Assembly (NCBI RefSeq): GCF_000296775.1
Contig: NZ_AJLE01000008.1
Location: 1-38,009, forward strand
Length of the DNA stretch: 38,009 nucleotides
DNA from: Sulfurovum sp. AR
GTDB taxonomy: Bacteria; Campylobacterota; Campylobacteria; Campylobacterales; Sulfurovaceae
Direction: 5' to 3'
Positions 1 to 38,009 of this stretch are shown here, one piece after another. A model generated the notes under the pieces. That model ran no database searches, was not told the origin of the DNA, and saw nothing but the letters and a program-made list of their open reading frames with translations. A program made the translations under genes and the position numbers. How positions within the stretch are numbered: position 1 is the first letter of the stretch; every line of letters starts with the position of its first letter.

Positions 1-544
1 CATCAGCGACGTTAGCAGTTGCAGTTGAACTATCAAAACTGAAGTTTGTATAGTCATCTCCTGTGATACTATTCTCATTGGTTATAGTAGTTCCTTCTTT
101 GACAACCGCAAAACTTGATGAATCTCCGGCTATACCTTCATAAACTTTATCCAGCGGTTTATAATAGAGGATAAATGCTGTTCCCGCAGGTACAGTCTCT
201 TTTTGTGTATAAAAGAAATTTACATTGTAACACTTGTCTGCCATAACAGAAGCTGTACCGGTAGTTGATGCACCCGTTGCAAGAGAAGGGAAACAAAGCG
301 TTCCGTTGTTATATGTAGGGAAAGATGCCAAGTCTGCATCTACTCTTTGAAGATTTGAAATATCTCCGGCTACATGTGTATACACCTTTTGTACAGATGG
401 CATAACCAAAGCATACTGTGTACTGTCTTGGCTGTCATACGCTACGTAAAAACTTGTGTTGGTATAATCTGCAGCTTGAAGTGATCCTGTCAATGCATAT
501 GCAGCGATTAAAGAACTGGCTAAAAATTTTGGTGTCTTAAACAT
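1..544 (-). CDS. Secreted protein of unknown function, C-terminus cut by the window edge
   Basis: The minus-strand frame is open from an ATG at 544 to the window edge (181 codons). An AAGGA ribosome-binding site lies seven bases before the ATG. The N-terminus (MFKTPKFLASSLIAAYALTG, then SLQAA) is a typical Sec signal peptide with likely cleavage after LQA. The mature part is Ser/Thr/Tyr-rich, with two Cys at about residues 92 and 113, and shows no catalytic motif I recognise. It starts 29 bp after the lipoprotein gene ends, on the same strand, so the two are probably co-transcribed, with this gene second. I do not recognise the family; an exported or surface protein is all the sequence supports. 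Confidence 0.75.
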   Translation of the reverse strand, partial: MFKTPKFLASSLIAAYALTGSLQAADYTNTSFYVAYDSQDSTQYALVMPSVQKVYTHVAGDISNLQRVDADLASFPTYNNGTLCFPSLATGASTTGTASVMADKCYNVNFFYTQKETVPAGTAFILYYKPLDKVYEGIAGDSSSFAVVKEGTTITNENSITGDDYTNFSFDSSTATANVAD

Positions 545-573
545 TTTATATCCTTTTATTATAATATTTTTTC

Positions 574-1944
574 TTATATGTCTTCACATGCGCCCGTGAT
601 CGGGTTGACATTTTGACATTGTGTGACAACAGGAGTATCTTCACATGCACCAGTAATAGGATTGACATTTTGACATACCGAAGCAGCAGCATCAACAATA
701 ACTGTTCTTGCTACTGTACCTATGTTCCCTGCTGTATCTTCCGCAGTATAAGTAATCGTATAAGTACCAGCTACTGCTGTATTAACTGTACCAGACATAA
801 CAGGTGTGATAACTCCATCCACATTGTCATTGGCTGTTGCTCCAGCATCCGTATATGTACTGTCTTGATCTACATGCACTGTTGCTGCGCCTATAAGTGT
901 AACTACCGGTGCTACAGTATCTACAGGTACCACTTCATCTACGATCACTGTTCTTGTTGCTGTACCTATGTTACCTGCACTATCTTCTGCCGTATAGGTA
1001 ATCATATAGGTACCAGCTACAGCTGTATTAACTGTACCTGACATAACAGGGGCGATAGTTCCATCTATATTGTCAGTTGCTGTTGCTCCAGCATCCGTAT
1101 ATATACTGTCTTGGTCGATATGTACCGTTGTAGAACCTGCAAGTGTAACTACCGGCGCTGTTGTATCTGGTGCGTTTACTACATCTATAGTTCTTGTTGC
1201 TCTACCTGTATTTCCTGCAGCATCTGTGGCAGTCCATGTAATAGTATATCTACCAAGAACTGCTGTATTGACACTACCTGACATAACAGGTGTCATCATA
1301 CCATGAACATCATCATTTGCTTTTGCCCCTGCATCTTCATATGGAGACCCAATAATAACTTCTACCGCTGTATCTCCTTGTAGTGTAACGATCGGAGCTA
1401 CTGTATCGTTAATCGAGTTATTCATATGTGCTTCAGCATCACCTTCCGCAACAAGTGAGAGTGAACTATTGTAATCTGAAAGCATCTTATCTGCATCCGT
1501 GTCAAAAGTAGAGCTTGTTGGGTCAAGATTGATTGTCACTGCATTTAACTTAGTTTCATCAATAGTAATCACTTCATCATAAATACCATCATCATCCAAA
1601 GACTGGAGTAACTGTGCCATATTTACTGCAGCTTCATTATTATCTGGGTATATTCTATAGGGTGTGATCACATCATTTTCTCTTACTGCTGTAGGGCCAA
1701 AAGACATCGCGCCTAAATGGAACTCTGCTTCTTCACCTTGTTTACATGTCAGTTTACCTTCTGCATCTGTTTTCCCTGTAACGCCTGAAGGCTTACAAGT
1801 ATAAGGCAACCCCACTACAAGAGCATCTTTAAAAGTTGCTGATGCAGATGGTACATCACTACTGCTTCCTCCGCCACATGCAGAAAGCAACAAAGCTGCT
1901 GATGCTGCACATACGGATAAAGCAATTCTTCTATTGTATGTCAT
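574..1944 (-). CDS. Surface lipoprotein with three Ig-like (HYR/DUF5011-type) domains and a duplicated C-terminal Cys motif
   Basis: 456 residues. The N-terminus is a lipoprotein signal with lipobox LSAC (Cys23), followed by a GGGSSS linker, so it should be a membrane-anchored lipoprotein. Residues 36-175 form an unassigned domain. Three tandem Ig-like domains follow at about 181-257, 260-337 and 342-419, each with APxVTL, YxDAGA, VNTAVxGxYxITxTAxDxAGN and a closing RTxxV strand, as in the HYR/DUF5011 families of bacterial surface proteins. The C-terminus carries CQNVNPITGACED twice (424-436 and 443-455). An AAGGA site precedes the ATG. The promoter region holds a series of TGTTAT-like half-sites at 11-bp spacing. 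The function is probably adhesion or surface display; no enzyme motif is visible. Confidence 0.85.
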   Translation of the reverse strand: MTYNRRIALSVCAASAALLLSACGGGSSSDVPSASATFKDALVVGLPYTCKPSGVTGKTDAEGKLTCKQGEEAEFHLGAMSFGPTAVRENDVITPYRIYPDNNEAAVNMAQLLQSLDDDGIYDEVITIDETKLNAVTINLDPTSSTFDTDADKMLSDYNSSLSLVAEGDAEAHMNNSINDTVAPIVTLQGDTAVEVIIGSPYEDAGAKANDDVHGMMTPVMSGSVNTAVLGRYTITWTATDAAGNTGRATRTIDVVNAPDTTAPVVTLAGSTTVHIDQDSIYTDAGATATDNIDGTIAPVMSGTVNTAVAGTYMITYTAEDSAGNIGTATRTVIVDEVVPVDTVAPVVTLIGAATVHVDQDSTYTDAGATANDNVDGVITPVMSGTVNTAVAGTYTITYTAEDTAGNIGTVARTVIVDAAASVCQNVNPITGACEDTPVVTQCQNVNPITGACEDI

Positions 1945-1976
1945 TTAATATCCTTTTTCTAGTTTGGTAGCATCTT

Positions 1977-2036
1977 AAAACAAATTAGTAACACGTTGAT
2001 AACATGAAAAGGGGTTTCAATTACAATTTGATAACA
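1977..2036 (-). promoter_or_regulatory. Array of five TGTTAT-like half-sites with 11-bp period upstream of the lipoprotein gene
   Basis: Read on the minus strand, half-sites start at 2036 (TGTTAT), 2025 (TGTAAT), 2004 (TGTTAT), 1993 (TGTTAC) and 1982 (TGTTTT). Steps are 11, 21, 11 and 11 bp. Direct repeats at 11-bp spacing are the usual binding pattern of OmpR/PhoB-family response regulators. The array ends about 32 bp before the lipoprotein ATG. The -10 element is unclear; TAAGAT at 1977-1972 is one candidate. The regulator itself is not in the window. Confidence 0.5.
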
Positions 2037-2139
2037 AAGGTAGTAAATACTTACAATCAGAGGTTATTATTCTTGCTATTCATTTAATGATGATCATCGA
2101 GTTCACTCCCTCGGACTATTCTATCGTTGCAAATCATGA

Positions 2140-2322
2140 CATACAAACTCGAGGAACTTTTTTAAGTCCCCATGCATATCAAACCTGCTGGAAGCTGTGT
2201 ATATTCATTATGATGGTATTTGTCTCTATACACTGTTTTACAATTATTTTGGCCATAGAGGTGATGTATCTTATGGAAAAGTCAAAGGATTTGATCTTAT
2301 CCGTGAAACCATAGGTCAATGA
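2140..2322 (+). pseudogene. Possible gene remnant (about 60 open codons, no start)
   Basis: The 521 bp from 1945 to 2465 contains no convincing large gene. One plus-strand frame is open for about 60 codons and ends in TGA at 2320-2322. Its translation contains protein-like stretches such as HYDGICLYTLFYNYFGHRGD and SYGKVKGFDLIRETIGQ, but it has no good start codon or ribosome-binding site. An overlapping ATG frame at 2087-2314 looks less protein-like. I cannot name a family; it could also be chance. Confidence 0.2.
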
Positions 2323-2345
2323 AAGAGTGATCAAGGAAATCATGA

Positions 2346-2361
2346 TTTTTTTTGGGGGGGG
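2346..2361. repeat. T8-G8 homopolymer tract
   Basis: Eight T (2346-2353) run directly into eight G (2354-2361), followed by AGGG. It lies between the possible remnant and the promoter of the 41-codon gene and is in no clear reading frame. Long G tracts are known slippage sites in Campylobacterota. Confidence 0.8.
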
Positions 2362-2388
2362 AGGGAACTAGAGTTCAGCTATGATTCT

Positions 2389-2418
2389 TTTGTTATCACT
2401 TTGTTATAACTCTAATAT
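2389..2418 (+). promoter_or_regulatory. Promoter of the 41-codon gene with two TTTGTTAT direct repeats
   Basis: TTTGTTAT occurs at 2389-2396 and again at 2400-2407, exactly 11 bp apart. A -10-like TAATAT sits a further 11 bp down at 2413-2418. Repeats taking the place of a -35 box are the layout of PhoB/OmpR-type activated promoters. The half-site is the same as in the array upstream of the lipoprotein gene. Confidence 0.5.
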
Positions 2419-2465
2419 ACTATTCCTCTATCTCGAAAGAGAAAATATCAATTGAAAGGAAAAAG

Positions 2466-2591
2466 ATGAAAATAAGTAAAATGCTTCAAAAAGCAGTGAA
2501 AAAAGAAGGAAAACATTCACTGACGTGTAAGACGATTGTAAAACTGAAGAACTCAAAAGAGTTCAACTATCTTGTTGACAAGAACCGCTAA
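2466..2591 (+). CDS. Small basic protein of unknown function (41 aa)
   Basis: ATG at 2466 follows a good purine-rich ribosome-binding site (GAAAGGAAAAAG ending at the ATG), and the frame closes with TAA at 2589-2591. The product starts MKISKMLQKAVKKEGKHS and is Lys-rich, with one Cys and no membrane segment or signal peptide. The promoter just upstream has the 11-bp TTTGTTAT repeats. The gene ends 6 bp from the convergent ybaB end. I do not recognise a family. A nucleic-acid-binding or regulatory small protein is possible from its charge, but that is inference. Confidence 0.55.
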   Translation: MKISKMLQKAVKKEGKHSLTCKTIVKLKNSKEFNYLVDKNR

Positions 2592-2597
2592 ATATAA

Positions 2598-2909
2598 TTA
2601 AGAACCGAACGGGTTCATTCCACCCATCATACCCATCGCCTGAGACTTTTTATTGTCTTCTATCATTTTATTGACGTCATTCATCGCTGAGATGAGCAGT
2701 ATCTGTAAAGACTCTTTGTCTTGCAACAAAGAATCATCTATCGTGAGATCTATGACTTCACCTGCACCATTGGCAGTAAGTTCAATAAGACCACCGCCTG
2801 CTTTTGCGGTAAATTGTATATTTTTAGCTTGTTCTTGTATCTCTTTTGCTTTTTCTTGCATCTGCTCCATCATCTTGCCCATGTTGCCCAAGTCAAAGCC
2901 TTCAAACAT
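2598..2909 (-). CDS. ybaB: YbaB/EbfC family nucleoid-associated protein
   Basis: 103 residues, the usual family length. The N-terminal half (MMEQMQEKAKEIQEQAKNIQ) is the characteristic Met/Gln/Lys-rich helix. It is followed by the TAKAGGGLIELTANGAGEV strand region and the DLTIDDSLL and AMNDVNKMIED segments typical of YbaB/EbfC. Members form dimers that bind DNA and associate with the nucleoid; elsewhere the gene often sits beside dnaX or recR. Here its ATG overlaps the panD stop by one base (TAATG), so the two are translationally coupled. The C-terminus ends in a Met/Gly-rich tail, as in many homologues. Confidence 0.93.
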   Translation of the reverse strand: MFEGFDLGNMGKMMEQMQEKAKEIQEQAKNIQFTAKAGGGLIELTANGAGEVIDLTIDDSLLQDKESLQILLISAMNDVNKMIEDNKKSQAMGMMGGMNPFGS

Positions 2910-3277
2910 TATTCTAAGCCCTCAAACTCTTCTGCGATACTATTGTCATCATCCAGTATGACAATTTTCGGTAGGTGTGCATCTGCTTCTTCTTCACTCA
3001 TCGTTGCATACGCAATAATGATGATCTTGTCGCCTTTATGTACTTTTCTGGCTGCTGCACCATTCAAACAGATATCTTTTTTACCTGGTTCACCAGGAAT
3101 GATATAGGTTGAAAAACGCTCACCGTTATTAACATTCACGATATCTATTTTTTGTCCGACACGCATATTTGCTGCATCTAAAAGTTCTTGATCAATGGTA
3201 ATAGAGCCTACATAATTCAAGTTTGCATCTGTTACGGTCGCTCTATGTATTTTAGAATAAAGCATTGTAATATTCAT
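2909..3277 (-). CDS. panD: Aspartate 1-decarboxylase
   Basis: 122 residues, full length for PanD. The enzyme decarboxylates L-aspartate to beta-alanine for pantothenate and coenzyme A synthesis. The self-processing Gly24-Ser25 bond (YVGSIT), which yields the pyruvoyl cofactor, is present, as are the N-terminal [14 protein letters not shown], the ligand segment NNGERFSTY and the [12 protein letters not shown] motif. The gene is first in a two-gene unit with ybaB. Two TATAAT -10 candidates lie upstream (3317-3312 and 3345-3340). No other pan gene is in the window. Confidence 0.97.
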
Positions 3278-3311
3278 AATTATTCCTATTTATTTCATAA
3301 AAATTATTGGG

Positions 3312-3345
3312 ATTATACCAAAATCCCCTATATAGTAATATTATA
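3312..3345 (-). promoter_or_regulatory. Promoter region of panD-ybaB with two TATAAT boxes
   Basis: On the minus strand TATAAT occurs at 3345-3340 and again, preceded by TGG, at 3317-3312, which is 35 bp before the panD ATG. No clear -35 is visible, as is usual for sigma70 promoters in this phylum. Confidence 0.5.
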
Positions 3346-3369
3346 CTGAAATTGTGGGGGAATTGGGAA

Positions 3370-3392
3370 GTCGTACGATGAAGTCATGCGAC
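3370..3392 (-). terminator. Weak hairpin downstream of the 2Fe-2S protein gene
   Basis: A 6-bp stem (GTCGTA with TGCGAC, including one G-T pair) surrounds an 11-base loop. It lies 25 bp beyond the stop of the 2Fe-2S gene. There is no clear T tract, so the terminator call is tentative. Confidence 0.25.
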
Positions 3393-3416
3393 CTTAAAGA
3401 GATGGGTATATAAAAT

Positions 3417-3797
3417 TTAACGAGCCATACTTGCTGGTGATAGAGGTTCTCCCCACATTTCAGCTGGGATCACATACTCTTCTACAACATTTCCACCGAT
3501 GATATGTTCATCGATAATTCTGTCCATTTTCTCTTTTGTCAAACCTACATACATGGTATGCCCTGGTTCTACAAGCATTACCGGGCCTAGTTGACAACGG
3601 TTAAGACACCCTGTCTGGATAGGGGTTACTGCTGGCATTATACCTTTTTGCATCAATTTCTGTGCGAGATATTGAAAAAGCTCTTGAGACTCTTGATCGT
3701 CTGCTTTCACACAAGATGGTTTTGGCATCCCCGGAGGTGCTGACTGCTGACATTTGAAGATATAAAATGCTGGTTGTGGTATAGTACCTGGTACCAT
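3417..3797 (-). CDS. Thioredoxin-fold (2Fe-2S) ferredoxin
   Basis: 126 residues. Cysteines at 16, 29, 64 and 68 give the C-x12-C ... C-x3-C pattern of thioredoxin-like 2Fe-2S ferredoxins and NuoE-type subunits; GCLNRCQLGP around Cys64/68 is the most telling stretch. Such proteins carry electrons in the cytoplasm or act in subunit assembly. An AAGGAT site precedes the ATG. It stands alone: murE, upstream on the same strand, ends about 105 bp before it, and panD, also on the same strand, begins 140 bp further on. No partner oxidoreductase is adjacent, so its redox partner cannot be told from context. Confidence 0.85.
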   Translation of the reverse strand: MVPGTIPQPAFYIFKCQQSAPPGMPKPSCVKADDQESQELFQYLAQKLMQKGIMPAVTPIQTGCLNRCQLGPVMLVEPGHTMYVGLTKEKMDRIIDEHIIGGNVVEEYVIPAEMWGEPLSPASMAR

Positions 3798-3903
3798 GAT
3801 AATCCTTTAAAGTTTAATTGGGAGTATTTTACTCCGATTTACTTAATTGAAGTTTAAATACATAATTTAAGGGCGTTTGACAAGCTATATCATAAAAAGT
3901 GAA

Positions 3904-5199
3904 CTACACTCTCTCTTTTAGCAGTTCTCGTACCACTTCCCTGTCATCAAAAGGATACTTCACCCCTTTGATCTCCTGGTAGTCCTCATCCCCTTTACCA
4001 AGTATGAGTAGTACTTCATTCTCTTCCAGTGCATCAAGTGCCATTTTTATCGCAAGTCTCCTGTCTGGTGTAGCAGTGACATGGTCTTTACCATGCAATC
4101 CTAATAAGATATCTTCAAGTATCATTTCAGGCACTTCATCTCGAGGGTTATCACTTGTCACATAGATCTTGTTTGCATATCTACCTGCAACTGCACCCAT
4201 ACGAGGACGTTTCTCTTTATCACGGTTTCCGCCTGCACCAAAGACCACAGAGATATCTCTGTCTTTCATCGAATCAAGCACTTGATACATACCATCATCC
4301 GTATGTGCAAAATCTACGATCACAAGCGGATCTCGACTCACCACTTCCATACGCCCTGAAACCCCTGCAAAGTACTCCACCACTTCACATATCTCTTCTA
4401 TGCTTCTTCCCGTCAACATCTGTACCGAACCTATGGCCGCCATAAGATTAAAAAGGTTAAAAAGCCCAACCATAGGAGAGTGGAATGTCGCTTCGGCCTG
4501 TAGGTGTTTGATCCCTGCCGTGATACCATTCAACAAAGAAAACGCCTGTACTTTAAAGGTTGCCGGTTCATCTACACCGTAACTCTGTGCACCTATGGGG
4601 TTATACGTAATGTTCTTGATATCATCTTTATTGAGCAGTTTGGGTGATTCATCTGCAAAAAAGAGACTCTTCACACGTCTATACTCTTCAACAGTCCCAT
4701 GATAATCCAAATGGTCGGAGGTGATATTGGTATGGACCTTAAGGGCAAAAGTTAGCCCCTCTATACGGTTTTGATCTATTGCGTGGGAACTCACTTCCAT
4801 GATGAAGTAGTTGCACCCCATATCCATCGTCTGCTTTATATTATACAGAGTTTCCAGGATGGAAGGTGTGGTCATGCTCTTCTCTTCTATACGCTTCTCT
4901 TGCGCAAAAAGACCACGCGTACCTTGCAGTGCCGGCTTTTCATCCAAATCAAGCAAAAAAGAGTAGATGGCCGCGGTTACAGTCGTTTTACCGTTGGTAC
5001 CGGTCACCCCTACCACTTTCATCTTATCTAGCCCCCAGAAAGAGATCAGTTCATCGACTGTCAATGTTTCTGGTTTCGGTTCTAATTGTTCATAATAGTG
5101 GCTGTTTTGTGCCGTTTTTAAAAAAATCGTATCTGTATCGAGTTTGCTTGTATCATCAGTCAAAAAAAGATAACCATCTTTTTGGAAATCCAATTTCAC
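3904..5199 (-). CDS. murE: UDP-N-acetylmuramoyl-L-alanyl-D-glutamate--2,6-diaminopimelate ligase
   Basis: 431 residues. MurE adds meso-diaminopimelate to UDP-MurNAc-Ala-Glu in cytoplasmic peptidoglycan synthesis. The ATP loop GVTGTNGKTT is at 64-73, and DNPR, the meso-DAP-selecting motif, is at 350-353. VIVDFAHTDDGM and the ILGKGDEDYQ stretch are also family features. The protein is shorter than E. coli MurE (495 aa) because the N-terminal UDP-binding domain is reduced. The start is GTG, overlapping the upstream TAG by one base (TAGTG), with AGGA ten bases earlier, so it is coupled to the TPR-like gene. LILGKGDEDYQ differs slightly from the common GKGHE, with Asp for His-Glu. Confidence 0.95.
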   Translation of the reverse strand: MKLDFQKDGYLFLTDDTSKLDTDTIFLKTAQNSHYYEQLEPKPETLTVDELISFWGLDKMKVVGVTGTNGKTTVTAAIYSFLLDLDEKPALQGTRGLFAQEKRIEEKSMTTPSILETLYNIKQTMDMGCNYFIMEVSSHAIDQNRIEGLTFALKVHTNITSDHLDYHGTVEEYRRVKSLFFADESPKLLNKDDIKNITYNPIGAQSYGVDEPATFKVQAFSLLNGITAGIKHLQAEATFHSPMVGLFNLFNLMAAIGSVQMLTGRSIEEICEVVEYFAGVSGRMEVVSRDPLVIVDFAHTDDGMYQVLDSMKDRDISVVFGAGGNRDKEKRPRMGAVAGRYANKIYVTSDNPRDEVPEMILEDILLGLHGKDHVTATPDRRLAIKMALDALEENEVLLILGKGDEDYQEIKGVKYPFDDREVVRELLKERV

Positions 5200-5777
5200 T
5201 ATTTTTGTCCTCGAACCACATGGTAAAGTGCAAGTATATCTTGATCATTTCCAAAGAGGCTTGATGAAGCATCCAAGTATCCTAATGCCATCTCATCAAA
5301 ACCCTCGTTTGCAAGCTGTGTAACAAAATCTATAAACTCATCTTTATTGGTGATCACCACTTTGGTTGAGAACATAATATCTTCAAATGTCTTTTTAAAA
5401 CTGCCTCTGCGCTTTACAAGTTCCAGGAAATCACTATAACGTATACCATCGCCATACTCTATCTGTTCTTCCAAGGGTTCAACCAAAAGTTCTTGCAACT
5501 TATGTTTTGAACTGTCTAGATTCTCAATAAGCCCATCGATGATATCTACAGCATTCTCTTTCTCATTTTTGATCATCTGATAGTAGTCAAACAGAGCCTG
5601 CGCTTCTTCTTGACTCTCTATCCCTAGATCACTCAAGTATACGCCTATTTTTGCTTCATCTAACGTAGGGTAATCTCTTAAGATCAACCCGTAACTTCGA
5701 AGTGCCTTGGCATAGTCTCCCTGTAGAAACTCGCTTTCGGCCCTTTTCAATAGTAAATCTTGACTTATTTTGCTCAT
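5199..5777 (-). CDS. TPR-like protein of unknown function
   Basis: 192 residues, no signal peptide or membrane helix, so cytoplasmic. Residues 8-45 (LKRAESEFLQGDYAKALRSY and on) look like a tetratricopeptide helix pair, and the C-terminal part again suggests paired helices around LANEGFDEMALGYLDASSSL. The protein is acidic. It is coupled to murE by a one-base overlap and begins 6 bp after the NifU-like gene, so the three form an operon. The role is unknown; a protein-interaction scaffold is the natural reading of TPRs, but the partner is not evident. Confidence 0.8.
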   Translation of the reverse strand: MSKISQDLLLKRAESEFLQGDYAKALRSYGLILRDYPTLDEAKIGVYLSDLGIESQEEAQALFDYYQMIKNEKENAVDIIDGLIENLDSSKHKLQELLVEPLEEQIEYGDGIRYSDFLELVKRRGSFKKTFEDIMFSTKVVITNKDEFIDFVTQLANEGFDEMALGYLDASSSLFGNDQDILALYHVVRGQK

Positions 5778-5783
5778 TTTAAA

Positions 5784-6059
5784 TTACAATTGATCCAATT
5801 TGTCTTCAAAACCTGCAGGTACATTGACTACAGTGATCTCAGGGTGAATCAGTGTTTGCATCTGTCTCTCTACACCGAACTTGATCGTTGTACCTGAACT
5901 GCCACAACCAACACATGCGCCTTGAAGCTGTACAAAGACTCTTCCATCTTTAATGGCGATCAATGCTATATCCCCTCCATCAAGTTTGATAGAAGGTCTT
6001 ACCTTGTCTATTACATTCATTACGGCAGGTTCTAGTTCTTCATCTGTAAATGGTATCAA
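5784..6059 (-). CDS. NifU C-terminal-domain (Nfu-type) Fe-S carrier protein
   Basis: 91 residues made up entirely of the NifU C-terminal domain. It contains VMNVIDKVRPSIKLDGGDIAL and the cluster-binding GACVGCGSS motif (C-x2-C), followed by TIKFGVERQM. Such proteins carry or scaffold a Fe-S cluster for delivery to apoproteins. The start is TTG at 6059, with an excellent AAGGAG site five bases before it; no ATG fits. It leads the operon with the TPR-like protein and murE. A 6-bp hairpin and a TATAAT box lie upstream. Confidence 0.93.
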   Translation of the reverse strand: MIPFTDEELEPAVMNVIDKVRPSIKLDGGDIALIAIKDGRVFVQLQGACVGCGSSGTTIKFGVERQMQTLIHPEITVVNVPAGFEDKLDQL

Positions 6060-6078
6060 TGTTTCTCCTTAATTAGCA

Positions 6079-6112
6079 TCTCTATCATAGAGACATCTCA
6101 TAAATTATTATA
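6079..6112 (-). promoter_or_regulatory. Promoter and leader hairpin of the NifU-like operon
   Basis: A TATAAT box is at 6112-6107 on the minus strand. A 6-bp hairpin (TCTCTA, loop TCA, TAGAGA) at 6079-6093 falls in the untranslated leader, 20 bases before the TTG start. A role for the hairpin is not known. Confidence 0.4.
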
Positions 6113-6228
6113 ACAAAATCATAGTAAAATCTTTGTTACTATGTTATTTAAGTGTGTTATACACTAAAAGTATTACTTTGTCAATGGTGTTTGAATTGTT
6201 TAATGATTTATTGAGGTAGTGGAGTATA

Positions 6229-6247
6229 TTCAAGGCAAAGCCTTGAA
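6229..6247 (-). terminator. Hairpin downstream of rplQ
   Basis: A perfect 8-bp inverted repeat (TTCAAGGC, loop AAA, GCCTTGAA) lies 22 bp past the rplQ stop, at the end of the alpha operon. There is no T tract on the minus strand, so it may be a processing or stability hairpin rather than an intrinsic terminator. The rest of the 6,060-6,268 gap is AT-rich with no gene visible. Confidence 0.4.
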
Positions 6248-6268
6248 ATACTGAAGTTTCAGAGGTAA

Positions 6269-6619
6269 TTATACGAGTTCGATAATTGCCATAGGTGCTG
6301 AATCACCTTTTCTCATACGTGTTTTAATAATTCTTGTATATCCACCGTTTCTGTCTGCATACTTTGGTGCGATTTCGTTTACAATCGTATTTGTACACTC
6401 TTTGTGTTGTAACATTGCAAAAATTGCTCTGTGTGCATTAAAATCACCAGAAGAAGCTTTCGTGATAAGCTTTTCAAAATAACTTCTAAGCTCTTTAGCT
6501 TTTGGCAATGTAGTCTCAATTCTACCCTCTTTTGTCAAAGCAATTGATAGGTTTTTAAGAAGCGCCGCTCTATGAGAAGACGTTCTGTTTAATTTACGGT
6601 AACCATGCTTATGTCTCAT
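6269..6619 (-). CDS. rplQ: 50S ribosomal protein L17
   Basis: 116 residues. It begins [20 protein letters not shown], the strongly conserved L17 N-terminus, and ends with the [24 protein letters not shown] block. L17 binds 23S rRNA near the exit side of the large subunit. It is the last gene of the alpha operon, 21 bp after rpoA, the usual bacterial position. A perfect 8-bp hairpin follows its stop codon. Confidence 0.98.
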
Positions 6620-6640
6620 AATATTCCTTTACTGTAACAA

Positions 6641-7642
6641 CTATGCTTTAAGTTGTTCTATTTTCTTTACAAGATTCACTCTTGTAACATCTGAAAGTTC
6701 AAAATCTGGACCAAATCCGTGCTCTACGAGACACTCAGAGATTTCATCTAAAGATTTTTTACCAAGATTTTTGATATTTTTAATCTCATTTTCACTCATC
6801 AATACCAACTCACCAAGGAACTTTAATCCAGCTCTATCAAGTGAATTGAATGATCTTGCACTCAGGCCAAGGCTATCTACAGTCTGCATGAAAGGTTTAA
6901 GTTCGCTATCGTCACTGTTTCTTTTTACCGGTGCTACAGAGATATCTAGATCCAGTACCGTATTAAAAACAGAAAGTTGCTTATTCATTACTTCCAATGC
7001 ATTTGTAAATGCTTCAACCGGACCGATCTGACCATCCGTTTCGATATCAAATGTAATTTTTTCAAAATTAGGATTGTCCTCTACAAGTACAGGATCAATC
7101 TTATAATTCGCTTTTCTTACCGGAGTAAAGAAAGCATCAAGTGCAATGCTGTCACTTTCAACATCATCTCTAAGGTCTTCACTTGGTACATAACCAATAC
7201 CTTTTGAGATCACTACTGTAAAGTTAAGCTCTGCATCTTCGTTCAATGTTGCAAGTGGAAGATCACCATTCACAACTTCAATTTGATCATTGTTCAGGTC
7301 TTGTGCTGTCACTTCTTTGTGACCAGAGAAACTGTATTTCAATTCAACTCTGTCACTTTCGTCTTTGATTTTAAAACGAATGTTCTTTAAGTTGATAATA
7401 AATACAGCCACATCTTCATGCATACCTCTGATGTTATCAAACTCATGTGCCGCACCTTCGATCTTGATCGAAATAGGTGCATACCCGATAGAAGAACCTA
7501 AGATCAGTCTTCTTAGTGGGTGTGCAAGTGTAACAGCATAACCGCTCTCAAAAGGATAAGCAACGATCTCAGCACGATTAGCACTGATCTCATTTACTTC
7601 TACTTCCGTTGGCATAAATGGTGCAATTTTAATTTTTCTCAT
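6641..7642 (-). CDS. rpoA: DNA-directed RNA polymerase subunit alpha
   Basis: 333 residues. The N-terminal assembly domain (about 1-230) contains GYAVTLAHPLRRLILGSSIGYAP, the dimerisation and beta/beta' contact region, and the EVMNKQLSVFN end segment. The C-terminal domain has SLGLSARSFNSLDRAG and the helix-hairpin-helix LGKKSLDEISECLVEHG, which contacts UP elements and activators. It lies between rpsD and rplQ, as in most bacteria. It has no truncation or missing motif. Confidence 0.98.
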   Translation of the reverse strand: MRKIKIAPFMPTEVEVNEISANRAEIVAYPFESGYAVTLAHPLRRLILGSSIGYAPISIKIEGAAHEFDNIRGMHEDVAVFIINLKNIRFKIKDESDRVELKYSFSGHKEVTAQDLNNDQIEVVNGDLPLATLNEDAELNFTVVISKGIGYVPSEDLRDDVESDSIALDAFFTPVRKANYKIDPVLVEDNPNFEKITFDIETDGQIGPVEAFTNALEVMNKQLSVFNTVLDLDISVAPVKRNSDDSELKPFMQTVDSLGLSARSFNSLDRAGLKFLGELVLMSENEIKNIKNLGKKSLDEISECLVEHGFGPDFELSDVTRVNLVKKIEQLKA

Positions 7643-7667
7643 TAATAGCCTTTAACTTATGTATGTA

Positions 7668-8294
7668 TTATTTAGAGTATAGCTCAACGATTAGACGCTC
7701 TTCAACTGGGATTGCGATCTCTTCTCTCTCCGGAATTCTTGTGAATAGACCAAAAAGTTTTTCTTTGTCCATATCAACCCAATCAACCATACCAGTTTGA
7801 TTTGTAAGTTCGATAGATCTAAGGATCTGAGGATTCGTTTTACTTTTCTCTCTAATCTCGATTTTTTGACCTGCTTTAACTCTAAATGAAGGGATATCTA
7901 CTCTTTTCCCATCTACAAGTACATGTCCGTGGTTTACGAATTGTCTTGCCGATGCTCTAGTTGTAGCGAATCCCATTCTGTAAACAACATTATCAAGTCT
8001 TTGTTCAAGAAGTTGGATAAGGATAGAACCTGTGTTACCCTCTTTTGAGTTTGCTTCTTTATAAAGTGCTCTAAATTGTTTTTCACTTACACCATACATA
8101 AATTTAGCTTTTTGCTTCTCTTGAAGTTGAAGACCATATTCACTGATCTTTGTTCTTCTTTGTCCATGTTGTCCTGGTGCATATGGTCTTTTTTCCAATG
8201 CACTTTTACCAGCGAGTCTTCTCTCACCTTTTAACCCAAGATCAACACCAAGTCTTCTTTCTAGTCTTTCAACTGGACCTCTATATCTTGCCAT
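7668..8294 (-). CDS. rpsD: 30S ribosomal protein S4
   Basis: 208 residues. S4 is a primary 16S rRNA binder and in many bacteria the translational repressor of the alpha operon. The N-terminus ([19 protein letters not shown]) lacks the zinc-binding Cys residues, so this is the zinc-free form. The S4 RNA-binding domain is clear at about 96-160 ([39 protein letters not shown]). It starts 2 bp after rpsK. Confidence 0.98.
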
Positions 8295-8296
8295 GC

Positions 8297-8671
8297 TTAT
8301 ACCCTTCTCTTCTTAGGTGGTCTACAACCATTGTGTGGAAGTGGTGTAATATCTTTTAAGAATGTTACACGAATACCTTCTGTTGCACCAATTGCTTTAA
8401 CTGCAGTATCTCTACCTGAACCAGGACCCTGAACTTTGATCCCTACTTCTTTAATACCATTTTCCATTGCTTTTGACATTGCATCAGCTACAGCTTCAGT
8501 CGCTGCAAAAGGAGTTGATTTTTTGCTACCTTTAAAACCGAGTGCACCAGCACTGCTCCAAGAGATAACATTTCCCATTTCGTCAGTCACTGTGATTACA
8601 GTGTTATTGAAAGTTGCAGCTACGTATACTACACCTTTAGCAATACTTTTTTTTGCTTTTTTCTTAGCCAT
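8297..8671 (-). CDS. rpsK: 30S ribosomal protein S11
   Basis: 124 residues. It contains the conserved [37 protein letters not shown] and [18 protein letters not shown] blocks. S11 sits in the 30S platform near the mRNA exit and the anti-Shine-Dalgarno. The Lys-rich N-terminus (MAKKKAKKS) is a common variation. It lies between rpsM and rpsD, 12 bp after rpsM. Confidence 0.98.
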
Positions 8672-8683
8672 CTAACCTACTCC

Positions 8684-9046
8684 TTATGCCGCACCGACAG
8701 TTTTACGCTTACCTTTTCTTGTACGCGCATTTGTCTTAGTTTTTTGTCCACGCACTGGTAGACCTTTTCTATGTCTGAGACCTCTATATGAACCTAAGTC
8801 CATAAGTGCTTTGATATCTAAAGTCACTTTTTTTCTAAGATCACCTTCAACCATAACATTTTCTTGAATATCATTACGAATTGTTGCTGCTTCAGCATCT
8901 GTAAGTTCGTGTACTCTTTTGTTATAATCAACACCTGTTCTATCAAGAATTTTTCTTGAAGTTGTCAACCCAATTCCGTAAATGTAAGTAAGTGCATACT
9001 CCATTCTTTTCTTTTGTGGTAAATCAACACCTGCAATACGTGCCAT
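8684..9046 (-). CDS. rpsM: 30S ribosomal protein S13
   Basis: 120 residues. It begins [20 protein letters not shown], then has the helix-two-turn-helix [14 protein letters not shown] and the C-terminal basic tail [20 protein letters not shown] that contacts the P-site tRNA and the subunit bridge. It starts 2 bp after rpmJ. The features and length are normal. Confidence 0.98.
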
Positions 9047-9048
9047 GT

Positions 9049-9162
9049 TTATCCTTGTCTTTGTTTATGTTTTGGATTTTTACAAATCACGCGTACGATA
9101 CCTTTGCGTTTAATAACTTTACAGTCATCACACATTTTTTTCACTGATGGTCTAACCTTCAT
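9049..9162 (-). CDS. rpmJ: 50S ribosomal protein L36
   Basis: 37 residues, read directly from the sequence: ATG at 9162, TAA at 9051-9049. The protein begins [20 protein letters not shown] and has the zinc ligands Cys11, Cys14, Cys27 and His32, so it is the zinc-binding (C+) form. TAGGAG lies before the start. It opens the alpha operon here, after a roughly 157-base leader and its own promoter. It is separated from infA by the diguanylate cyclase gene, although the two are neighbours in most bacteria. Confidence 0.97.
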
Positions 9163-9195
9163 TGGTTACTCCTACGATATATTTGTGCACCTAGA

Positions 9196-9210
9196 GTGTT
9201 TTAGAAACAC
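9196..9210 (-). promoter_or_regulatory. Leader hairpin of the alpha operon, proximal
   Basis: A perfect 6-bp stem (GTGTTT, loop TAG, AAACAC) lies about 34 bases upstream of the rpmJ start, in the untranslated leader. It may be part of a ribosomal-protein autoregulation site, but the sequence alone does not show this. Confidence 0.35.
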
Positions 9211-9223
9211 CCCTGTTTTGCGT

Positions 9224-9246
9224 GGATTATCGATGTATCATAATCC
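9224..9246 (-). promoter_or_regulatory. Leader hairpin of the alpha operon, distal
   Basis: A perfect 7-bp stem (GGATTAT with ATAATCC) around a 9-base loop lies 13 bases upstream of the proximal hairpin in the same leader. The two stems together resemble a structured operator for a repressor ribosomal protein, with S4 the usual one for this operon. That role is inference. Confidence 0.35.
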
Positions 9247-9325
9247 AACCCTTGAGTAATCGGTGCGGCTTAATCAAAGATTCTTCGCGCAGTTTCCTAA
9301 AAGCCTAATGGTAATAGGGAGGAGG

Positions 9326-9331
9326 ATTATA
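9326..9331 (-). promoter_or_regulatory. -10 box of the alpha operon promoter
   Basis: GGGTATAAT on the minus strand, with TATAAT at 9331-9326, lies about 165 bp upstream of the rpmJ ATG. The same GGGTATAAT core is in front of rpsJ. It lies between the diguanylate cyclase stop and rpmJ, so the alpha operon can be transcribed independently. Confidence 0.6.
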
Positions 9332-9386
9332 CCCAGATTTGTATTAATTTTTTCTTATACATATAATATGTACATATTCTAGATCA

Positions 9387-10913
9387 TTATAAGTGAGATA
9401 CTACCCTATTTTTACCCTCTTTTTTTGCTTTATACAGATATCTGTCGGCTCTGGCAATCATACTATCAAGGTTCTCCTCATCGATATGTGTTGCTACCCC
9501 AAAACTGCAGGTAACCTCTCTAGCTATTTGATAGTCACCCATGGAAATCACTTCACGTAGTTTTTCAGCGACCAATACCGCCTCCTCTTCATCTGTTTCT
9601 GGCAACATTACAAGGAACTCTTCCCCTCCCCATCGTCCTAAACGGTCACTCTTTCTTAGTTTCTGTATCATGAGATCAACAACTTTTTTCAAAACAAAGT
9701 CACCCTTTTCATGTCCATACTTATCATTGACTGATTTAAAATCATCTATATCAATGTAAAGAATAGAGAGTGGCTTATGTTTACGTTCCATACGTTCCAG
9801 TTCATATTCCAATAGTTCATTCATTGTATTTCTATTGTAAGCTCCAGTAAGACTGTCATACGTAGCAATCTCATTGATCTTTGAAATTTTTTGTAGTACT
9901 ACAAAAATAAGCATGGATAAAATCAATAGAATGATGGTAGATATCACCAATAGGGTCAAGGCATCTTTAGCAATGGTGCTTATCTCTTCAGAATTTTCAT
10001 AACTTATGAGATACGCTGCATTTCTATCCCCCTCAACATTGCTGATGGGGATAAAGGTGACAATCGTTTGATCTTTACAAATAGAAAACCCTTTCTGGCT
10101 TTGCATTTTTTGTGTCACTTCTTTCGAAATAGATTGGTTGATCTTCTGATATTTCGAAACGATAGGAATATATGCATCTCCACTTTCATTCATGTACTGA
10201 TCGTTGATCTGGCTTGTTATATAGTTGCTTTGTTCCTCTTTCCATACTTTTTTTTTCACAATTGACTTTTTAAGGATAAAGTCTATTTCATCACCAAGAG
10301 TCTCTTCTATATCATTACTTAATGCTTTGAAGGAGAGGGAGGTTTCAACACTACCTATATATCTCTTTTCTTCATCAAAGAGCGGGTAGACATAACGAAA
10401 ACCGTTATATATTCTTCCTTCCTCAAATCCTTCTACATATCTCTTCTCTTTATTCACTATTTCAAGAGAGTGCCTTATCCCTAACAATGAGTCCCCATAT
10501 TTCTCGGGTTTATGAAAACGTAAAAAACTACTCACATTGGGCAGGTGAAAATGTAACTGTCTGATATTGATCGATTTAAGGCTTTCATATGTTGGGATCA
10601 ATAATTTATATAAAGTAAGACGTATCATTTGCTGCTCTTCAGGTCTGGCATCTTTAGCCTGTTTGAACAGGTCAATGACCTCAGGGGTATTAATAATTTC
10701 ATCATGAAGTAGTTTTGTGATCTTCGAGTAAGATTTACGTGTACTATTGTAGACATCGTTAAAAACTTTTACTTTCCGTTCAAAAACTGCAGCCCGTTTA
10801 TCTTCATACATTTTCCATATAATCAAGGAAGCAAATAGTTCTAAAAAAATAAAAATAAAAGAGGAAAGAAGTATGATTTTTACCAAAGAGGTATTTAGAG
10901 TTATTTTTCGCAT
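9387..10913 (-). CDS. Membrane-bound diguanylate cyclase with periplasmic sensor domain
   Basis: 508 residues. Transmembrane helices at about 10-33 and 319-341 flank a periplasmic region (35-315) with features of a double-Cache sensor (HFHLPNVSSFLRFHKPEKYG; GFRYVYPLFDEEKRYIGSVE). The cytoplasmic part is a GGDEF domain starting at YDSLTGAYNR. The active motif GGEEF is at 429-433, and the inhibitory RxxD site (RKSD, 420-423) lies five residues before it, so it should make cyclic di-GMP and be feedback-inhibited. It sits between infA and rpmJ, inside the ribosomal supercluster, on the same strand. TATAAT lies only 7 bp before the ATG and no ribosome-binding site is visible, so the mRNA may be leaderless. 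Confidence 0.92.
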   Translation of the reverse strand: MRKITLNTSLVKIILLSSFIFIFLELFASLIIWKMYEDKRAAVFERKVKVFNDVYNSTRKSYSKITKLLHDEIINTPEVIDLFKQAKDARPEEQQMIRLTLYKLLIPTYESLKSINIRQLHFHLPNVSSFLRFHKPEKYGDSLLGIRHSLEIVNKEKRYVEGFEEGRIYNGFRYVYPLFDEEKRYIGSVETSLSFKALSNDIEETLGDEIDFILKKSIVKKKVWKEEQSNYITSQINDQYMNESGDAYIPIVSKYQKINQSISKEVTQKMQSQKGFSICKDQTIVTFIPISNVEGDRNAAYLISYENSEEISTIAKDALTLLVISTIILLILSMLIFVVLQKISKINEIATYDSLTGAYNRNTMNELLEYELERMERKHKPLSILYIDIDDFKSVNDKYGHEKGDFVLKKVVDLMIQKLRKSDRLGRWGGEEFLVMLPETDEEEAVLVAEKLREVISMGDYQIAREVTCSFGVATHIDEENLDSMIARADRYLYKAKKEGKNRVVSHL

Positions 10914-10919
10914 TGCTAT

Positions 10920-10925
10920 ATTATA
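10920..10925 (-). promoter_or_regulatory. -10 box of the diguanylate cyclase gene
   Basis: TATAAT on the minus strand, seven bases upstream of the ATG at 10913. With normal spacing, transcription would begin at or next to the start codon, giving a leaderless message. Confidence 0.45.
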
Positions 10926-10955
10926 GTCTATTAAGAGTAAAACTATAGAAAGAAA

Positions 10956-10984
10956 CTGTGATCTCTATCGTTTGGAGATCACAG
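10956..10984 (-). terminator. Rho-independent terminator after infA
   Basis: A perfect 10-bp stem (CTGTGATCTC with GAGATCACAG) around a 9-base loop is followed on the minus strand by TTTCTTTC. It begins 8 bp past the infA stop. It ends the long rpsJ-infA transcript just before the diguanylate cyclase promoter. Confidence 0.85.
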
Positions 10985-10992
10985 TACACTCA

Positions 10993-11211
10993 TTATTTGT
11001 ATCTAAATGTGATACGACCTTTATCCAGGCTGTAAGGCGTAAGTTCTACTTTTACTTTGTCACCCGGAAGAATTTTAATGTAGTGCATCCTCATCTTACC
11101 AGCGATATGACAAAGGACAATGTGACCATTATCCAATTCAACTCTGAATGTCGCATTTGGCAATGCTTCAACTACTTTACCGTCAATCTCAATAACATCA
11201 TCTTTAGCCAT
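10993..11211 (-). CDS. infA: Translation initiation factor IF-1
   Basis: 72 residues, an S1-type OB-fold. It contains [20 protein letters not shown], the conserved [19 protein letters not shown] segment and the closing [10 protein letters not shown]-1 occupies the A site of the 30S subunit during initiation. It follows map by 58 bp and is the last gene before the strong hairpin terminator at 10956-10984. Confidence 0.98.
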
Positions 11212-11269
11212 TGTATTCCTTTATGAATTTTCTACTTTAGTTTCTTATCTTGTGTCAAAATCATGAAGC

Positions 11270-12025
11270 TTACGCTTCAGTCAATATGATAGCTTTACCG
11301 TCTACCACTGCAACCGTGTGCTCATAGTGAGCTGATCTGAGTTGATCCTCACTGATGACTGACCATTTGTCCTCAAGCACTACCGGAGTACCGCTTTTTT
11401 GACATACCATAGGCTCTAAACAGAAGACCATACCATTTTTAATTTTAGGTCCCTGGTTTGCTTTGCCCTCAAGATAGTTAGGTATATTTGGTTCATCATG
11501 TGCTTTCGTACCGATACCGTGACCACAATAATCACGCAATGGAACATACCCTGCTGATACGATATAGTCTTCAAGAACCTTTGACAATTCTTTAAAACGC
11601 ATACCTTCTCTGATAGAATCTATTGCATGATAAAGAGCGCCTTTTGAACATTTGATCAGTGCTTCATCTTCAGCAGATATTTTACCCACTGCCATTGTGA
11701 TCGCAGCATCACCAAAATAACCATCCAGTTTTGTACCGATATCCAAACCGAGGATATCGCCCTCTTCTACTACTCTATCTGTAGGGATACCATGGATACA
11801 TACCTCATTGACTGAAGTACATACAGAACCGGTAAAACCATACAATCCCTTAAACGATGGTACAGCACCATGTTCACGGATATACGCTTCACCTAAAGCA
11901 TCGATTTCTTTCAGTGTCATACCTGGTTTGATTGTATTTTGAAGATATTGAAGTGTTTTTCCAACGATCTCGCCAGCCCTCTTGAGCTTAGCGATCTCAT
12001 CAGGTTTTCTGATAGCAATAGCCAT
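11270..12025 (-). CDS. map: Methionine aminopeptidase, type I
   Basis: 251 residues. The enzyme removes the initiator methionine from nascent proteins. The dinuclear metal ligands can be placed: Asp in LGLDIGTKLDG, Asp in YFGDAAITM, His in GHGIGTKAHDEPNIP, Glu in FCLEPMV and Glu in YEHTVAVVDG. There is no N-terminal zinc-finger extension. Its ATG overlaps the secY stop by one base (TAATG), so the two are coupled. The secY-map-infA order is standard. Confidence 0.98.
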   Translation of the reverse strand: MAIAIRKPDEIAKLKRAGEIVGKTLQYLQNTIKPGMTLKEIDALGEAYIREHGAVPSFKGLYGFTGSVCTSVNEVCIHGIPTDRVVEEGDILGLDIGTKLDGYFGDAAITMAVGKISAEDEALIKCSKGALYHAIDSIREGMRFKELSKVLEDYIVSAGYVPLRDYCGHGIGTKAHDEPNIPNYLEGKANQGPKIKNGMVFCLEPMVCQKSGTPVVLEDKWSVISEDQLRSAHYEHTVAVVDGKAIILTEA

Positions 12026-13287
12026 TACAGACCTACATTACCCAATGTATCATATTGATTCATTGTTCTTTGTGCTTCGATCTTTCTCATAGTATCGAGT
12101 GCGACTTGAACGATAATAAGTACAGCAACCCCACCAAAATAGAAAGATGCGCCCATTCCAGAGATAACCATAAATGGTACTGTAGAAATGATCGCAAGGT
12201 ATACTGCCCCTGACCCCGTTAGCCTACTTGCAACTTCATTCAAGAACTCTTTGGTGTGCTCACCTGGTCTAACACCAGGGATGAAACCACCTTGTCTTTT
12301 CAGATTGTCTGCGATGTCTTTGGCATTAAATGCAATGGATGCATAAAAAAATGCAAAGAACATCACCAACAAGAAAGTCACCACATTGAATGTGATCCCT
12401 CCTGGTGCCAATGAATCAGCGATCGCTACAAGAAATGGTGTAGTGCTCGACTGCAACATAGTCAATGGGAACATCAATACTGCAGAAGCAAAGATAGGAG
12501 GAATAACACCTGAAAGGTTTACTTTCACAGGAATATAGTTCATCACTCTCTTTGTCTGATTCTGCATGATGGTCTTTCTTGAATAAGAGATAGGTACTCT
12601 TCTCTCACCAAGTTCTACATAGATAATAGCCAAGATAGTGATCAGCATAATTGCCAAAATACCAAGTACAACTAAGAAGTTCATCTCACCTGCATTTACC
12701 GCTCTTACTGTATTTCCTATAGCAGATGGTAGTCCAGACACAATACCAGCAAAGATAATCAGTGAAATACCGTTACCAATACCTTTTTGTGTGATCTGTT
12801 CACCGATCCACATCAACAACATCGTACCTGCCAGCATAGAGAAAGTCGTAATAACTGTAAACATCATAGGATCGATCATCACTGCACTCTGTCCCGCTCT
12901 TCCTGTCATACTCTGAAGTCCCATAGATACACCAATAGCTTGTACTACGGTAATAAAAATTGTGAAATATCGAATGATCTGCATATACTTTTGCATACCG
13001 TCACGTTCTTTTTTCATTTGACCAAGTACGGGGAAAGTTGCTGCGAGAAGTTCCATAACGATGGAAGCAGTAATATAAGGCATAATACCTAAAGAGATGA
13101 TACTTAAACGTTCAACGGCATTACCAGAGAACATATTCATTAGCCCAAGGGCATTGTTTGAATTGCTATCAAAGAACTCTTTGATCACATTCAAATCAAC
13201 ACCTGGAGTTGGGATATAGGCTAAAACTCTGTACGCAAAAAGGAATCCTAAAGTAATTAGGATTTTTTGAGTTAAAGCATTGCCCAT
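12025..13287 (-). CDS. secY: Protein translocase subunit SecY
   Basis: 420 residues with about ten hydrophobic segments. It forms the channel of the Sec translocon in the inner membrane with SecE and SecG. Conserved pieces include KILITLGFLFAYRVLAYIPT at the N-terminus, the plug and first-loop region with NMFSGNAVERLSIISLGIMPYI, and the cytoplasmic loops GERRVPISYSRK and QGGFIPGVRPGEHTKEFL, which bind SecA and the ribosome. It follows rplO by 2 bp, as in the spc operon of most bacteria. Confidence 0.98.
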   Translation of the reverse strand: MGNALTQKILITLGFLFAYRVLAYIPTPGVDLNVIKEFFDSNSNNALGLMNMFSGNAVERLSIISLGIMPYITASIVMELLAATFPVLGQMKKERDGMQKYMQIIRYFTIFITVVQAIGVSMGLQSMTGRAGQSAVMIDPMMFTVITTFSMLAGTMLLMWIGEQITQKGIGNGISLIIFAGIVSGLPSAIGNTVRAVNAGEMNFLVVLGILAIMLITILAIIYVELGERRVPISYSRKTIMQNQTKRVMNYIPVKVNLSGVIPPIFASAVLMFPLTMLQSSTTPFLVAIADSLAPGGITFNVVTFLLVMFFAFFYASIAFNAKDIADNLKRQGGFIPGVRPGEHTKEFLNEVASRLTGSGAVYLAIISTVPFMVISGMGASFYFGGVAVLIIVQVALDTMRKIEAQRTMNQYDTLGNVGL

Positions 13288-13289
13288 AA

Positions 13290-13688
13290 TTATTTTCCGC
13301 TTGTTGTAACAGCGTCGTCTTTGATCTTAGCAGCAAGATCTTTTGCGCTAGCACCAATCAACTTCACTTTCGTTACATTTTTCTGTAACTTATGAACTGA
13401 CTTGATCGTCTCAAGCGTAATCTCAGAAAGTTCAGCGATTGCTTTGATCTTTTCTACATTGATCACATATGGTTTTTCAACTGTAGAAGTGAAACCTATC
13501 TTAGGCAATCTTTTATAAAGTGGCATTTGACCACCTTCAAAACCTCTTTTTCTTTTGTAACCAGATCTAGCTTTTTGACCTTTTTGACCACGTCCAGCTG
13601 TTTTACCTGTTCCTGAACCTTGACCACGACCAACTCTTTTTCTGTTACGAGTTGAACCTGGAGCAGGTTGTAAATTATGTAAACCCAT
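13290..13688 (-). CDS. rplO: 50S ribosomal protein L15
   Basis: 132 residues. The N-terminal [20 protein letters not shown] and the Gly/Lys/Arg-rich extension ([20 protein letters not shown]) that threads into 23S rRNA are typical. It starts 10 bp after rpsE with no rpmD (L30) between them, an absence shared by Campylobacter and Helicobacter. At 132 residues it is slightly shorter than E. coli L15. Confidence 0.97.
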
Positions 13689-13698
13689 ACTTTACCCC

Positions 13699-14142
13699 TT
13701 ACGCTTTGATTCTAGTAAGTGCTTGGATTGTCGCTCTTACTAGGTTATTTGGGTTGTTAGAACCGATTGATTTTGAAAGGACATCTTTTACCCCTGCAAG
13801 CTCAAGTACTGGTCTCGCAGCACCACCGGCAATAACACCTGTACCTTCACTCGCTGGTCTAAGCACGATTCTACTTGCGTTGAATTTGTGCTCGATATCA
13901 TGTGCGAGTGTTGTACCTTTGATATTTACTTTCACAAGGTTTTTGTGAGCATCATCAACCGCTTTTTTAATCGCATCAGGAACTTCTTTGGCTTTACCAA
14001 ATCCGTATCCAACTGTACCGTTTCTGTCACCAATCACTACAAGTGCAGTAAATCTAAATCTTCTACCACCCTTAACAACTTTCGTAACACGACCGATATT
14101 AACGATTACTTCTTCAAATTCTTTTTCTATTTCTTCCATCAT
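13699..14142 (-). CDS. rpsE: 30S ribosomal protein S5
   Basis: 147 residues as called. It has the double-stranded-RNA-binding-like N domain (GRTVTK-type segment [22 protein letters not shown], then [20 protein letters not shown]) and the C domain with [21 protein letters not shown]5 acts in decoding accuracy and mRNA unwinding. Two ATGs are adjacent; the AAGGA site is 3 bases from the first and 6 from the second (14139), so translation may really begin at the second. It is shorter than E. coli S5 at both ends. Confidence 0.97.
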
Positions 14143-14148
14143 GATTCC

Positions 14149-14505
14149 TTAAAACTTGATTCCGGCTTCTCTAAGTGCATCAGCGAATGAAGCAACAACA
14201 CCGTGGTAAAGGTAACCATTTCTGTCGAAAACAACAGTTTCAATGTTTTTAGAAGCAAGATTTTTAGCCATCTCAGCAGCTACTTTTTTTACATCTTCCT
14301 GGTTTACTTTAAGACCAAGCTTTCTGCCGTCCGCAGAAGCAAGTGTAGTCCCAGTAGTGTCATCAATAGCTTGAGCATAAAAGTGCTTGTTTGACTTGAA
14401 TACAGTCAATCTTGGCATTGTATCTGTACCGAAGATCTTACCTCTTACTCTAGCTTTTCTTTGAGCGCGAAGTTTATTTTTTCTTTTTTGAATACTTTTT
14501 AACAT
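14149..14505 (-). CDS. rplR: 50S ribosomal protein L18
   Basis: 118 residues. It contains [33 protein letters not shown] and the C-terminal [26 protein letters not shown], all typical of L18, which binds 5S rRNA with L5. It starts 10 bp after rplF and ends 6 bp before rpsE. The length is standard. Confidence 0.98.
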
Positions 14506-14515
14506 CTACCGCTCC

Positions 14516-15052
14516 TTACTTACCAGCTGCTTTACCAGCTTTTCTGATGATCACTTCATCAGTATACTTCACACCTTTACCTTTATACGGCTCTGGTGGT
14601 CTGAAATCTCTAATCTCAGCAGCAGCTTGACCCACTGCTTGCTTATCTGTACCTTTTACAGTGATCACGTTTTTTTCAACTGTGATTTCAAGTCCCGCAG
14701 GGATATCATAATTGATATCATGTGAGTAACCCAATTGAAGATTAAGGACATTGCCTTGAACAGCTGCTCTGTAACCAACACCATTGATCTCTAAAGATTT
14801 ACTGTAACCTTGGTCTAAACCAATGATAATGTTGTTGAAGAGTGCTCTGTATGTTCCCCAGAACGCTGCATCTTGTTTTTCATCACCTTTTCTTTCAAAA
14901 GTCACTTCTGAACCATCAATACTGATCCCAACTCTACCATGAGTTTCAAGTCTCTTTTCAAGATTGCCTTTTTTAGCCACGAGAGTCGTACCGTCTAGTG
15001 ATACTTCAATACCACTTGCCACAGTTACTGGTCTTTTTCCTATTCTTGACAT
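14516..15052 (-). CDS. rplF: 50S ribosomal protein L6
   Basis: 178 residues with two repeated L6 domains. It starts [20 protein letters not shown] and ends with the signature [20 protein letters not shown], then [14 protein letters not shown]6 lies near the sarcin-ricin loop and factor-binding site. It is 10 bp from rpsH, with SD-like AAGGA before the start. Confidence 0.98.
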
Positions 15053-15062
15053 CTTTTATTCC

Positions 15063-15458
15063 TTACCAAATACTACAGATTACTTCACCACCGATTCCAC
15101 GTTTAAACGCTTCATCATTAGCAAGAACACCTTGGCTTGTTGAAACAACCAAAGTACCGTAACCGTTTTTAAATGTTCTAATATCATCTTTACCTTGGTG
15201 AACACGTCTACCAGGCTTAGAGATTTTTTTGATCTCGTTGATCACGCTTTTTTCATTCTCATCATATTTAAGAACTACTTTTATTGTTTTTTTGTTTCCA
15301 TCTTCTTTTACTTTGTAACTCTCAAGGTAACCTTTGTCTACAAAAATAGATACGGTTGCTTCAATCGTGTTTGAGTGAAGAAGTGTTGTCACGTCTAGTC
15401 TTCTTTGCGCAGCATTTCTTATACGAGTAAGAGAGTCTGCAATTATGTCTGTCATCAT
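15063..15458 (-). CDS. rpsH: 30S ribosomal protein S8
   Basis: 131 residues. It has [18 protein letters not shown] at the N-terminus and [11 protein letters not shown] at the C-terminus, which with [12 protein letters not shown] are the S8 signatures. S8 binds the 16S central domain and, in E. coli, represses the spc operon. Two consecutive ATGs are present; AAGGAG sits 9 bases from the first, which I keep as the start. It follows rpsN by 13 bp. Confidence 0.98.
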
Positions 15459-15471
15459 CTTTTAATTCTCC

Positions 15472-15657
15472 TTACCAGCTTGCTTTGCGCATGCCAGGGA
15501 TAAGACCTTCATTGGCCATTTTTCTTAAACACACACGACAAATACCGAAGTCTCTGTATACTGAGTGAGGTCTACCACAAATGTTACATCTTGTATATGC
15601 TTGCGTAGAGAACTTTGCTTTTCTCTTTTGCTTAGCTATCATTGATTTCTTAGCCAT
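15472..15657 (-). CDS. rpsN: 30S ribosomal protein S14, zinc-binding type
   Basis: 61 residues, the short type Z S14. The zinc ligands Cys24, Cys27, Cys40 and Cys43 (CNIC ... CRVC) are intact, followed by [18 protein letters not shown]. It is coupled to rplE by a one-base overlap (TAATG). Zinc-dependent S14 and L36 are paired here with zinc-free S4. Confidence 0.98.
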
Positions 15658-16202
15658 TAGTTTCTCCCTTTAGCGAAAGGCATACCAAGCTTTTCTAAAA
15701 GCGTGAATGCTTGTTTATCATCTTCAGTGCTCGTTACGATAGTGATATTCATACCGTGTGTCTTGATCACTTTATCAAATTCAACTTCTGGGAACATCAA
15801 TTGCTCTTGAAGACCGAAGTTATAGTTACCACGTCCGTCAAAACCTTTTCTTGGTGTACCTCTAAAGTCTTTTACTCTTGGAAGTGCGATCGATACAAGT
15901 TTATCAAAGAAGTTATACATATTTTCACCTCTAAGTGTTACTCTGATACCAGATGGAGCACCTTCTCTTGCTTTAAAACCAGCAACTGATTTTTTAGCAT
16001 TTACTATTACTGCTTTTTGACCAGCAATTAGTGAAATTGTGTCTGCCATATTAGCGATGAGTTTAGTATCTTTACCTTCTTCACCGGCACCAACAGAGAT
16101 AACAATTTTCTCAAGCTTCGGAGTCTGCATCGTATTTACAACCCCGCACTCTTCTCTAAGTGCAGGAACGATGTCATTGTACTTTTGCTTCATTCTACTC
16201 AT
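15657..16202 (-). CDS. rplE: 50S ribosomal protein L5
   Basis: 181 residues. It contains [34 protein letters not shown]-type sequence and the [19 protein letters not shown] and [12 protein letters not shown] blocks. L5 binds 5S rRNA and contacts the P-site tRNA. It starts 4 bp after rplX and overlaps rpsN by one base. Confidence 0.98.
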
Positions 16203-16206
16203 AGGA

Positions 16207-16440
16207 TTAACCCTCTACTTTTTTTACATTTGAGATGTGGATAGGCATTTCTTTGCTCACAAATCCACCCTCTTTGTTCTGCTCGCTTGGTTTTACAGCT
16301 TTTTTAGCTGTTTTACAACCTGCAACGATTACTGCATCTTTTTTTGTAAGTACTTGAAGCACTTCTCCAACTGTACCTTTGTCATCACCAGCGATAACCA
16401 TTACCTGGTCACCTTTTTTGATCTTGAATGTTTTAGCCAT
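16207..16440 (-). CDS. rplX: 50S ribosomal protein L24
   Basis: 77 residues from the start I prefer, ATG at 16440 ([20 protein letters not shown]). A longer frame begins at 16446, but there GGAGG would be one base from its ATG. The same GGAGG is seven bases before the 16440 ATG, which also overlaps the rplN stop as TAATG. The KOW motif ([20 protein letters not shown]) is clear and the C-terminus has [14 protein letters not shown]24 is an early assembly protein at the tunnel exit. It is shorter than the E. coli protein. Confidence 0.96.
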
Positions 16441-16808
16441 TACCATACCTCCGGTGCAAGTGATACAATTTTCATAAAACCTGCATATCTTGTTTCACGA
16501 CTTACAGGACCAAAGATACGTGTACCTATCGGTTCTCTTTTGTCATCGATAATTACTGCTGCATTGTCGTCAAATCTAATCAGTGATCCGTTTTCTCTCT
16601 GGATCTCTTTTTTTGTTCTAACTACAACAGCTTTAACAACTTTACCTTTTTTCACTTTTCCAGTTGGAAGTGCTTTCTTTACAGAAGCAACGATCACGTC
16701 ACCTACTGATGCATATCTTCTTTTAGATCCGCCAAGAACCTTGATACACATGATCTCTTTTGCACCAGAGTTATCTGCTACATTTAATCTTGTAAAACCT
16801 TGGATCAT
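16440..16808 (-). CDS. rplN: 50S ribosomal protein L14
   Basis: 122 residues, the standard length. It begins [20 protein letters not shown] and contains the [40 protein letters not shown] and [11 protein letters not shown] blocks. L14 lies at the subunit interface. One-base overlaps at both ends (with rpsQ and rplX) couple it to its neighbours. Confidence 0.98.
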
Positions 16809-17056
16809 TACACTTCTCCTCTCTTCACGATTTCAAGAAGTCTGAAGCTTTTTGTTTTTGAAAGTGGTCTACATTCGATAGCGCTCACTGTATCTCCAAC
16901 ATTGATGTCGTTCTTCTCATCGTGAATAAGATATTTTTTAAATCTTTTTACAGTCTTGTGATATCTTGGGTGAAGTACTCTTCTTTCAACTAATACAGTT
17001 GCAGTTTTTTCTCCAGCCTTTTTGATCACAGTACCTTGTATTTGTCTTTTTGGCAT
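16808..17056 (-). CDS. rpsQ: 30S ribosomal protein S17
   Basis: 82 residues, OB-fold. It contains [40 protein letters not shown] and [19 protein letters not shown], all S17 hallmarks. It is a primary 16S rRNA binder. It starts 10 bp after rpmC and overlaps rplN by one base. Confidence 0.98.
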
Positions 17057-17066
17057 GTCTGACCCT

Positions 17067-17258
17067 TTACTTCGATCTAGCAGCAGTTAGTGCTGTTTGA
17101 ATTCTAGCGATATCTTTTTTCGCTACTCTTAACTCTGAAGTGTTTGTAAGCTGCATAGTCTTTTGCTTTGCATTCAATGTAAACAATTCAAGTTTTTTCT
17201 CTTTAAGCATCGCCGTAAGTTCTGCTTCATTTTTATCTTTTAAATCAATATAGTTCAT
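17067..17258 (-). CDS. rpmC: 50S ribosomal protein L29
   Basis: 63 residues, two-helix protein: [20 protein letters not shown] ... [15 protein letters not shown]. It lies at the tunnel exit, near the SRP and trigger factor site. Its first 14 bases overlap the end of rplP, with AAAGGAT before the ATG, which implies translational coupling. Confidence 0.97.
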
Positions 17259-17670
17259 TACTATCCTTTAAAGTGATAATTTTACACTTAAATGGCATTT
17301 TATGAATCGCAAGTGTTAATGCTGCTCTTGCAAGTGTCTCTTCAACGCCTGCCATTTCGAAAATAATTCTACCTGGCTTAATGTTCATTACCCATTTATC
17401 AACACCACCTTTACCTTTACCCATTCTTGTTTCGAGTGGTTTAGCAGTCAATGGCTTATCTGGGAAAACTCTGATCCAAGTTTTACCTGTTCTTGAAATT
17501 TTTCTCGTCATCGTAATACGCGCAGCTTCGATCTGTCTAGAATCGATTCTACCAGCTTCAGTTGCTTTGATTGCGATATCACCAAACTCAATTTTGTTAC
17601 CTCTGAAAGATTTACCGCGGTTGCGGCCTTTCATCTGCTTTCTCCATTTAGTTCTTTTAGGCATTAGCAT
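17245..17670 (-). CDS. rplP: 50S ribosomal protein L16
   Basis: 141 residues. It starts [20 protein letters not shown], the usual L16 N-terminus, with GAGGTG seven bases before the [22 protein letters not shown]-like sequence and [20 protein letters not shown] follow. L16 helps position tRNA at the A site and peptidyl-transferase centre. It overlaps rpmC by 14 bp and follows rpsC by 2 bp. Confidence 0.98.
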
Positions 17671-17672
17671 GA

Positions 17673-18371
17673 TTATTCACCTCTTTTTCTAGATGGCTTT
17701 CTACCACCTTTTTTCTCTTCTGCTGGCTCAGCTTGGATACCTTTAGTAAGAACTTCACCTTTGAAGATCCAAACTTTAATACCAATGATCCCATACGTCG
17801 TATGTGCTTCAGCAAAACCGTAATCGATCTTCGCTCTAAGTGTATGAAGAGGAACTCTACCCTCTAGGTACCACTCAGTTCTTGCCATTTCAGCACCACC
17901 AAGACGACCAGATACAGAGATCTTGATCCCTTTTGCACCTGATTTAAGTGCACCTTGGATCACTTTTTTCATTGCACGTCTAAACGCAACTCTTCTTTCA
18001 AGTTGTGTTGCAACGTTTTCAGCAGCAAGTTGACCTGAAGCCTGAGGACGCTTCTCTTCTTTAATATTGATCGCTACATCTTTACCAAGCATTTTGATAA
18101 GTGTTGCTTTCAATTTTTCAATATCTGCACCTTTTTTCCCGATAATGATACCAGGTCTAGCCGTTACGATATTTACTCTTAACTTTTTTACTGTTCTTTC
18201 GATGATGATGTTAGAAACACCCGCATAGAAAAGTTCTTTTTTAAGGTATTTTCTGATTTTATGATCTTCTGCGATAAATTCAGGTGCTCTACCTTTTGCA
18301 GGGAACCATCTTGATTCCCAGTTTCTGTTGATTCCAAGTCTAAGACCTATAGGATTTACTTTTTGACCCAT
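17673..18371 (-). CDS. rpsC: 30S ribosomal protein S3
   Basis: 232 residues. The N-terminal [20 protein letters not shown] is characteristic. The KH domain with the GXXG loop ([17 protein letters not shown]) and the C-terminal [20 protein letters not shown] are all present. S3 forms part of the mRNA entry channel with S4 and S5. The C-terminal tail is Lys/Arg/Gly-rich. It begins 1 bp after rplV. Confidence 0.98.
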
Positions 18372-18372
18372 A

Positions 18373-18711
18373 TTATGCGTCCTCCCCAGTTTTTTCAGCT
18401 ACGCCAACTTCAACTAAAATGTGCGCTGTTGGTTTAATGATTCTAGAAGCTGTACCTCTAGCTCTTGGTCTCCATCTTTTCATTACCGCTGCTTTATCAA
18501 CTCTACAAGAAGTGATCACCACTTCTTCTGGCTCAAAATCACCGTTAGCAACTGCAGATGCAATTACTTTAGAAACGATACCCGCTGCTTTGTTAGGCAT
18601 AAACTCAAGTGCTGCAAGAGCAAGCTCAGCATTCATACCCTGAACTTCTCTAGCGATAAGTCTAGCTTTAGTAGGTGATACTCTTACGAATTTTAATAAT
18701 GCTCTACTCAT
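18373..18711 (-). CDS. rplV: 50S ribosomal protein L22
   Basis: 112 residues. It contains [20 protein letters not shown] and the loop region with [20 protein letters not shown], which lines the exit tunnel at the constriction. VDKAAVMKR ... GTASRI is in the normal place for macrolide-relevant residues; I see no insertion or deletion. It follows rpsS by 2 bp. Confidence 0.98.
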
Positions 18712-18713
18712 AA

Positions 18714-18992
18714 TTAACCTACCTTCTTCTGTACAGAACCTTTATGGCCCTTAAATGTTCTTGTTGGTGCAAATTCACCCAATTTGTAACCTACATGGTT
18801 TTCAGTTACAAATACTGGTACAAATTGTCTACCATTGTGAACGTTGATTGTCAAACCGATAAACTCAGGGAAGATCACTGATCTTCTTGACCAAGTTTTA
18901 ATAGGTTTATTTGAACCTTCTTCTTTTGCTTTAAGCACTTTTTTCATTAGGTGACCATCGATGAATGGACCTTTTTTTGTCGATCTTGCCAT
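18714..18992 (-). CDS. rpsS: 30S ribosomal protein S19
   Basis: 92 residues. It begins [20 protein letters not shown] and has [40 protein letters not shown] and [14 protein letters not shown], the full S19 set. S19 binds the head of the 30S subunit with S13. It starts 11 bp after rplB. Confidence 0.98.
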
Positions 18993-19003
18993 ATCTTAGC
19001 CCC

Positions 19004-19831
19004 TTACTTTTTACGCTTAGAGATAATTAACTTATCACTAGCTTTTTTCTTACGAGTTTTAAACCCTTTAGCCGGAGTACCCCATGGAGATACTGGATGA
19101 CGTCCTGAGTTTGTTTTACCTTCACCACCACCGTGTGGGTGATCGATAGGGTTCATCGCAGAACCACGTGTTTGTGGTCTGATACCAAGGTGTCTGCTTC
19201 TACCAGCTTTACCAATAACGATATTTGAGAAATCTTCGTTACCAACAGTACCGATTGTTGCAAGACATGCACCAAGTACATATCTCATTTCACCAGATGG
19301 AAGTCTAAGTGAAACGTATTTACCATCTCTACCCATGATCTGTGCATAACCACCCGCTGAACGTGCGATCTGACCACCATGACCAGGATTCAATTCAATG
19401 TTGTGAACCAATGTACCTACTGGGATGTTCATCAATTTCATTGCATTACCAGTCTTGATATCAAGTCCTGACTCAGCTGACATGATCTTATCACCTACAT
19501 TAAGTCCTTTTGGTTGAAGTACATATCTTCTGTCACCATCAACATATTTGATAAGACAGATTCTACAGTTTCTGTATGGGTCGTACTCAACAGTTGCTAC
19601 TGTACCTTCGATGTTAAATTTATTTCTTTTAAAATCGATGATTCTATATAGTTTTTTAGCACCTGCTTCTCTGTGACGAGAAGTGATTCTACCGTTACTG
19701 TTTCTACCTGCTGATCTCGGAAGATTCTTAAGTAGAGCTCTAACGCTTGCTTTAGCAGTGATATCACCACTGTCAAGGTTAGTCATATAACGACGAGAAG
19801 GTGTGGTTGGTTTATATGTTTTAATTGCCAT
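19004..19831 (-). CDS. rplB: 50S ribosomal protein L2
   Basis: 275 residues, full length. The central RNA-binding blocks ([40 protein letters not shown]) and the highly conserved [20 protein letters not shown] region near the peptidyl-transferase centre are intact. The C-terminus ends [17 protein letters not shown]. It lies between rplW and rpsS, as in the S10 operon elsewhere. Confidence 0.98.
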
Positions 19832-19840
19832 CTTCTATCC

Positions 19841-20122
19841 TTATACCGCTAAACTTTCGATTTTTGCATCTTCTGGAAGCTTCACATAGAACTTTTTCAA
19901 GTCTGGTCTTTTTCCTTCAACGCCTCTAAATCTTTTCACTTTACCGTTTACTCTCATTGAGTTTACGCTAAGTGGATTGATCCCGAAGAACTCTTTAAAT
20001 ACTTCTTTAAGACCATTTTTAGTCATTCTTGGAGTCGTTTGAACTACGATGACACCATCTTCTTGAAGAGCCAAACTCTTCTCTGTATACATAATTGATT
20101 TAATATCTGTAATATCTGCCAT
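19841..20122 (-). CDS. rplW: 50S ribosomal protein L23
   Basis: 93 residues. It contains [20 protein letters not shown] and the [20 protein letters not shown] region, then [21 protein letters not shown]23 forms the docking site for trigger factor and SRP at the tunnel exit. It begins 1 bp after rplD. The length is normal. Confidence 0.97.
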
Positions 20123-20123
20123 C

Positions 20124-20714
20124 TTAAGCCTCTTTCGTCAATTTGTCAAATAGTGCTTTTTCAATCACAATTGAGTGATATGCAGCAGCAAGATAAGCAT
20201 TAAGCTCATTTGATTCAATAAGATATGCGTTCTGAAGATTTCTGAATGCTAAGAAAGTCTTATCATCGATCATCTCTTTTACTACAAGTACATCTCTCTG
20301 CCCAAGCCCGTTCACGAATGCTGATGCATCTTTTGTTTTACCTGATGCGATCTCAATGTTGTCAACAACAAAAAGTCTTTCATTCGCTGCCATTTCTGCT
20401 AGAGCATGATAAAGCGCAAGTTTCTTTTGCTTTTTGTTCACTTTTTGGTCATAGTTTTTGTTTGTACTTGGACCAAATGCAACACCACCGCCTACAAATA
20501 CAGGTGATCTTAATGAACCTGCTCTTGCACGTCCGCCACCTTTTTGAGCCCATGGTTTCTTACCACCACCGCTTACAGCAGATCTGTTCTTAGTTTGTGC
20601 AGTATTTGCTCTAAGACCTGCAGCATATGCTTTACAATAAAGGTAAAGGTTATGCGGGTGCACTTCCAAAAAAGACTGTGGAAGGTCTGTTGTTTTAATT
20701 ACTGTTGTTTTCAT
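20124..20714 (-). CDS. rplD: 50S ribosomal protein L4
   Basis: 196 residues. The tunnel-lining loop is seen in [20 protein letters not shown] and [20 protein letters not shown]. The later [20 protein letters not shown] and the C-terminal half are typical. In E. coli, L4 also represses the S10 operon. Its ATG overlaps the rplC stop by one base. The N-terminus carries the short extension [15 protein letters not shown]. Confidence 0.98.
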
Positions 20715-21295
20715 TATTTAACTATCCTTACCAATCCTCTAGCCCCATTGTGACCAGGAATTGAACCTTTTAATACTAAGATACCGTTTTCAGCATCAAA
20801 TGACATTACATCATTTTTAACAGTAACTTGTGTGTTACCATATTGTCCAGGCATTTTTTTACCAGGCATTACACGACCAGGCCACTCTGCGTTACCGATT
20901 GAACCGATTCTTCTACCAAATCTATGCCCGTGTGAACCAGGTCCACCACCAAAACCGTGACGCTTCATACCACCTTGGAAACCTCTACCTTTAGTATCAA
21001 GAGATGTTTTCACTACAGATGTTTCAGCCAATGCAGCTGTGCTAAGATCACCAGCTTCAGTACCTTCAGCCACTTCAATCGTCATAAATTTGTTAAACTC
21101 TTTAGATACACCGTATTTAGTCTGCTGACCTTCGATGCTCTTGTTAAGTTTTTTGCTAGAGTTATATGCAACAAGTGCTTTACCGTCTTCTCTCACTTCA
21201 CAAACTTTCGTATCAATAACTTTAAGAAGTGTAACTGGAACAGCTGGTACGTCAACAGTTCTGCTCATACCAATTTTTTCTACAATAAATTCCAT
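20714..21295 (-). CDS. rplC: 50S ribosomal protein L3
   Basis: 193 residues. It contains [20 protein letters not shown] at the N-terminus. The extended loop [20 protein letters not shown] reaches the peptidyl-transferase centre, and [20 protein letters not shown] and [14 protein letters not shown] follow. AGGAG lies seven bases before the chosen ATG, so the eight extra residues before the GMSR segment are real. It starts 9 bp after rpsJ. It is shorter than E. coli L3. Confidence 0.98.
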
Positions 21296-21304
21296 TTTCT
21301 ACTC

Positions 21305-21616
21305 CTACTTATCCATTGATCTGATTTCAACTTCGATTTCAGGTGCTAGATCCAACTTCATAAGTGAATCGATAGTATCTGAAGTCGCCGAAACGATGTC
21401 GATCATTCTTCCATGAATTCTGATCTCAAACTGCTCACGTGAATCTTTGTTAACGTGTGGTGATTTAAGAACAGTATAACGCTTCAATTTAGTTGGCATT
21501 GGAATTGGCCCTCTAATCTCTGCACCTGTACGTTTAACTGCATCGATGATAGCAGCAACTGATCTGTCTAATACTCTGTGATCGTAAGCTTTAAGCTTTA
21601 ATCTAATTTTTTCCAT
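21305..21616 (-). CDS. rpsJ: 30S ribosomal protein S10
   Basis: 103 residues. It contains [40 protein letters not shown] and [20 protein letters not shown], the S10 signatures. It is the first gene of a run of 23 continuous genes to infA. The promoter lies 79-84 bp upstream. S10 (NusE) also takes part in antitermination with NusB. Confidence 0.98.
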
Positions 21617-21670
21617 ATTTTACCTTTAAAAGAACTCGTTAGTACGTGCCTAAACACAGGGGTTAAACCC

Positions 21671-21700
21671 TCTAACATAAATTTAGGAACGCGAATTATA
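21671..21700 (-). promoter_or_regulatory. S10 operon promoter
   Basis: GGGTATAAT on the minus strand, with TATAAT at 21700-21695, lies 79 bp before the rpsJ ATG. The leader contains a GGGTTTAACCC self-complementary stretch near 21660-21670. The same GGGTATAAT core is upstream of rpmJ. Confidence 0.6.
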
Positions 21701-21744
21701 CCCAAAGTTTTTGAAAGGTGCAATACTTTTTAGTCTAAAAACGC

Positions 21745-21781
21745 TACAATATTGAAAAATGTTTCCTTATAAAAAGGAAAC
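21745..21781 (+). promoter_or_regulatory. Promoter and leader hairpin of the AAA ATPase gene
   Basis: A -10-like TACAAT is at 21745-21750. A perfect 8-bp stem (GTTTCCTT with AAGGAAAC, loop ATAAA) follows at 21761-21781, 18 bp before the ATG at 21800, in the untranslated leader. There is no T tract after it, so it is more likely a stability or regulatory hairpin than a terminator. Confidence 0.4.
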
Positions 21782-21799
21782 TATGAGGCAGAACTGGTC

Positions 21800-22876
21800 A
21801 TGGAATTACTCGAATATTATCAAAATCAGCGTTATAGCATTGTCAATTATGTTCCAAGAAAATGCCAATTGCCTCTCAAAGGTGACATCAACCTCTATGG
21901 TGCACGTGGTTCAGGGAAAACGACCATGATCCTTGATCTGATGCAAGAAGAGAATGAAGAGACGACACTCTATATAGACCTGGAAGATCCCAATTTGATA
22001 TTCAACCCCCTTACGACTTTAGTACTGCAGCATTATATAGACCGTGAGGGCATCACCCTGCTCATACTTGATCATTACAGGGAAGGCTATCTTCCTACTT
22101 TCCCAAATGTGGAAAGGCTCATTGTTCTCTCACGCATACCGCTTCATCATAAAGAGCTTACTCCTGTCGAGCTTTTCCCTTTAGACTATGAAGAGTTTCT
22201 AGCCTTTGAGACCAGTGTTTCTCAGAGCAGTGGCTTTAATCACTTTCTACGCTCTGGTACCCTGCCAATGATCGCAAGGTCACAAAAAACAAATACCTTA
22301 GTAATGAAGAACTTTTTGAAAAGCGCTTTTGATGCCAATGAGCAGAAACTGCTTCTAGTGCTCGCACAACACCATACCAAACACCTGACTACCCATCAGA
22401 TCTACACCTTTGCAAAGGAAAAGTTTAAAGTCTCCAAGGACTGGCTTTACAAAACAATGAAGCTCTTTACTCAGGAGAAACTCGTTTTATTCATCGAAGA
22501 CAGATATCAAAAATCCGGAAAAAAGATGTTGCTTTTTGACTTTGCATTTGCCAAGTACCTTACCCTAGGACAGCCTTTTATCTTACAGTTTGATACGATG
22601 ATCGCCTTGGCGCTTATAAAACACGGCATTGAGGTACAGACACTCGGGATACATGGATATGTAACAAAAAACGACGAACTGATCATACCTGCTCCATTTG
22701 AGAGTGAGGAGAGTCTCTGGGTAAAGTCCCAAGGCAAGTTCTCTATCTACAAAAAATACGGGATAAAAAAAGTGACCATTGTCACAGTGGCCAATACCTA
22801 CGACTATCATATAGAAAAGCTCTACTTTGAAGCGATCCCTTTTAATGAATGGAGTGTCATCAATGCTGAAGAGTAA
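21800..22876 (+). CDS. AAA-type ATPase of unknown role
   Basis: 358 residues. The Walker A motif GARGSGKT is at 34-41, and a Walker B-like LLILDHY is at 87-93. The layout (AAA domain about 25-165, winged-helix-like stretch about 190-240, then a C-terminal part with strands VTIVTVANTY) resembles the AAA_14/DUF4143 class of ATPases, whose roles are poorly defined. It has no signal peptide, so it is cytoplasmic. It is divergent from rpsJ and sits upstream of ffs. A possible ribosome-binding site GAGGCAG lies eight bases before the ATG. The exact family needs a profile search. Confidence 0.8.
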   Translation: MELLEYYQNQRYSIVNYVPRKCQLPLKGDINLYGARGSGKTTMILDLMQEENEETTLYIDLEDPNLIFNPLTTLVLQHYIDREGITLLILDHYREGYLPTFPNVERLIVLSRIPLHHKELTPVELFPLDYEEFLAFETSVSQSSGFNHFLRSGTLPMIARSQKTNTLVMKNFLKSAFDANEQKLLLVLAQHHTKHLTTHQIYTFAKEKFKVSKDWLYKTMKLFTQEKLVLFIEDRYQKSGKKMLLFDFAFAKYLTLGQPFILQFDTMIALALIKHGIEVQTLGIHGYVTKNDELIIPAPFESEESLWVKSQGKFSIYKKYGIKKVTIVTVANTYDYHIEKLYFEAIPFNEWSVINAEE

Positions 22877-22893
22877 TATAAGCTAGCTTTAGC

Positions 22894-22899
22894 TAAAAT
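22894..22899 (+). promoter_or_regulatory. Candidate -10 box of the SRP RNA gene
   Basis: TAAAAT lies seven bases before the apparent 5' end of the SRP RNA. An AGCTA/TAGCT hairpin (22881-22894) overlaps it and may also mark the end of the ATPase transcript. Confidence 0.35.
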
Positions 22900-22905
22900 T
22901 TCGAT

Positions 22906-23012
22906 GCCTCTTTTCAGACCTGTGCAACGGAACTGAAAGACAACGGGTCAGGACGGGAACGTAGCAGCCCACCTTTCTTTACTGTGTGCCGCAGGGATCT
23001 GGGGAGGGGTGT
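22906..23012 (+). ncRNA. ffs: Signal recognition particle RNA, small bacterial type
   Basis: The Ffh-binding hairpin is recognisable. GGGTCAGGACGGGAACGTAG followed by CAGCCC has a GGAA tetraloop closed by ACG/CGT, with the conserved AGCAG and GTCAG asymmetric loop strands. The 5' CCTCTTTTCAGA can pair with the 3' TCTGGGGAGG, closing a single long hairpin of about 107 bases. There is no Alu domain, as expected for a Gram-negative SRP RNA. The ends are estimated from pairing and may be off by several bases. No clear terminator follows. Confidence 0.85.
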
Positions 23013-23128
23013 TAATAATCTACGTAATATCTTCAAACAACAATCATAACTATAACCTGAGCCAAGGGCGAAGCTTTAGTGAGATGAATTGAAAGATTAG
23101 CTTTGCTGATTTTCAAGAAGACAATGAT

Positions 23129-23216
23129 AGAGAGGTGGCCGAGTGGTCGAAGGCGCACGACTGGAACTCGTGTATGGGGCAACTCATCGAGGGTTCGAAT
23201 CCCTTCCTCTCTGCCA
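23129..23216 (+). tRNA. tRNA-Ser (anticodon GGA)
   Basis: 88 bases including the encoded CCA. The acceptor stem is AGAGAGG with CCTCTCT, plus discriminator G. The D arm is GGCCGAGTGGTCGAAGGC. The anticodon stem CACGA/TCGTG encloses loop CTGGAAC, with anticodon GGA at 34-36. A long variable arm and a normal T arm (GGGTTCGAATCCC) confirm a class II serine tRNA reading UCC/UCU. The 23,013-23,128 stretch before it contains no other recognised feature. Confidence 0.97.
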
Positions 23217-23233
23217 TAATCCAAATATATCCC

Positions 23234-24163
23234 CTAAAATACAGATTTTAAAATTTCATTTGAAACCGATATTGCTCCCTTTTTATTTGTATGTGACCTA
23301 TCTAGAAAATAATTATCTGATAAATTCAATTTTTCATGCATATTCAAGTAAATAAATTGCTGCTTATTAGATATATATTCTAATTTTTGTACATATTTAT
23401 TAAAAATATATGATACATCTTTATTATCTTGTAGAATAGGTTTTCTATATGGTGTAGTAATTACTATTAATGTAATATCCTTAGATTTTGCAATATTATT
23501 TAATTCCTGCAAATCATTAAAGCATCTCTCCTCTAGAGTATATTTTTCCCTCTTCTGGCTATTCCATCTTTTTTTATCTATATACTCACTACTAAAATTA
23601 AGCTCAATACCACCTGTTTTATCAAAACCTATATATGAATATTTATTTGGATTAAGATACTTATTATCATATTGCATATAATCCCTTATATTACTTACTA
23701 GACTTTCTAATCTATTTAAGTATGGTGATAAAATAAACTCATTATTTAAAAAACTTTTTACTTCATCCTCATCTATATCTTTTACTCTATACTCTTTGAA
23801 ATCAATATATTGCGTGGGATAAATTATATATTCTATCTTGTCTAATTTTATTAATTTAATCAACTGTAAAACCTCACTCGTTTGTAAGCCCCATGAAGAT
23901 AAATTAGCAATTTTTTTTATTTTTTCTGATCCCTCTTCTAATCTAGTCCCATTGATATTAGTAAGTGCCATTGAAGAACCTATGACAATTGTATTCGTGC
24001 CATCTAATAATTTATTATTTCGCATGAAATTTAATTTTGCATCATAAGATATAGAATTTGAAAATCTCAATGGAATATTTGTTTGTTCAAGTATAACTAG
24101 AGGTGTTGCTATAACAATTATTATTGTCATTAGCCAAATGTTTATCCATTTCTTCCCATTCAT
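23234..24163 (-). CDS. SGNH-like membrane-anchored protein, probable partner of the MBOAT acyltransferase
   Basis: 309 residues. An N-terminal membrane anchor or signal (IWLMTIIIVIATPLVI, about 9-24) is followed by an SGNH-type fold: IGSSMALTN (nucleophile Ser at 63 or 64), SSWGLQTSE, and DRSH near the C-terminus, giving the Asp288/His291 pair. AlgJ/AlgX- and DltD-like proteins of this type work with MBOAT acyltransferases to acylate extracellular polysaccharide. It follows the AlgI-like gene by 12 bp on the same strand. The gene is strikingly AT-rich compared with the ribosomal genes, with many Ile, Asn and Lys codons, hinting at recent transfer. The exact substrate is unknown. Confidence 0.8.
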   Translation of the reverse strand: MNGKKWINIWLMTIIIVIATPLVILEQTNIPLRFSNSISYDAKLNFMRNNKLLDGTNTIVIGSSMALTNINGTRLEEGSEKIKKIANLSSWGLQTSEVLQLIKLIKLDKIEYIIYPTQYIDFKEYRVKDIDEDEVKSFLNNEFILSPYLNRLESLVSNIRDYMQYDNKYLNPNKYSYIGFDKTGGIELNFSSEYIDKKRWNSQKREKYTLEERCFNDLQELNNIAKSKDITLIVITTPYRKPILQDNKDVSYIFNKYVQKLEYISNKQQFIYLNMHEKLNLSDNYFLDRSHTNKKGAISVSNEILKSVF

Positions 24164-24175
24164 AATTACTCTCTC

Positions 24176-25633
24176 CTAAAAGTTAAAGTATAAAAATTCA
24201 GATACTTTATTAAGGGATATTACACCACCAACAAAAACCATACCTGCAAATAAAGAAGTTCTGTAATTTAATTGGAAACTATTTAATCTTTGGGTAGAGT
24301 TTTTAAATAGAAGTATACATATAAAACCAATAAATAACCACTCAATAATATCATTACCTTTAATGTTTTCGACAAACCCCCCGAATGTTATTCCATACTG
24401 ACTCATAAATGCCACTTTTGAACTTAAGAAATTCGGTAATACAATATTATTCAAACTAAACATTGAGCTCAAAACTTTCATAGCATCATTCCATTCCTTA
24501 GCCCTAAAGAACACCCAAGTAATATTCACAAAGTTAAACGTAATAAACCACGCAAGAACAGTGTTCATCTTGAAACCAAATTGATTCCAAGCTCTCTGGA
24601 TCACCAATGCGATACCATGTAAGAAACCCCAAAACACAAATGTCCAACCCGCACCATGCCAAATACCACCAATTAGGAATGTTGCCATGAGATTATTATA
24701 AGTTCTAAAACTACCTTTTCTATTTCCTCCCAAAGGAATATACACATACTCCCTCAAGAAACGACTAAGCGTGATATGCCAACGTCTCCAAAAATCTTGT
24801 ATGCTTGTTGCCTTATATGGGGAATTAAAGTTGATAGGCAGTTTGATGTTAAATAAAAGTGCAGCACCAATGGCCATATCGGTATAGCCACTAAAGTCAA
24901 AGTACAACTGAAAAGTGTAGGATAGTGATGTTGCCCATGCTTCAAATAGATTGAGTTTCTCTGCGACATCAAAGCCCTGTGTTGCCCATACTGCAAATGT
25001 ATCTGCAATAACTACTTTTTTAAAAAGTCCAATAGAAAATATAAATAACCCCATTGCAATATTTCTATAATTTTTAACTTTATTTCTAAGCATTGCAAAT
25101 TGTGGCATCATCTCTGCATGGTGTACAATCGGACCAGCGATAAGCTGAGGGAAAAATGCAACAAAGTTTGCATAGTTTAGAAAGTTATACTCTTTTGTTT
25201 CACCTCTATAACTATCCACTAAATAGGCTATCTGCTGGAAAGTAAAGAAAGAGATGGCTAAGGGTAATGCCAAATGAAGTAAGGGGATATGACCATCTGT
25301 AGCCAGATTTATATTCTCTATAAAGAAATCTGCATATTTAAAATACCCAAGTAACGTGACATTAACAACAACGCCAATAGTAAGAAGTGTTCTTTTACTG
25401 ACTTTGGTATGTTCTTTATCTTTTGAAAGAGAAACACCCACTACATAATTAAAAAGCATTGAAAACAATATAATTGGAAGGTAGGTGATATTCCACCAGC
25501 TATAAAAAAATAGTGAAGAAAGAACTAAAAAAGCTTTACTCGCTTCTGTTAATCGTTTACTGTTGAGATAAAAGTATATAAAGAATGTTAGTGGCAAAAA
25601 GGCAAAGATAAATTCATATGAATTAAATAACAT
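24176..25633 (-). CDS. MBOAT family O-acyltransferase (AlgI/DltB-like)
   Basis: 485 residues from the ATG at 25633. I chose this start because AGGAGA lies six bases before it and MLFNSYEFIFAFLPLTFFIY is the normal AlgI-type N-terminus; a frame beginning ten codons earlier (25663) has no ribosome-binding site. Many membrane helices are seen. Signature pieces are YFDFSGYTDMAIG, QDFWRRWHITLSRFLREYVY, IPLGGNRKG and GGIWHGAGWTFVFWG, with the catalytic His at 326. Such proteins move acetyl groups across the inner membrane to acylate polysaccharide or peptidoglycan. The downstream SGNH-like gene probably completes the pair. No polysaccharide synthesis genes are adjacent. Confidence 0.9.
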   Translation of the reverse strand: MLFNSYEFIFAFLPLTFFIYFYLNSKRLTEASKAFLVLSSLFFYSWWNITYLPIILFSMLFNYVVGVSLSKDKEHTKVSKRTLLTIGVVVNVTLLGYFKYADFFIENINLATDGHIPLLHLALPLAISFFTFQQIAYLVDSYRGETKEYNFLNYANFVAFFPQLIAGPIVHHAEMMPQFAMLRNKVKNYRNIAMGLFIFSIGLFKKVVIADTFAVWATQGFDVAEKLNLFEAWATSLSYTFQLYFDFSGYTDMAIGAALLFNIKLPINFNSPYKATSIQDFWRRWHITLSRFLREYVYIPLGGNRKGSFRTYNNLMATFLIGGIWHGAGWTFVFWGFLHGIALVIQRAWNQFGFKMNTVLAWFITFNFVNITWVFFRAKEWNDAMKVLSSMFSLNNIVLPNFLSSKVAFMSQYGITFGGFVENIKGNDIIEWLFIGFICILLFKNSTQRLNSFQLNYRTSLFAGMVFVGGVISLNKVSEFLYFNF

Positions 25634-25861
25634 TAATTCTCCTATGATAGACTTACCTACCATTCAAATACAATCAATACAAATGAGGCGAAGGTAATTT
25701 ATAAATCTTTCTAACTCATTTTATCAAAACTTAGTAAAGAAAGCTAGTTAAGCGTATAAATTAAAGATATAGTACACAAAGAATAATTTCATTGTCTTCA
25801 GGAGCTCTTTCCCTCATACAAAATACTCTTTGGCTCAAAAGCAAAAAAAGGCAATTTATAG

Positions 25862-25867
25862 TATACT
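25862..25867 (+). promoter_or_regulatory. -10 box of the MORN-type lipoprotein gene
   Basis: TATACT lies 33 bp upstream of the ATG at 25901, with AAGG six bases before the ATG. No -35 is evident. The rest of the 237-bp divergent region (25,664-25,900) is AT-rich with no other recognised feature. Confidence 0.4.
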
Positions 25868-25900
25868 CATAGCACTACATTTTATATATCAAGGTTTTCC

Positions 25901-26350
25901 ATGAAAAAGTTATCTTTCTTTCTTACTATTTTTTCACTTCTTCTCTTAAATGGCTGTCAGGGACCTGGCCTTTCAGGGGGAAAAGTGAAAAAAGAATACT
26001 ATACGGGTGGGCAGATACGCTCTGAATTTATTATGGATGATGACACGGGTCAAAATGGTATCCGTAAAGAGTATGGATATGATGGTAATGTACTTGCCGT
26101 TGTACATATACGTAATGGTGTACCACATGGCCTGGCAACAGGGTATGATACAAAAGGTCGTGTACTTTCGAAAGTCAACTATATCAATGGGAAAAAAGAC
26201 GGTTTGTATGAAGCCTACTATCCAAATGGTGACGTAATGGTATCATACACCTATGTGAATGGTGTAAAAGAGGGACCGGCCCAAACGTATAATAAAGACG
26301 GTTCTATAAATAGAAGGGTGATCTATCGTCAAGATAAAATCGTTAATTAA
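25901..26350 (+). CDS. Lipoprotein with MORN-like (YwqK-type) repeats
   Basis: 149 residues. It has a lipoprotein signal MKKLSFFLTIFSLLLLNGC with lipobox LNGC and Cys19. The mature part has repeats of the MORN_2/YwqK type: YYTGGQIRSEF, YGYDGNVLAVVHIRNGVPHG, YDTKGRVLSKVNYINGKKDG, YYPNGDVMVSYTYVNGVKEG and YNKDGSINRRV. Such repeats occur in YwqK-type proteins, often annotated as antitoxins without proof, and here the lipid anchor argues for an envelope location. Followed 9 bp later by the metalloprotease gene, so probably co-transcribed. Function unknown. Confidence 0.85.
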   Translation: MKKLSFFLTIFSLLLLNGCQGPGLSGGKVKKEYYTGGQIRSEFIMDDDTGQNGIRKEYGYDGNVLAVVHIRNGVPHGLATGYDTKGRVLSKVNYINGKKDGLYEAYYPNGDVMVSYTYVNGVKEGPAQTYNKDGSINRRVIYRQDKIVN

Positions 26351-26359
26351 TCTTATAAT

Positions 26360-27031
26360 ATGAGTCTTTTACCGCAATATACACATATCATTAACCCTAA
26401 ACTGAAACATATTTATCTTAGCTTTGATAACGAGGGGAACCTCGTGATCAAATCGCCTAAAGTCACACAACAAAAAATAGAACAGCTCCTGCTCAAAAAA
26501 TCCTCCTGGATCAACAATGCCAGAGAGAAGATACAGCAGAAGAAAGGGAAACCCTTAGACTTTTCCAGTGACTTAGAGATTTATTTCATGGGGGAAGTCT
26601 ATCCTCTGACACTGGTACGATACAACAAGAAAAGAGCACATCTTGATTTTGATGGCGAAGCATTCAGACTTTTCTACCATACCTATGATGAAAAACTTTT
26701 CCAAAAACACCTCGATAGATTTTACAAAACAGAGGCACAGAAACATATTATTCCTCATGTAGAATTCTGGGCGAAAAAAATGTGCCTTTCCCCCGCAGAT
26801 ATACGATTTCGAAAAACCAAACGGCAATGGGGAAGCTGCAGCGGGAAAAACATCTTAAGTTTTAACACGATGATGATGAAACTTCCACATGATGTGATAC
26901 AATACATCATCGTGCATGAACTGGCACATATCAAGCACAAACATCATCAAAAAGCTTTTTGGCAACTGGTAGAACACTATGTGCCTGACTATAGAGCACA
27001 GGTCACTGAACTCAAAAACTATATGACATAA
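26360..27031 (+). CDS. YgjP-like (DUF45/WLM-type) zinc metallopeptidase
   Basis: 223 residues. The metal-binding motif HELAH is at 186-190 (IVHELAHIKHKHHQKAFWQL), with further His at 193-196 as third-ligand candidates. RQWGSCSGKNILSFNTMMMK before it is the signature of the YgjP family. There is no signal peptide, so it is cytoplasmic. No strong ribosome-binding site precedes the ATG, which comes 9 bp after the lipoprotein stop, so translation is probably coupled. The cellular substrate of the family is not established. Confidence 0.9.
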   Translation: MSLLPQYTHIINPKLKHIYLSFDNEGNLVIKSPKVTQQKIEQLLLKKSSWINNAREKIQQKKGKPLDFSSDLEIYFMGEVYPLTLVRYNKKRAHLDFDGEAFRLFYHTYDEKLFQKHLDRFYKTEAQKHIIPHVEFWAKKMCLSPADIRFRKTKRQWGSCSGKNILSFNTMMMKLPHDVIQYIIVHELAHIKHKHHQKAFWQLVEHYVPDYRAQVTELKNYMT

Positions 27032-27038
27032 GGAGTCT

Positions 27039-27316
27039 ATTATCGATTTATTTTATCTTCTTGCTTTTATGCTGATCATCCTTTTGGGGTCCGTATTTGT
27101 TTATATCTTTTATCTTAAAGAAAAAAAGAACAGCTGGATGCCATCAAACGTGGTTTTTGTCCAAAATGTCATCATAAAAGCATTGAACTTACCGACCAAA
27201 GATCAGGTGGATGTTCTGGGCCAAAACTACTCTCATTTGAATGTTTGGAGTGTGGATATACCAACAGCTTTGCCGTAGAGAACAGTGATAGTTGCGGCAC
27301 GGGAGGGTGTCATTGA
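27039..27316 (+). CDS. Small zinc-ribbon membrane protein, split by a -1 frameshift at an A7 run
   Basis: The coding sequence lies in two frames. The first (MLIILLGSVFVYIFYLKEKK from ATG 27069) is a membrane helix and ends out of frame at 27278. The second, from 27128 to TGA at 27314-27316, encodes EQLDAIKRGFCPKCHHKSIE and then a second CLEC pair and a Cys-rich tail SCGTGGCH, clearly a zinc ribbon. The frames meet at A AAA AAG (27122-27128), the dnaX-type slippery heptamer in the right phase for a -1 shift. An AAGGAG site at 27030-27035 is placed for ATT or ATC (27039/27042), not an ATG. Programmed frameshift, recent mutation and sequencing error are all possible. No stimulatory stem is obvious. 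Confidence 0.6.
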
Positions 27317-27327
27317 TCTTCACATGC

Positions 27328-27356
27328 TTGACACCTAAGTCTTTTCATGTTATAAC
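27328..27356 (+). promoter_or_regulatory. Sigma70-type promoter of the truncated haemoglobin gene
   Basis: TTGACA at 27328-27333, a 17-bp spacer, then TATAAC at 27351-27356. This is the best-matched -35/-10 pair in the window and lies 43 bp before the haemoglobin ATG. Confidence 0.7.
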
Positions 27357-27398
27357 ACCGTACAAAAACACTCATTTCAGATAGTACAAAGGCATTTT

Positions 27399-27863
27399 AT
27401 GAATTTTAGTAGCTCCTCTTTAGATTTCTCTATACTCCCTTACCAAGAGGGTGTGAATCCACCGGTCACCAAACCTAATCCAGGATTTTTAACAGACATA
27501 GGAGAAGAAGGTATGCGTGCCTTGCTCGATAGATTTTATATGGGTCTATTTGAAAGCCCGATCAAAGATATCTTCCCAAACGACAGAGAAGAGATGAAAA
27601 AAGCCGCACAGCACTCGGCAGACTTTTTCATACAGATCTGTGGAGGACCCGCTTACTTTAATCAAAACCGTGGCGCACCACAAATGAGAGGGAGACATGC
27701 GCCTTTCCCTATCACCCCTACAGCAAGACTGCATTGGCTTGTTACTTTTGAAGAGGCACTGAGACCCATCATAGAGCAAAAACTAAGTTCTGAAGAGAAT
27801 ATACAAAGCTTCTGGAATTACATCAACGTTTTTTCACAATGGATGATTAATACGCGAGACTAA
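27399..27863 (+). CDS. Group II truncated haemoglobin
   Basis: 154 residues. The globin core begins near residue 30. Tyr47 (RFY) matches B10, the proximal haem-ligand His100 sits in RGRHAPFPI, and Trp113 (HWL) matches G8, a combination typical of group II truncated haemoglobins. The N-terminal 25 residues extend beyond the common core. Such proteins bind O2 or NO and are linked to nitrosative or oxidative stress. AAGG lies before the ATG. It overlaps the end of the convergent Msr gene by four bases. No NO-sensing regulator is nearby. Confidence 0.9.
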   Translation: MNFSSSSLDFSILPYQEGVNPPVTKPNPGFLTDIGEEGMRALLDRFYMGLFESPIKDIFPNDREEMKKAAQHSADFFIQICGGPAYFNQNRGAPQMRGRHAPFPITPTARLHWLVTFEEALRPIIEQKLSSEENIQSFWNYINVFSQWMINTRD

Positions 27864-28786
27864 AACCGCTTAACCCTTCTATGACAATAAGGTTTTGAAC
27901 CTTTGCGTTGATAGTAATCCTGATGGTATGCCTCAGCACCGTAAAAAGGTGTTTTAGGCAGTACCTTTGTCGCTATTTTTAACCCTTTTGCCTCCAAAAT
28001 ACCGATCAACCTCTCGATTGTTTTACGTTCTTCTGTGTTACTGACAAAGACAGCAGAAAGATACTGACTTCCAATGTCAGGTCCCTGCCCATCCACCTGT
28101 GTAGGGTCATGGATCTCAAAAAAAGTTTTTGCCAATGTTTCATAGGAAACTTTAGAGGGGTCATAGACCACCTCAACGGTTTCTAGGTGACCTGTATCTT
28201 TACGTATGACATCATAGTAGCCCGGGTCTTTCATATGCCCTCCCATGAAACCGGAGGTCACCTCTTTGACCCCATCGATCTTTTCAAGATAATACTCCAC
28301 ACCCCAAAAGCATCCGCCGGCAAAATAAGCTTTTTTAAATGCAGGGGGCTGTGCTTTCTTTTTTTGAAAATTGAGAGAAACAGAGTTGACACAGTGACGC
28401 ACATTTTTGTCCGTAAAACCCTCACCTTTAAATACATGTCCCAAATGTGCGCCGCAATTGGCACAAACGATCTCTATACGTCGACCGTCTGCATCGGGGA
28501 CTTCTTTGATAGCACCGGGTATCGCATCATCAAAACTTGGCCATCCGCAGTGGGAATCAAATTTGTGATCGGACCTGTAGAGCGGTGCACCACATACTTT
28601 ACAGGTATAGGTGCCATCTTCTTTGGTATAAACATATTGTCCGGAAAAAGCACGTTCCGTACCTTTATCGATGATCACATGTTTTTCAAAGGGGGTTAAA
28701 TTATTTAGTTTGGTGCTCCATGGCATTAACTCTTCTGCAACCAGCCATGTTACCAGCACATATAAAATCAATACTATTTTGTGCAT
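27860..28786 (-). CDS. msrAB: Secreted bifunctional methionine sulfoxide reductase MsrB-MsrA
   Basis: 308 residues. An N-terminal hydrophobic signal (KIVLILYVLVTWLVA) suggests periplasmic export. Residues about 22-140 are MsrB: zinc-site Cys62, Cys65, Cys108 and Cys111, and catalytic Cys132 in RHCVNS. Residues about 150-308 are MsrA, with Cys159 in AGGCFWG as the nucleophile and a further Cys301 near the C-terminus as a possible resolving residue. It repairs R- and S-methionine sulfoxide. The B-then-A order is one of the known fusion arrangements. TATAGT at 28815-28810 is a plausible -10 and AAAAGG lies before the start. Confidence 0.94.
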   Translation of the reverse strand: MHKIVLILYVLVTWLVAEELMPWSTKLNNLTPFEKHVIIDKGTERAFSGQYVYTKEDGTYTCKVCGAPLYRSDHKFDSHCGWPSFDDAIPGAIKEVPDADGRRIEIVCANCGAHLGHVFKGEGFTDKNVRHCVNSVSLNFQKKKAQPPAFKKAYFAGGCFWGVEYYLEKIDGVKEVTSGFMGGHMKDPGYYDVIRKDTGHLETVEVVYDPSKVSYETLAKTFFEIHDPTQVDGQGPDIGSQYLSAVFVSNTEERKTIERLIGILEAKGLKIATKVLPKTPFYGAEAYHQDYYQRKGSKPYCHRRVKRF

Positions 28787-28841
28787 ACTCTGCCTTTTGC
28801 GTTTTTGGTACTATAGAAAAACAGTGTGTAATTTGAATGTA

Positions 28842-29225
28842 CTAGTCTCTCATCACCGCATATTTCCCAGAGCCTAAAAGGACGATAGCCAAAGCACTCA
28901 ATAGATAAAACATCGGCAGTTCCAATGCCCATGATCCATGTGTTCCAAGGTTAAATATTACGTCCATTTTCGTTAAGTATATAGCAGCAACCATGTTGAA
29001 GACGATCACTCCCGCCCAAATCCTGCTTTTCCATCCCAAAATCAAAAACAGCGGTGCAAGTATCTCTCCCACATAGACACCATACGCTAACATTTCAGGC
29101 AACCCCTGGGACTTCACTACACCCTTGATAAACGTAATACCATGTAATGCTTTATCAATACCGTGAAAAAGCATCAATCCTCCTACCATTAAACGTAATA
29201 TGAGTTTTCCTATATTCTCTGACAT
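28842..29225 (-). CDS. DoxX family membrane protein
   Basis: 127 residues from the ATG at 29225 (MSENIGKLILRLMVGGLMLF). AAGGA lies seven bases before that ATG; the frame also opens at 29243, but that ATG has no ribosome-binding site and would be about six bases from the expected transcription start. Four hydrophobic helices and the motif FHGIDKALHG, with GEILAPLFLILGWKSRIWAG, identify DoxX. The biochemical role of the family is unsettled, with redox and membrane-stress roles proposed. It is a single-gene unit. Confidence 0.88.
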   Translation of the reverse strand: MSENIGKLILRLMVGGLMLFHGIDKALHGITFIKGVVKSQGLPEMLAYGVYVGEILAPLFLILGWKSRIWAGVIVFNMVAAIYLTKMDVIFNLGTHGSWALELPMFYLLSALAIVLLGSGKYAVMRD

Positions 29226-29255
29226 ATAAAGTTCCTTGTGCATAAAAAGTATATG

Positions 29256-29261
29256 ATTATA
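29256..29261 (-). promoter_or_regulatory. -10 box of the DoxX gene
   Basis: TATAAT on the minus strand at 29261-29256, about 31 bp before the preferred ATG at 29225. This spacing supports the downstream start. Confidence 0.55.
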
Positions 29262-29275
29262 GCAGGTATTTGGAG

Positions 29276-29305
29276 TTTTTAATAAGTAGTATATACTTCT
29301 AAAAA
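29276..29305 (-). terminator. AT-rich hairpin downstream of the type I secretion operon
   Basis: An interrupted stem (TTTTTA with TAAAAA outside, AAGTA with TACTT inside) lies 25 bp beyond the HlyD-like stop. It is all A-T apart from two pairs, so termination is uncertain. Confidence 0.35.
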
Positions 29306-29329
29306 TGAATGATTGGATACCTAAATCAA

Positions 29330-30646
29330 TTATCTTACACTCATCCCCTCATCCAAATACTTAATTAAAGGATACAAGAAAAAATTAATCACACGGCGCT
29401 TTCCTACTTTCATCTCTGCTGTTACACTCATCCCTGAATGCAGATATTCTTTTTCGCCATTTACTGTCAAGAAGCTCTCTTCAGGTTCGATATAGATCTC
29501 ATACACGGGCCCTAGCTTTTCATCCTCAATGGCATCATCGGCTTTATGACTTACAGTACCGTGAATCATCCCATATTTTTGAAAATCGAATGTATCGATC
29601 TTAACAGCTGTCTCCATACCTTCTTTAATAAACCCACTGTCTTGATTAAGTGCGGTAGCTTGAATAACCAGAGGTGCATCTTTAGGGATAACTGTTATAA
29701 GTTTTTCTGCAGGTGTTACAACGCCACCAACCGTATTAACAAGAAGCTTTCCGACATAGCCATCTACTGGTGCCGTGATATGCTGCTTAGCCTGCTTAAA
29801 CTTAATAGACTCAATCTCTACTTTTAACATATTTGCTTCTTGACGTTTTTTCGTTAGTTCTTCAAGAAGTTTATTTTGGTATTCCTGGGTAATAAGAAGT
29901 TTTTGTTCATTGAGTTCTGTCAGTTTTGCACGTAATTTTGTGATCTCATGCTCTTTCATAAGCCCCTGTTCTTGATACTCTATGACTTCTTTACGTGCAG
30001 CTTCAAACTCTTGTTTCGCAATGATATCAATAACTTCAAGCAAACGTGCTTCACGTTCTTTGGCTGCTGCAGAAAGCTGCATTATCCTACTGGCATCAGC
30101 ATTGGACACATCAATCTGAGAGTCGACCTGATGTATCTGTTCTGTAATAAGCTGTATCTGCTGATGATAGCCTACACGCTTCGTATCATAGATAAGTCTT
30201 TGTGTTGATAAAAGATCTTTATCCTTGAACTCATTAGATGGTATGAATTCTTTATCTTGTATCAGTGCCGTTAGACGTACCATTTCGATCTCAAGCTGTT
30301 CAAGGTGCTTGAGCTTGGAATCAAGATTTGTCTCAGTCACAGAAGGATCTATATCCATTAGAACTTGGCCCTTGGTCACGTATTCTCCCACTTTGACACG
30401 AATATTGCTAATAACGCCCGTCTCTATTGGCTGAAGCATCTTCACTTCACCAAGGGGAATGACCTTGCCTCTCGCAGTGACAACAACATCTATTTTCGCT
30501 AAAAAAAGCCAAAGTGTTGTAATCGTCATAAAAGCCAATATCGTCCAAAGTAACCCTCGACCAAGTGGACTAGTAGGTCTTTCTTCAATCTCAACAAGCA
30601 GAGGTCTAAACTCATGTCTGTCTTTAGTGCTAAACATATCCATCAT
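29330..30646 (-). CDS. HlyD-like periplasmic adaptor of a type I secretion system
   Basis: 438 residues. A short cytoplasmic N-terminus is followed by one membrane helix (about 30-50). The first lipoyl-like half is at 74-100 (IETGVISNIRVKVGEYVTKG), a long helical coiled coil follows at about 105-285, and the second lipoyl half is in APVDGYVGKLLVNTVGGVVT. This is the adaptor that joins the inner-membrane ABC exporter to the outer-membrane TolC-like channel. It begins directly after the ABC gene (no gap), with AGGA before the ATG. It is the last gene of the operon. Confidence 0.95.
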   Translation of the reverse strand: MMDMFSTKDRHEFRPLLVEIEERPTSPLGRGLLWTILAFMTITTLWLFLAKIDVVVTARGKVIPLGEVKMLQPIETGVISNIRVKVGEYVTKGQVLMDIDPSVTETNLDSKLKHLEQLEIEMVRLTALIQDKEFIPSNEFKDKDLLSTQRLIYDTKRVGYHQQIQLITEQIHQVDSQIDVSNADASRIMQLSAAAKEREARLLEVIDIIAKQEFEAARKEVIEYQEQGLMKEHEITKLRAKLTELNEQKLLITQEYQNKLLEELTKKRQEANMLKVEIESIKFKQAKQHITAPVDGYVGKLLVNTVGGVVTPAEKLITVIPKDAPLVIQATALNQDSGFIKEGMETAVKIDTFDFQKYGMIHGTVSHKADDAIEDEKLGPVYEIYIEPEESFLTVNGEKEYLHSGMSVTAEMKVGKRRVINFFLYPLIKYLDEGMSVR

Positions 30647-32746
30647 CTAATCCTGTTGTGTATAGAGCATATGGTAATACCCCTTTAGTTTCATCAATTC
30701 ATCATGCGAACCCTGTTCGACGATTTGACCTTTGTCCATAACCAGGATCACATCACAATCCTTAACGGTTGAAAGACGGTGTGCCACCATGAACATAGTA
30801 CGTCCTTTTTTGATCGTAGAAAGATTATTTTGGATGATCTTTTCCGACTCATAATCCAAAGCTGATGTCGCTTCATCAAATATTAATATCCGTGGGTTCG
30901 TAAGAAGAGCTCTCGCTATGGCTATACGCTGTCTTTGTCCACCTGAAAGGGCTGAACCACGTTCTCCAACTTGCGTGTCATAACCCTCTGGAAGTTCAGC
31001 AATAAACTCGTCAGCACCTGCCATTCTAGATGCTGCTATGATATGCTCCATTGGAGAGTCCGGTCGTGATAGTGAAATATTATCTTTTATGCTTCCGCTG
31101 AAAAGGTAGTTGTCTTGCAAAACAACACCGATGTTATTTCGTAACCATTTTGGGTCCATATGGCGAATATCAACACCATCTATATAAATTGCTCCACCGG
31201 TAGGAAGATAGAGTCTTTGTATAAGTTTGGCAATGGTGCTTTTACCGCTTCCACTTCGTCCGACCAATCCTACACTATAACCTTCAGGGAAGTCTGCCGA
31301 GATTCCCTTAAGCACCTGAGGGCTATCCGGAGCGTAAGAGAAGGTGACTTTTTCGAACTTGACAACACCGTTTACCTTAGGAAGCGTGATAGCTTTATCA
31401 TTTGTCTGTTCGGTTGGTGTATTCAGAATATCACCTAAACGATCCACCGAAAGAAGGGTCTGCTGAAACTCATTCCAAAGATTGACAAGACGCAGAACCG
31501 GTCCAGAAAACTGGTTGGCAAACATTTGAAAAGCAATCAGTTGTCCTACGCTCAACTTACCCTCAAGTACAAGGGTCACACCCACATAAAGCATAGAGAT
31601 TGTCATCAGTTTTTGTAGGGCTCCAGATACTCCACCTAAAATATTAGAGAGGTTTGTCAGATGAAAGCCTGCATTCACATAGCGGGCGAGATAATCTTCC
31701 CACTTTCTCTGCATGGAACCTTCAAGGGCTAAGGACTTAACAGTCTGTACTCCCGTGACAGACTCAACCAGATAAGAATTTGACTGAGCACCCATCTGAA
31801 ACTTTTCTTCAAGACGGCGACGTAATTCAGGTGTGATAAAAAGATAAAGTAAGGCAATGACAAATACAAATGCCAAGACGACCATTGTCAGCTTCACACT
31901 ATAAAGCAACATGACTGCGACGAATACACCGGAGAAAAGGACATCAATAATCAATGTTACCGACTTGTTAGCGATAAATTCACGTATCTGATCAAGTTCT
32001 CGAACACGAGCAATAATATTTCCGACTTTACGTTTTTCGAAGTAAACCAAAGGCAGTGCTAGCAAGTGATGAAACAATTTAGCTCCGAGTTTGGCATCGA
32101 TCTTGGACGTCGTGTGGGCAAATAAATAGTTTCGTATTAGATTCAGAACCAGTTCAAATATCGCTACAACAACAAAGGCAATAGCCAAGACATCCAAGGT
32201 CGTCATTGAACGATGGACTAAAACCTTATCGAGAATTACCTGAGTAAAAAGTGGCGTAACCAATCCAAAGAGCTGAATCACAAATGAAGCGATAAGTACT
32301 TCACCCATCACCTTTTTATACTTCATGATCTGATTAAAAAACCAACCAAATCCAAAACGGATCTGTTCGGAAAGTACCTTATGTTTAAGTACAATGACTT
32401 TACCACTGGCAATCTCTTCATACATCTCATAACTCATTGTATATGGTTCTTTGGAAGTCGTATCATAAATAAGGAGCTCTTTTGCTTCTGTATTGACTTG
32501 AATCACACTCATATAAGTACCATCTTTTTTTAATACTAAAAGAGGTAGAGGGTATGAATCAACCAATTTTTCGATATCTGTCTTTTTAATAGCTGCTCGG
32601 AAGCCTTGATATTTCGCAATACGGCATAACTCTTCAATACTTGGTTCAGCATCAGTAAGTGCATACTCTTTAATGATACTTCTACTGTCTATAGGAACAC
32701 GGTTAAGTTTTCCTGCAACTTCTAGGGAGACTAGTGCTGACTGCAT
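30647..32746 (-). CDS. Type I secretion ABC exporter with inactive C39-like domain
   Basis: 699 residues. Residues 1-125 form a C39-peptidase-like domain without the catalytic Cys (only Cys41, which is out of place), so it should bind rather than cut its substrate, as in HlyB and LapB. Six membrane helices follow (about 150-410). The ATPase part has Walker A GRSGSGKST (496-504), the LSGGQ signature (600-604), Walker B ILIFDEATSAL (620-630) and the H-loop His656. It overlaps the TolC-like gene by 16 bp, so the two are coupled. The likely substrate is the RTX protein upstream. Confidence 0.95.
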   Translation of the reverse strand: MQSALVSLEVAGKLNRVPIDSRSIIKEYALTDAEPSIEELCRIAKYQGFRAAIKKTDIEKLVDSYPLPLLVLKKDGTYMSVIQVNTEAKELLIYDTTSKEPYTMSYEMYEEIASGKVIVLKHKVLSEQIRFGFGWFFNQIMKYKKVMGEVLIASFVIQLFGLVTPLFTQVILDKVLVHRSMTTLDVLAIAFVVVAIFELVLNLIRNYLFAHTTSKIDAKLGAKLFHHLLALPLVYFEKRKVGNIIARVRELDQIREFIANKSVTLIIDVLFSGVFVAVMLLYSVKLTMVVLAFVFVIALLYLFITPELRRRLEEKFQMGAQSNSYLVESVTGVQTVKSLALEGSMQRKWEDYLARYVNAGFHLTNLSNILGGVSGALQKLMTISMLYVGVTLVLEGKLSVGQLIAFQMFANQFSGPVLRLVNLWNEFQQTLLSVDRLGDILNTPTEQTNDKAITLPKVNGVVKFEKVTFSYAPDSPQVLKGISADFPEGYSVGLVGRSGSGKSTIAKLIQRLYLPTGGAIYIDGVDIRHMDPKWLRNNIGVVLQDNYLFSGSIKDNISLSRPDSPMEHIIAASRMAGADEFIAELPEGYDTQVGERGSALSGGQRQRIAIARALLTNPRILIFDEATSALDYESEKIIQNNLSTIKKGRTMFMVAHRLSTVKDCDVILVMDKGQIVEQGSHDELMKLKGYYHMLYTQQD

Positions 32747-34035
32747 TGATCAATCCCTCTGTATAAGATATCCAACGAGGCTTTTTCATAAGCCGCTTCA
32801 CTCTGTTCTATTCTCAAATTCAACTCTCTTTCCAATCCTTCAAGCTTGGCATTAAGCTCGCTTATTTTATCTATCTGGTGATTATTTCTAAGTCTATTGA
32901 CCATTCCTATCTTCTCTTGAGTCACATCAAGAAGATCCTGATCTTTCTCCTGTAAAGTCTTTAAATGCACGATCTTTTCATTTTTTGATCTTGCATCATA
33001 TTCATATTCTCGTTTGTGCAAATCACGTTCTTGCTTGATACGAAGTAGTTCATAATGCAATCTCTCAGACTCACTGTTATATCGAAAGCCTTCAAATATA
33101 TTCATCCTTATAGCAAATCCAATCTTCCAACTGTTCTTCCTGACATTTTGAAATGCATCATAGGCATCATTGGGGTCTGAACCATACATATAATAGTTCC
33201 CGTACAGTAGAAGTTTAGGAAGCTGAGAGCTGTGGTGCATAGAGATCTCTTCTTGCTTTTGAAGTATCTGTTGATCATACCTGTGTCCTTGTGTTGTCTC
33301 TTCAAAGTCATCAGCCAACATATCCGTCTCCTTGTATTTTATGGGTAAAAGCTTCGTTGTCTTCTCATTTATCTCCATATGGCTCAAACTGCTAAGTTTG
33401 ATAACATCTTCTTGATATTGCATAGATGAACGCTCTATGTCACGTTCAATATCTATCATAGTTATCGCTTCATCTCCCAAATCTACCTTAGAGTATTTAC
33501 CCGCCTTATACAAACGTTTTTTGGTCTCAAAAAGCTGTCGCCGTATATTGAGCATCTCTCTCTTGATCTCATTTTGCGTCTTCATCTTCAGCGCGCTGTT
33601 ATAACGCTCAAGAATCTCTTGATGAAGCTTCTTTTCTTCTTCACACCACAGAAGGTGTTGGACATCCACTTTGCTCTTGGCGATATTGATACTCTTTTGC
33701 GTTGTACCGAAATGATAAAGCTCATAATTAAGGTTTAGTGAGAGCGAGCTTTGATATCGAGTCCCACTTGTAATAATGGTATCTCCAACCGATTCTGTGC
33801 CCGTTGGGTAATCACCAAGATCACGGTTATGCTCTGTATTATATGAGAGAGAAAGACTTGGATAATACTGTGCATAGATTGTCTCCAAACTGGATTTTTC
33901 TATATTCTCATCACTTTTAACGATCTTGAGACGATTTGATTGTGAGGTCGCTGATTGTAAAAGCTCTTGATATGTAACAGGTGTCGCAGACAAAGTAAGG
34001 CTTGCTAACATTAAAAATGGTATACGGTGGGTCAA
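32731..34035 (-). CDS. TolC-like outer membrane channel of the type I secretion system
   Basis: 434 residues. The start is TTG at 34035 with AAGGA six bases before it, and the N-terminus (MTHRIPFLMLASLTLSATPV) is a signal peptide. The repeat halves, with YYPSLSLSYN, SLNLNYELYHFG and the later LPKLLLYGNYYMYG and IGFAIRMNIFEGF strand pairs between long helices, are typical of TolC-family channels. It starts just 14 bp past the hairpin terminator that follows the RTX gene, so it has little room for its own promoter. It overlaps the ABC gene by 16 bp. Confidence 0.92.
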   Translation of the reverse strand: MTHRIPFLMLASLTLSATPVTYQELLQSATSQSNRLKIVKSDENIEKSSLETIYAQYYPSLSLSYNTEHNRDLGDYPTGTESVGDTIITSGTRYQSSLSLNLNYELYHFGTTQKSINIAKSKVDVQHLLWCEEEKKLHQEILERYNSALKMKTQNEIKREMLNIRRQLFETKKRLYKAGKYSKVDLGDEAITMIDIERDIERSSMQYQEDVIKLSSLSHMEINEKTTKLLPIKYKETDMLADDFEETTQGHRYDQQILQKQEEISMHHSSQLPKLLLYGNYYMYGSDPNDAYDAFQNVRKNSWKIGFAIRMNIFEGFRYNSESERLHYELLRIKQERDLHKREYEYDARSKNEKIVHLKTLQEKDQDLLDVTQEKIGMVNRLRNNHQIDKISELNAKLEGLERELNLRIEQSEAAYEKASLDILYRGIDQCSQH

Positions 34036-34048
34036 TTATTTTCCTTGA

Positions 34049-34080
34049 AAAATCACAGTTTTAATAAGAACTGTGATTTT
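34049..34080 (-). terminator. Strong hairpin between the RTX gene and the secretion genes
   Basis: A perfect 12-bp stem (AAAATCACAGTT with AACTGTGATTTT) encloses an 8-base loop and ends in five T on the minus strand. It begins about 32 bp past the RTX stop and ends 14 bp before the TolC-like start. It should terminate most transcripts and act as an attenuator for the exporter genes. Confidence 0.8.
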
Positions 34081-34111
34081 ATCTTATCTTTCTTGTGTCA
34101 CGGTTACGTAA

Positions 34112-37100
34112 CTATGATTTCCATGCCGAGGTAAAGATATTCATCATATCTGCAGTGGCTTGTATCAATGGATTATCTAATGAGAATATCCCGTTATCTG
34201 ATGCATAGGCATTGAGCTGTTGGATGATAAGATCAACATCATCATTGGTCAGATAGCTTCCATCTGCAAGCTCAAATCTTTCGATCTTCTTGTCATCATT
34301 ATCCTGTTCATTGATCTTGATACTATCTGTTGCCCCGTACTGAATATGAAGGTCACCATAACTCATAAAAAAACTTATATCATTCATCGTAATACCTTCG
34401 CCGAACTTGACCGTATCAAATCCTGCGTCTTCGGTTCCCATGCCAAACAATCCGCCACTTTTATGATCATTGATTGTAGAATCTTCGTCACCTATTTCAA
34501 AGAAGTAGGTGTCATTTCCACCTTCTCCCTCAAGATAATCCGTACCTGTGCCACCAGATAAAAAGTCGTCACCTTCACCTGCTACAAGGTCATCATTACC
34601 TGCGTCACCCCAAAGGAAGTCATTTCCAAGGTCACCATATAGGTTATCATTTCCAAGTCCACCAATCAAGGCATCATCTCCGTCTTCTCCATGCAGATTA
34701 TCGTTTCCAGAGTCGCCGTAAAGCGTATCTGACCCAATACCTCCATAGAGGTTGTCATAGTCTTCTCCACCAAAGAGTGTATCATTTCCACCGAAACCTT
34801 TGAGGGTATCATCTTGAATACCTCCAAAAAGAACATCATCAAGATTGCTGCCGTTAAGATTACTTCCTGCTGACGTACTCAAAAGAAGGTTGGTCACATC
34901 ACTTGTTCCATCAGCCGATCCGGTAAAGAAAAAGCTTCCTTCACTTGCTGTTTTAATCACATCTTTATCAAGAGTGATATCACCTTGGGCTGTTGTGATC
35001 TTCTGCACACCTGAATCTATCGCAACAAAATAATCTGTCATACTAACCGTTCCCTGCCCTTGTACTGCAATATTTAAATTGTTCCCAACACGGGTAAAAG
35101 TAAGATCATTTTTATCAACAGTATTCATCACTAGAGTGTCCTGACCATTATCCGTAATGATGAGATCACCCCCTTCATAGATATACCCTTCTACAGTAAA
35201 GTTAAGTGTACTGGTAACCATACCCCCATTCCCATCTGCGACTAAAATAGTTGCCGAATCAGTACCGTTAAATGAACCATTTGCTTTATAATGCCAGTTT
35301 CCTTGATTATCTACTGTAACCAATCCATTTGCAGCTTGTGTAGCAACTGTATATGTCAGAATATCTCCATCGATGTCAGATGCTTCCACCTTACCATTCA
35401 TGTCGCGGATATTTGTTAGCGTAAAGGCTTCTTCTGCTGTTACTACTATTGGAGCATCATTGACTGCTGCAATATCGAAGCCTTGTGTACTTGTTGAGCT
35501 TAGACCGTATTCATTTGTCACTTTAACAAGTACAGAATCTATACCATTATAGTCTTGGCTAGGAGTATAGTTCCAGTTCCCGTCAGCATCAACTATAAAG
35601 TTTCCATTTGTTGCTGGTGTCATTACTTCATAAGTCAGTGCACCACCTACTGGATTGACTACATTGAATGCTCCGTTTGTAGGATTATCCTCGAGAAGTG
35701 TCACTGTTGTGTTTATTAAACTTGGAGCAGAGACTCTTGTATCGAAGTTCAACGTTTTGGTAATGCTTTCACCATTTCCATCATCAATAGTGATGATTGC
35801 AGAATCTGTACCCATATAAAGAGGATTGACATTGTACGTCCATGTCCCTGTTGCATCAACACTCAAGGTTCCATGAAGTGCTTGAGTCGATACGCTATAG
35901 GTCAACACATCTCCATCGGCATCACTTGCTCCAACATCGCCAGATTGCTCACGTACATCTTGAAGCACAACACTCGTCTCAGCTTCTATTATAGTCGGTG
36001 CTACGTTGGTGATCACCATCTCAAAGTTAAGTGTTGTTGTCGTAGATAAGCCATTGCCGTCATCTACAGTAATGATTGCAGAGTCTAGTCCCTTATATTT
36101 ATCATTGGCCGTATATGTCCAGATTCCATAACTGTTAATCGTAATACTTCCAAACTCAGGTGCGGTAGATACACTGTAATTCAAGGTATCTCCATCTTCA
36201 TCACGCGCCAAAACAATGCCTGTTTGCGTACTCACATCCGTCAATGTGTACGATGACTCACCAAACACGGTTGTTGGTGCATGATTGGAGTTTTTCTCAA
36301 TGAGCCCAGGAATATCATAGTGCTCACCATTATAGAACTGAAGTGATTCGATCTGAAAGCCATCCTGTGCCCAATTTGAAACGACAATGCTATCACGTCC
36401 TTCTTCCGGAAGATCGGCATCATAAGCAAAACTTAGCACCATATCATTACCGCTTACTGTAAGCGTTACATCCTTACGTGAAATACCTTCACCAAAGAAA
36501 ATCCCATCGATACCAGCAGAGTCGATAATAACGTCTCTTCCGTCACCTTTTTCATACAGATAGACATCATTTCCTGCTTCCCCGATCAGCATATCATCAC
36601 CCTTACCACCGTTAAGAGCATCATTACCCTCGCCAGCAGTCAGAGTATCATCTCCTGCAAGGCCTTTTAAGTAATCATCACCCTCATCTCCTGAAAGTGT
36701 CTCATTACCTTCCTCTCCGTAAAGTACGTCATTAAAACGTCCACCTGAAAGTTCTGTTCCTTCATCCAAGACTCTCAATGTCAGTTCATCATTCTCTCGT
36801 GCAGAGACAAGAGTCTCATAAATTGCATCTCTGTCTAGAACTGTTCCATCAGCAAGCTCGATAGTCTCGATAAGACCGGTTGAGTTGAACCAGTTTTTGA
36901 TACGGATCTGGTCATCAACAGACTTAATTGGAGTATCATCTTCCGCACTGACACGTATACCTACAAGTAGATCCTCTGTACCATGATCCCACTTAAGTAA
37001 AACCTGGTCTTGACCGATACCGGCACCAAGAAGAAGTTTATCTACTCCTATACCTGATATATCTTGATCATCGATGATATCCTTACCATCACCCAATTTA

Positions 37101-38009
37101 AATACATAGGTATCATTCCCATCTTCTCCAATAAGTATGTCATCTTCTTTGGTACTGATCAGAGTATCATTATTGGTAATCGTATTACTACTGTCATATT
37201 GGAACCAGACATCACGGACTACACCATCTGCACCTGTACCTGTATATTTGGTCTCATTAGTGATTAGGTTTCCATTTTCCGTCACTTCCACAAAAGTACT
37301 TCCTGCCTCACGATCTAAATGAATAGCTTGGACAACACTTTGCTGAAGAGTAATAAGTTCATCAGGTGTACTTTTACCGTCCTGGTTTACATCTTTCCAT
37401 AGTAACAAGTCTGAGAAATTATCATCTTTACTGTCAATGATACTATCCCCATTACTATCATACTGGGCTAAAGCTTCATATCCTTCAGCGGCGAATGTAC
37501 CATCTGCTAATTGAGTATGATTTCCGAAAAGTTCCGAACCGTCCGTAATTTTACCGTCACCATTCACATCTACCGCAAGTAGTGCATCACCCTTATCTAT
37601 CCATGCCGTATGTTCACGCTGACCATCACCATCATAATCAAAATATGCATTTGAGTCATTGAGAGATGTCGATGTGATGCTGTTATGGTTAAGGTCAAGA
37701 ACAATTGGTGGAGTTACCTCAGTGATTGCACCACCATCATTCCAAAAACTGTTCATGATATTCATCAGTTCTGCATTATCACGGATATCTTGAGGGCTTG
37801 TGATTGTAATACCGTTTTCCTGAGCATAGATTTCTAGATCAAGTAAAGCTCTATCGATGTCAATATTAGACATGTACGAGCCATCTACAAGTTCTATTCT
37901 TTCAATCAAATTGTTTGCATTAGAATATGAATTTATGGTAACTTGATCCCCATTGGCATAATCTACCACAAGATTATTTCCATTCTTAAAGAACACAAAA
38001 TCTGTAGTA
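34112..38009 (-). CDS. Giant RTX / cadherin-like protein secreted by the type I system (N-terminus outside the window)
   Basis: The frame runs open through the window edge; the first GTG at 37996 is an internal Val, so the gene continues beyond. Numbering from that GTG gives 1,294 residues. An RTX-related secretion-like module is at about 28-86, then four calcium-loop (DxDGDG-type) stretches at 120-213. An RTX nonapeptide block (GGxGxDxLx) is at 416-478. Four cadherin/VCBS-like domains follow (571-661, 666-753, 758-842, 848-935), then a second RTX block at 1048-1165 and the C-terminal secretion end (1236-1294, ending SAWKS). It is probably a calcium-dependent adhesin or other large surface protein. 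The missing N-terminus prevents a firm role. Confidence 0.93.
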   Translation of the reverse strand, partial: TTDFVFFKNGNNLVVDYANGDQVTINSYSNANNLIERIELVDGSYMSNIDIDRALLDLEIYAQENGITITSPQDIRDNAELMNIMNSFWNDGGAITEVTPPIVLDLNHNSITSTSLNDSNAYFDYDGDGQREHTAWIDKGDALLAVDVNGDGKITDGSELFGNHTQLADGTFAAEGYEALAQYDSNGDSIIDSKDDNFSDLLLWKDVNQDGKSTPDELITLQQSVVQAIHLDREAGSTFVEVTENGNLITNETKYTGTGADGVVRDVWFQYDSSNTITNNDTLISTKEDDILIGEDGNDTYVFKLGDGKDIIDDQDISGIGVDKLLLGAGIGQDQVLLKWDHGTEDLLVGIRVSAEDDTPIKSVDDQIRIKNWFNSTGLIETIELADGTVLDRDAIYETLVSARENDELTLRVLDEGTELSGGRFNDVLYGEEGNETLSGDEGDDYLKGLAGDDTLTAGEGNDALNGGKGDDMLIGEAGNDVYLYEKGDGRDVIIDSAGIDGIFFGEGISRKDVTLTVSGNDMVLSFAYDADLPEEGRDSIVVSNWAQDGFQIESLQFYNGEHYDIPGLIEKNSNHAPTTVFGESSYTLTDVSTQTGIVLARDEDGDTLNYSVSTAPEFGSITINSYGIWTYTANDKYKGLDSAIITVDDGNGLSTTTTLNFEMVITNVAPTIIEAETSVVLQDVREQSGDVGASDADGDVLTYSVSTQALHGTLSVDATGTWTYNVNPLYMGTDSAIITIDDGNGESITKTLNFDTRVSAPSLINTTVTLLEDNPTNGAFNVVNPVGGALTYEVMTPATNGNFIVDADGNWNYTPSQDYNGIDSVLVKVTNEYGLSSTSTQGFDIAAVNDAPIVVTAEEAFTLTNIRDMNGKVEASDIDGDILTYTVATQAANGLVTVDNQGNWHYKANGSFNGTDSATILVADGNGGMVTSTLNFTVEGYIYEGGDLIITDNGQDTLVMNTVDKNDLTFTRVGNNLNIAVQGQGTVSMTDYFVAIDSGVQKITTAQGDITLDKDVIKTASEGSFFFTGSADGTSDVTNLLLSTSAGSNLNGSNLDDVLFGGIQDDTLKGFGGNDTLFGGEDYDNLYGGIGSDTLYGDSGNDNLHGEDGDDALIGGLGNDNLYGDLGNDFLWGDAGNDDLVAGEGDDFLSGGTGTDYLEGEGGNDTYFFEIGDEDSTINDHKSGGLFGMGTEDAGFDTVKFGEGITMNDISFFMSYGDLHIQYGATDSIKINEQDNDDKKIERFELADGSYLTNDDVDLIIQQLNAYASDNGIFSLDNPLIQATADMMNIFTSAWKS
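34502..34855 (-). repeat. C-terminal RTX nonapeptide repeat block
   Basis: About twelve copies of GGxGxDxLx (for example GGNDTLFGG, GGLGNDNLYG, GEGDDFLSG) encoded in tandem, residues 1048-1165 of the RTX protein. They should form a calcium-filled beta-roll ahead of the secretion signal. Confidence 0.95.
35186..36286 (-). repeat. Four cadherin/VCBS-like domain repeats in the RTX protein
   Basis: Repeats of about 90 residues, with recurring DxDGDxLxYSVST, GxxxxxxxGxWxY and GxDSAxxxVxDGNG elements. Copies 1, 2 and 4 are close relatives; the third is more divergent. Confidence 0.85.
36563..36751 (-). repeat. N-terminal RTX nonapeptide repeat block
   Basis: About seven GGxGxDxLx copies (for example GDEGDDYLKG, GEGNDALNGG, GKGDDMLIGE), residues 416-478 as numbered from the window edge. 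Confidence 0.92.

Follow-up and report, generated by a model that had tools for sequence, protein, structure and literature searches.

The genome of Sulfurovum sp. AR, a sulfur-oxidising bacterium, contains a small gene, preceded by a gene for a YgjP-like metallopeptidase and followed by one for a bacterial globin, that reads as two overlapping frames: one for a membrane helix and one for a zinc ribbon, joined at a dnaX-type slippery heptamer. A strong Shine–Dalgarno (SD) sequence precedes the gene, and no standard start codon stands at the distance expected of it. A sequence-only reading of this DNA had offered three explanations (a programmed-frameshift protein with a rare start, a slippage switch or a decaying gene). 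Which of these applies, and at which codon does translation begin?

The gene and its surroundings

The window (the whole stretch of DNA analysed, 38,009 nucleotides) is one contig, C4, of genome G000, which measures 2.13 Mb (Table 1). A globin-like gene is also found downstream of the zinc-ribbon gene in the next species (G036) and in some other relatives. Farther along, window positions 29330-38008 hold a type I secretion set (HlyD-like, ABC transporter and TolC-like; named by eye), and beside it a very large, repeat-rich RTX/cadherin-like protein, also named by eye, runs off the window.

Table 1. Features of the zinc-ribbon locus, in window coordinates
Feature	Position	Strand	Basis or remark
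YgjP-like metallopeptidase gene (upstream)	26360-27031	+	Pfam PF01863, E 1.3e-47; ORF list
Stop codon TAA of ygjP	27029-27031	+	overlaps the SD of the next gene
SD AAGGAG (TAAGGAG with 27029)	27030-27035	+	6 nt before ATC; sequence
ATT, in-frame codon just before ATC	27039-27041	+	sequence
Non-canonical start codon ATC (AUC)	27042-27044	+	codon at the same site in homologues
Whole membrane zinc-ribbon gene, frame broken by a one-base deletion	27042-27316	+	one unbroken, matching frame in nearly all relatives
Internal ATG, likely gene-finder choice (27069-27278, 69 aa)	27069-27071	+	not conserved; without SD
A7 run, site of the frame break	27121-27127	+	A8 in the same-species genome; sequence comparison
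Stop codon TGA closing the zinc-ribbon frame	27314-27316	+	sequence
Bacterial (truncated) globin gene (downstream)	27399-27863	+	Pfam PF01152, E 1e-19

The encoded protein has a short N-terminus, one membrane helix, a linker rich in lysine and glutamate, and a zinc-ribbon-like domain with the pattern CPxC...C...CxxC...C. The CPxC and CxxC pairs are invariant in 113 homologues, and the two further cysteines are nearly so. No curated family matched above its cut-off (best Pfam match: E 0.0018, 18.5 bits versus a cut-off of 31.2), and the AlphaFold model is poor beyond the helix (mean pLDDT 59), too poor for a fold search. The CPxC...CxxC pairs are like those of zinc ribbons of the TFIIS and RPB9 type, to which there are weak sub-threshold matches; unlike these, the Sulfurovaceae protein has an N-terminal membrane helix and extra invariant cysteine. 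Our guess is that it may act as a membrane-tethered zinc ribbon sensing metal or redox state.

The frame break is private to one genome

The geometry of the join had been described correctly. The membrane-helix frame begins near 27042, and the zinc-ribbon frame, which lies one base back, ends at 27316; the two join at A AAA AAG (27122-27128), whose phase matches that of the upstream frame, and a shift of one base back past the slip site gives ...KEKKEQLDAIKRGFCPKC...GTGGCH. It is also true that the downstream frame has no start of its own: a TAA stands at 27116-27118, and no ATG, GTG or TTG occurs between it and the ribbon.

A tblastn-type search for the protein in 78 genomes of the genus found it in 65, nearly always in one frame, and the uninterrupted gene of these relatives encodes 85-91 amino acids. 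G076, a genome of the same species, encodes a protein with 100% identity; its linker DNA reads GAAAAAAAAG, with eight As (A8), versus GAAAAAAAG, with seven (A7), in the window. Linkers in other relatives (GAG AAA AAA GAG, GAG AAG AAA GAG and similar) are in frame. Where G000 and G076 overlap locally, over 3.5 kb, the sole gap is at 27128, and when the window is compared with G036 over about 24 kb, the A7 break is the only uncompensated coding frameshift. The comparison with G036 also has a compensated pair of one-base indels at 10236-10241, inside a GGDEF-type gene (9387-10913). The copy of the zinc-ribbon gene in another genome of the genus, G072 (L116, reverse strand), which starts with ATG, has a frame break of its own at the same lysine/glutamate linker, made by an inserted G.

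A frame that is continuous in the homologues and mutated in this strain alone is what the sequence-only reading had set against its own proposal, and it is what we found: with a same-species genome carrying A8 among the intact homologues, neither the programmed frameshift nor the slippage switch is supported. The idea of a decaying gene may fit this strain at most; other genomes carry an intact, strongly conserved gene. Judged from these alignments, the frame break is private to this genome, either a deletion in the strain or a homopolymer assembly error. The slippery heptamer at 27122-27128 exists only because of the one-base deletion, and −1 slippage on it would be at most an accidental partial rescue.

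Across 192 kb aligned between G000 and G076, homopolymers of six, seven and eight bases differ in 3 of 371, 1 of 101 and 3 of 35 cases, respectively. Given that 8-base runs differ in 3 of 35 cases and 7-base runs in 1 of 101, it is nothing unusual for such a run to slip; and because so few homopolymers differ over this length, the assembly is not error-riddled, and an 8-base run is simply of the changeable kind. A real mutation and an assembly error appear about equally likely as the origin of the A7. The second of these, an error of assembly or polishing in an organism whose gene is an intact A8 gene, has close to an even chance and is compatible with an AUC start: the same-species genome has A8 and an identical protein, and homopolymers are where such errors typically fall, but the genes of this genome are otherwise nearly free of homopolymer frameshifts over the 192 kb.

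It is quite improbable that A8/A7 is a phase-variation switch, turned on and off by replication slippage. Runs of eight are the least stable between the same-species genomes, and the break in G072 arose independently at the same linker, but the longest A run near the linker is six or less in most relatives (eight in only 17 of the 78 scored), and the inserted G of G072 leaves the number of As unchanged. Programmed −1 frameshifting, by which the full protein would be made from the overlapping frames at A AAA AAG, has next to no chance, for although the phase of the heptamer is right and the second frame has no start of its own, the relatives read through one continuous frame with A8 or a G-interrupted run, RNA downstream of the slip site has no better fold than its shuffles (z 0.23, as the earlier doubt about a stimulatory structure had anticipated), and no internal SD was noticed near the slip site. 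Folding found no RNA structure around either the start or the slip site.

A conserved and very probable AUC or AUA start

The 5' ends of 114 classified homologues from outside the window, nearly all from Sulfurovaceae, were aligned; the annotated relatives of the gene all belong to Sulfurovum, Sulfurovaceae or epsilonproteobacterial MAGs. At the site of 27042-27044 the codon is ATC in 45 homologues, ATA in eight, ATG in 52, TTG in five, GTG in three and ATT in none; a lone GTT (L124) has an ATG just before it, which is the start. About half of the family has AUC or AUA, and the remainder AUG, UUG or GUG. The window's genus (g1) mixes ATC and ATG, g2 and g6 have mostly ATC, g3 has ATA or ATC, and g7 and g5 have ATG; ATG appears to serve as the start outside Sulfurovaceae (L083-L087). 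ATC and ATA swap with ATG, TTG and GTG at exactly this site, as would be expected only of a start codon, which tolerates isoleucine, methionine, leucine and valine codons in just these forms. On the best gene tree, which is short and has many weak branches, so that the count is approximate and is lower on strongly supported branches alone, there are at least 15 switches between the AUC/AUA and AUG/UUG/GUG classes (24 counting all codons). The absence of ATT is specific to the start: none of 53 start sites of the ATC/ATA class has it, versus 60 of 220 isoleucine codons at six other conserved isoleucine columns of the same loci. The AUC/AUA start is carried by complete single-contig genomes (G001, G002, G004 and G036) and is therefore not an assembly artefact.

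The earlier remark that a standard start is missing at the SD-spaced position is borne out, and the rare start is conserved family-wide. The AAGGAG is indeed strong and not spaced for an ATG. The sequence-only reading had left the choice between ATT and ATC; ATC stands, as it lies at the SD optimum and is kept in homologues, but ATT is not conserved. The codon at the site of 27039-27041 varies freely (ATT, AGT, GTT, CTT, CCT, GCT, CCC, CAC and more) next to a retained ATC, and is therefore leader. We rejected ATT 27039-27041 as the start, since the codon is not conserved and the SD spacing is kept by ATC instead: in 51 of 53 loci, AAGGAG and the ATC or ATA stand 5-6 nt apart. Mean SD pairing is −7.3 kcal/mol for the ATC/ATA class versus −5.2 kcal/mol for loci with NUG starts, a difference with an uncorrected p of about 1e-6 that is non-significant after kinship correction (few independent pairs).

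The codon might still be read by a special initiator tRNA, or be reached solely by re-initiation after the upstream stop, but we consider this improbable. The fusion of the ygjP stop with the SD as TAAGGAG in Sulfurovum would suit re-initiation; however, the AUC/AUA start persists with other upstream genes, and also at L134 and L143, where the upstream gene lies on the other strand and runs away from it. As for the tRNA, three non-identical initiator-type tRNAs (C1-A72) occur in G000 (L295 on C9, L296 on C6 and L298 on C10), and one with a GGG/UCC anticodon stem could be thought special, but all three have anticodon CAU, as does every C1-A72 tRNA found, with no special initiator of another anticodon among them. 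The variant does not track AUC starts either: genomes with AUC, such as G002, contain just one match to it, at 91%. In this variant GGG/UCC replaces GGG/CCC, and several relatives have close copies of it.

It is highly unlikely that a canonical start is used, either the internal ATG at 27069 or one within the upstream gene, with ATC an ordinary isoleucine codon. Gene finders would pick such codons, and in some loci an open frame reaches back to an ATG about 42 codons up, or a remote in-frame ATG or TTG lies 17-96 codons upstream, within the preceding gene. But the site of the internal ATG is a leucine or other codon in many homologues and has no suitably placed SD, and a start there would remove part of the membrane helix. 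In most loci a stop 2-20 codons up closes the upstream frame, 43 of 54 ATC/ATA loci have no canonical start upstream in frame, and in ten ATC/ATA loci, spread over several genera, the whole stretch between the in-frame stop upstream and codon 25 lacks ATG, GTG and TTG. Sister clades, moreover, show ATG, TTG or GTG exactly at the ATC site. In two complete genomes (L018, L023) the frame is open for ~42 codons further into ygjP, and the ATG there may have misled annotation.

Taken together, these comparisons make it very probable that the gene starts at AUC or AUA and that the A7 break arose by a mutation private to this genome or by an error in assembly, and is not a site of programmed frameshifting.

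How the start might be read

For an AUC or AUA start, the initiator tRNA (anticodon CAU) would presumably pair with two bases of the codon and leave the third position mismatched. By analogy with infC and sigR, the strong SD at its fixed spacing may carry most of the recruitment, and initiation factor IF3 would keep the yield low. In vitro, IF3 selects for strong pairing at the third position and against mismatches (PMC10158994), and it represses infC (AUU) and Streptomyces sigR (GUC) (PMC5472188). A low, IF3-sensitive output from the AUC/AUA start is thus a plausible expectation from these precedents. The infC gene of the genus itself appears to begin at a TTG that follows AAGG close to the end of thrS, and not with AUU or AUC (L177-L206); with a UUG start there, it offers no local precedent for AUC.

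The second codon is GAT or GAC in 100 of 113 homologues. A probable reason for the avoidance of AUU is that the sequence AUUGAY holds a UUG, a canonical start, displaced by one base and in the wrong frame. It is possible, at somewhat less than even chances, that the AUC/AUA start is kept so that synthesis is gated by initiation fidelity (the level or state of IF3). The gene would then be a dedicated translational sensor, and the choice of its start codon (AUC or AUA, never AUU, alternating with AUG) would be under selection.

Comparison with known systems

The start does not reflect a general habit of the genome. The pattern AAGGAG-N5-7-ATH occurs 137 times in the whole genome versus 155 times in a reversed control, and we accordingly rejected genome-wide use of AUC, AUA or AUU starts. 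Inspection by eye of 369 kb of this genome found no convincing case of another open frame with SD and ATC that resembles a gene. A literature search of partial coverage returned nothing on this gene; the comparable cases that it found are infC and sigR.

The infC gene, which encodes IF3 and starts with ATT in E. coli and ATC in Streptomyces (PMC5472188), shares with the Sulfurovaceae gene a conserved non-canonical AUH start and a good SD. Unlike infC, the Sulfurovaceae gene does not encode a translation factor, and a direct feedback loop is not expected. Closer in this respect is Streptomyces sigR (GTC, IF3-repressed; PMC5472188), which is likewise not a translation factor and shares with our gene a genus-wide non-canonical start, a strong conserved ribosome-binding site and a start misannotated in genomes. 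The codons of sigR are GUC/GUU, as against AUC/AUA here; the AUC of our gene, in contrast, alternates with AUG, UUG and GUG among relatives. The window shares with the programmed −1 frameshift of dnaX the same heptamer in the same phase, but unlike that of dnaX, the window heptamer is not conserved, has no stimulators and was made by a deletion in one genome.

Two practical points follow from this locus. A striking 'slippery site' can be merely a private one-base indel, and gene finders limited to ATG, GTG and TTG would truncate or over-extend the gene. Very few bacterial genes with conserved starts outside AUG, GUG and UUG have been characterised experimentally (PMC5472188). On the alignments presented here, we conclude that the family-wide conserved AUC/AUA start makes the gene a further member of this small class, and that one gene of the Sulfurovaceae gives a natural allele series of AUC, AUA, AUG, UUG and GUG over many independent genomes.
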